Positions 1 through 64,000 of a stretch of DNA of 64,000 nt are shown here, piece after piece. Each line of letters opens with the position of its first letter. Position 1 is the stretch's first letter. Below the pieces are notes generated by a model that searched no databases, was not told the DNA's origin, and saw only the letters and a list, made by a program, of their open reading frames with translations. Both the position numbers and the translations under genes were made by a program. This DNA comes from Desulfacinum sp. GTDB lineage: Bacteria; Desulfobacterota; Syntrophobacteria; Syntrophobacterales; DSM-9756. The stretch covers positions 1 to 64,000 of the forward strand of contig JACIYN010000002.1 in NCBI GenBank assembly GCA_014359885.1. Reading direction: 5' to 3'.

Positions 1-19
1 ACGGATCACGGACCTCGGT

Positions 20-1777
20 ATGGCCGCCCCCTCCACATCCCACGCGCCACGAAGCGCCCTCCGCCTGCTAAAACCCTTTCTGCGCCGTCACGCCCGGCGC
101 CTGGCGGCGGGCTTCGGGGCCCTTCTGATCGTGGATCTTCTCCAAGTGTGGATTCCCCGGGTGATCAAACACGCGGTGGACGCCTTGGGACGGCCCGGCA
201 TGAGCCAGAGGGGACTTGTGGTCTACGCGGCCGGCATCGTGGGACTTGCCCTGGTGATCGCCGTCTTTCGCTACCTGTGGCGAATCCTGCTGCTGGGCTT
301 TTCCCGCGTTCTGGAACGGGATCTGCGCGAGCGCATGGTGGAGCGCATCCTCTCTCTGGACCGAACCGTCTTTTTCCGGCGAACCACCGGCGACTTCATG
401 GCCCTTTCGGGAAATGATCTGGCGTCCGTGCAACTGGCCGCCGGCATGGGCCTGGTGGCCTTCGCCGACGCCGTCATCATGAGCGCGGCGGCCCTGGGTT
501 TCATGGCCTACATCCACCCGACCCTCACGGCCGTCGCCGTGGCTCCCATGCCCCTTCTGGCCCTGGCCACGCGCTTTCTTTCCGCACGGCTCCACAAACG
601 TTTTCTGAGGGTCCAGGAAATCTTTTCCCAACTTACGGAGCTGGCCCGTTCCACCTTTTCCTCCATCCGCCTCTACAAGGCCTACACCCAGGAAGAAGCC
701 CAGTGCCGGCGCTTCGACGCCCTGGGCCGCTCCTACATTCGAAACAACCTGCGGGTCGCTCTGGTCCAGGGAACTCTCTTTCCCTTCGCGGGCCTCACCG
801 CCAACGCCAGTCTCCTCCTGGTCCTCTTTTTCGGCGGGCGCCTCACCCTCCAGGGGATCATCACCACGGGCGACTTCGTGGCGTTCATCGCCTATCTGCA
901 TCTGCTCACCTGGCCCATGATGGCCTTCGGATGGGTGGCGAACCTCTTTCAGCGGGGTCTCACCAGTCTGGGCCGCATCGGGAGTCTTCTGGAAGAGCGG
1001 CCGGTTCTCCAGGATCCTCCCCGGCCATGGCCGCCGCCGCGGCCGCCGGTGACCATCGAACTCCACGGGCTCACCTTCGCCTACCCCGGCCGGCCGGAAC
1101 CGGCCCTTCGCCGCATTCACCTCACCTTTCCGGCGGGCGTTACGGGCATCGCCGGCCCCACCGGATCCGGCAAATCCACCCTCTGCCAGGTTCTGGCCCG
1201 GCTCTATCCCATTGAGGACGGCACCTACCTCCTGAACGGGACGGACGTGAACCTCCTGAAGGTGGCGGACGTGCGGCGCCTCATCGCCTACGTTCCCCAG
1301 GACGGTACGCTCTTTTCCGATACCGTCGCCGCCAACATCGCCCTGGGTCGCCCCGACGCTTCCCGGGAGGAGATCGAGCAGGTGGCCCGGGCCGCCGCCA
1401 TCCACGAGGAGATCCTGGCCATGGAGCACGACTACGAAACGCGGATCGGGGAAAGAGGCGTGCGGCTTTCCGGGGGCCAACGTCAGAGGATCGCTCTCGC
1501 CCGGGCCCTGCTCCTGGACCGCCCCATCCTCCTCATCGACGATGGGCTCTCTGCGGTGGACCTGGAAACGGAACGCACCATCCTGCGCTCGCTGAAGCCT
1601 TATCTGGAAAGGCGCACGTGCCTCATCGTCTCCCATCGGGTGGCGGCCCTGGCGGACTGCGACCGCATCGTCGTGCTGGATCGCGGGAGCGTGGCGGATC
1701 AGGGAAGCCACGAAGAGCTCATGGAACGGAATCTCTTCTACCGCACCATCTACCTGCACCAGACGCTCCGGCGCTGA
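20..1777 (+). CDS. ABC exporter half-transporter, degenerate-site subunit of a heterodimer
   Basis: This is a membrane-embedded ABC exporter half-transporter of 585 aa, the usual MdlA/MsbA-like length. A six-helix transmembrane domain fills about residues 25-320 and the nucleotide-binding domain follows. Walker A GPTGSGKS lies near 379-386, the signature LSGGQ near 483-487 and Walker B ILLIDD near 503-508. The residue after the Walker B Asp is Asp rather than the catalytic Glu, which is the hallmark of the degenerate site in heterodimeric exporters. The next gene starts 20 bp downstream and supplies the partner. The substrate cannot be told from sequence; lipid, drug or peptide export are all possible. 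The frame is open to the window edge, so a slightly earlier start cannot be excluded. Confidence 0.9.
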   Translation: MAAPSTSHAPRSALRLLKPFLRRHARRLAAGFGALLIVDLLQVWIPRVIKHAVDALGRPGMSQRGLVVYAAGIVGLALVIAVFRYLWRILLLGFSRVLERDLRERMVERILSLDRTVFFRRTTGDFMALSGNDLASVQLAAGMGLVAFADAVIMSAAALGFMAYIHPTLTAVAVAPMPLLALATRFLSARLHKRFLRVQEIFSQLTELARSTFSSIRLYKAYTQEEAQCRRFDALGRSYIRNNLRVALVQGTLFPFAGLTANASLLLVLFFGGRLTLQGIITTGDFVAFIAYLHLLTWPMMAFGWVANLFQRGLTSLGRIGSLLEERPVLQDPPRPWPPPRPPVTIELHGLTFAYPGRPEPALRRIHLTFPAGVTGIAGPTGSGKSTLCQVLARLYPIEDGTYLLNGTDVNLLKVADVRRLIAYVPQDGTLFSDTVAANIALGRPDASREEIEQVARAAAIHEEILAMEHDYETRIGERGVRLSGGQRQRIALARALLLDRPILLIDDGLSAVDLETERTILRSLKPYLERRTCLIVSHRVAALADCDRIVVLDRGSVADQGSHEELMERNLFYRTIYLHQTLRR

Positions 1778-1796
1778 ATCGAAAAGCGGACTCGCC

Positions 1797-3605
1797 ATGC
1801 ACTACGGCTACGGATATTTCGAAGAAGGACATCTGGGAAAGGTCCAGGACCTGCGCCTCTGGAAGCGCCTCCTTCCCTACCTCCGCCCCCACGGGCCTCA
1901 AATCGCCCTGGCCGTGGTCCTCTCCCTCGTCATCTCCGCGGCGGATCTAGCGCTGCCTTACCTGCTGCGCCTGGGAGTGGACCGCTACATCACGGCCCAA
2001 GGCCTTCCTTTGTCCGCAAAACTCCAGGGGCTTTCCCAACTCGCCGCCGTCTTTGCGGGCCTCATGGCGGTGGGCTTCGTGTCGGAATTCTTCCAGGTGC
2101 TGCTGCTGGAATGGACCGGCCAGCGGATCATGCACCGGCTCCGCCAGGATCTCTTCCGGCACGTGCTGCACCTGGATCTCCCGTTCTTCCACGCCAATCC
2201 CGTGGGGAAACTGGTCACGAGGCTCACCAACGACATCCAGAACATGCACGAGATGTTCACCTCGGTGATCGTCACCGTCTTCAACGACCTCATCCGGCTC
2301 GTGGGAATCCTGGCCGTGCTCTTCTGGATGGATGCGTCCCTTTCCGCCATCCTGGTCTGCCTCATCCCCATCATGCTGGGGGCCACCCTCAAGTTCAGCG
2401 CCCTGGCCCGGGAAGCCTTCCGGACCATCCGAACCCGCCTGGCCCGCATCAACTCTTTCCTGCAGGAGGTGCTGGCCGGGCTTTCCGTTCTGCAAATCTT
2501 CGGACGGGAAGAAGACACCCTGGATCGGTTCCGGGACCTGAATGAGGCCCATCGCAAGGCCGCCATGCACCAGATTCACCTGTTCGGGCTCTTCGTCCCC
2601 TTCATCGAAGTGCTGAGCTCCGCCGCCGTGGCGGTCATCATCTGGTACGGCGGCGGCCAGGCGCTGCGCCAGGCCGTGAGCCTGGGGGTTCTGGTGGCTT
2701 TCCTCTCCTACATCCGCCTCTTCTTCCAGCCGCTCCGGGAGCTGAGCCAGAAGTTTTCCATCGTGCAGTCGGCCCTGGCTTCCGCCGAGCGGATCTTCGA
2801 GCTCATGGACACCCCGGCGGACCTGCCGGTGCCCAGTGTCCCGCTTCGACCGCCCCAACTCAAGGGCTCCGTGACCTTCCAAAACGTCACCTTCGGCTAC
2901 GACCCGGAGCGACCCGTCCTGCAAAACATCTCGTTCCACCTGGACCCCGGTAAGTCCTTGGCCGTCGTGGGCCCCACCGGCGCCGGCAAGACCACCCTCA
3001 TCGGTCTTCTGGAACGCTTCCACGATCCCCAGGAGGGGCGCGTACTCGTGGACGGGATCGATCTGCGGTCCCTGGATCCCACCTGGCTTCGCCGCCGCGT
3101 GGGCCTGGTCATGCAGGATGTCTTCATGGTTCCGGGAACCCTCCGGGAAAACATCGGCCTGGACACGGAAATCGACGAGGCGAGACTTCGGGAGATCCTC
3201 GAACTGGCGCAGCTTTCGGACCTGGTGCAAAATCTCCCCCAAGGGTTGGACACTCCCGTGGGCGAAGGCGGGATCGATCTTTCCGCCGGCCAGAAACAGC
3301 TGCTCTCCTTCGCCCGCGTGTTGGCACGGGACCCCAAAATCCTTATTTTGGATGAAGCCACGGCCAACGTGGATTCGGAAACGGAAATCCGGATCCAGCG
3401 GGCCATCGAAAGGGCCCTGGCGGGCCGAACCAGCATCGTTATCGCCCACCGGCTCTCCACGATCCGGAAGGCCTCTCGGATTCTGGTGCTGGACGGAGGC
3501 CGGATCGTGGAGCAGGGAACCCATGAGGAGCTGATGGCAAGGCAGGGGTTTTACCACCACTTGATCCTCTTGGACCAAGTGAGGAGGGACGGATTAGAGG
3601 ATTAG
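1797..3605 (+). CDS. ABC exporter half-transporter, catalytic-site subunit
   Basis: This is the second half (602 aa) of the heterodimeric exporter begun by the preceding gene. An N-terminal transmembrane domain is followed by a nucleotide-binding domain with Walker A GPTGAGKT near 392-399 and a Walker B followed by the canonical Glu (ILILDEAT). Its signature is LSAGQ, not LSGGQ, near residue 495. In known heterodimers such as TM287/288 the altered signature of one subunit faces the altered Walker B of the other, so these two genes complement each other to give one good and one degenerate ATP site. The stop codon lies inside a GGATTAGA-type heptad/octad repeat. Confidence 0.9.
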   Translation: MHYGYGYFEEGHLGKVQDLRLWKRLLPYLRPHGPQIALAVVLSLVISAADLALPYLLRLGVDRYITAQGLPLSAKLQGLSQLAAVFAGLMAVGFVSEFFQVLLLEWTGQRIMHRLRQDLFRHVLHLDLPFFHANPVGKLVTRLTNDIQNMHEMFTSVIVTVFNDLIRLVGILAVLFWMDASLSAILVCLIPIMLGATLKFSALAREAFRTIRTRLARINSFLQEVLAGLSVLQIFGREEDTLDRFRDLNEAHRKAAMHQIHLFGLFVPFIEVLSSAAVAVIIWYGGGQALRQAVSLGVLVAFLSYIRLFFQPLRELSQKFSIVQSALASAERIFELMDTPADLPVPSVPLRPPQLKGSVTFQNVTFGYDPERPVLQNISFHLDPGKSLAVVGPTGAGKTTLIGLLERFHDPQEGRVLVDGIDLRSLDPTWLRRRVGLVMQDVFMVPGTLRENIGLDTEIDEARLREILELAQLSDLVQNLPQGLDTPVGEGGIDLSAGQKQLLSFARVLARDPKILILDEATANVDSETEIRIQRAIERALAGRTSIVIAHRLSTIRKASRILVLDGGRIVEQGTHEELMARQGFYHHLILLDQVRRDGLED

Positions 3606-3630
3606 AGGATTAAAGGATTAAGGATTAAGG
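3591..3630. repeat. GGATTA(G/A)-type short tandem array at a gene end
   Basis: About five imperfect copies of a 7-8 bp unit (GGATTAG, AGGATTAA) begin at the last codons of the ABC exporter gene and include its stop codon. The same motif in reverse complement recurs at the end of the oppD-like gene near 23.9 kb. Confidence 0.8.
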
Positions 3631-3683
3631 GCAGGTTCGGCTATGCGATGAAGAGCATGGGTGGAAGCCCGGGAGGAATGACG

Positions 3684-4175
3684 ATGGAACGGTGGAAAAG
3701 ACTCTTTCCTGTTCTTTGGGTGATGGGATGCCTGGCCCTGGCGTGGACCCAGGGCGTATGGGCTCAGCCGCCGGCGGATATGGGCGGTTGGGAAAAGGGC
3801 GGCGCTTACGACCGGCTCTACGACCCCCAGGAGAGGGACAAATTCAAGGGAACCGTGGAGGCCGTCAGGGAGGTGGTGCCGCTTCCCGGCATGAGCCCCG
3901 GTGTGGCTTTGGTGGTCCGGGACAGGGACGGGGAGGAAATCCTCGTGCACCTGGGCCCGCGATGGTTCATCGACCCCGCCACCATGGGCATCCGGGTGGG
4001 GGATAAGGTCAAGGTGACCGGTGCATGGGCCGAAATGGGCGATGAGGATGTCTTCATCGCCGCCAAGGTGAAGAAAGGCGAACACTTCGAATTCAAGGTG
4101 CGGCTCACCAAGGACGGAACCCCCTTCTGGACCCTGAGCCCGGAAGAACTGGCCAAGGAACGCGCCGGGCAGTAG
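3684..4175 (+). CDS. Exported OB-fold-like protein of unknown function
   Basis: This is a 163-aa protein with a clear signal peptide ending near 'VWAQ'. The start at 3684 is chosen because GGAGG sits seven bases upstream; the longer ORF-track start at 3648 adds residues before the signal peptide. The mature part has alternating beta-strand-like stretches (FKGTVEAV, ALVVRDRDGEEILVHLGP, VGDKVKVTGAW) that resemble the small periplasmic OB-fold proteins often found in anaerobic Proteobacteria. No catalytic motif or heme/metal site is visible. It stands alone between the exporter and a metallophosphoesterase. The function is unknown and the OB-fold assignment is inference from pattern only. Confidence 0.75.
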   Translation: MERWKRLFPVLWVMGCLALAWTQGVWAQPPADMGGWEKGGAYDRLYDPQERDKFKGTVEAVREVVPLPGMSPGVALVVRDRDGEEILVHLGPRWFIDPATMGIRVGDKVKVTGAWAEMGDEDVFIAAKVKKGEHFEFKVRLTKDGTPFWTLSPEELAKERAGQ

Positions 4176-4227
4176 GAGTCTTTCGTGAAAGACAACCGCG
4201 AATGAACGCGAATAGACGCGAATCATT

Positions 4228-4321
4228 GTAGACGCCATCACGGGGAGCCCGTGGCAACAAAGGTTAAAACGCACCTTTGGGAAGCAGGCTCCTGTAGGGG
4301 CGAATGATTATTCGCCCCTAC
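4228..4321. repeat. Dispersed palindromic unit with left flank (copy 1)
   Basis: The core palindrome GTAGGGGCGAAT-GATT-ATTCGCCCCTAC lies at 4294-4321. It is preceded by a conserved flank (CATCACGGGGAGC...ACAACAAAGG...ACGCACCTTTGGGAAGCAGG). The flank recurs, diverged, before the copies at 29.9 kb and 38.26 kb, so the repeated unit is longer than the hairpin. A CGCGAATGAACGCGAATAGACGCGAAT stretch lies just upstream at about 4197. Confidence 0.85.
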
Positions 4322-4397
4322 GGCGCGTCCCTGCGGGATTGAACCCAGCCTTCCAATCGGCAACCAACTCCATGAAAGGACAAAACGGCGAATCCCC

Positions 4398-5528
4398 ATG
4401 TGGACCTTCCTGATCCTCTTCCTCACCGTCTACACCACCATGCACGCGGTCTTTTACCACCGGGTGCGCATCCTTTTCGGCGACCGAAAACTCCTCCTGG
4501 GGCTCTGGGCGGCCTTCCTCGTGGTGATGGTCCTGGCCCCCGTGCTCTGCCGGGTGCTGGAGAGGCTCGGCCACGAATTGCCCGCGCGCGCCCTGGCCTA
4601 CGTGGGCTACACCTGGATGGGATTCCTCTTTCTGGGCTTTTGGGCGGCCGTGGCCGTGGGGCTCGTCAACGGAGGGATCTGGACCCTGAACCGGTGGATG
4701 GGCACCCAATTGGCCGCCCTGCCCGGCCGACCGGCCGCTCTGGCCGTGGTCGCCGTGGCCGGCGTTGTCACCCTGTACGGGGCCTTGGAGGCGAGTCGGA
4801 TTCGCATCGAACGGATCCAGGTGGCCACCGAAAAGCTCCCGCCGGGGCGAGACCGCCTGGTGGTGGCCCAGATCTCCGACGTGCACCTGGGACTGGTGGG
4901 CCGGGAAGCACGCCTTCGAAAGATCCTGGATGCGGCCCGCTCCGTCCAACCCGACCTACTGGTCTCCACGGGGGACCTGGTGGACGGGGCCACCCATTCC
5001 TTGGAGCATCTCCTGCCCCTTTTCCAGTCCTTCGAGCCCCCCTTGGGCAAGGTGGCCATCGTGGGAAACCATGAGTATTACGCCGGGATCGAGGCGTCCA
5101 TGGATCTCACGCGACGCGCCGGCTTTACGGTGCTCCGGGACGATGCGGTCACCGTGGCGGACACTCTCAACGTGGTGGGATCGGACGACACCTGGCGGGA
5201 CCGCCCGGAACTGGAAACCCGCCTGCTCCGATCGGTTCCCGGGTCTCTCTTCACCCTGTATCTGAAACACCGGCCCCAGATCTGCCCGGAAACGTTGGGG
5301 CTCTTCGATTTGCAGCTCTCCGGCCACACCCACCGGGGCCAGATCTTTCCCTTCACCCTGTTCGTGGCTCTCCAGTACCGCTATCAGAACGGCACGTACG
5401 ACCTGGGCCGAGGCTCGCTCCTTCACACCAGTCGCGGCACGGGGACCTGGGGACCTCCTATCCGCGTTCTTTCCCCGCCGGAACTCACCGTGATCGAGAT
5501 CGTAAGAAAAGAAGGCCGCGCCCCATGA
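4398..5528 (+). CDS. Membrane-tethered metallophosphoesterase (YkuE/LpxH-like calcineurin family)
   Basis: The 376-aa protein has about four hydrophobic helices in its first 140 residues and then a calcineurin-like phosphoesterase domain. The metal-binding blocks are present in order: ISDVHLG, STGDLVDG, GNHEYY and, near the C-terminus, SGHTHRGQ. These are the D-x-H, G-D, G-N-H-E and G-H-x-H signatures of binuclear metallophosphoesterases. The architecture matches YkuE/YaeI-type enzymes, which hydrolyse phosphodiesters of lipids or cell-envelope substrates at the membrane. The substrate here is not determined. The gene is monocistronic and follows a dispersed palindrome. Confidence 0.88.
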   Translation: MWTFLILFLTVYTTMHAVFYHRVRILFGDRKLLLGLWAAFLVVMVLAPVLCRVLERLGHELPARALAYVGYTWMGFLFLGFWAAVAVGLVNGGIWTLNRWMGTQLAALPGRPAALAVVAVAGVVTLYGALEASRIRIERIQVATEKLPPGRDRLVVAQISDVHLGLVGREARLRKILDAARSVQPDLLVSTGDLVDGATHSLEHLLPLFQSFEPPLGKVAIVGNHEYYAGIEASMDLTRRAGFTVLRDDAVTVADTLNVVGSDDTWRDRPELETRLLRSVPGSLFTLYLKHRPQICPETLGLFDLQLSGHTHRGQIFPFTLFVALQYRYQNGTYDLGRGSLLHTSRGTGTWGPPIRVLSPPELTVIEIVRKEGRAP

Positions 5529-5789
5529 CGGATGGCGATTTCCTTTGACTCTCCCCCCGGGATGTGTCATGGTCCTTTCACATCCTGGCACAACCCTCCG
5601 GGACGGCACGGAACCCCTATTGATCCCTCTTTTCAAGACAATATGTGGTTCACGCGACATCCGACGGGCGGTCACAGTGATCGGGGTGCGTCGAAGAGCC
5701 GCCGATTAGGGCGGTATGTCGCCCGGGAGTTCTCGTGGTTGTCAACGGGCGGCACCATGAGATGAAACCACGCTTGCAAAGGAAGAAGA

Positions 5790-6065
5790 ATGAATCTGTA
5801 CGTCGGAAATCTTGCCTACGGTGTCACCGAAGATGAACTCCGGGCCGCTTTCGCCGAACACGGCGAAGTGGAAAGCGTCAACATCATCACGGACCGCTAC
5901 ACGGGCCAGTCCAAGGGCTTCGGCTTCGTGGAAATGCCGTCCAACTCCGACGCCGACAAGGCCATCAAGGCTCTGAACGGCGCCAGCCTGCAGGGCCGCC
6001 CCATCAAGGTGAACCAGGCAAAGCCTCGGACCAATAACCGCTCCTTCCGAGGACCGCGTTACTAG
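5790..6065 (+). CDS. RRM-type RNA-binding protein
   Basis: This 91-aa protein consists of one RNA recognition motif. RNP2 is LYVGNL at residues 2-7 and RNP1 is KGFGFVEM near 43-50, each with its expected aromatic residues. Such single-RRM proteins occur in cyanobacteria and Desulfobacterota and are often cold- or stress-induced. The short C-terminal tail ends in an Arg/Asn/Phe-rich stretch (NNRSFRGPRY). It is preceded by about 260 bp without a convincing gene, which could be a long regulatory leader, and followed by a GC hairpin. Confidence 0.92.
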   Translation: MNLYVGNLAYGVTEDELRAAFAEHGEVESVNIITDRYTGQSKGFGFVEMPSNSDADKAIKALNGASLQGRPIKVNQAKPRTNNRSFRGPRY

Positions 6066-6084
6066 TTGGCACGGGCCGGCGCTT

Positions 6085-6109
6085 CCTCTCCCGGTTCTTC
6101 CGGGAGGGG
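6085..6109 (+). terminator. Probable terminator hairpin after the RRM gene
   Basis: CCTCTCCCGG-TTCTT-CCGGGAGGGG forms a stem of about 10 bp starting 20 bp after the stop codon. No T-run follows directly, so intrinsic termination is only probable. Confidence 0.5.
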
Positions 6110-6246
6110 GAGCGCGGCCTTCCCTACGCCCCACTCCACACCTTCCGCTCCCCCTTTGATTCTTTCCCAACGAATCCCGGTTTCCACATTTCCATTGACC
6201 CGGCGCTTGTTTCTCCGTATGGTTCGCATGCGAAGGAGGTGACCCC

Positions 6247-6672
6247 ATGCCGGCTCTGCCCGACGATCTTCCGGAATGTCTCGTCTTTTTGCTGGGCAAG
6301 GCCTACCAGAAGGCCCACGCGGACTTCAAGGCCCGGCTCCAGCCCTACGGCCTCACCAACATGCAGCACCTGGTGCTGGAAGGCCTCTGGTACCGCCAGG
6401 GGATGACGGCCACCGAGCTGGGAAAGTGCCTCATCCTGGACAAGGCCACCCTGTCGGGCGTCCTGGACCGCATGGAAGCGGCCGGCTGGATCGAAAAGCG
6501 CCCGGATCCCGAAGACCGCCGCCAGATGCGCCTCTACACCACCAAAAAGGCCGACGCCCTCAAAGACGACCTCATCCGGGAACGCCAGAAGGCCAACGAA
6601 GAGCTCCTGGCCGATTTCACCCTGGAAGAACGCGTGCTCCTCAAGAGGCTCCTGCGGGATCTCATCGGCTAA
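6247..6672 (+). CDS. MarR-family transcriptional regulator
   Basis: The 141-aa protein has the MarR winged helix-turn-helix. The recognition region reads TATELGKCLILDKATLSGVLDRMEAAGWIEKRPDPEDRR, including the characteristic wing D-x-R-D/E-x-R-like segment. The start is set by AAGGAGG seven bases upstream. It lies 134 bp upstream of an acyl-CoA dehydrogenase-like gene in the same direction, so control of that gene by an acyl-CoA or aromatic ligand is plausible but not shown. No operator was recognised. Confidence 0.9.
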   Translation: MPALPDDLPECLVFLLGKAYQKAHADFKARLQPYGLTNMQHLVLEGLWYRQGMTATELGKCLILDKATLSGVLDRMEAAGWIEKRPDPEDRRQMRLYTTKKADALKDDLIRERQKANEELLADFTLEERVLLKRLLRDLIG

Positions 6673-6806
6673 CGCCGGCCCGCGGCGCCGGCATGGGCCG
6701 CTCTTTCGACCGCAAGGTTTGTATGCGAAGCAAGGGGCGTCCCGCCCCGGCCGGGCCCAGCCGCCTGGGCCTTGGAGAAGGCGACCATCACAAGGAGGAA
6801 AAGACC

Positions 6807-8507
6807 ATGTTGCTGCATCCCAAGAAGGAAGACTACGCCCATCTGGATCCCCGCTCCCGGGAGATCATGCAGAAGACCATCGAGTTCTTCGAAAGGAAGG
6901 GCAAGGCCAAGCTGAAGGAAGACTACCACAAGCAGGTGTGGTACAAGGATTTCCTGGATTTCGTAGAGGAAAACGAAATCTTTGCACCGCTCCTCACGCC
7001 GTCCGCCTACGGCGGAGGCGACCCGGCCTACCGCTGGGACACCCGGCGCATCTGCGACATGAACGAGATCCTGGGCTTCTACGGCCTGCCCTACTGGTAC
7101 ACCTGGCAGGTGACCATCCTGGGCCTGGGCCCCATCTGGATGAGCGCCAACGAAACGGCCAAGAAGAAGGCGGCCCGGCTCCTCCGGGAAGGCCACATCT
7201 TCGCCTTCGGTCTTTCCGAACGGGCCCACGGCGCCGACCTCTATTCCACCGAAATGGCCCTCACGCCGCTGGGAAACGGCCGGTACGTGGCGGACGGCGG
7301 CAAGTACTACATCGGCAACGGCAACGAAGCCGCCATGGTCTCCACCTTCGGGAAGAACAGCGAAACGGACGAATACGTCTTCTTCGCCGTGGACTCGCGC
7401 CATGAAGCCTACGACTGCATCCAGAACGTGGTGGCCTGGCAGGGGTTCGTGGCCGAATACGCCCTGAACGGCTATCCCGTGACCGAGGACGACATCCTGT
7501 CCACGGGCCAGGCGGCCTGGGACGCGGCCCTCAACACGGTGAACGTGGGCAAGTTCAACCTGGGTTGGGGCTCCATCGGGATCTGCACCCACGCCTTCTA
7601 CGAAGCCATCACCCACGCGGCCAACCGGAACCTCTACGGCAAGTGGGTGACCGATTTTCCGCACATCCGCCAGCTCTTCGTGGACGCCTACGCGCGCCTG
7701 GCGGCCATGAAGCTCTTTTCCACCCGGGCCATCGACTACATGCGTTCCGCCAGCCTGGAAGACCGCCGCTACCTGCTCTACAACCCCATGGTGAAGATGA
7801 AGGTGACCACCGAGGGCGAGCACGTGATCAACCTGCTTTGGGACGTCATCGCCGCCCGCGGATTCGAAAAGGACGTCTACTTCGAGATGGCCGCCCGCGA
7901 GATCCGGGCCCTTCCCAAGCTGGAAGGAACCGTGCACGTGAACATGGCCCTGGTGGTGAAGTTCATGAAGAACTTCCTCTTCAACCCCGCGCCCTTCCCG
8001 GAAATCCCCAAGCGGGACGATGCGGCCAACGACGACTTCCTCTTCAACCAGGGCCCCACGGGAGGGCTCAGCAAGGTGCTCTTCCACGACTACCGGATCG
8101 CTTACGACAGCATGGATCTTCCCAACCTGGCCGTCTTCAAGGAGCAGATCGAGGCCTTCAAGCGGTTCCTCATGACCGCCCCGCCCAGCAAGGAACAGAG
8201 CCGCGACATCGACTTCCTGCTGAGCCTGGGCGAGCTCTTCACCCTGGTGGCCTACGGCCAGATCATCCTGGAAAAGGCCGCCATGGACGACGTGGACAAG
8301 AACCTGGTGGACCAGATCTTCGACGTCATGGTCCGCGACTTTTCCAAGTTCGCCCTGGAGATCTACTCCAAGCCCAGCAGCACACCCGAGCAGATGGAGC
8401 TGTGCCAGAAGATGATCCGCAAGCCCCACGTGGATCCCGCCCGGTTCGGCACCGTCTGGAACGACCACGTCTATGCGCTCAAGGGCGCCTATGAGATGAA
8501 TGGGTGA
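6807..8507 (+). CDS. Acyl-CoA dehydrogenase-like flavoprotein (long form)
   Basis: The protein has 566 aa from the ATG at 6807, which is preceded by AAGGAGG; the ORF-track frame extends upstream through the marR gene only by chance. Sequence blocks such as FGLSERAHGADLYSTEM and the following GGKYYIGNGNEA match the central beta-domain of acyl-CoA dehydrogenases (compare L-T-E-x-x-x-G-S-D and N-G-x-K-x-x-I-T-N). It is about 180 aa longer than typical butyryl-CoA dehydrogenases and belongs to the larger FadE-like forms. The substrate is unknown. It likely donates electrons to an ETF. The stop codon is inside a heptamer array. Confidence 0.8.
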   Translation: MLLHPKKEDYAHLDPRSREIMQKTIEFFERKGKAKLKEDYHKQVWYKDFLDFVEENEIFAPLLTPSAYGGGDPAYRWDTRRICDMNEILGFYGLPYWYTWQVTILGLGPIWMSANETAKKKAARLLREGHIFAFGLSERAHGADLYSTEMALTPLGNGRYVADGGKYYIGNGNEAAMVSTFGKNSETDEYVFFAVDSRHEAYDCIQNVVAWQGFVAEYALNGYPVTEDDILSTGQAAWDAALNTVNVGKFNLGWGSIGICTHAFYEAITHAANRNLYGKWVTDFPHIRQLFVDAYARLAAMKLFSTRAIDYMRSASLEDRRYLLYNPMVKMKVTTEGEHVINLLWDVIAARGFEKDVYFEMAAREIRALPKLEGTVHVNMALVVKFMKNFLFNPAPFPEIPKRDDAANDDFLFNQGPTGGLSKVLFHDYRIAYDSMDLPNLAVFKEQIEAFKRFLMTAPPSKEQSRDIDFLLSLGELFTLVAYGQIILEKAAMDDVDKNLVDQIFDVMVRDFSKFALEIYSKPSSTPEQMELCQKMIRKPHVDPARFGTVWNDHVYALKGAYEMNG

Positions 8508-8543
8508 TGGGTGATGAGTGACGAGTGATGAGTAATGAGTGAC
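8502..8543. repeat. GRGTRAY heptamer array
   Basis: Six head-to-tail heptamers (GGGTGAT, GGGTGAT, GAGTGAC, GAGTGAT, GAGTAAT, GAGTGAC) start at the stop codon of the acyl-CoA dehydrogenase-like gene and contain that stop (TGA). Confidence 0.85.
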
Positions 8544-8918
8544 GGGCCCAAGCGGATGCGATCGTTGAACGGGCGGGGGGCTGTAGGGGCGAATGATTAT
8601 TCGCCCCTACAGCCGGTGCCCATCGAGACCACCTGCCTCTTTCTGAGACTCTATAAATCCCCCTTTTCAAGGCGCATGCATAATTCCCCCCTTTTTCAAA
8701 GGGGGGTTAGGGGGGATTGCCTCCCGTTTTTCGGCACCTGGCGGGCGGGGATAAGCCCCGCCCCTCCCCAAGAACTCAGCCTGCTCCTGTAGGGGTGGGC
8801 TATATGCACGCCCGTCGGGACCGCACCAGGGGAAAGAATCGCTTACTCCTTCCCCCCCACGGTCCCATGTGTGGGTCGTTGTCAGCTTCTTGGGAGGAGG
8901 TAGGGCAACGGATCGGTA
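8508..8918. other. Intergenic repeat cluster without a gene
   Basis: The region holds the rest of the heptamer array, a dispersed palindrome (8581-8612), the widespread hairpin CCCCCCTTTTTCAAAGGGGGG (about 8686-8718) and a GGCGGGCGGGGATAAGCCCCGCCCC stem (about 8746). The ORF-track entries here encode only these repeats. Confidence 0.75.
8581..8612. repeat. Dispersed palindromic unit (copy 2)
   Basis: CTGTAGGGGCGAAT-GATT-ATTCGCCCCTACAG is a perfect 14-bp inverted repeat with a 4-base loop. It belongs to the same family as the copies at 4.3, 12.9, 28.6, 29.9 and 38.3 kb. Confidence 0.9.
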
Positions 8919-10136
8919 TCAGCCGTTCGCTTGGAACCAGGCCTCCAGTCGGTCCATGGCTTCATCCAGTTCCTCTTCCGAGCCGCCGAAGGACAACCGG
9001 ATGTGCCCTTCCCCATCCGGGCCGAAGGCGGCACCGGGAATGGTGATCACCCGGGCCTCGTGGAGGAGGCGAAGCGCCACGGTCATGGAATCCTCGGCCA
9101 GGCCGTGGGTTCGCACCATGAGGTAGTAAGCCCCTTTCGGTCTCACGTAGGACACCCAGCGCGCCATGGCGTCCAGCCGCCGGCAGACCCTGTCCCGGCG
9201 GGCCTCCAGGACCCTTCGAAACTCCTGCACGCAATCCTGCGGACCTTCGAGGGCGGCCAGGGCCGCCACCTGGGACGGGGTGGGGGCACAGATGGCCGCC
9301 GCATCGTGCACTTTCATGATCTGGTCCAGGAGCTCCCCGTCTCCCACCACGGCGCCCACCCGCCATCCGGTCATGGCGTATTTCTTGGAAAAGCTGAAGA
9401 AGCCCAGCACCTGCTTTCGCAATTCGGGCATGCCCAGGAGACTCACGTGGGATTCGCCGTCGTAGGTGAGAAAGTCGTAGGTTTCATCGCTAAGAATGAA
9501 AAAACCCCTCTCCAGGGCCAGCTGGGCCACGGCCCGGAGCGCCTCCCGGCCGAAGACGGCCCCCGTGGGGTTGTGGGGGCTGCAGAGCACCAGAGCCTTG
9601 GTGCGGTCGCTCACCTTTGCGCGGACCGCCTCCGGATCCAGCCCCCAGTCCTCCCGGCGCAGGGGAAAGAAGACCGGCCTGCCCTCCGCCAGCAGCACCT
9701 GCTCGATGTGGGAAGCGTAATTGGGGGAAGGAAGGAGCACCTCGTCGCCCCGGTCCACCAGGGTGAGCATGGCCGCGCACAGCCCTTCCATGGCCCCCAC
9801 GGTGATGCAAACCTCCCGGTCCGGATCCACGGAAAGGCCCCGCTCTTTCCGAAGCGATTCGGCTAAGGCCCGTCGCAAGGCCGGAAGGCCCGGCCCCAGG
9901 CTGTATTTTCCGATCCAGGGGTCTTCGCGAAGCGACCGGCAGACGACCTCCGCGATATGGGCGGGGGTCGGAAAAGACGGAATCCCCTGCCCCAGGGAGA
10001 CGCACCCGGGGACCTTTTCGGCCAAAAGCGGCATCTCCTTGATGGCCGAGACGGCGATCCCCCGCACCCGCCGGCTGATCCCCTCCTGCCGGTAGCGCTT
10101 GCCCGCGGCTTCCAATGCCGACCGTTGGATGCTCAT
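8919..10136 (-). CDS. Class I/II PLP-dependent aminotransferase
   Basis: The enzyme has 405 aa when started at the ATG at 10136 (MSIQRSALEAAG). The ORF track extends it to 465 aa only because the upstream heptamer array is open in this frame. Fold-type I features are visible: SLGQGIPSFPTP near the N-terminus, SPHNPTGA in the cofactor region and the lysine motif SFSKKYAMTGWRVG that carries pyridoxal phosphate. Length and motifs fit aspartate/aromatic-type aminotransferases; the exact substrate cannot be assigned. No strong ribosome-binding site is seen because the array abuts the start. GlcD lies upstream on the same strand, separated by about 315 bp of repeats. Confidence 0.88.
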   Translation of the reverse strand: MSIQRSALEAAGKRYRQEGISRRVRGIAVSAIKEMPLLAEKVPGCVSLGQGIPSFPTPAHIAEVVCRSLREDPWIGKYSLGPGLPALRRALAESLRKERGLSVDPDREVCITVGAMEGLCAAMLTLVDRGDEVLLPSPNYASHIEQVLLAEGRPVFFPLRREDWGLDPEAVRAKVSDRTKALVLCSPHNPTGAVFGREALRAVAQLALERGFFILSDETYDFLTYDGESHVSLLGMPELRKQVLGFFSFSKKYAMTGWRVGAVVGDGELLDQIMKVHDAAAICAPTPSQVAALAALEGPQDCVQEFRRVLEARRDRVCRRLDAMARWVSYVRPKGAYYLMVRTHGLAEDSMTVALRLLHEARVITIPGAAFGPDGEGHIRLSFGGSEEELDEAMDRLEAWFQANG

Positions 10137-10137
10137 G

Positions 10138-10249
10138 CCGTAATCCGTGGTCCGTGATCCGTAATCCGTAATCCGTGGTCCGTAATCCGTGGTCCGTGAT
10201 CCGTGGTCCGTGATCCGTGGTCCGTGATCCGTGGTCCGTGGTCGGTGAT
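10138..10249. repeat. CCGTRRT heptamer array, 16 units
   Basis: Sixteen consecutive 7-bp units fit CCGT(A/G)(A/G)T, mixing CCGTAAT, CCGTGGT and CCGTGAT in no fixed order; the last is CGGTGAT. The array directly abuts the start codon of the minus-strand aminotransferase gene. As read on the minus strand it translates to DHG/DYG-rich peptides, which explains the false N-terminal extension in the ORF track. Confidence 0.92.
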
Positions 10250-10309
10250 CAGCTATGGGTTGTCGGTTCTTGTCTGCCCAGCGGAATCTTTCTCGTGCGC
10301 GAGGGATCT

Positions 10310-10350
10310 GGGACAATCCCCCCTGGCCCCCCTTTGAAAAAGGGGGGAAC
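10310..10350. repeat. Widespread CCCCCCT...AGGGGGG hairpin repeat
   Basis: CAATCCCCCCTGGCCCCCCTTTGAAAAAGGGGGGAAC is a copy of the common intergenic hairpin also present near 8.69 kb. It lies between two heptamer arrays. Confidence 0.7.
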
Positions 10351-10366
10351 TTTCAACCGTTACCCT

Positions 10367-10457
10367 TCACCCATCACTCGTCACTCCTCACTCGTCACCC
10401 CTCACCCCGTCACCCATCACTCGTCACTCCTCACTCCTCACTCCTCACCCGTCACTC
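10367..10457. repeat. TCACYCN heptamer array
   Basis: About thirteen copies of a 7-bp unit (TCACTCG, TCACTCC, TCACCCC, TCACCCG, TCACTCA) with one extra base in the middle. In reverse complement it is the GAGTGAY family seen at 8.5 and 20.8 kb. It runs into the end of the minus-strand glcD gene and contains its stop codon. Confidence 0.9.
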
Positions 10458-11870
10458 ATCAAAGAGTTTTCCCGGATTGAGGATCCCGCCAGGGTCCAGC
10501 AGCCGTTTGATGTCCCGTTGCAGACGGATGCTTTCCGGGGCGAGCTCCATGGGAAGAAAACGCCTTTTGGCCATGCCGATCCCGTGTTCCCCGCTGATGG
10601 TGCCGTCGCGCCGGAGGACTTCCGCCAGGATCCGCCGGACGCCCGCTTCCACCTTCTCCGTCGGCGCCTCGCCGGATGCGGTGATGTTCAGGTGGATGTT
10701 GCCGTCGCCCGCATGGCCGAAGCAATAGATCTCCAGCCCGGTCTCCGCCTCCAGTTCCGGAACCATGGAAACGAAGGGCGCGATCTGGCCCAGGGGCACC
10801 ACCACGTCTTCGGGGATGTAGACGGGGGCGGCCTCCTCGATCCTGAGCGACACCTGACGGCGCACGTCCCACATGCGCTCTCGCTTGGCGGCATCAGGGG
10901 CCAGCAGCACATCGGCGGCGCCCTTTTCCAGGCACACCGAGCCCATCCGCTCCATCTCGCGCCGGATCACGTCCGGATGGCCGTCGGATTCCAGGAGAAG
11001 AAACGCCCCGGCGTGGGCGGCGCCTTCGAAGGGCAGCAGGTCCCCCACCCGGTCCAGGCAGCGCCGGTCCAGGAACTCGGCGGTGGACGGAACGATCCCC
11101 GACGTGAGGACCCCGTGCACGGCTTCCATGGCCTGGACCATGTCCGAAAAAAGCGCCACGAGGGTGGTTACGGCGGGCGGGCGGGGCACCAGCTTGAGGA
11201 TCAGCTTGGTGATGACCCCCAGGGTTCCTTCGGATCCCACCATCAGGCGGGTGAGATCGTAGCCCACCACCCCCTTTCGGGTCTGGACGCCGGTTTGGAC
11301 CACGCTTCCCGTGGGAAGGACCACCTCCAGGCCCAGCACGTAGTCCCGGGTGGTGCCGTACTTGACGCAGGCAGGGCCGCCGGCGTTGGTGGCGGCGTTC
11401 CCTCCGATGGAGCAGGTGTCGTAGCTCGCCGGGTCGGGCGGATAGAAAAGCCCCTCCCCGGCGGCCGCCTTTTTGAGGTCCCCGTTGATGACCCCCGGTT
11501 CCACCACGGCGATGAGGTTCACCGGGTCCACGTCCAGAATGCGGTTCATGGCGGAGCAGTCCAGCACCACGCCGCCCAGAACCGGCACCGCCCCGCCGGC
11601 CAGGCCCGTTCCCAGCCCCCGGGGCGTGACGGGAAAGCGGCAGCGGTTGGCCAGCTGAAAGAGCCTTTGGACTTGGGGCGCTTCGGAAGCCTTCACCACG
11701 GCTTCCGGCATGTGGCGAAGCCGGCTGGCGTCCTCGGCATAGTCCGCCATGCGGCCCGGATCGGTGACGAGCTTGTCGGGGCCCACCGCATCCCGAAGGC
11801 GTTCCAGCACGTCTTTCGTGATCGGGCGGTACGATCGGAGCGTTTCCTTGGGCATCGATGGGTGGCTCAT
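10452..11870 (-). CDS. glcD: FAD-linked oxidase, GlcD / D-lactate dehydrogenase type
   Basis: This 472-aa cytoplasmic flavoprotein oxidises 2-hydroxy acids such as glycolate or D-lactate. The N-terminal FAD-binding PCMH/4 domain contains VTPRGLGTGLAGGAVP and the GGNAATNAGGPACVKYG block. The C-terminal FAD-oxidase domain carries GHAGDGNIHLN and GEHGIGMAKRRF. I prefer the ATG at 11870, nine bases after the stop of the upstream binding-protein gene; 11855 is an alternative. No GlcE or GlcF Fe-S partner is adjacent. Clustering with a binding protein and an aminotransferase suggests 2-hydroxy/keto acid or amino acid catabolism, which is inference. Confidence 0.88.
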   Translation of the reverse strand: MSHPSMPKETLRSYRPITKDVLERLRDAVGPDKLVTDPGRMADYAEDASRLRHMPEAVVKASEAPQVQRLFQLANRCRFPVTPRGLGTGLAGGAVPVLGGVVLDCSAMNRILDVDPVNLIAVVEPGVINGDLKKAAAGEGLFYPPDPASYDTCSIGGNAATNAGGPACVKYGTTRDYVLGLEVVLPTGSVVQTGVQTRKGVVGYDLTRLMVGSEGTLGVITKLILKLVPRPPAVTTLVALFSDMVQAMEAVHGVLTSGIVPSTAEFLDRRCLDRVGDLLPFEGAAHAGAFLLLESDGHPDVIRREMERMGSVCLEKGAADVLLAPDAAKRERMWDVRRQVSLRIEEAAPVYIPEDVVVPLGQIAPFVSMVPELEAETGLEIYCFGHAGDGNIHLNITASGEAPTEKVEAGVRRILAEVLRRDGTISGEHGIGMAKRRFLPMELAPESIRLQRDIKRLLDPGGILNPGKLFDE

Positions 11871-11878
11871 GCAGGGCG

Positions 11879-12637
11879 CTACGGCTTGTACTTTTCCACC
11901 AGCTCGTCCCACTTGGGCGAATTCATGAGCCGCTGCAGTCCTTCGTTGAGCAGGTTCAGGAGCTCCGCATCCCCCTTGCGGACACCGTAGGCGAAGGCCT
12001 CTTCCGGCATCCCGAAGGTTCCCAAAATCTTCACCGGCTTTTCCCGGGCGATGTCCTTGGCCGGCGCGTCATCCATGGCGGCGGCCACGATCCGGCCGTT
12101 CACCACGTCCTCAGCGGCCAGCGGGGCGGAATCATAATAGACCAACTCGAACCGGCGGCCCTTGTCGATGAGGTTTTCCTTCATCCACTTGGCCTCGGAC
12201 GTACCGCGCTGCACGCCCACCTTGTTGCCGTTACCGAGCACGTCATCCACGGTGAGGTTCGAATCCTTCTTGACCACCAGCACCTGCTTGATCTCCCAGT
12301 AGGGGATGGCGTAGTCGATCTGCTTTTTCCGCTCTTCGGTGACACTCAGCCCCGAGGCGATGAGATCAATCTTTCGGTTGGTGAGGCTGGGAATGATGGC
12401 GTCCCAGTCGATGGCCACGTGTTTGACCTTAAAGCCCATTTCCCGGGCGATCCAGTCCAGGGCCTCCACATCGAACCCGGCGGGCTTTCCGTCCTTGTCG
12501 ATGTAGGCGAAAGGCGGGAAATTGGCGTCGATGCCGTTGACGTAAACCTTCTCCTCCGCCTGAACGGGGCCGATCCCCCATCCGAGGGCGACCAGGGCCA
12601 GGGCCAGACTGAGCACGTGGATCCAGCGAAGCTTCAT
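11879..12637 (-). CDS. Extracellular solute-binding protein, family 3 (polar amino acid type)
   Basis: The 252-aa periplasmic binding protein has a signal peptide ending at 'VQAEE'. The start at 12637 is chosen because AGGAGG sits seven bases upstream; the ORF-track ATG at 12643 is too close to it. Family-3 features include NFPPFAYIDKDGKPAGFDVE, WDAIIPSLTNRKIDLIASGLSVTEERKK and GVQRGTSEA. It should bind an amino acid or similar small ligand for an ABC importer. No permease or ATPase gene of that importer is adjacent, so it may serve a remote transporter. Confidence 0.88.
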   Translation of the reverse strand: MKLRWIHVLSLALALVALGWGIGPVQAEEKVYVNGIDANFPPFAYIDKDGKPAGFDVEALDWIAREMGFKVKHVAIDWDAIIPSLTNRKIDLIASGLSVTEERKKQIDYAIPYWEIKQVLVVKKDSNLTVDDVLGNGNKVGVQRGTSEAKWMKENLIDKGRRFELVYYDSAPLAAEDVVNGRIVAAAMDDAPAKDIAREKPVKILGTFGMPEEAFAYGVRKGDAELLNLLNEGLQRLMNSPKWDELVEKYKP

Positions 12638-12690
12638 GGGCATTCCTCCTGTTCGGTTGATAAGACCTTGTCCTGCGATTCCCGAAAACC

Positions 12691-12719
12691 AGTAAAAGAT
12701 TTTGCGAGATTATTCTCAA
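12691..12719 (-). promoter_or_regulatory. Possible sigma-70 promoter for the binding-protein gene
   Basis: On the minus strand TTGAGA and TTTACT are separated by 17 bases, about 50 bases upstream of the binding-protein start. The -10 box is a weak match, so this is tentative. Confidence 0.35.
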
Positions 12720-12888
12720 AGGCGGGGCGGATCAAGGGGAAAGAAGCGGCTCGGTCGTGCAACCGGGAGGAATGGCGCGAGGGGAACCGTGACCGTTTTG
12801 CGGGGGCGGGCTTTACGCCCGCCCGTGCGGACCGCACCATGGAAAAGAATCGCCCCATTCGGGGAGGCCACGTCTTGGCAGGACTGGA

Positions 12889-12920
12889 CTGTAGGGGCGA
12901 ATGATCATTCGCCCCTACAG
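12889..12920. repeat. Dispersed palindromic unit (copy 3)
   Basis: CTGTAGGGGCGAATGATCATTCGCCCCTACAG is a perfect palindrome of 32 bases with a TGATCA centre. Confidence 0.9.
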
Positions 12921-12991
12921 GTGAATGGCGATACGGGGGAAGGACCGGCACCCCGGCCGGGGTCTTGGCTGGGGCTCCTTCGCACAGGCGC

Positions 12992-15364
12992 TCAGGCGCC
13001 CAGCACGTCCCGGACCTTTTCCAGCAGGTCCCGCACCGAAAAGGGCTTTTGAAGGAAAGGCACGTGGCCTTCCAAAATGCCGTGGCGCACCACGGAATCA
13101 TCCGTGTAACCGGACATGAAGAGCAGCCGGACGCCCGGCATTCGTTCTTTGAGCTGATCCGCCAGCCGGGCGCCGCTCATCCCGGGAAGCACCACGTCGG
13201 TGACCACCAGATCGGGGCGGAACCCGCCCTCTTCCACCAACCGCAAAGCCTCTTCGCCACTGCCCACGACCTCCACCCGGTATCCGTACCGTTCCAGAAC
13301 GGCCTTGGCCAATGCTCTCAGCGCGGGCTCGTCTTCCACCACCAGCACCCGCTCTCCCCCCCGGGCCCGTTCCAGGAGCGCTTGGCATTCCTCTTCGTCC
13401 TTGCAGTCCTTTTCCGCGCGGGGAAGATAGATCTTGAACGTGGTGCCCTTGCCCGGCTCCGAATAGACCCAGATATGCCCTCCGGACTGCTTCACGATGC
13501 CGTAGACGGTGGCCAGACCCAGTCCCGTTCCCTTCCCGGCCTCCTTGGTGGTGAAGAAGGGCTCGAAGATCTTGGAAAGAGTCTCCTCATCCATGCCGCA
13601 ACCGGTGTCCGTTATGGATAATTGCACGTAATCGCCCGGAGTCACGTCCGGATGACGGGCCGCGTAGGCCTCGTCCAAATGCACCGAAGCCGTCTCGATG
13701 AGAAGCCTTCCTCCGGTGGGCATGGCGTCCCGGGCGTTCACGGCCAGGTTCAGGATCACCTGCTCCATCTGCCCCGGATCCACTTCCACGGTGGGAAGGT
13801 TTTCGGCCAGGGCCAGCCGCAGGTCGATGTCTTCCCCGATGAGGCGCCGGAGCATCTTGTCCAGGTTCTTCACCAATTCGTTGAGATCCAGTACCACCGG
13901 CTGCAGGGTCTGCTTTCGGCTGAAGGCCAGGAGCTGACGGGTGAGGGACGCGGAACGTTTGGCCGCCGCCACCATCTGCTCCACCATGCGCCGAAGCGGG
14001 TCTTCCGGGTGGATGCGACCCAGGGCGTGCTCCCCGTAGCCCAGGATGATGGTGAGAAGGTTGTTGAAATCATGGGCCACGCCGCCGGCCAGACGCCCCA
14101 CGGCCTCCATCTTCTGGGCCTGGAGGAACTGGGCCTCCAGGGCCTGGCGTTCCCTTTCCTTCTGCATGAGATCCAGGCGCCCCTGGAGGATGGGAGCCAT
14201 CCAGCGGGCCACGTCCTCCACCAGGGCCACGTCGGCTTCCGTATACGGCGTGGGCTTGTTGGCCAGCACCAGGTTTCCGATGAGCCCATCGCGATAGATC
14301 ACGGGGACACTCAAAGCGCGATGGATCGCCACGTGCCCCTGGGGCACCTGGAAAGGACCTTCGGCCACCCGCGTGGCCTTCTCCCGCATGGCCTCTCCCC
14401 AGATCCCCTTCCATTTCTCGGGCGGAAAGACGAAGTGTTTCTCTTCCATTCGGCAGCGGTCCCACACGTCTCCGGAAAGGGTCGGGCACACCCACCGTCC
14501 TTCTTCGTCCACATACCCGAAAATGCCAAGCGGGCTCTCCGTTTCTTCCATCACCACCTGCAGCACCGCCTCGTAGACCCGGTCGTCCACCTGGGTGAGG
14601 AAGATCTCGGCGATGTGGTTTTTCACCGCCAGGAGCCGTTCCGACGCCCGAAGCGCCTCCTGAGCCGCCTTCAGTTCGGTGATGTCGCGGATGGAGACGA
14701 TGGTGGCGGGGTTCCCGTTCCAAACCGTTTCCGCCGTGTTGAGAAGCCCCGTTCCCGCACCGCCGTGACGCCGGGGAAGGTCGATTTCCGCGGGCACGTC
14801 GTTTTTCACGGGATACCCGAAGGGGGTTCCCACCAGGTCCTCCACCGGCCTCCCAAGAAGGGCTTCGGCGGCCGGGTTGGCAAAGACGATGCGCCCGTCG
14901 CGATCCAGCACCAGGATCCCGTCGGCCGTATTCTCCACCAGGGCCCGGATGTTGGCGTCCATTTCCGCCAGGCGCCGGCGTTGCTCCATCATCATGAGGG
15001 CACGCCGCACCGTGTGGGGAAGCTGGGCGATGTGATGGGGCGTCTTGATCACGTAATCGTCCGCCCCCTCCTTCAGGGCCTTGACGGCGATTTCTTCCGA
15101 GCCCGTGCCGGTCACCACGATGACGGGCATATCGGGCTTCCGGGTCTTGACCGCCCGAATGACCTCCAGGCCCTCGAAGCTCAGGATATTGAAATCGGTG
15201 AGCACCACGTGGAGGTCTTCCTCCTCCAGAGCCCTCTCGAAGGATTCCCGGTCGTCGGCTTCCATCAGCAGGTAGTCGCCCTCCACGGACAGGGCATGGC
15301 GGATCAGGGCCCGATCATGGGGTTCGTCGTCCACACACAAGATTCGGATGTGTCGGTCACTCAT
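12992..15364 (-). CDS. Hybrid sensor histidine kinase (REC-PAS-GAF-HisKA-HATPase-REC)
   Basis: This 790-aa soluble protein lacks membrane segments. An N-terminal receiver domain covers about residues 1-120, with the acceptor Asp in VVLTDFN near 57. A PAS domain follows at about 140-240 and a GAF-like domain at about 260-400. The HisKA dimerisation domain has the phosphorylatable His in GGVAHDFNN near 431. The HATPase domain has the NARDA, DTGCGM and GKGTGLGL boxes. A C-terminal receiver starts near 675, with its acceptor Asp in [10 protein letters not shown]. The ATG is six bases after the stop of the response-regulator gene, so the two are co-transcribed. It probably acts late in a phosphorelay with the two upstream genes. 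Confidence 0.92.
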
Positions 15365-15370
15365 GGGCCA

Positions 15371-15835
15371 TTATCCTTCCATCGCAACCGGAACCGGCGG
15401 CGGCACGTTGAGCGTCAGCCAGTAGGTGCACAGGTTTTGAATCACCTCCAGAAAGCCGTAGAAACTGAGGGGTTTCACCAGGTAGGAATTGACCCCGTAG
15501 TCGTAGCCCAGGGCCCGATCCCTTTCCTCCTGGGAGGAGGTGAGGATGATCACGGGAATGCGCTTGATTCCCGGGGTGTCCTTGATGATCTTCAGCACTT
15601 CCAGTCCGCTCAGGCCCGGGAGCTTGAGATCCAGCAGGATGTAGTCGGGAAGCGGATGGGCCGTTCGGTCCGCGTAATCCCCCCGACCCAGGAGATAGTC
15701 CAAGGCCTTTTCGCCCGTTTCCGCCACGCGCACCTCGTTATCCAGATGCGCCTCGCGGAAGGCGTTGAGGGCCAATTCCGCGTCCATGGGATCGTCTTCC
15801 ACCAGCAGGATCATGGCCTTTCTGGATTCGGGCAT
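15371..15835 (-). CDS. Single-domain response regulator (Rcp1-like receiver)
   Basis: This 154-aa stand-alone receiver domain has no output domain. Acidic residues in LLVEDDPMD, the acceptor Asp in DYILLDLKLPG, the Thr/Ser in ILTSS and the Lys in YLVKPLSF are all present. The start at 15835 has an AAGGAT six to seven bases upstream; the ORF-track start at 15868 adds a Lys-rich leader. Its fold class (long loops, LNAFREAHLDN) resembles Rcp1-type regulators that take phosphate from multi-PAS kinases. It sits between two kinases on the same strand and may shuttle phosphate between them. Confidence 0.9.
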   Translation of the reverse strand: MPESRKAMILLVEDDPMDAELALNAFREAHLDNEVRVAETGEKALDYLLGRGDYADRTAHPLPDYILLDLKLPGLSGLEVLKIIKDTPGIKRIPVIILTSSQEERDRALGYDYGVNSYLVKPLSFYGFLEVIQNLCTYWLTLNVPPPVPVAMEG

Positions 15836-15910
15836 CGAATCATCCTTCGGCATCTTTTTGCAAAGCATTGTGTCATTCTATGAATCATTTCCATTTGTGT
15901 TCATTCGCGT

Positions 15911-18385
15911 TCATTCGCGGTTTCCTTTGCCGTGAGCAGGCCATCGGATCTCAAACTCCGTCCCCTTCTCCGGCTCCGAGGCCAGGCGGATCGTCCCCCC
16001 CAGGAGGCTCACCGCCTTCTTCACCAGGGCCAGCCCGATCCCGGTACCGGGATACGCCGTGCGGGGATGCAGCCGCTGAAAGATATTGAAGATCCTCTCG
16101 TGATGGGCCGGATCAATCCCGATTCCGTTGTCCGACACCGTGAGAACCGCTTCGCTTCCTTCCATGCGGAAAGCGATCCGCACCCGGTGTCCGGCATCCT
16201 CCCTCCGGTACTTGAGCGCATTGTCCACCAGGTTGGAAAGGATCTGCTGAAGCAGGGTTCGATCCGCCCACACCGAGGAAACCGCCAGGTCCAAAACCAG
16301 CTCCGTTTCGCCGGAGCGGATAGTCTCCTCATACGGCTGGAGAACGTCTTCCACGAAGGGCTCCAGCTCGATGACTTCCGGGGTCACGGCCTTCCGGCCC
16401 AGCCGCGAGTAGTTCAAGAGATCCGAGATGAGGTCTCCCATGCGCTCGGAGGCTTCCAGGATGTGGTCGAAATAGCGCCGCCCCTCCTCGTTCAAGGCCT
16501 CCCGGTGGCGCCGGGCGATGATTTCCGCAAACCCGCTGATGGCCCGGAGCGGCGCCCGAAGGTCGTGGGAGACGGAAAAGATGAAGGCCTCCAATTCCTT
16601 GTTGGCTTCGGTGAGCTGGGCAGTCCGCTGCGCCACGCGCAGCTCCAGTTCGGCCGCCAGTTCTTTTAGGGCCCGCTCCGCCCGGACGCGCTCCGTGATG
16701 TCCATCCCCACGGAGATCAGGCACTGGGTCCCCTGGAGAACCAACGGTTCGCAGGAAAAGAGCATGTGGCGGATCTCGCCGTTTTTCATCCGAAGATCCA
16801 GGTCCAAGTTCGTCACGCGCCCTCGGGTCCGAAGCTGTTTCAGCAGTCGCCGTCGGTCCGTGGGGTCGCGCCACAGGCCGATTTCCAAGGTGGTCCGCCC
16901 GATCATCTCTTCCCGGCCGTATCCCGTGACTTCACAATAAGTATCGTTGACGTCCAACACCAGGGCATCTTCCAGACGGGTGATGCTCATGAGGAGGGGG
17001 GCCGACCGGAAGGCCTTGGCGAATTTCTCCTCGCTTTCGCGAAGGGCCCGTTCCGCCCGCACCCGCTCGGTGATGTCGAGAGCCGTGAACGTCACCCCGT
17101 GGGACAGATCCTGCGGATCGATGGGGCACGAACTGAGCAGGACCTCCAGGATGCGCCCGTCCTTTCGCCGCCAGCGGGTTTCCACCGTGCCCGTGCCCTT
17201 CTGAGCGATCTGGCGGTACTTTTCCCGGCCCACGAATTCAAACTCCTCGTCGCTCGGGTAGAGGATCCGCGCACTTCGCCCCAGGAGTTCATGGCGGGAG
17301 TAGCCCGCCATTCGGCACAACTGCTCGTTGGCCTCGTGAATCACCCGGTTTTTCACCATACCGATGCCCACGGGAGCGGCCCGGAAGATGCTCTGCAACG
17401 TGGATTCGCTCTCCCGAAGCTCTTCCTCGGCCGCCCTTCGCTCCGTCACATCCTGGACGAACCCCACGGATCGCACGATGCGCCCATCGGTTCCCCGGAT
17501 ATGTTCACACTTTTCGAAGACCGTCCGAATCCGCCCGTCCTTGGGCCGAACGATCCGGTGTTCCATCTCGTAACCGTCCCTTCCTTGGCGAACGGACTCC
17601 GAATAGGCCCGGTCCACCCGGCCCCGGTCGTCTGGATGGACACACTGGAGGAACAACTCGTAGGAAGGCGGTGTGTCGGGATCCACGCCGAACAGGCGGG
17701 AGACTTCCGGAGACCAGGTGAGACGGCGGCTTTCCACGTCGTATTCCCAGGATCCGATGCGGGCGATGGACTGGGTCTTTTGAAGCATCTCCATGTTCCG
17801 GCGGAGATCTTCTTCCGAACGCCGGCGCCGGGCCTCCATGGCCAGCAGCTGGCCCAATAGGACCGTGGCGGGCGGATAGATGAGGAGGACCGGAAAAGCG
17901 ATTCGCTTCAAGACGCCGAGGCCCATGGGCCAAGGGAGGGTGAGCATCCAAAGGAGCATGAGAACATGGACGGCAAGTCCCAGGAAGAAAAGAGAACCGG
18001 CTCCCACTTCTTCCGGCCGCCCCTTCATCCGGCGATGCCAGAGGATACCCGCCAGGGCCGAGGTGGCGATCACCCCTATGCCGGTCCAGGCTCCCACGCC
18101 CCCTAGATGAAACCGATAAGCCGCGGCCATGGCCGCGGCCACCGCTCCCGTAACGGGGCCGCCGAAAAGCCCGGCCAGGGACAAGATGATGGACCGCCCG
18201 TCGAAGATGAGTCCCGGGCCGTAGCGGAAGGGGAGCTGCATGCCCACCACGGTGACGAAGCCGAACAGGAGGCCGCCCAGGACCCGTTTCACCCAATCTT
18301 GTGGAAAACGCAGGCGGTCCAACAGGTTGTAGGTGGCGCTCAAGGCCACCAGCAACGCCACATTCAAAACGAGATCGCGGTACAC
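15911..18385 (-). CDS. Membrane sensor histidine kinase with 5TM-LytS-like input and three PAS domains
   Basis: The 824-aa kinase begins with five to six hydrophobic helices (residues 1-190), including LIFDGRSIILSLAGLFGGPVTG, which is typical of the 5TMR-LYT sensory module. Three PAS/PAC units follow at about 205-320, 330-445 and 455-570, each ending in a DITER/DVTER motif. A coiled-coil linker leads to HisKA (SVSHDLRAPLRAI, about 600) and a HATPase domain with NALKYR, DNGIGI and PGTGIGLAL. It heads the three-gene sensory operon. The signal is unknown; LytS-type modules often sense small metabolites or envelope state. Confidence 0.9.
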   Translation of the reverse strand: MYRDLVLNVALLVALSATYNLLDRLRFPQDWVKRVLGGLLFGFVTVVGMQLPFRYGPGLIFDGRSIILSLAGLFGGPVTGAVAAAMAAAYRFHLGGVGAWTGIGVIATSALAGILWHRRMKGRPEEVGAGSLFFLGLAVHVLMLLWMLTLPWPMGLGVLKRIAFPVLLIYPPATVLLGQLLAMEARRRRSEEDLRRNMEMLQKTQSIARIGSWEYDVESRRLTWSPEVSRLFGVDPDTPPSYELFLQCVHPDDRGRVDRAYSESVRQGRDGYEMEHRIVRPKDGRIRTVFEKCEHIRGTDGRIVRSVGFVQDVTERRAAEEELRESESTLQSIFRAAPVGIGMVKNRVIHEANEQLCRMAGYSRHELLGRSARILYPSDEEFEFVGREKYRQIAQKGTGTVETRWRRKDGRILEVLLSSCPIDPQDLSHGVTFTALDITERVRAERALRESEEKFAKAFRSAPLLMSITRLEDALVLDVNDTYCEVTGYGREEMIGRTTLEIGLWRDPTDRRRLLKQLRTRGRVTNLDLDLRMKNGEIRHMLFSCEPLVLQGTQCLISVGMDITERVRAERALKELAAELELRVAQRTAQLTEANKELEAFIFSVSHDLRAPLRAISGFAEIIARRHREALNEEGRRYFDHILEASERMGDLISDLLNYSRLGRKAVTPEVIELEPFVEDVLQPYEETIRSGETELVLDLAVSSVWADRTLLQQILSNLVDNALKYRREDAGHRVRIAFRMEGSEAVLTVSDNGIGIDPAHHERIFNIFQRLHPRTAYPGTGIGLALVKKAVSLLGGTIRLASEPEKGTEFEIRWPAHGKGNRE

Positions 18386-18755
18386 GGCATCCTCGTTATC
18401 CAGTAGCCGTCATATGGTCCGATCGTGGGGCGGGATAGCAGCTCGCCCCTAAGAAACCGGACCGAACTCGTGAATAGGCGCGGGATCTATCCCTTCCTGC
18501 CCTCCGTAAATGCAGATTATGGGGCCCATGATGAGCAGCCCCTACCGTCTTTTTTCCTGGAGGAAGGCCACGTCTTGGTATGGAGTTGTTCATAGCCCAG
18601 GCGGGACCCAAGGAAAAGAGGAAGCGCCGGTTGGGTTCCACCCGGAAGGGATTTTCCCTGTTCCGATCGAATGCTTTCTGCTGTAAGTTTGCGGGAGGGG
18701 TTTTCGGGCTCCTTGAGGCCGAGGCAAAGGTTCTTCCCTATTAAGGAGGTGTCCC
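18386..18755. other. Divergent intergenic region, no gene
   Basis: This separates the minus-strand sensory operon from the plus-strand reductase gene. I see a short AGGCCACGTCTTGG block shared with 12.87 kb and a strong AAGGAGG before 18756, but no convincing promoter or structured RNA. Confidence 0.5.
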
Positions 18756-19913
18756 ATGGCCGATTACCCGACGCTTTTTTCGTCCTTTCGTCTGAACGGT
18801 CTTGAACTTTCCAACCGGATCACCATGGCGCCCTTCTATGCCGGCTACGCCCACGTAGACGGCACGGTGAGCCCGCTTTTGCTGGATCACTACCGGGAGA
18901 TGGCCCAGTCCGGGGCCGCCATGATCGTGGTGGAAAACATCGGGGTGCATGGGACGGGGCTGGGAAGCCCGTTCATGCTGCGGGCCGATGACGACCGCTA
19001 CCTGCCGGGCCTGGAACGGCTGGCCCGGACCATCCAGGACGAAGGCGCCGTGGCCGCGGCCCAGATCAACCACGCGGGCCGATTCGCCTACACGCCGGAG
19101 CGACTGGCGCCCTCCCCTTTCCGGACGGGCGAAGTCGTGCCCAGGGAAATGGACGCAAGGGACATGGAAACCGTCCGCCGAGCCTACGCCGATGCGGCGC
19201 GAAGGATCCGGGATGCCGGATTCGACCTGGTGGAGATCCACGGAGGCACGGGATACCTGCTGGTGCAGTTCCTTTCCGCCCGAACCAATCGGCGTGGGGA
19301 CGCCTACGGGGGATCGCTGGAAAATCGCATGCGCTTTCCCCTGGAGGTGGTGGAGGCGGTTGGAGAGGCCGTGGGTTCCGGCTACCCGGTGGGCTACCGT
19401 TTCCTGGCCGACGAGTGCCTTCCCGACGGGCTCGGGGTGGAAGAGACGTCCGTTTACGCCGTGGAACTGGAAAAGCGGCGGGTGGCCTATCTTTCCGTGA
19501 TGGCCGGAACCTACGATTCCTTCTTCCTGCCCGACTATCTCGCCCGGGAAAAAGAGCAGGGATACATGGCGGATTTCGCCGCCCGGATCAAGAAGGCCGC
19601 GGCCGGCACACCCGTCATCGCCGCCGGGAGGATCCAGGATCCCGAGACGGCCGAGGCCATCCTCACCCAAGGCAAGGCGGACCTCATCGGACTGGCGCGG
19701 GTGCTTTTTGCCGATCCTCTCTGGCCGCGCAAAGCCAAGGGCGAAGTGACCGCCCCCATGGTGCGCTGCGAACCGGCCTGCTCCCTTTGCATGAAGCGGG
19801 TCATGAAGGGAAAGCCCGCCTTCTGCTCCCAGTGGCCCAAGGAAAAGCGCGAGGCGTTCCTGGCCCGCTGCAACGAATCCCCGGCCGAAGCCGAAAAGGA
19901 CATGGACGAATAA
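18756..19913 (+). CDS. Old-yellow-enzyme family NAD(P)H:flavin oxidoreductase with possible Fe-S site
   Basis: The 385-aa protein is an FMN-binding TIM barrel of the OYE / 2,4-dienoyl-CoA reductase family. Family blocks are LSNRITMAPFYAGY, AAAQINHAGR, FDLVEIHGGTGYLLVQFLS, NRRGDAYGGSLENRMRF and the C-terminal VIAAGRIQDPE. Near the end it has Cys spaced C-x3-C-x2-C-x11-C (starting CEPAC), close to but not identical with the C-x2-C-x3-C-x11-C [4Fe-4S] pattern of dienoyl-CoA reductase. It lacks that enzyme's second, C-terminal FAD/NAD domain. The start has AAGGAGG. The GGDEF gene follows 22 bp downstream. The substrate is unknown. Confidence 0.85.
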   Translation: MADYPTLFSSFRLNGLELSNRITMAPFYAGYAHVDGTVSPLLLDHYREMAQSGAAMIVVENIGVHGTGLGSPFMLRADDDRYLPGLERLARTIQDEGAVAAAQINHAGRFAYTPERLAPSPFRTGEVVPREMDARDMETVRRAYADAARRIRDAGFDLVEIHGGTGYLLVQFLSARTNRRGDAYGGSLENRMRFPLEVVEAVGEAVGSGYPVGYRFLADECLPDGLGVEETSVYAVELEKRRVAYLSVMAGTYDSFFLPDYLAREKEQGYMADFAARIKKAAAGTPVIAAGRIQDPETAEAILTQGKADLIGLARVLFADPLWPRKAKGEVTAPMVRCEPACSLCMKRVMKGKPAFCSQWPKEKREAFLARCNESPAEAEKDMDE

Positions 19914-19935
19914 CACGGGAAGAAGAGGGAGCGGC

Positions 19936-20835
19936 ATGGATGAATCGTTCTACAAGAGCCTTTTGGACAGCATGGCCGACGGCGTCTACTTCGTGGACAT
20001 GGAACGGCGGATCACCTTCTGGAACAAGGCGGCGGAACGGATCACGGGCTACACGGCCCAAGAGGTGCTGGGAAAGTCCTGCGCCGACAACATCCTGAGG
20101 CACGTGGACGAGGCGGGAAGGGAGCTTTGCGTGGAGGGATGCCCGCTGGCGGCCGTGGTTCAGGACGGCCGGATGCGCGAGGCCCGGGTGTACATGCACC
20201 ATAAGCTGGGCCACCGGACGCCCGTGGACGTCCGGGCCACGGCCATGCGGGACGCCCTGGGGAAGATCGTCGGCGCGGTGGAGATCTTCCAAGGCGTCTC
20301 CGAACGGCTCAACGCCCTGGAAGAGATCGAAAAGCTCCGAAAGGAAGTGCTCACAGACCCCCTCACCGGCGTGGGCAACCGCCGGTACGCCGAGATGCGC
20401 CTGGAAGAATGCGAAAAGGACGAAAGGGAATACGGCGTTCCCTACGGCGTCCTCTTCGTGGACATTGACCACTTCAAGGCGGTGAACGACACGTGGGGGC
20501 ACGGGGTGGGCGACAAGGTGCTGCGGATGGTGGCGGGGGTGCTGGATGGAGCCGTCCGAAGCCTGGACTCCGCCTGCCGGTGGGGTGGCGAAGAGTTCGT
20601 GGTGCTGTGCCGGAACATCTCCCAAGAGGGCTTGCGCGCTCTGGGGGAACGCCTGCGGATGCTCATCGAAAAGAGCTGGCTGGATCACCAGGGGGAGCGG
20701 ATCGCGGTGACCGCCTCCATCGGTGGCGCTCTCTGCCGGCCGGGTGAACCCGCCCAAGACGTGGTGGAACGGGCCGACAGGCAGCTCTACCGAAGCAAGG
20801 CCGATGGCCGAAACCGCGTGAGCCTGGAAGAGTGA
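19936..20835 (+). CDS. PAS-GGDEF diguanylate cyclase
   Basis: The 299-aa protein makes the second messenger cyclic di-GMP. A PAS domain occupies about residues 1-120 (ERRITFWNKAAERITGYTAQEVLG). The GGDEF domain follows, with DIDHFKAVNDTWGH and the active-site motif GGEEF. An RSLD I-site lies exactly five residues before GGEEF, so product inhibition is expected. It is soluble, with no membrane segment. It is tightly linked to the upstream flavin reductase, which suggests shared control. The stop codon is inside a heptamer array. Confidence 0.93.
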   Translation: MDESFYKSLLDSMADGVYFVDMERRITFWNKAAERITGYTAQEVLGKSCADNILRHVDEAGRELCVEGCPLAAVVQDGRMREARVYMHHKLGHRTPVDVRATAMRDALGKIVGAVEIFQGVSERLNALEEIEKLRKEVLTDPLTGVGNRRYAEMRLEECEKDEREYGVPYGVLFVDIDHFKAVNDTWGHGVGDKVLRMVAGVLDGAVRSLDSACRWGGEEFVVLCRNISQEGLRALGERLRMLIEKSWLDHQGERIAVTASIGGALCRPGEPAQDVVERADRQLYRSKADGRNRVSLEE

Positions 20836-20857
20836 CGAGTAATGAGTGATGAGTGAT
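20830..20857. repeat. GAGTRAY heptamer array, 4 units
   Basis: GAGTGAC, GAGTAAT, GAGTGAT, GAGTGAT in tandem. The first unit supplies the last Glu codon and the stop codon of the GGDEF gene. Confidence 0.85.
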
Positions 20858-20967
20858 GGGGGCCTGCGTGGGACCTCCCCCATGCGGTTGACCGTTGGTA
20901 ACAGAGCCGATAAAATCTGGTCAGATTGGTCAGATTATCCCACGAGTCCCACATATTGGAGGCGGTT

Positions 20968-21222
20968 GTGGAAAAGGGAACATGGCAAGTTCAGGAAGTC
21001 AAAAGCAGGCTGAGCCACGTTCTGGAAAACGCTCGAAAGTTCGGCCCGCAGATCATTACAAAGCACGGCAAAAAAGTGGCCGTCATCCTTAGCTATGAAG
21101 ATTACGCAAGACACCGACGAGCGCATTCCTCCCTGGTCGATTTCTTCGCCGGATCCCCCCTCAAGGGAATCGACTTGGACGATCTCAGACAAAAGGATCC
21201 TCCAAGGGAAGTGGTGCTGTGA
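20968..21222 (+). CDS. Phd/YefM-type antitoxin
   Basis: This 84-aa protein starts at the GTG at 20968, with GGAGG five bases upstream; the ORF-track ATG at 20926 adds 14 residues absent from the family. The N-terminal WQVQEVKSRLSHVLENARK and the following KHGKKVAVILSYEDYARH match the DNA-binding half of Phd/YefM antitoxins. The C-terminal tail should wrap the toxin. It overlaps the PIN toxin gene by four bases, which indicates translational coupling. Autorepression of the pair is expected from the family. Confidence 0.88.
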   Translation: MEKGTWQVQEVKSRLSHVLENARKFGPQIITKHGKKVAVILSYEDYARHRRAHSSLVDFFAGSPLKGIDLDDLRQKDPPREVVL

Positions 21223-21641
21223 GATTCTTGCTGGACACGTGCGTACTTTCTGAACTTCTCAGGGCCGTTCCGGCTCAACCCGTCGTGGACTGGATTGCTG
21301 CCCAGGAAGAAGTGGATTTGTGCATCAGCGTTCTTACGGTGGGTGAAATCCACAAGGGCGCCGAGAAAGTTTCCGATCCGGCGCGCAGGATGAAAATCCG
21401 AAGATGGCTGGAAAGGGACCTTGCCGAGCGCTTTTATGGACGGATCCTTCCAATCGACATCCAAGTGGCCCGCGTATGGGGTACCGTTCAGGCCAAGGCC
21501 GAAGCGAACGGCCGTCCCATGCCGGCCATCGATGGGTTGATCGCAGCTTCCGCCATCGCCCACGATCTGACCGTCGTGACGAGGAACACTCGGGACATGG
21601 AAATAAGCGGCGTTTCCCTCCTGAACCCTTGGGCAAGCTAG
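21219..21641 (+). CDS. PIN-domain toxin (VapC/FitB-like ribonuclease)
   Basis: The 140-aa PIN-domain nuclease starts at a GTG overlapping the antitoxin stop. The acidic metal-binding residues are visible: Asp in LLDTCVLSEL, Glu in VGEIHKGAE, Asp in PAIDGLIAASA and Asp near TVVTRNTRDME. Family members cleave tRNA or other RNA when not bound by antitoxin. Its length and the GLIAASAIAHDLTVVTRN block fit the FitB/VapC group. Together with the upstream gene it forms a type II toxin-antitoxin module. Confidence 0.92.
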   Translation: MRFLLDTCVLSELLRAVPAQPVVDWIAAQEEVDLCISVLTVGEIHKGAEKVSDPARRMKIRRWLERDLAERFYGRILPIDIQVARVWGTVQAKAEANGRPMPAIDGLIAASAIAHDLTVVTRNTRDMEISGVSLLNPWAS

Positions 21642-21777
21642 CTGCTTTTGCGGACATCGGCCCGCCACTTTCACCTTCCGGTATGAAGAGAGTGCAATCC
21701 AAATCGGAAGATCCTTTCCGGCGGTTCGGTTCCGTCGGGCGGCGTAGAGCCCGCCCGACGGAAGACGACCGTGATCG

Positions 21778-22602
21778 CTAGATGAACGGCACCAGCTCCA
21801 CCAGGTCGCTCATGAGGTGGAAGAGGCGGAAGGCCTGGAGGACGTCCGCAGCCGATGCGGCGACGGTGGTGCCGTCCACCCGCTCGACGCCGGGAATGGC
21901 CGCCACGCGGTCCACGGCCGACGCCGTGGTGAACCCCACCGCCAATTCCACCGGTGTTTCCACCCGGAAGGGTTCCAGAGACGGGGCCTTCCGAAGGGCC
22001 CTTTCGGCGCCCTGCCGGATCCTTTCGTTGCAGGCGGCGGGCGTCAGGCAAAGGGCCGCGTAGGCCCCCAGTCCCTTTTTCACCTCCACCGTTTCCACAT
22101 CGCCCAGGAGCTCCCGGGCCTCCCGCACCGCCTTGTCGTCTCCCGTCACCAGCGCCACGGGAGCGCCGTAATGGCCTGCCAGAGCGGCGCTGATCCCGAT
22201 CTCCCCCACCGGCGTTCCGTTGAGTTTCACCGAGGCGATGCGGCCCGTGTAGGTGTGAACGATCACCCCGTCGGCCGTTCCCGCCATGGCGTGATAGCCC
22301 ACCAGGAACACGGCGTCGAAGCCCAGCTGCACGCCTTCCATCATGGAAAGGGGCCGCGGCGAGCCCATGACGAGCCGCACCCGGGGATCCAGTTCATCGA
22401 CTAGGAGGTTCAGGCCCACGTTGTGGGAATCGGCCACCACCACCTCCGACGCCCCCGCCGCGAAGGCCCCCGCCGTCGCCGCGTTCACCTCCTCGGTCAT
22501 GCGCTTTCGCGCCCACTGGAATTCCCGGCCCTGGGGGGACGAATGCTCGCTCCGAACAACGCAGCCGATCCCTTCGATATCCACCGAAATAAAGACCTTC
22601 AT
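21778..22602 (-). CDS. DppA-type D-aminopeptidase (peptidase M55)
   Basis: The 274-aa enzyme belongs to the M55 zinc D-aminopeptidases, which release D-amino acids from D-Ala-containing peptides. Metal and catalytic blocks are SVDIEG at residues 6-11, ADSHN, GYHAMAG and HTYTG, followed by the domain ending in ALVTGDDKA. Its start overlaps the stop of the OppF-like ATPase gene by four bases, so it is the last gene of the dipeptide importer operon. This matches the B. subtilis dpp arrangement in concept and suggests recycling of peptidoglycan-derived D-peptides. Confidence 0.92.
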   Translation of the reverse strand: MKVFISVDIEGIGCVVRSEHSSPQGREFQWARKRMTEEVNAATAGAFAAGASEVVVADSHNVGLNLLVDELDPRVRLVMGSPRPLSMMEGVQLGFDAVFLVGYHAMAGTADGVIVHTYTGRIASVKLNGTPVGEIGISAALAGHYGAPVALVTGDDKAVREARELLGDVETVEVKKGLGAYAALCLTPAACNERIRQGAERALRKAPSLEPFRVETPVELAVGFTTASAVDRVAAIPGVERVDGTTVAASAADVLQAFRLFHLMSDLVELVPFI

Positions 22603-23624
22603 GCGGACCTCCTCAGATTTTCGAAACCGGCGTCCCGCCAGAGGTGACAGGCCACCACATGATCCGGGCCCACCTCAACCGGCGCGGGCTCTGTTTCCCG
22701 GCACACCTCCATCCCTTCCGGGCACCGGGGATGGAAGCGGCAGCCGGGCGGGATGTGGACCGGGCTGGGCACGTCCCCCGGCAGGAGCGCCAGCGGCTGA
22801 CGGCGCGCCGGGTCGGGCTTGGGCACGGCCGCCATGAGCGCCCGTGTGTAGGGGTGCTTTGGAGTTTGGAACAGAGCCCCTCGCGGCGCGGTTTCCACGA
22901 TGCGCCCGAGGTACATGACCGCCACGCGCCGACTCACATGTCGGATGACGCTGAGATCGTGGGAGATGAAGAGATAGGAATAGCCGTGCCGCTTCTGCAG
23001 GTCCTTAATGAGATTGAGGATCTGGGCCTGGACGGACACATCCAGCGCGGACGTGGGCTCGTCGAAGACCACGAACCGGGGGCCGGTGATGAGGGCCCGG
23101 GCGATGTTGATGCGCTGGCGTTGGCCGCCGCTGAATTCGTGGGGATAGCGGTACATGTGCTCGGGGCGGAGGCCCACTTCGGCCAGCATGGCTTCCACCC
23201 GGCGCGTCACTTCCGCTCCGCGCGCCAGTCCGTTCACCTCCAGCGGGAAGCCCACGGCCTTCTTGATGAGCATCCGGGGATCCAGGGACGACTGGGGGTC
23301 CTGGAAGACCACCTGGATGTTTCGGCGCATGCGCTTTTTCGCCTCGCCTTCAAGGGCCAGGATGTCTTCCCCGCGGTAGAGGACCCGGCCGGCGTCGGGG
23401 CGGTGGAGGCCCAAAAGGAGCATGCCCACGGTGGATTTGCCGCAGCCCGATTCCCCCACCAGGCCCAGGGTCTCCCCTTCCCCCACGTGGAAGCTCACGC
23501 CGTCCACGGCTCGAAGGAACGCCTTCCCGCGCCCCCACAGGCCGGACCCGGCGGGAAAGTACTTTCGGAGCCCCTCCGCGCGGATCACTACCCCTTCATC
23601 CACTCCCGTACTCCTCCTGTCCAT
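22599..23624 (-). CDS. Dipeptide/oligopeptide ABC importer ATPase (OppF/DppF-like)
   Basis: This ATPase has about 341 aa from the Met at 23624; the ORF track starts 12 codons earlier without a clear ribosome site. It has Walker A GESGCGKST, the signature EFSGGQRQR, Walker B FVVFDEPTSALD and the C-terminal oligopeptide-transporter extension with HPRCPEGMEVC. That Cys-containing extension is typical of Opp/Dpp ATPases. It pairs with the OppD-like ATPase encoded upstream, but about 280 bp of pyrimidine-rich repeat separate the two genes. Confidence 0.92.
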   Translation of the reverse strand: MDRRSTGVDEGVVIRAEGLRKYFPAGSGLWGRGKAFLRAVDGVSFHVGEGETLGLVGESGCGKSTVGMLLLGLHRPDAGRVLYRGEDILALEGEAKKRMRRNIQVVFQDPQSSLDPRMLIKKAVGFPLEVNGLARGAEVTRRVEAMLAEVGLRPEHMYRYPHEFSGGQRQRINIARALITGPRFVVFDEPTSALDVSVQAQILNLIKDLQKRHGYSYLFISHDLSVIRHVSRRVAVMYLGRIVETAPRGALFQTPKHPYTRALMAAVPKPDPARRQPLALLPGDVPSPVHIPPGCRFHPRCPEGMEVCRETEPAPVEVGPDHVVACHLWRDAGFENLRRSA

Positions 23625-23906
23625 GACGGATACCGCCTTCGGCCCCTGCCGCATGAGCAAAAGCCAAACGAAGCAAATTCTGCCACCGCGCAGTCAGCGG
23701 GCGGGGATCAACCCCGCCCCTACCAAGTTCCATCCGGTTTGCAGAGAAGTGCTTTACGCCTGCCCTCCAGGATCGCCCCTCCTTCCCCGCCTCATCCCTC
23801 ACCCCTTCCCCCTTTCACCTTTCACCTTTCCCCCCACCCTCCACTTTCATCCCCTATCCCCTACCCCTCTACCCCTCTAATCCTTAATCCTCTAATCCTT
23901 ACCCCT
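23625..23906. other. Repeat-filled gap inside the dipeptide operon
   Basis: No gene is supported. The gap holds a GCGGGGATCAACCCCGCCCC palindrome (about 23700) and then a pyrimidine-rich run of CCCCTTTCACCTTTC-like and CTCTAATCCTTA-like units. The last units carry the stop codon of the OppD-like gene. Confidence 0.7.
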
Positions 23907-23925
23907 CTAATCCTTACCCCTTCCC
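23786..23925. repeat. Pyrimidine-rich short tandem array (CCTCTAATCCTTA family)
   Basis: Degenerate copies of CCTTTCACC, CCCCTAT/CCCCTCT and CCTCTAATCCTTA follow one another. The last is the reverse complement of the GGATTAGAGG array at 3.6 kb and again includes a native stop codon. Confidence 0.75.
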
Positions 23926-24884
23926 GCATGACAAAAAACCCAATGCTCCTTCCCCACTTCCACCCCGGCCGATTCAACCCGCCCGCACACCTCCAGGGCG
24001 GCCGGGCAGCGCGGGTGAAACCGGCAGCCGGCCGGCGGATCGATGAGTCCCGGAACCACCCCCGGGATGGAAGCCAGAGTCTCCCGGTCCTCGTCCACGC
24101 TGGGAACGGCCGCCAGAAGCCCCCGGGTGTAGGGATGTCCGGGCGAGCGGAAAAGGGCCTCCACCGGGGCCGTTTCCACGATCTTTCCCGCGTACATGAC
24201 CGCCACCCGGTCGCACAGGTGCGCCACCACGCCCAGATCGTGGGTGATGAAAAGAACGGACGTCCCCCGCGCCCTCGTAAGCTCGTTCAGGATGTGGAGC
24301 ACCTGGGCCTGCACGGTCACGTCCAGGGCCGTGGTGGGCTCGTCGGCGATGAGGAGGTCCGGCCGGCACGACAGTTCCATGGCGATCATGACCCGCTGGC
24401 GCATGCCGCCGGAAAGCTCGTGGGGGTATTTGCGGAGCGCCGATTCGGGATCGGGCATGCGCACCTGTTCCAGCATCTCCACGCAGATCCGCCGGGCGGT
24501 CTTCCGGTTCACCTTCTGGTGGAGGCGCACCACCTCCTCCATCTGGTTTCCCACGGTGAAAACCGGGTTGAGGCTCGTCATGGGCTCCTGGAAGATCATG
24601 GAGATGTCGTTTCCCCGAATCCGGCGCATCTCTTTCATGGGAAGCGTCAGCAGGTCCCGGCCCTTGAAAAGGATCCGGCCTCCCGTGATCCGTCCGGGCG
24701 GGTCGGCGATGAGCCGCAAGATGCTTCGAGCCAGCACCGACTTACCGCATCCCGTCTCTCCCACCAGGCCCAGGATTTCCCCGCGGCGCACGGCAAGGTG
24801 CACGCCTTCCAGGGCCCGCACCACCCCCTGGTAGGTGAAGAACCGCACCGAAAGATCCTCAATGTGCAGCAGGTCCCCGTTCAC
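23907..24884 (-). CDS. Dipeptide/oligopeptide ABC importer ATPase (OppD/DppD-like)
   Basis: This 325-aa ATPase has Walker [10 protein letters not shown], the signature [10 protein letters not shown], Walker [13 protein letters not shown] and the [11 protein letters not shown] extension at the C-terminus. It lies three bases after the OppC-like permease gene. The final residues (GRGKD) and the stop codon are encoded by the short tandem array, so the C-terminal tail may have been set by repeat expansion. Confidence 0.93.
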
Positions 24885-24887
24885 GCG

Positions 24888-25805
24888 TCACCTTCTGATT
24901 CGAGGGTCCAGCACGTCCCGGAGGGCGTCGCCGAAGATGTTGAACCCGATCACCGTCACCAGGATGAAGAGGCCCGGGAAGGTGGCGTACCACCACTGGT
25001 CCATGAGGAATTTGCGGCCCACGCTGATCATGGCGCCCCATTCGGGCGTGGGCGGCTGAGCGCCCAGGCCGATGAAACTCAAGGAAGACGCAATGAGAAT
25101 GGTTTCCCCCACCACCAGGGTTCCCAGAACGATCACCGACGACAGGCAGTTGGGAATCACGTGGTGGAAGACGATCCAGGTGTGGCTCGCGCCAGACACC
25201 TTGGCCGCAGCGATGAAGGGCTTTTCTCGGACGGCCAGGGCTTCGCCGCGCACCAGCCGGGCGAACTTGGGGATCATGACGAAGGCCACGGCCAGGATGG
25301 CGTTGCGGAGGCTGGGCCCCAGGGCCGCCGCCAGGGCCATGGCCAGCACCAGGGACGGAAAGGAAAGGACGACGTCCAGGCACCGCATGATGAGGTCGTC
25401 CACCTTGCCCCCCACGTAGCCCGCCACGGCGCCCAGGATCGTTCCCAGGCCCCCGGCGATGCCCACCACCAGCAGCCCGATGCGAAGCGAAATCCTGGCG
25501 CCGTAGAGAACGCGACTGAAGAGGTCCCGGCCCAGCTCGTCCGTACCGAAAAGGTGGTGCCAGGACGGTGCGGAAAGCCGTTCGCTCAGGCTGATCCGGA
25601 TGGGATCGTAGGGGGCGAGCCAGGGAGCCGCCACAGCCAGAAAGACCATGGCGCCGATGATGAGAAAACCCGCCACGGCGGACGGATTCCGCCGGAGCAG
25701 GCGCAGTGTGAAGAGGAACTCGCGGATCTGCCACGCGTGTTCTTCCCGAAAGCGGCGCCATCCGCCCACGGGATCAGTACCGGATCTGGGGGTTGAGGAA
25801 GGCAT
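24888..25805 (-). CDS. Dipeptide/oligopeptide ABC importer permease (OppC/DppC-like)
   Basis: The 305-aa inner-membrane permease has an N-terminal OppC-type helix (NPSAVAGFLIIGAMVFLAVAAPW) and the FGTDELGRDLFSRVLYGARISL block. The cytoplasmic EAA-like loop follows (GASHTWIVFHHVIPNCLS). It overlaps the end of the OppB-like gene by 32 bases if the ORF-track start is used. It pairs with the OppB-like protein to form the channel. Confidence 0.92.
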   Translation of the reverse strand: MPSSTPRSGTDPVGGWRRFREEHAWQIREFLFTLRLLRRNPSAVAGFLIIGAMVFLAVAAPWLAPYDPIRISLSERLSAPSWHHLFGTDELGRDLFSRVLYGARISLRIGLLVVGIAGGLGTILGAVAGYVGGKVDDLIMRCLDVVLSFPSLVLAMALAAALGPSLRNAILAVAFVMIPKFARLVRGEALAVREKPFIAAAKVSGASHTWIVFHHVIPNCLSSVIVLGTLVVGETILIASSLSFIGLGAQPPTPEWGAMISVGRKFLMDQWWYATFPGLFILVTVIGFNIFGDALRDVLDPRIRR

Positions 25806-26784
25806 AGATCACGTCCACGGCCAGGTTGATGAGCACGTAAGAAAGGGACACCACCAGGGTGAAGCCCATGATGGCGGGAAAATCGAGGAAATTGACCGAA
25901 TCCACCACGTACTTTCCCATGCCGGGCCACCCGAAGATGGTCTCGGTGAGGATGGCGCCTCCCAGGAGTTCCCCCACGGAAAGGCCCGCGATGGTGACCG
26001 TGGGGATGAGGGAATTTTTAAGGCAGTGCTTGAGGATCACCACGGGTTCCGAAATCCCGTTGGCCCGCGCCGTGGTCACGTAGTCCTGCTCCATGACGGC
26101 GATCATGGAGGAACGCACGATCCGGGTGATGACCGCCAGATAGACGTAGGAAAGGCAGAAGGCCGGCAGGATAATGTGGCTCAAGGCGTTGAAGAAGACT
26201 GGACGGTTTCCCTCCAGCAGGGCGTCCACCAGGTAGAGGCCGGTGACGGAAGCCGGGGGGGCCAGCCCCACGTCCAGCCGGCCCGACCCGGGAAGCCACT
26301 GCAGGTTTCGGTAGAAGAGCAGAAGGAGCATCAGGCCCAGCCAGAAGACGGGCATGGACACCCCGCAGACGGAAAAGACCCGTGAGGCGTGATCCAGGGG
26401 GCGGTTTCGGCGGACGGCGGAAAGGATCCCCAGGGGCAGGCCCACCACCAGGCACAGGGTCATGCTGGCCAGGGTGAGCTCCAGCGTGGCGGGGAAAAAG
26501 TCCTTGAGATCCTCCACCACCGGCCGCTGGCTCCGCACGGACCGCCCCAGGTCTCCGTGGAGGAGCCCCTTCATGTAGCGCAGGTACTGTTCATGGAGGG
26601 GCCGGTCCAGCCCCATGGACCGGCGCAGGTTCTCCACCGCCTCGCGGCTCGCCTTCTGGCCCGCCATCATCCGGGCCGGATCGCCCGGGATGGCGTGGGA
26701 GATGACGAAGACGAGCACGGTCACGCCCAGGAGAACCGGGACGAGGTGCAGCAGGCGTTTGGCGATGTAGCGCAGCAGGCGCAT
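25774..26784 (-). CDS. Dipeptide/oligopeptide ABC importer permease (OppB/DppB-like)
   Basis: The 336-aa permease begins with IAKRLLHLVPVLLGVTVLVFVISHAIPGDPA, the conserved OppB start, and has six predicted membrane helices. The EAA-like loop includes VTTARANGISEPVVILKHCLKNSLIP. It follows the binding-protein gene by 27 bp and is second in the operon. Confidence 0.93.
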   Translation of the reverse strand: MRLLRYIAKRLLHLVPVLLGVTVLVFVISHAIPGDPARMMAGQKASREAVENLRRSMGLDRPLHEQYLRYMKGLLHGDLGRSVRSQRPVVEDLKDFFPATLELTLASMTLCLVVGLPLGILSAVRRNRPLDHASRVFSVCGVSMPVFWLGLMLLLLFYRNLQWLPGSGRLDVGLAPPASVTGLYLVDALLEGNRPVFFNALSHIILPAFCLSYVYLAVITRIVRSSMIAVMEQDYVTTARANGISEPVVILKHCLKNSLIPTVTIAGLSVGELLGGAILTETIFGWPGMGKYVVDSVNFLDFPAIMGFTLVVSLSYVLINLAVDVIYAFLNPQIRY

Positions 26785-26811
26785 GAACGGACCGGTCCCC
26801 TTCCTATCCCG

Positions 26812-28371
26812 CTATTCCTTGTAGATGGATTCGAAGTTGTACATGGATTCCAGCATGGGGTTGTACACGTAGCCTTTCACGTTTTTTCGCATGGGCACGA
26901 TGGTCTGGGTCTGGTAGAGGAAGATGTAGGGCGCGTCTTCCATGATGAGGTCCTGGGCCTCGTTGTAGAGCCGGATGCGTTCCTGCTGGTCGCTCAGGGC
27001 CAGGGCCCTTCGGATGAGCGCGTCCACCTTCTCGTTCTTGTAGAAGCTGCGGTTGCCGGGAAGGCCCCAGTTGTTGGAATCGAACCAGAAGTTCATGAAC
27101 ATGGACGGATCCGCATAGTCGGGACTCCAGGCTCCCAGGCAGAGCTCGAAATCGCCGCGGTCGATCTTGTCGCGCAAAGTGGGGTTGGCCATGAGCTGGA
27201 GCTTCAGGTTCACGCCGATGTCGGCGAAGTTGCTCTGGAGCACCGTGGCGATCTGTTCCCAGGTGGCCCGCCGTTCCGAGTAGATGAGGGTGAGTTCCAG
27301 CCCGTCGGAGACGCCGGCTTTCTTCAGCAGTTCCTTGGCCTTGTCCACATCGCGGTGGTACTGGAACACGTCGGGCTTGTGGCCCCACATGCCCTTGGGG
27401 ATGGGACCGCGCATCTGCACGCCGTTTCCCTGGAGCACGTAGTCGATGATGCCCTGGTAGTCCACGGCGTAGTTCAGGGCCCGGCGCACCAGGGGGTTGT
27501 CCAGCGGCGGCTTCTGGCAGTTCAGGTAGACGTATTCCACCAGCTGGGACGGATAGCGGCGGACCACCAGATCGGGGTTTTTCTCCAGGGCGGGGATCTG
27601 GTCGATCAGGATGCCTTCCGCGATGTCGATGTCTCCGCGCTCCAGGGCCATGCGCCGGTCGGAGGATTCGCGCATGAACCGGATGACCACCTGCTTGAGC
27701 TTGGGCGCTCCCCCCCAGTAGTCGGGCTTGGCTTCCAGCACGCACCGCTCCCCGCGGATCCACTCCTTGAGGCGGAAGGGGCCGCTTCCGTCCGTGTTCT
27801 GGGCGAGCCATCCCTGGGCCAGGTCTCCGTCCTTTTCGTGCTTCATGACGGCCGGATTCACGATGGAGCCCGCGTCGGTGGCGAGCGTCTGCAGGAAGGG
27901 GCCGAAGGGATTTTTGAGCGTGATCTTCACCGTGTAGTCGTCCACCACGTCCACAGTCTGAATGGCGCCAAGATTATCCGCAGGGCCCTTTCCGATCTTG
28001 AGAACCCGCTCGAAGGAAAACTTCACGGCCTTGGCGTCCAGGGGCGTGCCGTCGTCGAAGCGGATGCCCTTGCGGATCTTGAAGGTCCAGACCATGCCGT
28101 CGTCGGACACCTGCCACGATTCGGCCGCCGAGGGTTCCACTTCCGTGGAGCCCTCCCCGTTGACCACCTTGTACTTCACCAGGCGGTCGTAGCAGGGGTA
28201 GATCTGGCGCCAGTCGTAGTTGTCGCTGGAAACCGCCGGATCCAACAGATGGATGTCCGAAGAGACCCCCACCACCAGGGTGTCCGGCGGCGTGGCGGCT
28301 TGGATGAACCCGGGAAGCCACAGCCCCGCAACCACGGCACAAACTACAGCCCAAAACAGAGTTCTTTTCAT
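26812..28371 (-). CDS. Dipeptide/oligopeptide-binding protein, family 5
   Basis: The 519-aa periplasmic binding protein has a signal peptide (LFWAVVCAVVAGLWLPGFIQA). The start at 28371 has GGAGAGG upstream; the ORF-track start at 28500 runs into repeat DNA. Family-5 blocks include LDPAVSSDNYDWRQIYPCYDRLV, WTFKIRKGIRFDDGTPLDAKAVKFSFERV and FEMCLGAW-like FELCLGAWSPDYADP. It is first in an operon with the two permeases, two ATPases and DppA. The ligand is probably a dipeptide, perhaps D-Ala-containing, judging from the DppA neighbour. Confidence 0.92.
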   Translation of the reverse strand: MKRTLFWAVVCAVVAGLWLPGFIQAATPPDTLVVGVSSDIHLLDPAVSSDNYDWRQIYPCYDRLVKYKVVNGEGSTEVEPSAAESWQVSDDGMVWTFKIRKGIRFDDGTPLDAKAVKFSFERVLKIGKGPADNLGAIQTVDVVDDYTVKITLKNPFGPFLQTLATDAGSIVNPAVMKHEKDGDLAQGWLAQNTDGSGPFRLKEWIRGERCVLEAKPDYWGGAPKLKQVVIRFMRESSDRRMALERGDIDIAEGILIDQIPALEKNPDLVVRRYPSQLVEYVYLNCQKPPLDNPLVRRALNYAVDYQGIIDYVLQGNGVQMRGPIPKGMWGHKPDVFQYHRDVDKAKELLKKAGVSDGLELTLIYSERRATWEQIATVLQSNFADIGVNLKLQLMANPTLRDKIDRGDFELCLGAWSPDYADPSMFMNFWFDSNNWGLPGNRSFYKNEKVDALIRRALALSDQQERIRLYNEAQDLIMEDAPYIFLYQTQTIVPMRKNVKGYVYNPMLESMYNFESIYKE

Positions 28372-28696
28372 GGCCCTCTCCTTTTTACGATGTGGACTGC
28401 AAACAGGACGGAACCTTCGACCTACCGGCCATACTACAGCCATGCAGCACTCCTGCCAATGCCGCAGCCAACGAAACGCCGGCCACAGCATGCCGATCAA
28501 CGTATTGGCCCTTGCCCGGCCTCCCTATGCGGACTCGCAAATCCATGGAAGATTGGCCGTCAACCCGGTGGGCCGTAGGAATAAGGAACAATGGGGGCGA
28601 ATGATCATTCGCCCCCTACAGTTTCCTGCTCCTGTTTGTGGAAGGCGTATTTTATCTCGTGATATCAAGACCTGTGAGGCCCCATGGTCACGCGTT
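28372..28696. other. Intergenic region upstream of the dipeptide operon
   Basis: It holds the leader of the binding-protein gene and palindrome copy 4. No gene or convincing promoter was found. Confidence 0.55.
28593..28616. repeat. Dispersed palindromic unit (copy 4, core only)
   Basis: GGGGGCGAATGATCATTCGCCCCC is a perfect palindrome. It lacks the CTGTA left arm of the other copies but keeps CTACAG on the right. Confidence 0.85.
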
Positions 28697-29776
28697 CTAC
28701 AAGGCGTCCTCATACAGGGCCCGCCGCTCGGGCGGTAAGGCGTCCAGGATCGTGCGCGCCTCCTGCGGGGAAACGGCCTTTCGACTCCCGTCGGCCGACT
28801 GCACCACCACCCCGGAATCCCTGAGCAGCTGGTAGCGGCGCTTTCTCTCTTCTTTGGTCGGAGCGCACACCAGCATGCAATGGGCGCAGGAGAACCGGAG
28901 CTTTTCGTCCATAAAGAAGAAGTAACGGCCTCCCTCCGATGGAGGCCATTTTCCATGGGCCTTCTGCATGCGATCGTAGGCGGCCGGAAGGTCCTCGTCA
29001 CGATCCGGGACGGGGAACCTGCCGGGAGACCAGGTGGACCATCTTCCCGACGGGTGCAGGCCCGTATAGCCGCTGCAGACCAGATCGCAGCGGCCGTAAT
29101 GGCGCCGTTGGGAATAGGAGACCTCCACGCCGCCCAGCACCACCGTGGTGGTGCGCTGGAAATCCATGAATCCGGAAGCACAGGCCGCCAGGCACAACCC
29201 GCAGTGGTCGCAGTAATTTTCCTCCGGGGCGAGGGGCGGAGTCGGTTCCAGCTCGGCTGTGGTCACCGTGGCGGCCAAGATCACGGACGCCCCCCAATCC
29301 CGGGTGATCACATTGCCGGAAAAGCCCATGTGGCCCACGCCGGATCGCACGGCCAGGTAGCGGTGGGCGATATCCGGATAGTAGGTATCCGCCAGGCAGG
29401 TCTCTTCCTTTTCGGAAGGCACGGGCCGGAAGACGTTGTTGGACGCCACGGGAACGGACGGATATCCCTTCTGGGTGAGGTAGTTGGCCAGATGGAGCGA
29501 GATGCCGCTTGCCAAGGTGTTGGCCCGCACGTAGGCCTGCTCCAGGCAAAGCCGATCTTCCTTTCTCAGGTAGGGCTCGATGGGCGACGGATCCATGGGT
29601 ACCGCAAAAACCACGGCCGACCGCGCGCCCGCAAGCACGTAGGACAGATCCGTGGACGGCGGCCCCCCGGCCAAGGTCTCCGTGGTGACGATCCCAGCCG
29701 TACAAGCCCCTTCAATTTCTACAAATTCCCTCACGATCCGGCTCAGATTCGCCATGGACTCTTCTTGCGCTTTCAT
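28697..29776 (-). CDS. 4Fe-4S protein related to epoxyqueuosine reductase (QueG-like)
   Basis: The 359-aa soluble protein resembles the QueG/reductive-dehalogenase-like Fe-S family. The first half resembles the corrinoid-binding region (RYLAVRSGVGHMGFSGNVIT). A ferredoxin-type site follows, CDHCGLCLAAC. A second cluster region is incomplete in form: CAHCMLVC near the C-terminus and an extra pair in RCDLVC. QueG itself has two standard [4Fe-4S] sites, so the second site here may be atypical. A start at 29755 (MANLSR) is equally possible. No tRNA-modification partner is nearby, so a role in queuosine synthesis is unproven. Confidence 0.75.
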   Translation of the reverse strand: MKAQEESMANLSRIVREFVEIEGACTAGIVTTETLAGGPPSTDLSYVLAGARSAVVFAVPMDPSPIEPYLRKEDRLCLEQAYVRANTLASGISLHLANYLTQKGYPSVPVASNNVFRPVPSEKEETCLADTYYPDIAHRYLAVRSGVGHMGFSGNVITRDWGASVILAATVTTAELEPTPPLAPEENYCDHCGLCLAACASGFMDFQRTTTVVLGGVEVSYSQRRHYGRCDLVCSGYTGLHPSGRWSTWSPGRFPVPDRDEDLPAAYDRMQKAHGKWPPSEGGRYFFFMDEKLRFSCAHCMLVCAPTKEERKRRYQLLRDSGVVVQSADGSRKAVSPQEARTILDALPPERRALYEDAL

Positions 29777-30080
29777 ATCCTTACAGTCCTAGCTCCCTTT
29801 GTGCCACCACCCGCGGTTCTCTTTCACATTACCCCCAACCTCGGGCAGACCTTGACAACGAAGGGTGAAACGCACCCTTGGAAAGCAGGTCCCTGTAGGG
29901 GCGAATGATTATTCGCCCCTACAGGCTGCGCGCACGAACGGAACCAGGTGGCGTTTCACATAAACCCATCATTACGCGGGGCGAGACAACAAAGAAGGAA
30001 CGTCTAATAGTTACGGCATGTTACAGAGATTTTCATATAAATCAGTAGTGGTTCGCCGAGGCACGTTCCGTCCTTCCTGG
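29777..30080. other. Intergenic region with palindrome copy 5
   Basis: It contains the dispersed palindrome with its conserved left flank, then about 130 bp (29945-30075) that look more AT-rich than the surroundings. No gene is supported. Confidence 0.6.
29853..29925. repeat. Dispersed palindromic unit with left flank (copy 5)
   Basis: The perfect inverted repeat CCTGTAGGGGCGAAT-GATT-ATTCGCCCCTACAGG lies at 29892-29925. It is preceded by ACAACGAAGGGTGAAACGCACCCTTGGAAAGCAGG, the same flank as copies 1 and 6. Confidence 0.9.
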
Positions 30081-30677
30081 TTACGTCCCCAACATCCGGA
30101 AGTAGGCGTTGAGACCCGTCAGGAGCATCTGGATGGAGATGGCGACGAGAATCATGCCCATGAGTCGTTCGATGGCGATGAGGCCCCGGGCCCCCAGCCG
30201 GGCCGCCACCCGGCTACCCAGAAAGACGATCACGGCCGTGACGGCCCAGGCCAGGGTGAGGGCCGACAGCCACTCGGGCCACCGGTGGGGCTCCCGGCTC
30301 ATGAGTAGCAGTTCCACGGCCAACAGGGACGGTCCGGCGATGTAGGGGACCGCCAACGGCACCACGAAGGGCTCCCCGTCCACCTCCTCTTTCCAGGCAT
30401 GGGGAGACGGGGGGAAGACCATGCGAACGGCGATCAAGAAGAGCAGGACACCTCCCGCCAGGGTCAGGGCCGGTTCGGAGATGCCCAGGAGGGTGAGAAG
30501 CGGCCTCCCCGAAAAAAGGAAGAGGACCATCACCACATATGCGATCAGCAGCTCCCGAAGGATCACCCGGCTGCGGCGCTCCGGCGCCACATTGGCCAAG
30601 GCGGCCACGAAGAAGGGGACGTTTCCGAAGGGATCGATCACCATGAAGAGCAGCACGAAGGCGGAATAGAAGGTCAT
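30081..30677 (-). CDS. MarC-family integral membrane protein
   Basis: The 198-aa protein has six predicted helices. The N-terminal FVLLFMVIDPFGNVPFFVA and the GGVLLFLIAVRMVF segment are typical of the MarC/UPF0056 family, whose members keep a Pro-x-Gly-N-x-P motif in a membrane re-entrant stretch. The biochemical role of the family is unsettled. It is a single gene with no clear partner. Confidence 0.92.
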   Translation of the reverse strand: MTFYSAFVLLFMVIDPFGNVPFFVAALANVAPERRSRVILRELLIAYVVMVLFLFSGRPLLTLLGISEPALTLAGGVLLFLIAVRMVFPPSPHAWKEEVDGEPFVVPLAVPYIAGPSLLAVELLLMSREPHRWPEWLSALTLAWAVTAVIVFLGSRVAARLGARGLIAIERLMGMILVAISIQMLLTGLNAYFRMLGT

Positions 30678-30726
30678 GGAGCCTCACGGAGATCGGGGGT
30701 TGGGGATTCCATGGAACCCGTCGGTC

Positions 30727-31044
30727 CTAGCGGCACACCTCGCGCTTGCACAGTCTCTGGACCTGCTCGTTCACGATGGGCTCACACAAGGAACAGTCCT
30801 TCTTCTTCCAGGCCAGTCGGTAGTAGCACCACCCATGCACCCCGTGGGCGTCCGGCCAGTAGCGAAGGATGTTCTCACAGAGCTCCGGCTGCTGCCGGAT
30901 TTCCACTTCCTCCTGGTAACACCAAGGCTCGCGGGCGTCGCCCCGGCATTTCTCATAAATGGGATCGTCCATTTGCGCCGCGGCGGGGCTCAGGCAGGCG
31001 ACGACAATCATGAGCAAGGCGGCCGTAAGTGGAAGGAGCTTCAA
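30727..31044 (-). CDS. Small Cys-rich exported protein, unknown function
   Basis: About 105 aa are encoded if translation starts at the TTG at 31044, which has GGAGGA seven bases upstream and is followed directly by a signal sequence (LLPLTAALLMIVVACLSPAAAQ). An ATG at 31059 is the alternative; the ORF-track extension to 31329 is not believable. The mature part contains eight Cys in an ordered pattern (CRGDAREPWC, LCEN, WCYY, DCSLCEP, LCKREVC), suggesting disulfides or metal binding. I do not recognise the family. Confidence 0.65.
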   Translation of the reverse strand: MKLLPLTAALLMIVVACLSPAAAQMDDPIYEKCRGDAREPWCYQEEVEIRQQPELCENILRYWPDAHGVHGWCYYRLAWKKKDCSLCEPIVNEQVQRLCKREVCR

Positions 31045-31237
31045 GGCAGGTTCCTCCATGCAGTTGGGTCGGATCCCCGGTCGGGCTATAGTACTCCTCA
31101 CGTGCCCGGGGATCAAGGCGCTCAAACCACTGGCAGGCGATCGGTCCCATGAGCTATAGTTGGTTTTATCGGTTCTTCTTAACCGTCTTTTGTCAGATGG
31201 AAATGGCGGGAACGGACGGCAAGCAAAGGAGAAGCGT

Positions 31238-32332
31238 ATGGCGCACCGCAATAGTCCCCGATGGTGGCTCGTTCCCCTCTTTCTCCTGGCGGGCGCGGCC
31301 TGGGCGATGGCCTCGGCCCCTTCCGGCAAAGGCCCGAAGGAAGACTACCCGTGCCGCAACTGCCTGGCCACCCCCCAGTGGCTCCTGGAACACCGGAACG
31401 ACCCCGACGTGGTTTTGGTGGATGTCCGGGAAGACAAGGACCTGGACGGGCGGTATCTTCCCGGCGCCGTCCGGCTTCCCTGGAAGAGCTTCCAGCGCCA
31501 CGACACGGTTCGAGGCGTGGGGGCGGTCTTCGTGGGAGCGGCCGAGGCCCAGGAGATTCTCGGCCGGGCGGGCATCGCGCGGACGGACACCGTCATCCTC
31601 TATGATTCCGTGGCGCGGGACGGCGGCGCCACAGCCTCCTATGTCTTCTGGGTGCTGGACTACCTGGGACATCCGTCCAAGAGGATCCTGGAAAGGGGCC
31701 TGGACGGGTGGGTGGAAGCCGGAGGGGAAACGGCCGCGGAACCGGCACGGCGCGAACCCGTCTTCTACCAGGCTCCGTCCCAAGAGATCCGGACGCTTCG
31801 CCTGGTGGACGGCTCCTTCGTTCAGAGCCGGCTGGGAGATCCCTACTACCAGATCCTGGACGTGCGATCGTCGGAAGAATACCTGGGTCTCAAACAGAAT
31901 ACCGCCCTGGACGGCAGCCCGCTGGCTCCCGGCCACATCCCGGGAGCCTTCAACGTGGACTACCGGTCCAACTGGCGGGACGCCTCCACAAAGGCCCTTC
32001 GTCCCTACTCCGAACTTCAAAAACTCTACGCCGGACTGGACCCCAACCGGGCGGTCATCGTCTACTGCCATTCGGGGCGGCGCGCCTCCTTCGGGTATTT
32101 CGTGCTGCGCCTCATGGGTTTCCAGGACGTGCGCCTCTATGAGGCCTCGTGGAACGAATGGGGGAACAACCGGTTCTATTTTCCGGTGGAAAAGAAGGCC
32201 AACCGGTTGGAGGGCGCCGTTCCCATGCCCACGGCCGGTCCCGCCGCCCCGCTAAAGACCCCGCAGCCCGGGGAAGATAAGGGCCAAACCCAACCCGCGT
32301 CGTCCAGCGGCTACGTTTCCTGCGGAGGGTGA
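31238..32332 (+). CDS. Exported tandem-rhodanese sulfurtransferase
   Basis: The 364-aa protein has a signal peptide and two rhodanese domains. The start at 31238 has AAAGGAG upstream. The first domain (about 35-175) keeps the fold (VVLVDVREDKDLDGRYLPGAV) but its active-site loop reads LYDSVARDGG, with Asp in place of Cys, so it is probably inactive. The second domain has the catalytic Cys in VIVYCHSGRRAS. A YPCRNC pair lies just after the signal peptide and a SCGG tail at the end. It probably transfers sulfane sulfur in the periplasm. Two YeeE/YedE-like transporter genes and a lipoprotein gene follow immediately. Confidence 0.9.
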   Translation: MAHRNSPRWWLVPLFLLAGAAWAMASAPSGKGPKEDYPCRNCLATPQWLLEHRNDPDVVLVDVREDKDLDGRYLPGAVRLPWKSFQRHDTVRGVGAVFVGAAEAQEILGRAGIARTDTVILYDSVARDGGATASYVFWVLDYLGHPSKRILERGLDGWVEAGGETAAEPARREPVFYQAPSQEIRTLRLVDGSFVQSRLGDPYYQILDVRSSEEYLGLKQNTALDGSPLAPGHIPGAFNVDYRSNWRDASTKALRPYSELQKLYAGLDPNRAVIVYCHSGRRASFGYFVLRLMGFQDVRLYEASWNEWGNNRFYFPVEKKANRLEGAVPMPTAGPAAPLKTPQPGEDKGQTQPASSSGYVSCGG

Positions 32333-32339
32333 AAAGACG

Positions 32340-32894
32340 ATGGACCAACGAGAGACAATCCGAAACGAAAATCCCCACGAGGCCGCACGTCACTGGCCGG
32401 TGCTCCCGGCGGCCCTGGCCCTGGCGGGCATCATCGTCTTCATCTTCGCCACCTTCGGCCCTCCCGCCTCTTCCAGCGGGTTCGTGAGCCTTCTCAAGGG
32501 CTTCCTGGGTCCGATCCTTCCTGACTACATCGCCCAAAAGGAACATTACCGGATCATCCCGGGGCCGGGTTCCTGGCTCTTCGCCTTCGTCCTGGGCATG
32601 GCGGCCGGCGGTTACCTGGGCGGTCTCACCCTGGGAAAACCCATTCGAAACGTTCCGGCCCTGTGGGAGCGGCGTTTCGGCGCCCGGCCGGCCCTTCGCT
32701 ATGCAGCGTCGTTTCTGGGCGGGTTTCTCATCCTTTTTGGAGCTCGCCTGGCCGGCGGATGCACCCTGGGGCTCTTCATTTCCGGATCCACCCAACTGGC
32801 CGTGAGCGGGCTTTATTTCGGCGCGGTCATCTTCGCCGTGGCCATGCTCACCAGTCGGCTGGTGTACGGATCGCCAAAGGGAGGAAAGAAATGA
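32340..32894 (+). CDS. YeeE/YedE-like sulfur-compound transporter half, first
   Basis: This 184-aa membrane protein has about four to five helices and the family motif GARLAGGCTLGLFISGSTQLAVSGL with its conserved Cys. The family includes TsuA, which takes up thiosulfate through a chain of Cys residues. Here the transporter is split into two half-size genes. It starts seven bases after the rhodanese gene and overlaps the next gene by four bases. Uptake of thiosulfate or another sulfane donor is inferred from family and neighbours. Confidence 0.85.
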   Translation: MDQRETIRNENPHEAARHWPVLPAALALAGIIVFIFATFGPPASSSGFVSLLKGFLGPILPDYIAQKEHYRIIPGPGSWLFAFVLGMAAGGYLGGLTLGKPIRNVPALWERRFGARPALRYAASFLGGFLILFGARLAGGCTLGLFISGSTQLAVSGLYFGAVIFAVAMLTSRLVYGSPKGGKK

Positions 32895-33433
32895 CGCAGG
32901 TCCTGCTGGGTCTCTTTTCCGGTCTCGCCTTCGGGTTCGTCATCCAACGGATCGGGGCAACGGACCCCGACAAGATGGCCCGGGCGCACCTCATGGTGGA
33001 ACCCCAGATCCCCCAGTTCATGATGCTGGCGGTGGCCTTTTCCGCCCTGGGCTTGGCGGGCCTCCAGGCCGTGGGCGTGGGCCGCACGGTGATTCTGCCC
33101 ACCAGCCTGGTGGCCACGGGGGCCGCCGCGGTCCTTTTCGGTATCGGGTGGGGATTGTGCGGGTATTGTCCGGGCACCTGCTGGGCCGCCGCGGGGGAAG
33201 GACGCCTGGATGCGGTCTTCGCCCTGCTGGGAGGCCTGGCGGGAACGGCCGTCTTCGCCCACTTCCACGAACGGATCATCCCGGCGCTCTATCTTCCCAC
33301 CAACAAGGGGCCGCTCACCCTGGCCGACTGGGCGGGAAACCGGTTCGCCGCCGCCTGCCTCCTGGCGGCGGCCTTCGCCGCAGCCGCCTGGATCATCGGC
33401 CGGATCTGGAATGCGGAAAGCGATGATGCGTAA
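32891..33433 (+). CDS. YeeE/YedE-like sulfur-compound transporter half, second
   Basis: The 180-aa membrane protein starts at the ATG overlapping the previous stop (ATGA). It has a Cys-rich family motif, GWGLCGYCPGTCWAAAGEG, with three Cys in a predicted membrane stretch. With the upstream gene it would rebuild the duplicated fold of full-length YeeE/TsuA. The ORF-track start at 32663 runs through the previous gene in another frame and is rejected. Confidence 0.85.
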   Translation: MTQVLLGLFSGLAFGFVIQRIGATDPDKMARAHLMVEPQIPQFMMLAVAFSALGLAGLQAVGVGRTVILPTSLVATGAAAVLFGIGWGLCGYCPGTCWAAAGEGRLDAVFALLGGLAGTAVFAHFHERIIPALYLPTNKGPLTLADWAGNRFAAACLLAAAFAAAAWIIGRIWNAESDDA

Positions 33434-34049
33434 GAAGAATGGGAATGCCCGGTGGCTGTGGGGCCTTGTGGTTTGCCTACTCTGGGCATGTTCCGGCGAG
33501 GGATCAAGGGAGGGGGCGGCCCTTAAGGTGCCGAGGGGCTACATGCCGGTGCTGGAATTCGTCCACAACGGGCGGCTGCTTCGCTTCGGGCCCTTCGTGG
33601 GCTACTATTTCCGGCCGGAAGTCCCGGGAGAGATGCGCCGCATCCGCCTGGTCTGCTTCAACGAACGGAATTTCTATTCTTCGGACGCCCCCGAAAACGC
33701 CCTGCTCTACGAAGGCGACGGGGTTCTCACCGACCTTCCCCCCGCCGGAGCGCCCCTTCCCCGAGGAAAGGAGAGAATCCAGCCCGTCTTCTTCCCGGAC
33801 GCCCCCGCGGCGTGGCTCGAGTCGCGCCCGGAACCCCGCGACGCCTATGGGCACTTCCATTCGTGCCATGACGCCTCCGGTCCGGTGCTCACCGGCTTTT
33901 GGATCCGGCACGTGGCCGTTCGGGATTTCACCTACGACATGGGCGGCCGCGTGGGGCCCGGAAGCCCCCTCTACCATCGGGTGCGCAAGGGAGAGGACAG
34001 GGACTTCGCCCGGATCATCGAGTTCGACCGGGGCAAGGGAAAACCGTAA
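33426..34049 (+). CDS. Putative lipoprotein of unknown function
   Basis: The 207-aa protein has a lipobox-like signal (GLVVCLLWAC-SGEGS), so the mature protein should be anchored by a lipidated Cys. The start overlaps the end of the transporter gene by eight bases and two consecutive ATG codons are available (33423 or 33426). The mature region has no recognised domain, and SCHDASG contains its only obvious internal Cys-His pair. Its place in the rhodanese/YeeE operon suggests a role in periplasmic sulfur handling, but that is inference from context alone. Confidence 0.75.
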   Translation: MRKKNGNARWLWGLVVCLLWACSGEGSREGAALKVPRGYMPVLEFVHNGRLLRFGPFVGYYFRPEVPGEMRRIRLVCFNERNFYSSDAPENALLYEGDGVLTDLPPAGAPLPRGKERIQPVFFPDAPAAWLESRPEPRDAYGHFHSCHDASGPVLTGFWIRHVAVRDFTYDMGGRVGPGSPLYHRVRKGEDRDFARIIEFDRGKGKP

Positions 34050-34114
34050 AGGGAGCCAGGGGAAACCTGGCTGATCCATCCCTTTCCCGCGTTTCTTCCG
34101 CTTGCCCCATATGT

Positions 34115-34426
34115 CTAATCTTCCTCTTCGTCGGCGTTCCACCAGTCGTGGCAGGCGTCCTCGATGGCCTCCCGGAGCTCTCCGTCCACCTGGTTTCGGA
34201 TGCTCCAAGCCATCTCCACCCATTCCTCCATGACCCGGTGCGCCTCCACCTCGTCGCCCGCATCGTCCAGGTCGCTCACCAGGTCCATGAGATCGGTGAG
34301 CGCCTCCCGCACCGGCCGGGGCCCCTCGCTGGAAGCCAGGGAGACTCCCGCCTTTACATACTCCCATCCCAGCTCGCCCGTCTCCGGCTTCCACGACCAC
34401 ACGATCCGCTTCTTTTTGCGCCCCAT
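34115..34426 (-). CDS. Small acidic hypothetical protein
   Basis: The 103-aa protein is strongly acidic (ending DEEED) with a basic N-terminus (GRKKKR) and several Trp residues. No signal peptide or known motif is visible. It is convergent with the lipoprotein gene and may be monocistronic. The coding pattern is regular and in keeping with the genome, so it is likely real, but no function can be proposed. Confidence 0.65.
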   Translation of the reverse strand: MGRKKKRIVWSWKPETGELGWEYVKAGVSLASSEGPRPVREALTDLMDLVSDLDDAGDEVEAHRVMEEWVEMAWSIRNQVDGELREAIEDACHDWWNADEEED

Positions 34427-34893
34427 GAGTCCGTCCTTTCACGACACTCGATGAACCCCTCTTCGGATGATGGATGATCACTCTACATGGGAGCCGTCCG
34501 GGACACAAGCCTTGGCCAACATGCATCCGGGTCCGCGAGGATCGGACCGCCATGCCGCGTGGTATGGAAGTGCTGGATGATCGGTTCCCAATTCACCTCC
34601 ATAACACCTTACGTGATCCACACCAGGTGTCACGCTCCTTGTGCCCGCAGGGGATTCGATGGACCGAGACCTGGACGAAGGGGCGCCGAGAGGGACCGCA
34701 GGCGTTGACAACGGACGGCTTTCGTCCCAAGGTAAGGACTCCGGGCATCCACAGGGCTTTTATGGAGGCGCCGGATGACCCGCCATTCGATTGGCCGCCG
34801 AGGCTGCTCCCTTGCTGAAGGTTTCGAGACTCCATTGGCGACAACTATCTGCGTTCCTTGGCGGTTCATTTGATTTTAAGAGGAGACATGGCC
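34427..34893. other. Intergenic region, nothing recognised
   Basis: Overlapping ORF-track entries in several frames have no family resemblance and no ribosome-binding site. No repeat of the dispersed families is present. A remnant of a gene cannot be excluded. Confidence 0.45.
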
Positions 34894-36132
34894 ATGAAGC
34901 TTTTCCAAATCCTCTCCATCCTCCTCACCGTCTCGGCGCTCTTCAGCTACCTCAACCACCGCACCCTCCAGCTGCCCACCACCATCGGGGTCATGGCCAT
35001 CTCGCTTCTGGGCTCCCTGGCGATTGTGGCGGCGGGACCTTTTTCCTTCGGACTGCAGCAGGAAGCCATCCGGCTCGTTCAGAGCATCGATTTCGATGAA
35101 ACCTTGCTCCACGGCATGCTCAGCTTTCTTCTCTTCGCCGGGGCGCTCCACATCGACCTGGAAGCCCTGGCCCGCCGCAAGTGGATCATCACCGTTCTGG
35201 CCACCGTGGGAACGGCCCTGGCCACGGCCCTCAACGGTTTGGGCACCTGGGTGGTGTCCCAATGGCTCGATTTGCACCTTCCGTTTCTGAGCTGTCTTCT
35301 CTTCGGGGCGCTCATCGCCCCGACGGACCCCATCGCAGTGCTGGGGATCCTCCGCAAGGCCGGCGTTCCCGAAAGTGTGGAGACCAAGATCTGCGGAGAA
35401 TCGCTCTTCAACGACGGGGTGGCCGTGGTCCTCTTCATCATTCTTTTGGAAATGACCCGGGATCCCGCCGCAGCCACCCTCTCCCACGCCCTGGCCCTCT
35501 TCGCCAAGGAAGCCCTGGGCGGGATCGCCTACGGGCTCGTGATCGGATGGATCGCTTACCTCATGCTCAAGAGCATCGACGACTACCAGGTGGAGGTGCT
35601 CATCACCCTGGCCTTGGTGTCCGGCGGCTACGCCCTGGCCGACGCCCTTCACATCTCAGGACCCATCGCCATCGTGGTGGCGGGCCTTCTCATCGGAAAC
35701 CCCGGGCGCATGCTGGCCATGTCGGAACGGACCCGCCGGCACCTGGACACCTTCTGGGAGCTGGTGGATGAAGTGCTGAACGTGGTGCTCTTCGTACTCA
35801 TGGGCCTGGAAGTGCTGGCCCTGGACTGGACGCGTACCCACCTGACGACCGGCCTCCTGCTGATCCCCTTGGTCCTGGCATCCCGGCTTGTGAGCGTCTC
35901 GCTTCCGGTGGCTTTGCTGCGACCCTTCACCAGATTCAGTCCGGGGGTGATTCGCATCCTCACCTGGGGAGGACTTCGCGGCGGCATCTCGGTGGCCATG
36001 GCCCTCTCGCTCCCCCCGGCACCCGCCCGGGACACGATCCTGGCGGCCACCTACGTGGTGGTGGTCTTTTCCATCCTCGTGCAGGGCCTCACGGTGGAAA
36101 AGGTGGTGCGCTCGGTGGAAGAGCGCGCCTGA
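34894..36132 (+). CDS. CPA1-family Na+/H+ antiporter (NhaP-like)
   Basis: The 412-aa antiporter has about 12 helices. The start at 34894 is chosen because AGGAG lies eight bases upstream. Family motifs include GALIAPTDPIAVLGILRKAG and ESLFNDGVAVVLF, where the Asp of FNDG is the ion-binding residue in CPA1 transporters. GGLRGGISVAMALSLP is the second conserved block. It exchanges Na+ (or K+) for H+ at the inner membrane and is transcribed alone. Confidence 0.92.
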   Translation: MKLFQILSILLTVSALFSYLNHRTLQLPTTIGVMAISLLGSLAIVAAGPFSFGLQQEAIRLVQSIDFDETLLHGMLSFLLFAGALHIDLEALARRKWIITVLATVGTALATALNGLGTWVVSQWLDLHLPFLSCLLFGALIAPTDPIAVLGILRKAGVPESVETKICGESLFNDGVAVVLFIILLEMTRDPAAATLSHALALFAKEALGGIAYGLVIGWIAYLMLKSIDDYQVEVLITLALVSGGYALADALHISGPIAIVVAGLLIGNPGRMLAMSERTRRHLDTFWELVDEVLNVVLFVLMGLEVLALDWTRTHLTTGLLLIPLVLASRLVSVSLPVALLRPFTRFSPGVIRILTWGGLRGGISVAMALSLPPAPARDTILAATYVVVVFSILVQGLTVEKVVRSVEERA

Positions 36133-36716
36133 AAGGCAATAAGGAGGTATTTTCATCGTAGCGCTTATCGCTGCGCAACCCTTCAGGGCTGCGAAAAGAG
36201 GGCCTCGGATCATAAGGGTGACCCATCCGCATGGTCCGGGTATTTCAAGGGAATCGGCAAGCCCATTTCCGCGGGGCTGAAGCCCCGCAGCCACGGAATG
36301 GGCGATCAATCCTTGGCCGTACCTGGCGGAAGGCTGTTTCTTTCTTAAATTAGACGATTCTTCTCAACCTCCAGGTTCCGGCGGGCGAGCCTAAAGCCTG
36401 CCCCTACGAAGGCAGACGGACCTGTTCCGGAGGAGCCTGTCCGACAATGGCTTATTTGCCCCTTCCATCGTCCATCCGCCATGCCCGCGAAGCTTGTCCC
36501 CGGCTTGATCGGGGAGCGGGGATCCAGGATTTCCGGCACCTTATGGACTCCCGCTTGCGCGGGAGTGACGGGTGGCGGAGTTTTCGGACAGCCTCCGATA
36601 GGGGCCGGGTTTATCACCGCCCGCTCATCGCGCGGAAGTAAAAAGAAGACAGCGAAGGATTCGCTCCATTGAGGTCTTTCCAAGCTTCTGGGCCACGGCA
36701 AGGAAGGGAGGATGGA
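36133..36716. other. Intergenic region rich in palindromes
   Basis: It contains a large palindrome around GCGGGGCTGAAGCCCCGC (36261-36302) and a composite unit starting at about 36371 (AGGTTCCGGCGGGCG...TAAAGCC...CCCCTACGAAGGC). A TGGACTCCCGCTTGCGCGGGAGTGACGG hairpin repeat (about 36543) and a GCCGGGTTTATCACCGCCCGC stem complete it. No gene is supported. Confidence 0.7.
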
Positions 36717-37967
36717 TTGAAAAGTCGGGATCCAGCAGGGCTCTTCCAGGGGCGATGGACCGTTTTCAGCCTGGCGTCCCTTCTCTTCATCCTCTCCCAG
36801 TTCTACCGGGTCTCCAACGCCATCATTGCGCCGGATCTCCAGAAGGACCTGGAACTTTCCGCCGAGGAACTGGGGCTCTTGAGCGCCGCCTTCTTCTATG
36901 CCTTCGCCCTGGTGCAGGTGCCCCTGGGCATCGCCCTGGACCGGCTCGGAGGCCGCCGGACCATGACCCTTCTTTCCCTCATCGGGGCGGGAGGCGCCCT
37001 TCTTTTCGCCGCCGCTCACTCTTTCGCCGCGGCCTTCGCGGGCAGGGCTCTCTTGGGGCTCGGCATGGCCGGAAACCTCATGGGCTCCATGAAGCTTCTC
37101 ACCCGCTGGTTTTCCCCCCGGGAATTCGCCACCCTCTCCGGCCTCATGCTGGCCATGGGAACCCTTGGGAACATGCTGGCGGCCACCCCGCTGGCCGCCG
37201 CCAAGGAGTGGATCGGCTGGCGGGAATCCTTCGGAATGTTGGGACTTTTCACGGCCGCCGTGGCCGTCTGTTTCTTCGCCCTGGTTCGCGAAGGGCCGTC
37301 CGGCGAGGACCAGCCGGGCGCTTCCGGCTTCGCGCCCGGGCCTGCCTGGAAAGAAGCCCTCAAAACCCTCTGCCGGAACGCCAACTACTGGATCATCTCG
37401 CTGGGGACCTTCTTCCGGTACGGCACCTTCGTGGCCATCCAGGGCCTGTGGATCGGCCCTTACATGATCCAGCAGTTGCACATGAGCCCCATCGCCGCCG
37501 GAAACCTGCTCCTTCTTCTCAACACGGGGCTCATTCTGGGATCCCCCCTGGGCGGCTGGCTTTCCGATCGGGTGTTACGCTCGAGAAAAAAGGTCATCGT
37601 GCTGGGGCTCGCCATGATGGCGCTGGTGCTTGCGGCCCTGGGCGCCGGCTGGGGCGAAACCGGAGCGGCCGCTCTGGCGGTACTTCTTTTCTCCTTCGGG
37701 CTCTTCGGCTCCTTCGGAATCGTCATGTACGCCCACATCAAGGAGCTCATGCCGTCGGAAATGAGCGGAACGGCCCTTACGGGCATCAACCTCTTCACCA
37801 TGCTGGGCGGAGCCGCCATGCTCCAGGGGCTGGGTTGGGTGCTGGATCACGTGGTGGCCGCCGGGGGACGGACGGCGCCCGACTACCACCCGGCCTTTCT
37901 CCTTTGCGCCGGGGGCGTGGCCCTGGCTCTCGTGGGCTACCTCTTCGCCACCGACACGCGGCCCTGA
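36717..37967 (+). CDS. Major facilitator superfamily transporter
   Basis: The 416-aa transporter has 12 predicted helices. I take the TTG at 36717, preceded by GGGAGG, as the start; the ORF-track start at 36669 is also a TTG and has no ribosome site. MFS signature A appears as GIALDRLGGRRTM between helices 2 and 3 and again as GGWLSDRVLRSRKKV in the second half. The overall pattern (QFYRVSNAIIAPDLQKDLELSAEELGLLSAAFFYAFALVQVPLG) fits the ACS/NarK-like organic anion group. The substrate is unknown. Confidence 0.88.
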   Translation: MKSRDPAGLFQGRWTVFSLASLLFILSQFYRVSNAIIAPDLQKDLELSAEELGLLSAAFFYAFALVQVPLGIALDRLGGRRTMTLLSLIGAGGALLFAAAHSFAAAFAGRALLGLGMAGNLMGSMKLLTRWFSPREFATLSGLMLAMGTLGNMLAATPLAAAKEWIGWRESFGMLGLFTAAVAVCFFALVREGPSGEDQPGASGFAPGPAWKEALKTLCRNANYWIISLGTFFRYGTFVAIQGLWIGPYMIQQLHMSPIAAGNLLLLLNTGLILGSPLGGWLSDRVLRSRKKVIVLGLAMMALVLAALGAGWGETGAAALAVLLFSFGLFGSFGIVMYAHIKELMPSEMSGTALTGINLFTMLGGAAMLQGLGWVLDHVVAAGGRTAPDYHPAFLLCAGGVALALVGYLFATDTRP

Positions 37968-38734
37968 AGGGCTTTGGACAAACCGGCGACGGGTGCCTGT
38001 AGAATGCAGCTCAGGACCATTCCGTATCTGACGGTCAGGGCCCACTCTGCGCCACCCCGCATGGATGAAAGAGCTCGCCTTGCGGGCCTATCCTGTAGGA
38101 GCCGGTTTGCCGGCGACCGAATTGCGGCCAAGGCCGCACCTGCAATCAAAAGATTTGCGTCTATGCGCGTTCATTGGCGGTTGTCCTTCACTTTAGCCCC
38201 CATCACGGGGAGCTCGTGACAACGAAGGATGAAACGCACCTTCGGGAAACAAGCCCCTGTAGGGGCGAATGATGATTCACCCCTACAGCCGTGCGAACGA
38301 ACGGAACGGGGCCGTGTCTTATACAAGGGGGCGATTCTTCCCCATCGCGAGGTTCCGGCGGGCGGGCGTAAAGCCCGCCCCTACGAAGGCCGATGGACCT
38401 GTTGAGCAGGGACGGGGTTTATCCCCGCCTGCTCACCGTGCGGGAATAAGAAAGATACGGCGAAAGGATCGCTTCATTCGGGTTGTATGTCATAGCCCCA
38501 GGGGAGGAGTGACGGGACGGAGCCCCGGGGAATTTCCCTTCCTCTCGTAGCCGCGGGACTTCGGCCCCACCGGGAATCGGTCATTGTAACCCCATGACGT
38601 GACCGGCGGTATCCGATGGCCTGCTTGGCGTCTGGTGGTTCGTCCCCAGCCCGGAAGGGCTGCGCTGCCAAAAGATCGGAAACCCTCGCGGTTTTGGACA
38701 CGCTCCCGGGCCGCCCTTCGTACCTCGTCCCCCG
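37968..38734. other. Long intergenic repeat region
   Basis: No gene is supported. In order: a CTGTAGGAGCCGGTTTGCCGGCGACC unit (about 38092), a TTTGCGTCTATGCGCGTTCATTGGCGG unit, palindrome copy 6, and the composite unit of two stems (GGCGGGCGTAAAGCCCGCCCC then GACGGGGTTTATCCCCGCC). The composite ends in AAGGATCGCTTCATT, parallel to 36371-36675. Confidence 0.7.
38203..38288. repeat. Dispersed palindromic unit with left flank (copy 6)
   Basis: The core CTGTAGGGGCGAATGATGATTCACCCCTACAG has one mismatch in the stem. The flank CATCACGGGGAGCTCGTGACAACGAAGGATGAAACGCACC matches copies 1 and 5. Confidence 0.85.
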
Positions 38735-39493
38735 TCAGCGGAGCCCTTCGCAGGCACGCCCGTTCCCGTCGCGGTCCAGGCGGTGCACGTCCCGACCCGT
38801 GATCCGGAGGCACTCTTCGAAGCACCGCTGAGCCTCTTGCCACGACGAAAAGTCCCCGCAGTCCAGATCCACATCGCAGCGACACGAACCGCGCATGGAT
38901 GGGGCGGATGCAATTGATGCCGAGGCGAACTTCCTCCCGTGGCGGTATTCCCAGGGAGGCACGGGATCGACGCCGGCCCAGAGCCCCGTGGTCCGGTCCC
39001 TGGCCTCCTCTTCCAGCTTCACCAGGCGGCGGCACAGGTCGAAATCCTTGCAGTATCGGCGATACACCCAGGCATGGCCGGACGCCACCAGTTCTTGGTT
39101 GAGAAGCCTTCCTCCCACCTCCACCAGGGCCACGGTGCGGCCGTAGCGGTCCCGGGTGACGGGCCCAACCGAAACGTCCCGGCCCAACGCGAGCCCCTCG
39201 ACAAAGGCGGTGGCCTCCGGACCGCCCTCCTGGGCCTTTTCCGGGCAGTCCACGCCATAGAGACGCACCCGTACTGCTTCCGAACCCCGAAAAACCGTGA
39301 GGGTGTCGCCGTCGTGGACCTCCACCACCCGGCCGGTCCAGGCCCAAGCCGGAAGTCCCAACCAGAATCCCCAGGTCCCCAACACAACCAGAAAAAAGAG
39401 AATCGTACCCCATCACCTCGACAAGAAGCTGCACGAGCCTCTGTTCTCAGCCAACACAACCAGAAAAAAGAGAATCGTACCCCATCGCTTCAT
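38735..39493 (-). pseudogene. Thermonuclease-like exported protein with excalibur domain, frame broken by a 72-bp insertion
   Basis: The native start is the ATG at 39493, preceded by AAAGGAG at good spacing. The reading frame begins MKRWGTILFFLVVL, then runs through 36 bp of foreign sequence to an in-frame TGA at 39413-39415, after which the same signal-peptide segment repeats and the gene continues. Removing 72 bp restores a signal peptide ending AWA and a staphylococcal-nuclease domain (VVEVHDGDTLTV, VRLYGVDCPE, DRYGRTVALV). A C-terminal excalibur calcium-binding motif follows (DRDGNGRACEG). Translation could restart at the GTG at 39385, but the positive n-region of the signal peptide would be lost. 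The TGA is not a convincing Sec codon, because no active-site context exists. Confidence 0.8.
39379..39486. repeat. 36-bp direct repeat / 36-bp unique spacer / 36-bp direct repeat
   Basis: Identical 36-bp copies (starting CCAACACAACCAG, ending TACCCCATC) lie at 39379-39414 and 39451-39486, separated by exactly 36 bp of unrelated sequence (39415-39450). The copies overlie the signal-peptide codons of the nuclease gene. One repeat plus the spacer (72 bp) is therefore an insertion relative to the ancestral gene. Size and layout equal one CRISPR repeat-spacer-repeat unit. Confidence 0.9.
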
Positions 39494-39624
39494 TGGAATC
39501 TCCTTTGCCGAAGATGGGATGGGCGGCGCTGCGGCCGCCGCCTCAGGGAGACGCTCCTCCCCAAGGGATCTATCGGCAGGGTCGGCCTCTTGCTGAAGCA
39601 TCGGGGAAGGTGTGCAAAAAGGGC

Positions 39625-39652
39625 TTGCACATTTGCACAATTTGCATAAGAT
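39625..39652 (+). promoter_or_regulatory. Probable promoter of the hydrogenase maturation/hydrogenase region, with TGCA cluster
   Basis: TTGCAC and TAAGAT are separated by 16 bases, 27 bp before the maturation protease start. Five TGCA tetramers (39613, 39626, 39634, 39643, 39652) with spacings of 13, 8, 9 and 9 bp span this promoter and could be a regulator site. Confidence 0.5.
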
Positions 39653-39678
39653 GCACAGGACACCCTGCGGAGGCGCCC

Positions 39679-40179
39679 ATGGATCACCCCCTCTTTTCCA
39701 AAAAATGTGTGGTGCTCGGATGCGGAAACCCCCTTCTGGGCGACGACGGCTTCGGCCCCAAGGTGATCGAACACCTGGAAGCCCTGGGACCTCCCCCCCC
39801 GACCACCGCCTTCGTGGATGCGGGCACGGCCGTTCGGGACATCCTCTTCGACCTCCTCCTCTCCCCCGAAAAACCGCAGCAGCTGATCATCGTGGACACC
39901 GGTCATCATCCCGAAAAGGCGCCCGGAGAAATCTTCGAAATCCATGTGGACCAGGTCCAGCCGGCCAAGATCCACGACTTTTCCCTGCACCAGTTCCCCA
40001 CCACCAACCTGCTCAAGGAGCTGAGCGAGCACACGGACGTGCAGGTCCACGTTTGGGTGGTGCAGCCGGCCGTCATTCCCGACCAGGTGTCGGAAGGCCT
40101 GTCCGAGCCGGTGGCCCGGGCGGTGCCGCGCATGGCCCAGCGGATCCTGGAGTTCATCCGGCGGGGCGGCTGGGCCTGA
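39679..40179 (+). CDS. Hydrogenase maturation protease (HyaD/HycI/FrhD type)
   Basis: The 166-aa endopeptidase removes the C-terminal peptide from a [NiFe] hydrogenase large subunit after metal insertion. The N-terminal [15 protein letters not shown] is the family hallmark, with the Asp/Glu that sense nickel; DAGTAVRD and IIVDTGHH supply further conserved acidic and His residues. Its target is almost certainly MvhA, encoded at the end of the following operon. The protease would have to act on a selenocysteine-containing metal site. It is 145 bp upstream of hdrA and probably co-regulated. Confidence 0.92.
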
Positions 40180-40324
40180 AGCCCCGGTGGGGTCTCTGCA
40201 AAAGGGGGATCTCGGAGACTCAAGAAAGGTTGGAAAAGGGAGCGGCGGGCCTTTCGCTCTCCCCGGCAGCTCTTTTGGGGTACGACAACGCAATGGCAAT
40301 CAGAGACTTTCGGGAGGTAACCTC

Positions 40325-43300
40325 ATGAAGCATGATCCCAGCGGATCGGTCCTGGTGGTGGGCGGCGGCATCGCCGGCATGCAGGCCGCGTTGGATCTGG
40401 CGGACTCGGGCTACCGGGTCCACCTGGTGGAACGGACGGCCGCCATCGGCGGGGCCATGGCCCAACTGGACAAGACTTTTCCCACCAACGACTGCGCCAT
40501 GTGAATCATCGCTCCCAAACTGGTCGAGGTCGGCCGGCATCTCAACGTGGAGCTGATGACCCTGTCCCAAGTGACCCACGTTTCCGGATCTCTCGGCAAC
40601 TTCCAGGTCACCATCCGCCAAAAGCCCCGCTACGTGGACATGGAAAAGTGCATCGCCTGCGGTCTGTGCGCGGAAAAGTGCCCCAAGAAGGTGGACGATC
40701 CCTTCAACGCGGGCATGGGTAAACGCAAGGCCGCCTACATCCCCTACGGCCAGGCGGTGCCGCTCAAATACGCCATCGACCCCGAGCACTGCATCTACCT
40801 TACCCGGGGCAAGTGCCGGGCCTGCGAAAAGTTCTGTCCCACGGGCGCCGTCAACTTTGAGGACACGGAGCGGACCGTCACGGTGAACGTGGGGGCCGTC
40901 ATCGCCGCCCCGGGCTTCCAGGCCTTCAACCCCCAGGGCCTGGACGTCTACGGCTACGGCCGGGTGCGGGATGTGGTGACCAGCCTGGAATACGAACGGC
41001 TCCTGGCGTCCAACGGCCCCCACATGGGCCACCTGGTGCGCCCGTCGGACCACGAGGAACCCCGGAAGATCGCTTGGATCCAGTGCGTGGGGTCCCGCAA
41101 CATCAACCGGTGCGACAATCCCTACTGCTCGTCCGTGTGTTGCATGTACGCCGTCAAGCAGGCGCTGGTGACCGCCGAACACCTGAACGGCGACGAGGTG
41201 GAGCAGGCCGTCTTCTACATGGACATCCGAAGCCACGGCAAGGAATTCGAGCGTTACTACGAATCGGCCAAGGAAAAGGGCGTGCGCTTCGTCCCGGCCC
41301 GGCCCCACAGCATCTCACCGGGTGAGAAGGGCAAAGGTGCGGTTCTCGAATACGTGACCCGGGACGGCCGCCCGGTGCGGGAGGCCTTCGACCTGGTGGT
41401 CCTGTCGGTGGGGCTGGAAGCCCCCAAGGACGCCGAGGATCTGGCCCGGATCCTCGGGATCCACTTGAACGAAAGCCGCTTCGCCCGCACCTGCGGCTTT
41501 TCCCCCGTGGCCGCCACCCGCCCCGGGATCTTCGTCACCGGCGCCTTCCAGTCCCCCAAGGACATTCCCCAGTCGGTCACGGAAGCCTCCACGGCGGCCT
41601 GTGAGGCGGCCCGGGCTCTGGCGGCGGCCCGCGGAACCCAGGCGCGGGAAAAGACCTATCCGCAGGAACGGGACGTGTGCGGCGAGAACCCGGTCATCGG
41701 GGTCTTCGTCTGCTCGTGCGGCATCAACATCGCCAACACGGTGGACGTCCAGGCCGTGGCCGCCTACGCCCGCACCCTGCCCCACGTGGCTTACGTGGAA
41801 AACAACCTTTTCACCTGTTCCGCGGACACCCAGAACCTCATCGCCCAAAAGATCAGGGAACACGGCCTCAACCGGATCGTGATCGCGGCCTGCACCCCGC
41901 GCACCCACGAGCCCCTCTTTCAGGACACCCTGCGGGAGGCGGGCCTCAATCCCTATCTCATGGAAATGGCCAACATCCGCAATCAAAACGCCTGGGTCCA
42001 CCAGCAGGACCGGGACAAGGCCACGGAAAAGGCCAAGGACCAGGTGAGGATGGCCGTGGCCAAGGCGGCCCTGAACGAACCTCTGCATCGCCTCAAGGTG
42101 AACGTGATCCAGCGGGCCCTGGTGATCGGCGGCGGCATCGCCGGCATGAACGCGGCCCTGGCCCTGGCCGACCAGGGCTATCCCGTGACCCTGGTGGAAA
42201 AGTCGGACCGACTGGGCGGAAACGCCTGGAAGCTCCTCACCAACGATGCGGGGGAACCCGTGGAGCCTTACCTGAAGGCTCTCATCCAGAAGGTGAACGA
42301 ACATCCCCGCATCCGCGTCCGCACGGGCACCACCCTGAGTTCCGTGACGGGATCGGTGGGCAACTTCCACGGCATCCTGGACCAGGACGGGAGCCCGAAG
42401 GAGATCCGCTTCGGCGTGGCGGTTCTGGCCACGGGAGCCCGGGAATCGGAGCCGACGGAATACCTTTACGGCCGGGATCCCCGCGTGCTCACCCACCAGC
42501 AGTTCGACGCCCTCCTCCGGGAGCGGCCCGAGGCGGCCGGGCGGGCCCGGAGCGCGGTCTTCATCCAGTGCGTGGGATCCCGCGAGCCCCAGCGGCCCTA
42601 CTGCTCCCGCGTCTGCTGCACCCACTCGGTCAAGACCGCCCTTCGCCTGAAGGAAGCCAATCCGGAGATGGACGTCTATGTACTCTACCGGGATATGCGA
42701 ACCTACGGAGAGCGGGAACGCCTCTACCAGGAAGCCCGCCGCCAGGGGGTCCTTTTCATCCGGTACGGGCTGGACGCCAAACCCCAGGTGGAAAAAGAGG
42801 GCGAGGATCTCTTCGTCATCGTGACGGATCCCATCCTGGGACGGCCACTCAAGATCCCCGCCGACTACCTGGTGCTGGCCGCCGCCATGGTGCCCAACGA
42901 CTCGGCGGACCTGGTGGAGATGTTCAAGTGCGGGACCAACGCCGACGGCTTCTTCACCGAAGCGCATCCCAAGCTCCGCCCCGTGGACCTTTCCGTGGAC
43001 GGCCTCTTCGTGGCCGGCCTTTGCCACTACCCCAAACCCATGGACGAATCCATCGCACAAGCCGGTGCGGCCGCCGCCCGGGCCGCCGTGGTCCTGGCCC
43101 GGGACGAGATGCTGCTGGACGCCGTCAAATCCTTTGTCACCGAAAAGTGCGACGGCTGCGCCTTGTGCGTGGACGTGTGCCCCTACCAGGCGATCCGGCT
43201 CGACACCATGGAAGAGACGGGGCGGCCGATCCGGCGCATCGTCACGGATCCCGCCCTTTGCAAGGGCTGCGGCCTGTGCGCCGCCACCTGCCCCAAGGGC

Positions 43301-43375
43301 GGCGTCATGGTGCACGGGTTCACGTTGAACCAACTGGAAGCCCAGGTGGAGGCCGCGCTGGGAAAGGCCGTCTGA
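40325..43375 (+). CDS. hdrA: HdrA-like electron-bifurcating flavoprotein, selenocysteine-containing
   Basis: The 1016-aa protein is read through a TGA at 40502-40504 as Sec60. The ATG at 40325 follows GGGAGGT, and the frame before the TGA encodes an FAD-binding start ([14 protein letters not shown]). The sequence TNDCAM-U-IIAPKL aligns Sec with the second Cys of the usual HdrA motif DCSxC-ILxPK. Further features are a ferredoxin site near 109 ([11 protein letters not shown]), another CRACEKFC, an SRNINRC/CSSVCC region and a second complete FAD module near 602 (GGGIAGMN). Two C-terminal [4Fe-4S] sites follow at about 942 and 979. The double-FAD size (about 1000 aa) is typical of bacterial HdrA fusions. 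It should split electrons from H2 between ferredoxin and a second acceptor. The ORF track misses the first 74 codons. Confidence 0.93.
40520..40537 (+). promoter_or_regulatory. Putative bacterial SECIS hairpin in hdrA
   Basis: CUGGUC-GAGGUC-GGCCGG forms a 6-bp stem (two or three G-U pairs) with loop GAGGUC, which resembles the AGGUCU loop of the E. coli fdhF SECIS. The stem starts 18 bases after the first base of the TGA. Confidence 0.65.
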
Positions 43376-43435
43376 TCCAAGAGCGAACCGCGAAGGCACG
43401 CGAATAAACATAGGAATGCAAAAGGAGCAACATCC

Positions 43436-43867
43436 ATGTCTCAGACCTTCGAACCCGTCATCATCGGCTTCTTGTGCAACTGGTGCGCCTACGCCGGAGG
43501 GGACCTGGCCGGCGTCTCCCGCCTCCAATATCCCCCCAACATGCGGCCCATCCGCGTCATGTGCTCGGGCATGGTGCACCCCGACCTGGTGGTCAACGCC
43601 CTGAGCAAGGGCGCCGACGGCGTCCTGGTCATGGGGTGACACCTGGGCGAATGTCATTACCTGGATGGTAATCACAAAGCCCTGGCCCGCAGTGAAGGCA
43701 TCCGCATCGCCCTGGAAAACGCCGGCATCGACCCCGAACGCTTCGCTCTGGAGTGGGTTTCTTCGGCTGAAGCCCCCCGGTTTGCGCAGCTCGTCACCCG
43801 GTTTGTGGACAAGATCCGCCGGCTGGGCCCCAATCCTCTTGCTCTGGATAAGGCCGCCAACGCCTGA
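43436..43867 (+). CDS. mvhD: MvhD-like [2Fe-2S] electron-transfer subunit, selenocysteine-containing
   Basis: The 143-aa subunit is read through the TGA at 43637-43639 as Sec68. The context VLVMG-U-HLGECHYLDGN matches the MvhD family, where the first position is normally Cys. Other conserved Cys are in CNWCAYAGGD and VMCSGM. The ORF track splits the gene at the TGA. MvhD passes electrons from the hydrogenase to HdrA and holds a [2Fe-2S] cluster, for which Sec would be one ligand or a nearby residue. The start has AAAGGAG. hdrA lies 60 bp upstream and the FrhB-like gene 39 bp downstream. Confidence 0.93.
43656..43672 (+). promoter_or_regulatory. Putative bacterial SECIS hairpin in mvhD
   Basis: AUUACC-UGGAU-GGUAAU is a perfect 6-bp stem starting 19 bases after the first base of the TGA. 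After one C-C mismatch three more base pairs extend it (UGU/ACA). Confidence 0.75.
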
Positions 43868-43906
43868 AAGTGTCCCACGAGCCGGCACTTCGCCAACGGA
43901 GGGATC

Positions 43907-45019
43907 ATGAAGACCTTTTTTCATCTCAAGCAGGACGTGATCGAGCCGGGCTTGTGCCACCGGTGCGGCGGCTGCGTGAGCCTTTGTACGGCGGTGAACT
44001 ACGGCGCCCTGGAGCTGGACGAGCAGGGCCGTCCCCGCTATCGGGACCCGGAGCGATGCATCGAATGCGGCCTGTGCCACGCGGCCTGTCCGGAAAATCC
44101 GGAACTGGAAGCCGAAACCAAACAGCGCCTGGCCTGGAGCGCCCCCATCGGCAGGGTGCTGAGCGTGCGGGTGGCCCGCGCCCTTGATCCTCAGGTGCGG
44201 CAAAGAGCCACCGACGGCGGCGTGGTCACCGCCCTGCTCTTGCACCTTCTGGATACCGGACACATCGATGGAGCCATCGTGGCCCGCCCGACCGGACCGT
44301 TTCAACGCGAGCCGCACCTGGCCGTTTCCCACGAAGACATTCTGGAGGGGGCCGGTTTCCATTTCGACACGACCCATTCCATGGTCGGACTGGGCAGGGA
44401 ATACTCCCACCGCCACGGCCTGGAGCTGGTCAGCCCCCATGTGCTCAAGGGCCTTCGCCGAGTGGCTCTCGTGGGCACCCCGTGTCAGATCCACGCCTTC
44501 CGAAGGATGGAAACCTTGGGCGTCGTTCCCTCGGAATCGGTCACCTTGTGTCTGGGCCTCTTCTGCTCCGGAAACTTCGCCTTCGGCGAAGAACAACGGG
44601 CGCGCCTGGCGGAAGCGGGCGGCTTTTGTTGGGACGATGTGGTAAAGATCAACGTCAAAGAAACATTCCAGGTGCACCTGCGCTCCGGAGAGATCCGCAC
44701 CCTGGATCTTGAGGTTCTGGACGGCATGAAGCACCCTGCCTGTCGCTACTGCGAAGACTACGCGGCGGAGGTGGCCGACGTCTCCTTCGGCGGCATCGGA
44801 GCTCCGGAAGGCTGGACCAGCGTGGTGACGCGCACCCCCAAGGGCCGTGCGGCCTTCCTGGACGCCCTGGGGCGCACCTTGGAAGAACATGACCGCACCG
44901 GGGCGCCGGATCTTGCGGACAGGGTGCTGGAGCAGCTCATGGGCGCCTCGGCCGCCAAGCGCCGCCGCGCCCGGGCCTTCCGCAATGAGACGGCGCCCGG
45001 GGCGTCGAAAAGGAGGTAA
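43907..45019 (+). CDS. FrhB-like (coenzyme F420 hydrogenase beta subunit family) Fe-S flavoprotein
   Basis: The 370-aa protein belongs to the FrhB/FdhB/FpoF family. Two N-terminal ferredoxin sites are present: CHRCGGCVSLC near residue 17 and CIECGLCHAAC near 56. The family core follows, including TDGGVVTALLLHLLD, GTPCQIHAFRR, CLGLFCSGN and the Cys pair in HPACRYCEDYA. FrhB proteins hold FAD and usually exchange a hydride with F420, but bacterial members may use other acceptors or quinones. It sits inside the hydrogenase operon, between mvhD and mvhG, where classical systems have no such gene. HdrB and HdrC are absent, so it may be the acceptor module of this complex. Confidence 0.9.
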   Translation: MKTFFHLKQDVIEPGLCHRCGGCVSLCTAVNYGALELDEQGRPRYRDPERCIECGLCHAACPENPELEAETKQRLAWSAPIGRVLSVRVARALDPQVRQRATDGGVVTALLLHLLDTGHIDGAIVARPTGPFQREPHLAVSHEDILEGAGFHFDTTHSMVGLGREYSHRHGLELVSPHVLKGLRRVALVGTPCQIHAFRRMETLGVVPSESVTLCLGLFCSGNFAFGEEQRARLAEAGGFCWDDVVKINVKETFQVHLRSGEIRTLDLEVLDGMKHPACRYCEDYAAEVADVSFGGIGAPEGWTSVVTRTPKGRAAFLDALGRTLEEHDRTGAPDLADRVLEQLMGASAAKRRRARAFRNETAPGASKRR

Positions 45020-45025
45020 CCATCC

Positions 45026-45964
45026 ATGTCGGTAAAGGTAGCGAGCGAATGGCTGAACTCCTGCTCCGGCTGTGAAATATCCGTGGTGGACATGGGGGAA
45101 CGCCTGTTGGACGTTCTCCAGGTGGCCGAATTCGTGCACATCCCGGCCCTCATGGACCACAAGTATTTCGGGCAGCTGGGCGACGGACGCCATCTGGAGA
45201 TCCCCGAAGCGGACGTGGGCCTCATCAGCGGCGGGATCCGAAACGAGGAACACCTGGAGGTGGCCCGGGAGATGCGGGCCAAGTGCAAGGTCATCATCGC
45301 CCTGGGCACCTGCGCCACCCACGGGGGCATTCCGGCCCTTTGCAATTCCTACCGGAACGAAGAGATCCTGGAGCGCGCCTTCGGGACCGAAACGACCGAT
45401 CCCAACACCTTCGAGCCGGAAAAGCCCCTGCCGCAGCTTCTGGATGCCTGCTACGCCCTGGACGAGCACATCCGGGTGGATCTCTACATGCCGGGCTGTC
45501 CTCCCCATCCCGACCACGTCTTTTCGGCCCTGACGGCCCTGGTGGAGGGCGCAACGCCGGAGCTTCCGGGAAAGAGCGTTTGCGACACGTGCCCCACCAT
45601 CCGCGAGGGCAAGGGCCAGGTGAAGGCGCTCCGCCGCTTCGTACAGTCCCCGCACTACGGCGCTCCCGACGAGCCGCTGGACAAGATGCGCTGCTTGCTG
45701 GAACAGGGCTTTTTGTGCATGGGCCCTGTCACCCGGGCGGGCTGCGGAGGCGACAAGGTCACGCCCCGCTGCATCTCGGCCCGGGTGCCCTGCCGCGGCT
45801 GTTACGGACCCGTGGTGCACGAAGGCAACCAGATGGTGGACATGCTCAACGCCCTGGCATCCAACGGCATCGACGTGCGGTCCCTTCCGGAACACGTGTC
45901 CCTGCTTCGGTTTTCGGGAGCGCACCGGCGCCTGCGACCCAAGCGCCAGCGAAAGGAGGCGTAA
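45026..45964 (+). CDS. mvhG: [NiFe] hydrogenase small subunit (MvhG-like)
   Basis: The 312-aa soluble subunit carries electrons from the nickel site through three Fe-S clusters. The proximal-cluster motif is near the N-terminus (ASEWLNSCSGCEIS), with further ligands in LGTCATHGG and MPGCPPHPD. Medial and distal cluster Cys lie in CDTCPT, FLCMGPVTRAGCGG, CISARVPCRGCYGP. There is no twin-arginine signal, so the enzyme is cytoplasmic, as expected for group 3c. It starts six bases after the FrhB-like gene and is followed by mvhA three bases later. Confidence 0.95.
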   Translation: MSVKVASEWLNSCSGCEISVVDMGERLLDVLQVAEFVHIPALMDHKYFGQLGDGRHLEIPEADVGLISGGIRNEEHLEVAREMRAKCKVIIALGTCATHGGIPALCNSYRNEEILERAFGTETTDPNTFEPEKPLPQLLDACYALDEHIRVDLYMPGCPPHPDHVFSALTALVEGATPELPGKSVCDTCPTIREGKGQVKALRRFVQSPHYGAPDEPLDKMRCLLEQGFLCMGPVTRAGCGGDKVTPRCISARVPCRGCYGPVVHEGNQMVDMLNALASNGIDVRSLPEHVSLLRFSGAHRRLRPKRQRKEA

Positions 45965-45967
45965 TAG

Positions 45968-47422
45968 ATGGCTCGGGAAATCCACATCCAACCCATCACG
46001 CGCATCGAGGGCCACGCGTCCATCCAGATCCAGCTGGACGACGCGGGCGAGGTCCGGGATGCCCGCGTGAACATCCTGTCCCTTCGGGGCTTTGAAAAAT
46101 TCATCGAGGGCAAACCCGCCGAAGAGGTCCCCCGCATCGTGAACCGCATCTGCGGGATTTGTCCCTGGATGCACCACTTGGCGTCCAACAAGGCCGTGGA
46201 CCGCTGCTTCGGGGTCACGCCGCCTCCGGCCGGACGGAAGCTGCGGGAGCTCATGCAGACCATCGCCCATGCGGAAGACAAGCTCCTGCACTTCTTCTTC
46301 CTGGCCGCCGCCGATTTCGTCATCGGTCCCGATGCGGACTACGCGGTCCGGAACGTGATCGGCATCGCCAAGGCCAACCCGGAACTGGCCCAAAAGGTGG
46401 TGCAGATGCGCCACAAGGCCAAGATGATCCTGGAAAGGTTCGCCGGAAAGGCCATCCACCCCGTGGCGGGTGTGGTGGGCGGTTTCGCCAAGCCCATGAC
46501 GGAGGAAGACCGCCGGGAGATCCTGGCCCAGATGCGGGAACTCCTGGACTTTGCCCTCTTCACCCTGGAGTTCGCCAAGGAGAAGGTCTTTCCGCCCTAT
46601 CTGGACGCCATCCAGACTCTGGGGGTCATCCGAACGGGCTTCATGGGAACGGTGGACGACGACGGAGCCCTCAACCTCTACGACGGCAAGATCCGCCTCA
46701 TGAAGGCCGACGGCTCCCACATGGACTTCGACGCCCAGGACTACACCGACTACCTGGGCGAACACGTGGAATCCCATTCCTATGGAAAGATGCCCTACGC
46801 CAAGGCCTGGAACGAGGGCTTCAGCCTGGACCTGGAAGAGCCCAAGGGGATCTACCGGGTGAACACCCTGGCCCGGATCAACGTGGCCGACAAGATGGCC
46901 ACGCCCCGGGCCCAGGCGGAATTGGAGGAATTCCGCGAGCGGTTCGGACGCCCCGCCCAGGCCACGCTGCTCTACCACTGGGCGCGGCTCATCGAAGAGG
47001 TCTACGCCTGCGAGCATGCCATCGAACTGCTGGAGGATCCGGAGATCTGCAGCCCGGAGGTGCGCACTCCCGCCGAACCCAAGGCCGGTCGGGGCGTGGG
47101 CTGCGTGGAGGCGCCCCGAGGCACCCTCATCCACGATTACTCCACCGATGAGAACGGTTGCATCACCCGGGCGAACCTCATCGTGGGCACCACCCACAAC
47201 ATCGGTCCCATGAACATGAGCGTCAAGCAGGCGGCTAGGACCCTGATCCACGCAGGCAAAGTGGACCAGGGGATGCTCAACCGCATCGAGATGGCCGTGC
47301 GCGCCTATGACCCGTGAATTTCCTGCGCCACACATCGCCTGGACGGCGATTACGGCATGACCGTCACCATCACGGACGCTTCCGACCGGGTGGTGGCCCG
47401 CTGGCCCGAGGCCTCGTCCTGA
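45968..47422 (+). CDS. mvhA: [NiFeSe] hydrogenase large subunit (MvhA-like), selenocysteine-containing
   Basis: The subunit has 484 aa when the TGA at 47315-47317 is read as Sec450; the ORF track stops there. The N-terminal metal motif is RICGICPWMHH. At the C-terminus the frame continues as DP-U-ISCATH followed by 28 residues to a TGA at 47420-47422. DP(C/U)xxCxxH is the invariant second nickel-ligand motif of [NiFe] hydrogenases, so readthrough is needed for an active site. The maturation protease should cut after the His, removing RLDGDYGMTV... Sec as a Ni ligand commonly gives faster H2 turnover and better recovery from O2. It is the last gene of the operon, before a strong terminator. 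Confidence 0.95.
47334..47350 (+). promoter_or_regulatory. Putative bacterial SECIS hairpin in mvhA
   Basis: AUCGCC-UGGAC-GGCGAU is a perfect 6-bp stem beginning 19 bases after the first base of the TGA. Distance and loop (UGGAY) match the mvhD hairpin. Confidence 0.8.
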
Positions 47423-47429
47423 TACCAAG

Positions 47430-47459
47430 AAGGGGCGGCTCGACGAGCCGCCCCTTTTT
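47430..47459 (+). terminator. Strong intrinsic terminator of the hydrogenase operon
   Basis: AAGGGGCGGCTC-GAC-GAGCCGCCCCTT is a perfect 12-bp stem with a 3-base loop followed by a T run. It starts eight bases after the true mvhA stop, supporting the extended reading frame. Confidence 0.95.
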
Positions 47460-47490
47460 AGTCCATCCGTGGCGAAGACATTTCAGTCCA

Positions 47491-49002
47491 TCATTCCACC
47501 CAGCCGAAGGTGCGTTCCACGGCCTTTTTCCAATAACGATAGCCTTCCTCACGGCGGGCCTCGTCCATGGCGGGGGTCCACGTCTTGTCCATAGACCAGT
47601 TCCGGGAAAGCTCCTGGAAATCGGACCAGTAGCCCACCGCCAGTCCGGCCGCGTAGGCGGCGCCGAGCGCCGTGGTTTCCGTGACCTTGGGGCGCACCAC
47701 GGGCACATTGAGCACATCCGCCTGGATCTGCATGAGCAGGTCGTTGGCCACCATGCCGCCGTCCACCTTGAGGGTGGTGAGAGCCACCCCCGAATCGGCG
47801 TCCATGGCTTCCACGATGTCCCGCGTCTGGTAGGCCGTGGCTTCCAAGACGGCCCGAGCCAGATGGCCCTTGTTGACAAAGCGCGTCAAGCCCACCAACA
47901 CCCCACGGGCGTCGGACCTCCAGTACGGAGCGAAGAGCCCGGAGAAGGCGGGCACCAGGTAGGCTCCGCCGTTGTCTTCCACGGTTCGGGCCAGGTCTTC
48001 CACCTCCGCCGCCGTTTTGATCAGTCCCAGATTGTCCCGGAGCCATTGCACCAGCGCCCCGCCGATGGCAATGGACCCTTCCAGGCAATAGACCGGGTCG
48101 TGGCCCCGCATCTGGTAGCCCAGGGTGGTCAAAAGTCCCCGCTGGGACACCACAGGCGAGGTGCCCGTGTTGAGCAGCAAAAAGCAGCCCGTGCCGTAGG
48201 TGTTCTTCGCTTCTCCGGGCTGAAAGCAGGTCTGTCCCACCAGGGCCGCCTGCTGGTCGCCCAGGGCGCCGCACACGGGCACCGTGGCCTGAAAGGCTCC
48301 GGTGCGCACCGTATGTCCCAACGTGTTGGGGTCGATGGACGGCACGATGCGCGGAAGCATTTGAGCGGGGATTTCCAGGGCGTCCAGGATCTCGGGATCC
48401 CAGTCCAGGGTTTCCAGGTTCATGAGCAGCGTGCGGCTGGCATTGGTCACGTCGGTCACATGGGCCCCGCCATGGGGTCCTCCCGTGAGCCACCAGATGG
48501 CCCAGCTTTCGATGGTGCCGAAAAGGGCCGTACCCTTGCGGGCCGCCTCGGCCGCTTCCGGAACGTTATCCAGAATCCAACGGATCTTGGGCCCCGAAAA
48601 ATAGGTGGCGATGGGAAGGCCCGTCTTCTGCCGGAAGCCGTCCTGGCCGTAGATCTTTTCCAGGCCTCGGCAGATCTCCGCCGTGCGGGTGCACTGCCAG
48701 ACGATGGCATTATAAAAGGGCCGGCCCGTGGTCTTGTCCCACACCACCGTGGTCTCCCGCTGGTTGGTGATCCCGAGAGCGGCGAGATCCGACCCGCTGA
48801 GTCCCGTCTTGCTCAACGCCCCCCGGATGACGGCCTGGGTGTTTTCCCAGATCTCCATGGGGTCGTGTTCCACCCAGCCCGGATGGGGAAAGATCTGGCG
48901 GTGTTCCTTCTGATCCAGGCCCACGATGCGGCCTTCCCGGTCGAAGATGATGAATCGGTTGCTGGTCGTTCCCAGATCCAACGCCCCGATGTACGCCCCC
49001 AT
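47491..49002 (-). CDS. glpK: Glycerol kinase
   Basis: The 503-aa enzyme phosphorylates glycerol to glycerol-3-phosphate with ATP. The start at 49002 follows GGAGGTG; the ORF-track start at 49143 is upstream in repeat DNA. FGGY-kinase blocks include the N-terminal [28 protein letters not shown], the substrate region [11 protein letters not shown] and the ATP-site [26 protein letters not shown] and [13 protein letters not shown] follow near the C-terminus. Length is standard for GlpK. The gene is 179 bp from glpB on the same strand and converges with the hydrogenase operon. Confidence 0.96.
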
Positions 49003-49098
49003 GGGACACCTCCGTCTTGCGGTTAGGGTCTGAACGGTTTTCGCTCGTCTTTTACAGGATTCGCTCCCGCCCCTACAAGAACGCATTGCCCGTTGGGC

Positions 49099-49122
49099 AG
49101 GAGCGGGGCTTATCCCCGCCCG
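49099..49122. repeat. GCGGGG-TTAT-CCCCGC dispersed stem
   Basis: GGAGCGGGGCTTATCCCCGCCCGCC lies between glpK and glpB. Similar stems occur at 8.75, 23.7, 36.6 and 38.4 kb. Confidence 0.6.
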
Positions 49123-49180
49123 CCAAACGTGCAGCAACGACAAAACCCGAGGAAGAAACCCCGTTCCGTCCGGGTTTGAA

Positions 49181-50464
49181 TCAACCCAGAAGCTCCGCCA
49201 GGGAGGCCACAGCCGACCAGGCAGTGGTCACCGCCAACCCGGCCCCGCACTTTTCCCGCATCCAGTCGTGATGGGCCAGGATGGTCCCGGCGGCCACCAG
49301 GGTGGGAAAGGCCGGTTGTCCGGATTCGCCCAAAGGGCGCCACCGTTCATCCACCGTCACGCCGCTTCGGTTCACGGGGTGGCCCTGGGGATCGAAAAAA
49401 TCCTTCCGGTGCCAGTCGTTCCGGGTCTCGGGCTGCGCCACGGGAAGGCCGAAAACCGCCTCCCGGATAGCCGTGCGCTCCGCCTGCAGTCCACGGCCGA
49501 AAAAGCGCCCCGTGGCCAGCACGGCTCCCCGGCATTCGATCTGAAAAGAAGGACGTTCGGCACCGCAATCGAAGAAAAATCCCCCGTCGTCCGTAACGGA
49601 AAATCCCAGCACCTTGTGTTGCAGGCGACAGTCGATGCCCTCCCGGGGGAGGGCTTCCTCGAAGAGGTTCTTCAAACGAAGCCCGGGAAGGGACGGCGGC
49701 ATGGTGGGTATTTCGAAAAGCGGCCGCCCCACGGCCGCCTCCAGCCGTCGAAAGACTTGACCTCGGTCGTGAATGCCGCACACGGCGGGAAGCCCCACCA
49801 CCCGGGCGTCTCCCAGATGGGGGCGGATGAGATCGGCCAGGCGCTCGCAGCCTCCGTCCGTTGCCAGGTCGCCGGCGATCTGTTCCGGAAAGATCTCACG
49901 GGCCGGCTGGGCAAAAGCCACGGTGCAGGCACGCACCCCCCGCCAGAACCGCTGGAGGTTCGACGCCGCCTGTCGGGCGCTGAAGCCCTTGAGCCCCTCC
50001 AGACCCACCAGGAGGCACGGAGCCTTTTCGTCCAGGGCGGTCACGGCGTTCTTCATGGTGGCGGGAACGGCGTAGGTGGGCTTCAGGGTACCGGCCGCCG
50101 TCACCACCCGAAGGTTGCGCCCCTTTTCCCGGTGGTAGGCAAGGCCGTTGTCTTCCAGAAAGTCCAGGAAGACCTCCAGGGCCCCTTCCACCTCCTCTTT
50201 TTTCACCCGCGCATACGGATGGTCGGGAAGATCCCGGCTCAGCGCCTCCAAGGCCGCCCAAGGATCGTCCCAGACCCGGCCCTCCGAAACCGGGTGCACC
50301 CCCAGAAGGTCCACGAAACCGCTGGAAAAGATGAGGGGCCCCGTGGTGCCCACCACCGACACCCGAAGACCGCGGCGGGCCGCAAACAAGGCGGCGGAAA
50401 GGCCCGCCAGGCCGGCTCCGATCACCACCACATCCGCCAAGGTGTGCTCCAGCCCTTCTGTCAT
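49181..50464 (-). CDS. glpB: Anaerobic glycerol-3-phosphate dehydrogenase subunit B
   Basis: The 427-aa flavoprotein subunit has an N-terminal dinucleotide fold, [38 protein letters not shown] is a GlpB-type block. The C-terminal part ([18 protein letters not shown]) ends with a second flavin-binding-like stretch. Together with GlpA it oxidises glycerol-3-phosphate to dihydroxyacetone phosphate. Its start overlaps the stop of glpA by four bases, indicating coupling. GlpC, the membrane Fe-S anchor in E. coli, is not encoded here, so electrons may leave by another route. Confidence 0.92.
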
Positions 50465-52038
50465 GCTCCCGCCTCCCCGCCGTCTTCACGGCGCGTTTCC
50501 AGATCCAGGCTGAACAGGGCGCAATAGAGCGCCTCCTGGAATTCGTACTGCACCATGGGCTGGCCCCACAGGAGCGGACGCTTGCCCCGCCAGCGCTCCC
50601 GGAGAAACCCGATGAGGCTCTCCATTCCTTCCCGGCCCTGGTACACACCGGCCTCGTAGAGGTGCGCGGCAATCCGCTGGCTGCAAAAATTTCCCTGACA
50701 CGGTCCTTTGCCCACGCGACTCCGCACCCCCACCGCCTCCAGCGTGGGAGCTTCCCCGCCCCGGCGGATCTGATCCACCAGGGAATCGACGGTGGAACGG
50801 GGCACCATCTCGCATTCGCACAAGACCAGATCGGACGGATCGGCCCGCTTCACCCACTGGCGCGGCGCCTTTCCCGGTTCGGTCCACCGCCCCCATTCAC
50901 TGGCCGGAAGGGGCTCCACATGGGTCCGACACGGAGCGTTTAACCCCAGAAGTGCGCAGACCCGGTCGGCCGTCTTTTCGGCCATGAGCCGGTAGGTGGT
51001 GAGTTTGCCGCCCGTGATGGTGAGAAAGTTTCCGACCCCGCAGACCTGGTGGTCGATCAGATGGTAGCCCCGGCTTACGGTGCGATCCCCCCGCCTGCTG
51101 CCTTCCGCCAGCAAAGGCCGCACGCCGCAGTAGGCGCGGATGTAGCGGGCCGAAGCCAGGGACGGCACCATGCGTGCGCATTCGTCGATGATGGTGTCGA
51201 TCTCGTGGACCTCGGGATAGATGGCGTCGGGAGATGCCACCCGAACGGACGTGGTGCCGAGGATGGAGACCGTGCCGCCGGGGACCACGATGTCCGCATC
51301 GGATGCGGGACGAAGTCGGTGGATCACCCGATCGCTCACCCTTTGCTGGGTCACCAGCAGACTCCCCTTGGAATAGAGCATGTCGAAGCGGATGCCGGCC
51401 AGGGCCCCCACCTGCCCCGCCCAGGCCCCCGCCGCATTGACCACCACCTGGGGCTCCAGGACCGTCTCCCGGCCGGTGCGGGTATTTCGCAGTCGCACCC
51501 GAACGATGCGCCCATTGCCCCGCTCCAGGGCCTCCACGCGGGTGTGGGTCATGAGCCGCGCTCCCAGAGCGCAGGCCTGGGCCATGTTGTCCAGGGTGAG
51601 CATGAAAGGATCCACGGCGGCGTCCCGCAGGGCATAGGCGGCGATCACCTGATCCGAGAGCTCGGGCTCCATCTCCCGGGCTTCGGAAACCGGGACCGCT
51701 TCCCCCTCCACGCCGCAACGGGCGCACAGTTCGGGAAAATCCGCCACGTACCTTTCGTCGTCTCCCGCCAGCGCCACGTAGAGGCTCCCCGTATCCTCGA
51801 TGCACTGGGGCGCCAGACGTTTCAAAAGCGCGCTTTCTTCCGCGCATTCCCGGGCGGCTTCCGGATCGTTCCCCACGTAGCGGCCGCCGCCATGCAGCAG
51901 TCCGTGGTTCGCTCCGGACGCCCCCGCGGTGAGATCCTTCTTTTCCACCACCACGCACGAAACGCCGCGAAGCGCCAGATCCCGGGCCAACCCCGCCCCC
52001 GTGACTCCGCCTCCAATGATGACCACCTGCATTTCCAC
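50461..52038 (-). CDS. glpA: Anaerobic glycerol-3-phosphate dehydrogenase subunit A
   Basis: The 525-aa catalytic subunit starts with an FAD fold (VVIIGGGVTGAGLARDLALRG). The DAO domain includes GASGANHGLLHGGGRYVG. The C-terminal BFD-like domain binds a [2Fe-2S] cluster through Cys in LCECEMV and GPCQGNFCSQRI. That domain distinguishes GlpA from aerobic GlpD. The gene is divergent from glpR, and a GlpR-like operator lies about 50 bp upstream of its start. Confidence 0.95.
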   Translation of the reverse strand: MEMQVVIIGGGVTGAGLARDLALRGVSCVVVEKKDLTAGASGANHGLLHGGGRYVGNDPEAARECAEESALLKRLAPQCIEDTGSLYVALAGDDERYVADFPELCARCGVEGEAVPVSEAREMEPELSDQVIAAYALRDAAVDPFMLTLDNMAQACALGARLMTHTRVEALERGNGRIVRVRLRNTRTGRETVLEPQVVVNAAGAWAGQVGALAGIRFDMLYSKGSLLVTQQRVSDRVIHRLRPASDADIVVPGGTVSILGTTSVRVASPDAIYPEVHEIDTIIDECARMVPSLASARYIRAYCGVRPLLAEGSRRGDRTVSRGYHLIDHQVCGVGNFLTITGGKLTTYRLMAEKTADRVCALLGLNAPCRTHVEPLPASEWGRWTEPGKAPRQWVKRADPSDLVLCECEMVPRSTVDSLVDQIRRGGEAPTLEAVGVRSRVGKGPCQGNFCSQRIAAHLYEAGVYQGREGMESLIGFLRERWRGKRPLLWGQPMVQYEFQEALYCALFSLDLETRREDGGEAGA

Positions 52039-52087
52039 CGGCCCCGCCTTTCTCTGCTCCCGCCGCCCCGCGCGCGGCCCCCACCTT

Positions 52088-52099
52088 TTCGCTTGAGAA
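52088..52099. promoter_or_regulatory. Putative GlpR operator 1
   Basis: TTCGCTTGAGAA is an imperfect palindrome of the form TTCKC-NN-GMGAA. Its right half is the -35 box of the plus-strand promoter reported next. Confidence 0.6.
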
Positions 52100-52121
52100 C
52101 CTTTCCGACGGGTGCTACCAT
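52093..52121 (+). promoter_or_regulatory. Probable glpR promoter
   Basis: TTGAGA and TACCAT are separated by 17 bases. The -10 lies in GGGTGCTACCAT, nearly the same as GGGTGCTAGCGT at the glpS promoter. Confidence 0.5.
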
Positions 52122-52236
52122 GGGTTTCGCGTCAAGTGCCCGGATTAAGGCACATCTTTCCATCACTTTCCGGTACCACAACGGCCCGGGGATGTCATCC
52201 ATTATTTTCGCATTCCAACATGGCCATCCGGATACG

Positions 52237-52248
52237 TTCGTTTGAGAA
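52237..52248. promoter_or_regulatory. Putative GlpR operator 2
   Basis: TTCGTTTGAGAA differs from operator 1 at one base. It lies 43 bp before the glpR start, in a position to repress glpR transcription. A half-like site, TTCGCATTCCAA, lies 30 bp upstream at 52207. Confidence 0.55.
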
Positions 52249-52290
52249 CACCAAACACTGGCTTCGGCCCAGCCTGAGCGAGGCTTTCCC

Positions 52291-53115
52291 ATGACCCAGT
52301 CCCCTCCTTCCCCACACGGTGCAGCCGACGGGGCAGCCACCCGGGACCGGCACCAGCGCATCCTGCGGCTGATCCGGCAGCGCGGTTTCGTGACAGTGAA
52401 TTTTCTGGCCAAGGAATTCGGCGTGACCCCGCAGACGGTGCGCCGGGACATCAACGCCTTGAGTCGGGCGGGCAAGGTCATTCGCTACCGGGGCGGCGCC
52501 GGAGCGGCCCCCAGCACGGAGAACGTGGCCTACAGCCAGCGGAAGATCTTGTGCCAGGAGGAGAAGCGGCGGATCGCCCGTATGGTGGCCCAGGCCATCC
52601 CGGACAATGCCTCCCTTTTCATCAACATCGGCACCACCACCGAGGAGATCGCCAAGTTCCTGGTGAACCACCGCCGTCTTCGCATCATCACCAACAACCT
52701 CCACGTGGCCTCCATCCTGAGCGCCAACGAGGACTTCGAGGTGATCGTGGCGGGCGGGATGGTGCGCCACCGGGACGGCGGCATCGTGGGCCCCATGACC
52801 ATCGACTTCATCGAACAGTTCCGTGTCGATTACGGCATCATCGGCATCAGCGGCATCGACCTGGACGGCACCCTCCTGGACTTCGACTACCGGGAAGTGC
52901 GCGCGGCGCGGGCCATCATCGACAATTCCCGCACCACCTTCCTGGCGGCCGACCACACCAAGTTCGGCCGAAACGCCATGGTGCGCCTGGGAAGCATCGC
53001 CGAAATCGACGCCTTCTTCACGGACCAGCCGCCCCCCGCCCCCCTCATGGACGTGCTGCACACCGCCCAAGTGGAACTGCACGTGGCCTCCCAGGAAGGC
53101 GCGGAAGGTGAGTGA
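52291..53115 (+). CDS. glpR: DeoR-family glycerol regulon repressor
   Basis: The 274-aa regulator has the DeoR winged helix (HQRILRLIRQRGFVTVNFLAKEFGVTPQTVRRDINAL) followed by a sugar-phosphate-binding domain with the NIGTTTEEIAKFL loop. E. coli GlpR is released from DNA by glycerol-3-phosphate, and the same is likely here. It sits between the divergent glpBA/glpK side and the glpSTPQUV importer. The recurrent TTCKC-NN-GMGAA sites in this interval are candidate operators. The alternative is another sugar-phosphate DeoR regulator, but the context is strongly glycerol. Confidence 0.9.
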   Translation: MTQSPPSPHGAADGAATRDRHQRILRLIRQRGFVTVNFLAKEFGVTPQTVRRDINALSRAGKVIRYRGGAGAAPSTENVAYSQRKILCQEEKRRIARMVAQAIPDNASLFINIGTTTEEIAKFLVNHRRLRIITNNLHVASILSANEDFEVIVAGGMVRHRDGGIVGPMTIDFIEQFRVDYGIIGISGIDLDGTLLDFDYREVRAARAIIDNSRTTFLAADHTKFGRNAMVRLGSIAEIDAFFTDQPPPAPLMDVLHTAQVELHVASQEGAEGE

Positions 53116-53204
53116 CCCGCGCGTTCTCCGTTTTTCGGAAACGAAAGAAAGGGCCTTGGGAATGCGCGTCTTGGACGCGAGAACGGGTTTCGCGAGTGAT
53201 TATT

Positions 53205-53216
53205 TTCTCTTGCGAA
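53205..53216. promoter_or_regulatory. Putative GlpR operator 3
   Basis: TTCTCTTGCGAA (reverse complement TTCGCAAGAGAA) fits the same palindrome as operators 1 and 2. It lies in the promoter of the glpS operon. A weaker TTCGCGAGTGAT is 16 bp upstream at 53189. Confidence 0.6.
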
Positions 53217-53238
53217 AACCCCCAAAGGGTGCTAGCGT
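53210..53238 (+). promoter_or_regulatory. Probable glpSTPQUV promoter
   Basis: TTGCGA and TAGCGT are separated by 17 bases, with the -35 inside operator 3 and the -10 in GGGTGCTAGCGT. It lies about 90 bp before the glpS start. Confidence 0.55.
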
Positions 53239-53328
53239 GCCTTCGGCTGTATCCGACCGTGCGAACCTCGGGGCTCGTTTCCAGCCTCCGACCAGTGGCG
53301 ACAAGAGACCAGACCGGGAGTGCGTTTC

Positions 53329-54432
53329 ATGGGGTTGACCCTGGCACATGTGGACCGGATAGTGGACGGGGAAACCCATCTTTCCGACATCAACCTGGAA
53401 TTTCCATCGGGATCGCGCAACATTCTACTGGGCCGAACCCTGGCGGGGAAGACCACGCTGCTGCGCATCATGGCGGGCTTGGACCGGCCCACGCGGGGTC
53501 GCGTCCTGGTGGACGGAAAGGATGTGACCGGAGTTTCCGTTCGCAAGCGCAACGTGGCCATGGTTTACCAGCAATTTATCAACTACCCCTCCTTTACGGT
53601 CTACGACAACATCGCCTCTCCGCTTCGCCTCCAAGGGGTGCCCCGCGGGGAGATCGACCGGAGGGTGCGGGAGGTGGCCGAGATGCTTCGCCTCACCCCC
53701 TTTCTGGACCGTCTCCCTTCCCAGCTTTCCGGCGGCCAGCAGCAGCGCACGGCCATCGCCCGGGCCCTGGTCAAGGAAGCGGATCTGCTGCTCCTGGACG
53801 AACCCCTGGTGAACCTGGACTACAAACTGAGAGAAGAGCTTCGCGAGGAACTGACGGCCATCTTCGAGCGGGGCCGTTCCATCGTGGTCTATACCACCAC
53901 GGAACCCACGGAAGCCCTCATGCTGGGAGGAAACGTGGTGATCCTGGACGAGGGCCGCGTGCTTCAGAGCGGTCCCACGGACCGGGTGTATCACCGGCCG
54001 GAGAGCATGCGGGCCGCGGAAGTCTACAGCGATCCTCCCATCAACTACCTGGACGTGGTGGTGGAAGGCGGCATGGCCCGCATCGGAGAGCACATCACCT
54101 TTCCGCTTATCGCCCATCTCAAGGGGCTCGCACCCGGCCGCTACCACCTGGGTCTTCGGGCCAACCGATTCTTCCTCACACAGCGAACCGACCGGGACGT
54201 GGCGCTGGAGTCCGTGGTGGAGCTTTCCGAGATCAACGGGTCGGAAACCTTCATCCATGTCTCTCACCAGGGATTCTCGCTCGTGGTTCACGAGACAGGA
54301 ATCCGAAGTTACAAGATGGGTGCCGCAGTGACGGTCTACGCCGACCCGGCCCAATTTTTCGTTTTCGATCAGGAAGGAACCCTGGTGGCCGCACCGGAAC
54401 CCCATCCGGCGGCTCCGTCGGCTCGGGATTAG
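53329..54432 (+). CDS. glpS: Glycerol ABC importer ATPase
   Basis: The 367-aa ATPase corresponds to GlpS of the Rhizobium-type glycerol importer GlpSTPQUV. The ATG at 53329 has GGGAG upstream; the ORF-track GTG at 53320 overlaps that site. Walker A is GRTLAGKT, the signature LSGGQQQR and Walker B LLLLDEPLVNLD, followed by a TOBE-like C-terminal domain (ITFPLIAHLKGL). It is the canonical partner of the atypical GlpT ATPase encoded next and energises glycerol uptake. Confidence 0.92.
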   Translation: MGLTLAHVDRIVDGETHLSDINLEFPSGSRNILLGRTLAGKTTLLRIMAGLDRPTRGRVLVDGKDVTGVSVRKRNVAMVYQQFINYPSFTVYDNIASPLRLQGVPRGEIDRRVREVAEMLRLTPFLDRLPSQLSGGQQQRTAIARALVKEADLLLLDEPLVNLDYKLREELREELTAIFERGRSIVVYTTTEPTEALMLGGNVVILDEGRVLQSGPTDRVYHRPESMRAAEVYSDPPINYLDVVVEGGMARIGEHITFPLIAHLKGLAPGRYHLGLRANRFFLTQRTDRDVALESVVELSEINGSETFIHVSHQGFSLVVHETGIRSYKMGAAVTVYADPAQFFVFDQEGTLVAAPEPHPAAPSARD

Positions 54433-54448
54433 GTGGAGGAAAGGGAAA

Positions 54449-55534
54449 ATGGCCCGCATCACGCTGCAAGAAGTGGCCCACAGCTACAGGCGCCACCCCA
54501 GGGGTCCATGGGACTACGCCCTGAAAAACATCGATACGGTCTGGGAAGACGGGGGCGCCTACGCCCTTCTGGGCCCGTCCGGATGCGGCAAGACCACCAT
54601 GCTCAATATCATCTCCGGGCTTCTTGCTCCCACCCGAGGCCGCGTCCTCTACGACGACCGCGACGTGACCCGGCTTCCCCCGGAGCAGCGAAACATCGCC
54701 CAGGTTTTCCAGTTTCCCGTCCTCTATGACACCATGAGCGTTTTCGACAATCTGGCCTTCCCCCTCCGCAACCGGGGGCTGGATCCCCAGACGGTGCGCC
54801 GGAGAGTCCAGGAGGTGGCCGAGGTTCTCGACCTGACGGCGGACCTCAAGAAGAAGGCGGCAGGGCTGAGCGCCGATGCCAAGCAGAAGATTTCCCTCGG
54901 GCGCGGCCTGGTGCGAGAGGACGTGGCGGCCATCCTCTTCGACGAACCCCTCACGGTGATCGATCCCCATCTGAAGTGGCACCTTCGCCGGAAGCTCAAG
55001 GAGATCCATGAAAGGCTCCGACTGACGCTCATCTACGTCACCCACGACCAGGTGGAGGCGCTCACCTTCGCCGACAAGGTGCTGGTGATGTACGAAGGGG
55101 AAGTGGTGCAGATGGGCACCCCGACGGAACTCTTTGAGGAGCCGAGGCACAAGTTTGTGGGCTATTTCATCGGCAGCCCCGGCATGAATTTCATACCGTG
55201 CAAGCTGGACGGAGCGAAGGCCGTGTTCGACGGGGCCAGCGTGCTCCTGGATGAGGGAACGGCACGCCGAGCCCGGGAAAAGGAAGGGCCTTTCGAATTG
55301 GGGATCCGCCCCATGTATCTGGAAGTGCACGACAGCCCGGCAGACGATCGGCTGCCGGTGGAGGTTCTCAAGGTGGAGGATCAGGGCATCTTTCGAATTC
55401 TCACCGTCCGGTTGGCGTCCACCACCCTCAAGGTACGGCTTCCGGAAGAGAAGCCGCTTCCCGGCCGGGAGGCCTGGATCCGCTTTCCGCGCCGCTGGAC
55501 CAAGCTCTACGCCAACGGCCGCCTGGTGGCCTAG
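54449..55534 (+). CDS. glpT: Glycerol ABC importer ATPase with degenerate signature
   Basis: The 361-aa ATPase is the second nucleotide-binding subunit. Walker A is GPSGCGKTT and Walker B AAILFDEPLTVIDPH, but the signature reads GLSADAKQKISLGRGL in place of LSGGQ. The degenerate signature suggests that one of the two ATP sites in the GlpS/GlpT dimer is non-hydrolytic or regulatory. The name follows the rhizobial GlpSTPQUV system and not the unrelated E. coli GlpT antiporter. It starts 16 bp after glpS. Confidence 0.9.
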   Translation: MARITLQEVAHSYRRHPRGPWDYALKNIDTVWEDGGAYALLGPSGCGKTTMLNIISGLLAPTRGRVLYDDRDVTRLPPEQRNIAQVFQFPVLYDTMSVFDNLAFPLRNRGLDPQTVRRRVQEVAEVLDLTADLKKKAAGLSADAKQKISLGRGLVREDVAAILFDEPLTVIDPHLKWHLRRKLKEIHERLRLTLIYVTHDQVEALTFADKVLVMYEGEVVQMGTPTELFEEPRHKFVGYFIGSPGMNFIPCKLDGAKAVFDGASVLLDEGTARRAREKEGPFELGIRPMYLEVHDSPADDRLPVEVLKVEDQGIFRILTVRLASTTLKVRLPEEKPLPGREAWIRFPRRWTKLYANGRLVA

Positions 55535-55556
55535 CATCGCACGGCAAGGGGGAATC

Positions 55557-56425
<869 letters not shown>

Positions 56426-56429
<4 letters not shown>

Positions 56430-57229
56430 GAGTGCAAAAGAGAACCATCGCCCTGAGCTTCTATTTCTTCCTTCTGATTCTGCCCATCTACTGGATGCTC
56501 AATATGTCCCTGAGAACCAATGCGGACATATTGGCCAACTTCACCCTTTTCCCGAAAAACCCCACCTTGGCCAACTACCTGAAGATCTTTACGGATCCGT
56601 CGTGGTACTCGGGCTACATCAACTCCATGATCTACGTGAGCCTGAACACCGTCATCTCGCTCACCACCGCCCTTCCGGCGGCCTATGCCTTTTCCAGGTT
56701 CCGCTTCATCGGGGACAAGCACGTCTTCTTCTGGCTTCTCACCAACCGCATGGCCCCGCCGGCCGTCTTTCTTCTGCCCTTTTTCCAACTCTACTCCACG
56801 TTCCATCTCATCGACACTCACATCGCCGTGGCCCTGGCCCACTGCCTTTTCAACGTTCCCCTGGCGGTCTGGATCCTGGAAGGATTCATGTCCGGCATCC
56901 CGAGGGAGATCGACGAGACCGCTTTCATCGACGGGTACAGCTTTCCCCGGTTCTTCCTCACGGTCTTCGTCCCGCTCATCCGCGCGGGCATCGGGGTGAC
57001 GGCCTTTTTCTGCTTCATGTTCAGCTGGGTGGAACTGCTGCTGGCCCGCACCCTCACCATCACCAACGCCAAGCCCATCGTGGCCACCATGACCCGGACC
57101 GTGAGCGCCACGGGGCTCGACTGGGGCCTGCTGGCCGCCGCCGGCGTGCTCACCATCGTGCCGGGGGCCCTGGTCATCTGGTTTGTACGAAACCACCTGG
57201 CCAAGGGCTTTGCCCTGGGCCGCGTATAG
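56426..57229 (+). CDS. glpQ: Glycerol ABC importer permease 2
   Basis: The 267-aa permease has six predicted helices and an EAA-like loop (IDETAFIDGYSFPRFFLTVFVPL). The start at 56426 is coupled to the end of glpP through ATGA. With GlpP it forms the transmembrane channel. Not to be confused with the E. coli glycerophosphodiesterase of the same name. Confidence 0.93.
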
Positions 57230-57320
57230 GAGGAAAAAACACCCGAAGGAACCACGAGGCAACACCCATCGACACCAACGCTTTCGGGCCGGTCGCGGCC
57301 CCTTTTGAAGGAACGACGCC

Positions 57321-57599
57321 ATGAACCTGGAATGGATGGCCTGGACGCTCCCCACCGCGATCTTCTTTATCGTCATCGCTTCCATGCTCGTTGCCATGAC
57401 CATCTGGCAGATCCTCTCCCCCAGCATCCCCCGTCGCGGCTTTCTGCCCATCGAAACGACCCGCGGAGATCGACTCTTTATCGGCCTTCTCGGCAGCGCC
57501 TACATCCATATCGCTTGGATCGCCTTGACAAGCCTGTCCCTGTGGATCGCCTTGGCCATCGCTTTGGTGTGGCTGGTGGTCGTGATGCGCTGGGGATAG
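57321..57599 (+). CDS. glpU: Small membrane protein of the glycerol importer (DUF2160)
   Basis: The 92-aa protein has two to three membrane segments (WTLPTAIFFIVIASMLVAMTIW; GLLGSAYIHIAWIALTSLSLWIALAIALVWLVVVMRWG) and corresponds to GlpU of GlpSTPQUV, a small integral protein of unknown role. The EWMAWTLPTA start and the IPRRGFLPIETTRGDRLFIGLLGSAY stretch are typical. It sits between the permeases and the binding-protein gene, as in rhizobia. Confidence 0.9.
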   Translation: MNLEWMAWTLPTAIFFIVIASMLVAMTIWQILSPSIPRRGFLPIETTRGDRLFIGLLGSAYIHIAWIALTSLSLWIALAIALVWLVVVMRWG

Positions 57600-57709
57600 G
57601 CTTATTAGGAGCCGGCCCACGCTCCCCGGTGGCTTCGGCCTTCCCGCCGGAGCGGCGTGACGTGCCGGAAAAGGAACCCCTCTGAGGAAGGCCGAGAGGA
57701 GCGAGATCT

Positions 57710-59464
<1,755 letters not shown>

Positions 59465-59623
59465 GAATCACCACCGGACCGAGCCATCTGAAGCCAGCCT
59501 ATTTTTCGGGTACAGGGCGGAGCGGTGTAGCCGGCGTGGGACGGCACTTTTCCCTTGCCGTTTCCGGTCCGTTGTGTTAGAGAACCTGCGCTTCGGCCGA
59601 AAGGCAGGTGCTGGGAATGGAAT

Positions 59624-59701
59624 GGTGGGTGTAGCTCAATAGGTTAGAGCACTGGGTTGTGGCCCCAGAGGCTGGCGGTTCGAGTCCGCTCACTCACCCC
59701 A
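59624..59701 (+). tRNA. tRNA-His (GTG)
   Basis: A full cloverleaf is present. The acceptor GTGGGTG pairs with CACTCAC (one G-U), with the extra G-1 opposite C73, diagnostic of tRNA-His. The D arm is AGCTC...GAGC and the anticodon loop contains GTG within TTGTGGC. The T arm is GGCGG-TTCGAGT-CCGCT. The CCA end is encoded. Confidence 0.97.
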
Positions 59702-60055
59702 GGAACAAGAAGCCGCTATCTTATCGAGATAGCGCCTTTTTTGCTTTTCATATGTGGGAGCAGCATTATCTGTGGGAGCGGCGAAAGCCGCGACATCGAA
59801 GGCCGGCCGTTCCGTGGCATTGCGGCCACCACCTCATCGCGCCTTGCGGCGCTCCCACAGAGAGGAGAAAGCTCTCACAAAGACTCCCTGTACTGCCGGT
59901 TCTTTCATCCGTGTGGGGTGGCGCAAGGGAGACCATGAGCGTTAATGGGGCTCCTTCGCGCCCAAATCCCTTCTTCCGTCCCTTGCACGCGGAAAGGCTT
60001 TCGCCTACACTCATCTCCTCGAAGCCAATCCCCACAACCCCGGACGTGAGGCGCC
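59702..60055. other. Terminator and dispersed repeat between tRNA-His and the channel gene
   Basis: After the terminator a TGTGGGAGCGGCGAAAGCCGCGAC repeat (about 59768) and its inverted partner GCGGCGCTCCCACAG (about 59847) are seen. They form a large imperfect inverted repeat. No gene is supported. Confidence 0.65.
59715..59742 (+). terminator. Intrinsic terminator after tRNA-His
   Basis: GCTATCT-TATCG-AGATAGC is a 7-bp stem followed closely by GCC and six T. It lies 13 bases after the tRNA CCA end. Confidence 0.85.
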
Positions 60056-61084
60056 ATGCGATCCCTTCACCAAGTGCTCGGACAGCGCTTTTTCATCGTC
60101 GCCCTGTCTTCCCTCTTTATTCTGGGTTTCGGCGTGTCGGGGTACATGATCATCGCCGGCTACTCCTTCCTGGACGCCCTCTACATGACGGTCATCACCC
60201 TCACCACGGTGGGATATTCGGAAGTGCGACCGCTGGATACCGACGGGCGTCTTTTCACCATCATCCTCATCATGGTGGGGGTCGGGTTTGTGGCCTACCA
60301 CGTGGCTTACGTGGGCCAGATGATCATTGAGGGAAGTTTCCTGGAAGTCTATCGGAGGCGTCGTGTGAGACAAAGACTGACCCGCATGAAGGACCACTAC
60401 ATCATCTGCGGCTTCGGCCAGATGGGACGCTACATCGTCCGCCAGCTCCTTAGCCACCAAGTTCCCATGGTGGTGATCGAAACCGACGAGGCCCAGGCCG
60501 GGGAATTGCAAGAACTGGGGGTTCCCTTCCTGATCGCCGACGCCAAGGAGGAGGAAAACCTTCTGGCCGTAGGCATCCGGCAGGCCAAGGGGTTGGTGGC
60601 GGTGGTCCACAGCGATACGGACAACGTCTTCATCGTGCTCACGGCCCGGGACCTGAACCGGGATCTCTTCATCTGCGCCCGGGCCAGCTCGTCGGGAACC
60701 GAAAAGCGCCTGCGCAAGGCCGGCGCCAACCGGGTGGTCTCCCCCTACGCCAGCGGCGCCATGCGCATCGCCCAGAACATCCTGCGCCCCACGGTCACCG
60801 ACTTCCTGGAGCTGGCCCTTTCGGGCGACGGCATGGAGCTTTCCATGGAAGAGCTGGTCATCCCTCCGGGGGCCGACCTCATCGGCAAGGACCTCCTGCA
60901 CTCGGGCATCCGAAGCGACTACAATCTGATCATCGTCGCCATCAAACGCCGGGAGGGCAGTATGATCTACAACCCCTCGCCGAGAGAGGTTTTGGAGCTG
61001 GGCGACACGCTGGTGGCCATCGGTCCCAGGGAAAACCTGGATCGCTTCGCCACGGCCCTTTTCGGCACCTCCAAGCGCCACTGA
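60056..61084 (+). CDS. K+ channel with RCK regulatory domain
   Basis: The 342-aa protein has two helices flanking a pore loop with the selectivity filter TTVGYSE, followed by a Rossmann-type RCK_N domain (HYIICGFGQMGRYIVRQLL) and an RCK_C domain near the end. This is the MthK-like architecture of ligand-gated K+ channels. The RCK part would bind a nucleotide or divalent ion. It is a single gene upstream of the beta-oxidation operon. Confidence 0.93.
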   Translation: MRSLHQVLGQRFFIVALSSLFILGFGVSGYMIIAGYSFLDALYMTVITLTTVGYSEVRPLDTDGRLFTIILIMVGVGFVAYHVAYVGQMIIEGSFLEVYRRRRVRQRLTRMKDHYIICGFGQMGRYIVRQLLSHQVPMVVIETDEAQAGELQELGVPFLIADAKEEENLLAVGIRQAKGLVAVVHSDTDNVFIVLTARDLNRDLFICARASSSGTEKRLRKAGANRVVSPYASGAMRIAQNILRPTVTDFLELALSGDGMELSMEELVIPPGADLIGKDLLHSGIRSDYNLIIVAIKRREGSMIYNPSPREVLELGDTLVAIGPRENLDRFATALFGTSKRH

Positions 61085-61145
61085 GCGCTCCATCCGCCTT
61101 GGGTTGCCCCCATGCAGCCGGGTTTCATCGAGGGGATCCTAAAGT

Positions 61146-61174
61146 TTGACAAGCACAAAAGCATCCCGTATATG
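61146..61174 (+). promoter_or_regulatory. Sigma-70 promoter of the beta-oxidation operon
   Basis: TTGACA and TATATG are separated by exactly 17 bases, about 100 bp before the thiolase start. It is the best promoter match I saw in the window. Confidence 0.75.
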
Positions 61175-61274
61175 TGGCGGTGATTCACAGGTATCGCCCT
61201 CCTTTGTGCAGTCAAGACCTGCGGCAATTCCAGAGCCATGGCCCACATGAAACCCATTCCCCACGGAGGTGGAC

Positions 61275-62453
61275 ATGCAGCGAGCAGTTATCGTCAGTGC
61301 GGTTCGAACTCCCGTCGGCAGTTTCGGTAAATCCCTGGCGGCCATCCCGGCCGTTGCCCTCGGTGTGACGGCCGTGCGGGAGGCCCTGAAACGGATCGCC
61401 CTTTCCCCCGATCAGGTGGATGAAGTCATCCTGGGCAACGTCCTGCAGGCGGCCCAAGGCCAGAACCCGGCCCGGCAGGTGGCGGTCCACGCCGGCATTC
61501 CCCACCAAGTCCCCGCCTTTACCATCAACAAGGTGTGCGCCTCCGGCCTCAAATCCGTGGTGCTGGCGGCCCAGGCCATCATGATCGGGGACGCCGAGGT
61601 GGTGGTGGCCGGCGGTATCGAGAACATGAGCGCTGCTCCCTACGCCCTTCCCAAGGTGCGTTGGGGCCAGCGCATGGGTCACGGGGAACTGGTGGACCTC
61701 ATGATCCTTGACGGCCTCTGGGATATCTTCAACGGATACCACATGGGAATCACCGCTGAAAACGTGGCGGAGCGCTTCGGGATCAGCCGCGAGGAGCAGG
61801 ACGCCTTCGCTCTCGCCAGCCAGCAGAAGGCCGAGGCCGCCATCAAGGAAGGGCGATTCAAGGACGAGATCGTTCCCGTGGAGATCCCGCAGCGAAAAGG
61901 CGATCCGGTTCTCTTCGATACGGACGAACATCCCCGGTTCGGAACGACCCTGGAGGCCTTGGCCAAACTTAAGCCCGCCTTCAAGAAGGACGGTACGGTC
62001 ACGGCCGGCAACGCTTCGGGAATCAACGACGGCGCGGCGATTCTCGTGGTCATGTCGGAAAAGAAAGCCCAGGAGTTGGGCCTGACGCCCCTGGCGGCCA
62101 TCCGCTCCTACGCCTCCGCCGGCGTGGACCCCGCCATCATGGGCACGGGCCCCATCCCCGCCAGCCGCAAGGCCCTGGAAAAGGCGGGATGGACGGTGGA
62201 CGACCTGGACCTGGTGGAAGCCAATGAGGCCTTCGCCGCCCAAGCCATCGCAGTCAACAAGGAGCTGGGCTGGGATACGGCCAAGGTGAACGTGAACGGC
62301 GGCGCCATCGCCATCGGCCACCCCATCGGGGCGTCCGGGGCGAGAATCCTCACCACGTTGCTGTACGAAATGAAGCGGCGGGACGCCAAGAAGGGGCTGG
62401 CCACGCTTTGCATCGGCGGAGGCCAGGGCACGGCTCTCACCGTCGAACGCTAG
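61275..62453 (+). CDS. Acetyl-CoA acetyltransferase (thiolase)
   Basis: The 392-aa enzyme condenses or cleaves acetoacetyl-CoA. The start at 61275 has GGAGG five bases upstream; the ORF-track GTG at 61269 is too close. The acylated Cys is in [10 protein letters not shown] near residue 90, the His in [10 protein letters not shown] near 350 and the second active Cys in [10 protein letters not shown] near 380. It is the first gene of an operon with crotonase and butyryl-CoA dehydrogenase. In a syntroph or sulfate reducer the cluster would act in butyrate oxidation, but it could also run in reverse. Confidence 0.95.
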
Positions 62454-62491
62454 CACAACTTCTCACACAACCTGCAAGGAGGCGCTGAGTC

Positions 62492-63286
62492 ATGGATTTT
62501 CAAAACATCCTTTTCGAAGTTCGGGACGACGGCGTGGCCCTCATCACCTTCAACCGTCCCAAAGCCCTGAACGCACTGAATCCCCAAACTCTGGAAGAAT
62601 TGGCTCGCGCGGTGGCTGCGGCCCGCGATGACGACGCCGTCCGGGTGGTAGTGCTCACCGGCGCCGGGGACAAGGCCTTTGTGGCCGGCGCCGACATCAC
62701 GGAACTCCAGAAGATGAATCCCCTGGAAGCGCGCCTTTTCGCCCAGAAAGGGCAAGATGTCTTCTTCAGCCTGGAAGATCTGCCGAAACCCGTGATCGCC
62801 TGCGTGAACGGATTCGCCCTGGGCGGCGGATGCGAACTGGCCATGAGCTGCGATTTTATCTACGCCTCGGATAAGGCCAAGTTCGGGCAGCCGGAAATCA
62901 ACCTGGGCATCATCCCCGGCTTCGGCGGCACCCAGCGGCTCGCCCGGCTGGTGGGGCGCGCCAAGGCCAAGGAATTGTGCATGACCGGGGAGATGATCGA
63001 CGCCCAGCAGGCCAAGGAGCTGGGTCTCGTGGCCAAGGTCTTCCCCCACGAGGCCCTTCTGGAGGAAACGCTCAAGACCGCCACGGCCATGGCCGCCAAG
63101 AGCTGCACGGCCCTTCGGGCCATCAAGCAGGTGGTGGACCGGGGCATGGATGCGGACCTCAAGACGGGATGCGCCCTGGAAGCCGAAGCGTTCGGCGTCT
63201 GTTTCGCCAGCCAGGACGCCAAGGAAGGCACCACGGCGTTTCTCGAGAAGCGAAAGCCGGTCTTCAAGGGTTCCTTCACCAGCTGA
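62492..63286 (+). CDS. Enoyl-CoA hydratase (crotonase)
   Basis: The 264-aa enzyme hydrates crotonyl-CoA. The first oxyanion-hole block is AFVAGADITEL and the second VNGFALGGGCELAMSCD; a catalytic Glu lies in that second block. The other Glu is in FGQPEINLGIIPGFGGTQRL. It lies 38 bp after the thiolase gene with AAGGAGG upstream. Length is standard. Confidence 0.95.
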   Translation: MDFQNILFEVRDDGVALITFNRPKALNALNPQTLEELARAVAAARDDDAVRVVVLTGAGDKAFVAGADITELQKMNPLEARLFAQKGQDVFFSLEDLPKPVIACVNGFALGGGCELAMSCDFIYASDKAKFGQPEINLGIIPGFGGTQRLARLVGRAKAKELCMTGEMIDAQQAKELGLVAKVFPHEALLEETLKTATAMAAKSCTALRAIKQVVDRGMDADLKTGCALEAEAFGVCFASQDAKEGTTAFLEKRKPVFKGSFTS

Positions 63287-63340
63287 GCCGGCGATGTGCC
63301 GAGAGACTTTGTCCAACCCTGTGCGCGCGGAGGACGAGCG

Positions 63341-64000
63341 ATGCATTTCGAACTGACCGAAGAACAACGCATGATCCAAGACATGGCCCGCAAGTTCGCC
63401 GAGCGGGAGATCGCGCCCGTGGCGGCCGAATTGGACCGCACCCACAAGCACCCGGAAGAGATCGTCAAGAAAATGGGCGAGCTGGGCCTCATGGGCATCA
63501 CCATCCCGCCGGAATACGGCGGAGCCGGCATGGACTACGTGAGCTACGTCCTGGCCATGATCGAGATCTCCAAGGCCTGTGCTTCCTGCGGCGTGATCAT
63601 GAGCGTCTGCAACAGCCTCTACAATTTTCCCGTCTACACCTACGGCACCGAAGAGCAGAAGCAGCAGTTCCTCACCCCGGTGGCCAGCGGCGAATACCTG
63701 GGCTGCTACGGCCTCACGGAAGCCGGGGCCGGATCGGATCCCGCCAAGATGCGCACCACGGCCGTTCTCGACGGGAACGAGTGGGTCATCAACGGTGAGA
63801 AGAAGTTCATCACCAACGGCAACGTGGCCCGCTACTGCGTCCTGGCCGCCGTGACCGACAAAGAGAAGGGATACAAGGGAATCAGCTCCTTCCTGGTGGA
63901 CCTGCACAACACGCCGGGCTTCAAGGTGGGACGCGTGGAGGAAAAGCTCGGCATCAACGCTTCCGGGACGGCGGAGCTCATTTTTGAAGATGCGCGCATC
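63341..64000 (+). CDS. Butyryl-CoA-type acyl-CoA dehydrogenase (partial, runs off window)
   Basis: The first 220 codons are present and the gene continues past the right edge. MHFELTEEQRMIQDMARKFAEREIAP is the standard start of short-chain acyl-CoA dehydrogenases. CYGLTEAGAGSDPAKMRT and INGEKKFITNGNVA are the FAD and substrate-binding blocks. The catalytic Glu lies beyond the window. The start is preceded by GCGGAGGA. It would oxidise butyryl-CoA and pass electrons to ETF. Confidence 0.93.
   Translation, partial: MHFELTEEQRMIQDMARKFAEREIAPVAAELDRTHKHPEEIVKKMGELGLMGITIPPEYGGAGMDYVSYVLAMIEISKACASCGVIMSVCNSLYNFPVYTYGTEEQKQQFLTPVASGEYLGCYGLTEAGAGSDPAKMRTTAVLDGNEWVINGEKKFITNGNVARYCVLAAVTDKEKGYKGISSFLVDLHNTPGFKVGRVEEKLGINASGTAELIFEDARI

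Follow-up and report, generated by a model that had tools for sequence, protein, structure and literature searches.

How much energy sulfate reducers and syntrophs conserve from H2 depends on complexes of the HdrA type. The selenocysteine (Sec) operons of Deltaproteobacteria are among the closest described systems to the locus presented here. Zhang et al. (2006; PMC1794560) reported five-gene operons in which hdrA-frhD-frhG-frhA are accompanied by GlpC, for example in Syntrophobacter fumaroxidans. A flavoprotein of the FrhB family is known from Elp-Hdr, where the subunit ElpB donates electrons via an MvhD homologue; in solved Hdr complexes such subunits are on the donor arm (PMC12350162). For Desulfobacterium autotrophicum, PMC2702500 gives a Sec HdrA1 with a Sec MvhA2DG cluster, as well as several hdrA/hdrL-mvhD loci with a gene named 'FdhB', two of them without FdhA. 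These 'FdhB' loci can be likened to the present one by description, and the text consulted does not describe an arrangement of FrhB with MvhGA. Searches of the open-licence literature turned up no account of an MvhADG-HdrA-FrhB operon in bacteria.

Such an operon is present in the 4.33-Mb genome of Desulfacinum sp. It lies in the window, which is the 64-kb stretch of contig C32 that was analysed, on the + strand at 39676-47422, in the order maturation protease, hdrA, mvhD, frhB, mvhG, mvhA. MvhA, MvhG, MvhD and HdrA are thus encoded in one operon. As the original prediction had it, frhB is placed between mvhD and mvhG, 39 bp beyond the MvhD stop (43867) and 6 bp ahead of MvhG. The features, with positions in the window, are:

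39676..40179, + strand: hydrogenase maturation protease (HycI/FrhD type; Pfam HycI 9.6e-19, TIGR00072 1.6e-35), presumed start the ATG at 39679
40325..43375, + strand: HdrA, 1016 aa, two FAD (TrxR-like) domains, TGA 40502-40504 as Sec60
43436..43867, + strand: MvhD/FlpD, 143 aa, TGA 43637-43639 as Sec68 (MG-U-HLGECH)
about 43655..43672, + strand: SECIS-like hairpin ATTACC-TGGAT-GGTAAT, 3' of the mvhD UGA
43907..45019, + strand: FrhB-family Fe-S flavoprotein, 370 aa, N-terminal ferredoxin domain and FrhB core
45026..45964, + strand: MvhG, hydrogenase small subunit, 312 aa (VhuG model 1.9e-68)
45968..47422, + strand: MvhA, hydrogenase large subunit, 484 aa, RICGIC motif, TGA 47315-47317 as Sec450 (DP-U-ISCATH)
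47431..47460, + strand: GC-rich hairpin resembling a terminator, with a run of T behind it, read in the sequence directly 3' of mvhA

The operon is best described as a variant form of the known selenocysteine hdrA-mvhDGA operons, in which FrhB is the presumed outlet. It shares with the operons of Zhang et al. the four core genes, the doubled HdrA, and Sec in HdrA, FrhD (MvhD) and FrhA (MvhA), but the fifth gene there is GlpC, a CCG (HdrD-like) selenoprotein, whereas the window operon has no GlpC and carries FrhB between mvhD and mvhG. The methanogen MvhADG-HdrABC complex (5odc and relatives) has homologues of MvhA, MvhG, MvhD and HdrA; here, in contrast, the operon lacks HdrB and HdrC and includes FrhB, its HdrA is of the two-FAD form, and the hydrogenase, MvhD and HdrA are selenoproteins. 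The proposed complex is one that works like MvhADG-HdrABC, yet it is not classed as one because HdrBC is absent from the operon. In Elp-Hdr and Fdh-Hdr (8rvu, 7bkb; PMC12350162) an FrhB-family flavoprotein is likewise combined with an MvhD-type connector and HdrA, but those complexes use F420H2 and have FdhA/ElpA and HdrBC; the window operon encodes neither FdhA/ElpA nor HdrBC, and the host is without F420 genes.

The three in-frame TGA codons, which the first reading of this DNA had overlooked, occur at conserved Cys positions (HdrA codon 60, MvhD codon 68, MvhA codon 450) and are predicted to be read as selenocysteine. Within the ten nearest loci all three sites are TGA wherever the gene is present, which for HdrA means 10/10 and for MvhA 9/9 of the loci that include mvhA. 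SelB was found above cut-off in 12/12 genomes searched. The hairpin in mvhD beats all 200 shuffles (z = -3.5) and is invariant in eleven loci, wobble positions included; the hairpins after the HdrA and MvhA UGAs were no better than shuffles. With selenocysteine at a conserved Cys of MvhA, together with SelB and the mvhD hairpin, the hydrogenase is by its sequence a predicted [NiFeSe] enzyme of Mvh/Vhu type (group 3c, Vhu-like). HdrA had been described as a double-FAD form, and its alignment to 5odc_A (1e-192) agrees: residues 10-380 match 147-511, residues 454-610 match 2-158, and residues 826-1010 match 466-648. In order, this gives an FAD domain with an inserted ferredoxin, the domain that is N-terminal in 5odc-type HdrA, another FAD domain and a C-terminal ferredoxin.

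FrhB itself matches the Pfam families FrhB_FdhB_C (1.3e-33) and FrhB_FdhB_N (3.4e-17). Its N-terminal domain has two CxxCxxCxxxC motifs for 2x[4Fe-4S], and the core holds a further [4Fe-4S] and an FAD pocket. The AlphaFold2 model (pLDDT 83) has its best Foldseek matches in 8riu_B (TM 0.79) and 8rja_E (0.77), the F420-reductase subunits of ethanotroph CODH and Fwd. These share the two-domain layout with an N-terminal ferredoxin domain, but identity is 26%, the flavin-pocket motifs are changed, and the partner enzymes there are CODH or Fwd (PMC11493965). Fsr and Frh are next, followed by ElpB and FdhB from Hdr complexes (8rvu_E, 7bkb_E) and after these by 7-hydroxymethyl chlorophyll a reductase. 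In an alignment of 34 FrhB orthologues the flavin-pocket motifs are TDGG (34/34), GFxFD and CxGN (the former, and CxG(N/H), in nearly all) and SFGG, while five F420-using structures instead have QDGG/QNGG, G(T/S)xY, CxE and S(V/T)GS. The pocket is thus altered at four conserved places, and three of the four changed segments are loops around the FAD in Frh (PMC3930138). In addition, the loop at 154-180 is longer in the orthologues; it is a low-confidence part of the model. Q-D-G-G and G-T-K-Y were considered as F420-specific motifs and rejected, as bacterial paralogues have similar motifs, which are hence family-wide. Since these paralogues keep Q-x-G-G and mostly G-S-x-Y, the changed pocket marks this clade of FrhB and not simply the loss of F420.

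Desulfacinum infernum and D. hydrothermale are thermophilic sulfate reducers, and they are also the nearest named relatives by FrhB identity (92% and 83%); a scan of genome contigs with the single protein matched no named species besides these two. FrhB matches among the first 98 relatives fall into two classes, one at 56-92% and the other at about 30% identity, and all loci of the former class, in ten further genomes, have the same gene order. The maturation protease is kept 5' of hdrA in most orthologous loci. In a sample of 395 genomes from the phylum, 32 have FrhB orthologues at E <= 1e-70, and the synteny hdrA-mvhD-frhB-mvhG-mvhA is found in about ten more loci beyond those of the ten relatives. 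Several families share this order with FrhB. The order kept in ten further genomes and the orthologues in 32/395 indicate that the arrangement is not due to chance. Orthologues are nearly always beside HdrA-MvhD, while the input module varies between MvhGA, NuoEFG (L107, L109, L113, L115, L120) and MetVF (L108, L116); the most distant matches (L117 and L118, about 40%) have no Hdr gene nearby. The NuoEFG loci contain NuoE-NuoF-NuoG-like genes, a fusion of the C-terminal half of HdrA with MvhD, and FrhB, and are NADH-linked, without hydrogenase.

Homologous Sec operons without FrhB have other outlets: a GlpC/HdrD-like selenoprotein in 11 loci, HdrBC in L092, a QmoC-like protein in L091, and Fdh in L077 and L087. 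The original prediction had FrhB in an operon without HdrBC. FrhB in place of HdrBC is frequent as an arrangement, but it is not a strict rule, and some distant FrhB operons do have HdrBC or an HdrD-like protein. A GlpC-like gene lies between mvhD and frhB in L097 and L104, and L111, L112 and L119 have FrhB plus full HdrABC-MvhADG. The occurrence of FrhB together with a CCG protein in these five hydrogenase-bearing loci means that FrhB does not have to be a functional substitute for HdrBC. That FrhB and CCG proteins strictly exclude each other held in the first loci with readable context and was given up on account of the same five loci and L108.

The outlet travels with HdrA. In the HdrA tree the FrhB-type sequences form one clade and the GlpC-type sequences another, each with 100/100 support, and the MvhD tree agrees with this split (78/93 and 99/97). 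For MvhA and MvhG, in contrast, the AU test rejects a clade of FrhB-type sequences (p 1e-8 and 1e-4). HdrA and MvhD are thus divided by outlet and the hydrogenase subunits are not, which argues that FrhB goes with HdrA-MvhD, and that HdrA and its outlet evolve together while the hydrogenase is swapped. Part of the contrast could be linkage, as the adjacent hdrA, mvhD and frhB may recombine as a block. Thirteen HdrA positions separate the FrhB type from the GlpC type; they are scattered, and a clear patch was not found among them.

We lean towards an H2-linked, HdrA-based bifurcating complex in which the second electron leaves (or enters) through FrhB, a reading of the sequences that seems a little better than evenly probable. 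It would be a soluble cytoplasmic [NiFeSe] hydrogenase-HdrA complex with FrhB as its second redox portal. MvhA would split H2 and the electrons would pass to HdrA via MvhG and MvhD, one of them going to ferredoxin through HdrA, while the other would enter FrhB at its N-terminal clusters, cross the [4Fe-4S]/FAD core and end on a soluble carrier of two electrons. This carrier would not be F420 and probably not NAD+; NADP+ would be the simplest candidate, and is weakly held. The reaction may also run backwards (confurcation to H2). An MvhAGD-HdrA-FrhB complex had been put forward in the original prediction, and it is favoured by the synteny, by the HdrA and MvhD trees, and by solved structures of FdhB and ElpB with MvhD-HdrA; from these we infer the physical complex, and on the proposed scheme also bifurcation, the electron path, its direction and the carrier.

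The same solved structures also speak against an outlet role, since the FrhB-family subunits in them lie on the donor side. FrhB may be a donor-side arm like methanogen ElpB/FdhB, with electrons running from XH2 through FrhB and MvhD to HdrA, in which case FrhB would share MvhD with MvhAG or compete for it, and the reaction would be a confurcation of XH2 and reduced ferredoxin to H2, or would use another acceptor in trans. The main support for this is that ElpB and FdhB act from the MvhD/ElpC arm of HdrABC (PMC12350162); the resemblance of the FrhB model to 8rvu_E and 7bkb_E, and the three loci that have FrhB besides HdrBC and MvhGA (L111, L112, L119), point the same way. However, the operon contains no FdhA or ElpA bridging subunit, and most hydrogenase-type FrhB loci are without another acceptor module, which would leave the second half-reaction without a partner; we consider a donor arm unlikely, if well worth keeping in mind. 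It is less probable still, though conceivable, that HdrBC or a GlpC/HdrD-like protein from another locus joins HdrA in trans, FrhB being accessory or a separate enzyme. The hdrBC genes had been said to be missing, and it is true that the operon has no HdrB, HdrC or other CCG protein and that contig C32 has no CCG match. The genome search proposed at the time nevertheless found hdrBC pairs elsewhere, each beside its own hdrA: one on C86 (with a copy on C115), in the order hdrC-hdrB-hdrA-mvhD followed by flavin/Fe-S oxidoreductase genes, and one on C30, as hdrC-hdrB-hdrA with a GltD-type insertion. GlpC-like proteins are encoded on C78, C71 and C31, and L097 and L104 combine a GlpC-like gene and FrhB in one operon. 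A single MvhA of this type turned up in the genome, and it could in principle also serve the set on C78, where a GlpC-like selenoprotein is found with a Sec HdrA and MvhD, without hydrogenase. Against a partner in trans, the hdrCB genes and the GlpC genes of C78 and C71 adjoin their own HdrA and MvhD, the HdrA tree separates the FrhB type from the GlpC type with full support, and the FrhB gene order is kept across several families.

For FrhB as the outlet, the nature of the carrier is narrowed by the genomes. F420 was among the carriers first suggested, and its biosynthesis genes were also to be searched for. None was found above cut-off: CofE was found in 0/34 genomes carrying frhB, CofD in 0/11 genomes and CofH in 0/24; controls picked up the families in methanogens. 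The CofH-like matches, at about 340 bits, are under the cut-off (374) and come as two paired genes per genome, which suggests MqnC/MqnE of menaquinone synthesis. The absence of CofE and the altered flavin pocket together make F420 a very unlikely carrier for this FrhB. A supply of F420, or of its precursor FO, from neighbouring organisms would fit the family name and fold of FrhB, but it is scarcely credible given the same Cof counts and pocket residues unlike those of all five F420-using structures compared. NAD(P) had been suggested too. Some orthologues lie next to NuoEF, an NADH module, which argues weakly against NAD(H) as the partner of FrhB, and NADP+ is retained as the simplest candidate.

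The locus narrows the question of the second electron in complexes without HdrBC, as FrhB is the sole candidate outlet in the operon and F420 is very unlikely. It is possible, as a tentative extension, that the FrhB clade is an F420-independent portal for HdrA-MvhD cores across Desulfobacterota, fed by H2, NADH or methyl-tetrahydrofolate modules, with an unrecognised carrier and, in the hydrogenase form, bifurcation without HdrBC. Since Desulfacinum is a genus with cultured species and has the operon, one purification could identify the carrier.

Several smaller observations concern the related operons and the assembly. Of the GlpC-type HdrA operons (L070, L076, L078, L079, L081, L090 and other GlpC-type loci), 10/12 also encode a small protein of about 76 aa that is rich in Cys (motif CG..HMTVD); of the FrhB type, 0/21 do. 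The N-terminal helix-turn-helix domain of GlpC is found in FrhB-type operons, either free-standing or as an extension ahead of HdrA (L044, L045, L097 and L104-L106; in L098-L101 and L103 it is apparently fused to HdrA), and its survival suggests that FrhB-type operons descend from a GlpC-type operon. In L098, L099 and L101, NfnA- and NfnB-like genes are directly 5' of HdrA-MvhD-FrhB-MvhGA and share its strand, which ties the complex to NADPH/NADH/ferredoxin exchange. L091 (G062:C4) has a Sec MvhADG operon with a GltD-inserted HdrA and the QmoC-like membrane protein, a possible hydrogenase-HdrA-quinone link. In the Desulfacinum assembly, C6/C45 and C86/C115 each have near-identical gene sets on two contigs, which suggests redundant contigs (the contamination estimate is 7.4%). 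Upstream of the operon, at 39379-39491, there is a 41-nt direct repeat in two copies 72 nt apart and 95% identical, a spacing like that of a CRISPR repeat-spacer unit in minimal or remnant form. On its other side, at 47491-52038 on the - strand, genes that read as glycerol kinase and anaerobic glycerol-3-phosphate dehydrogenase-like are convergent with the hydrogenase operon.
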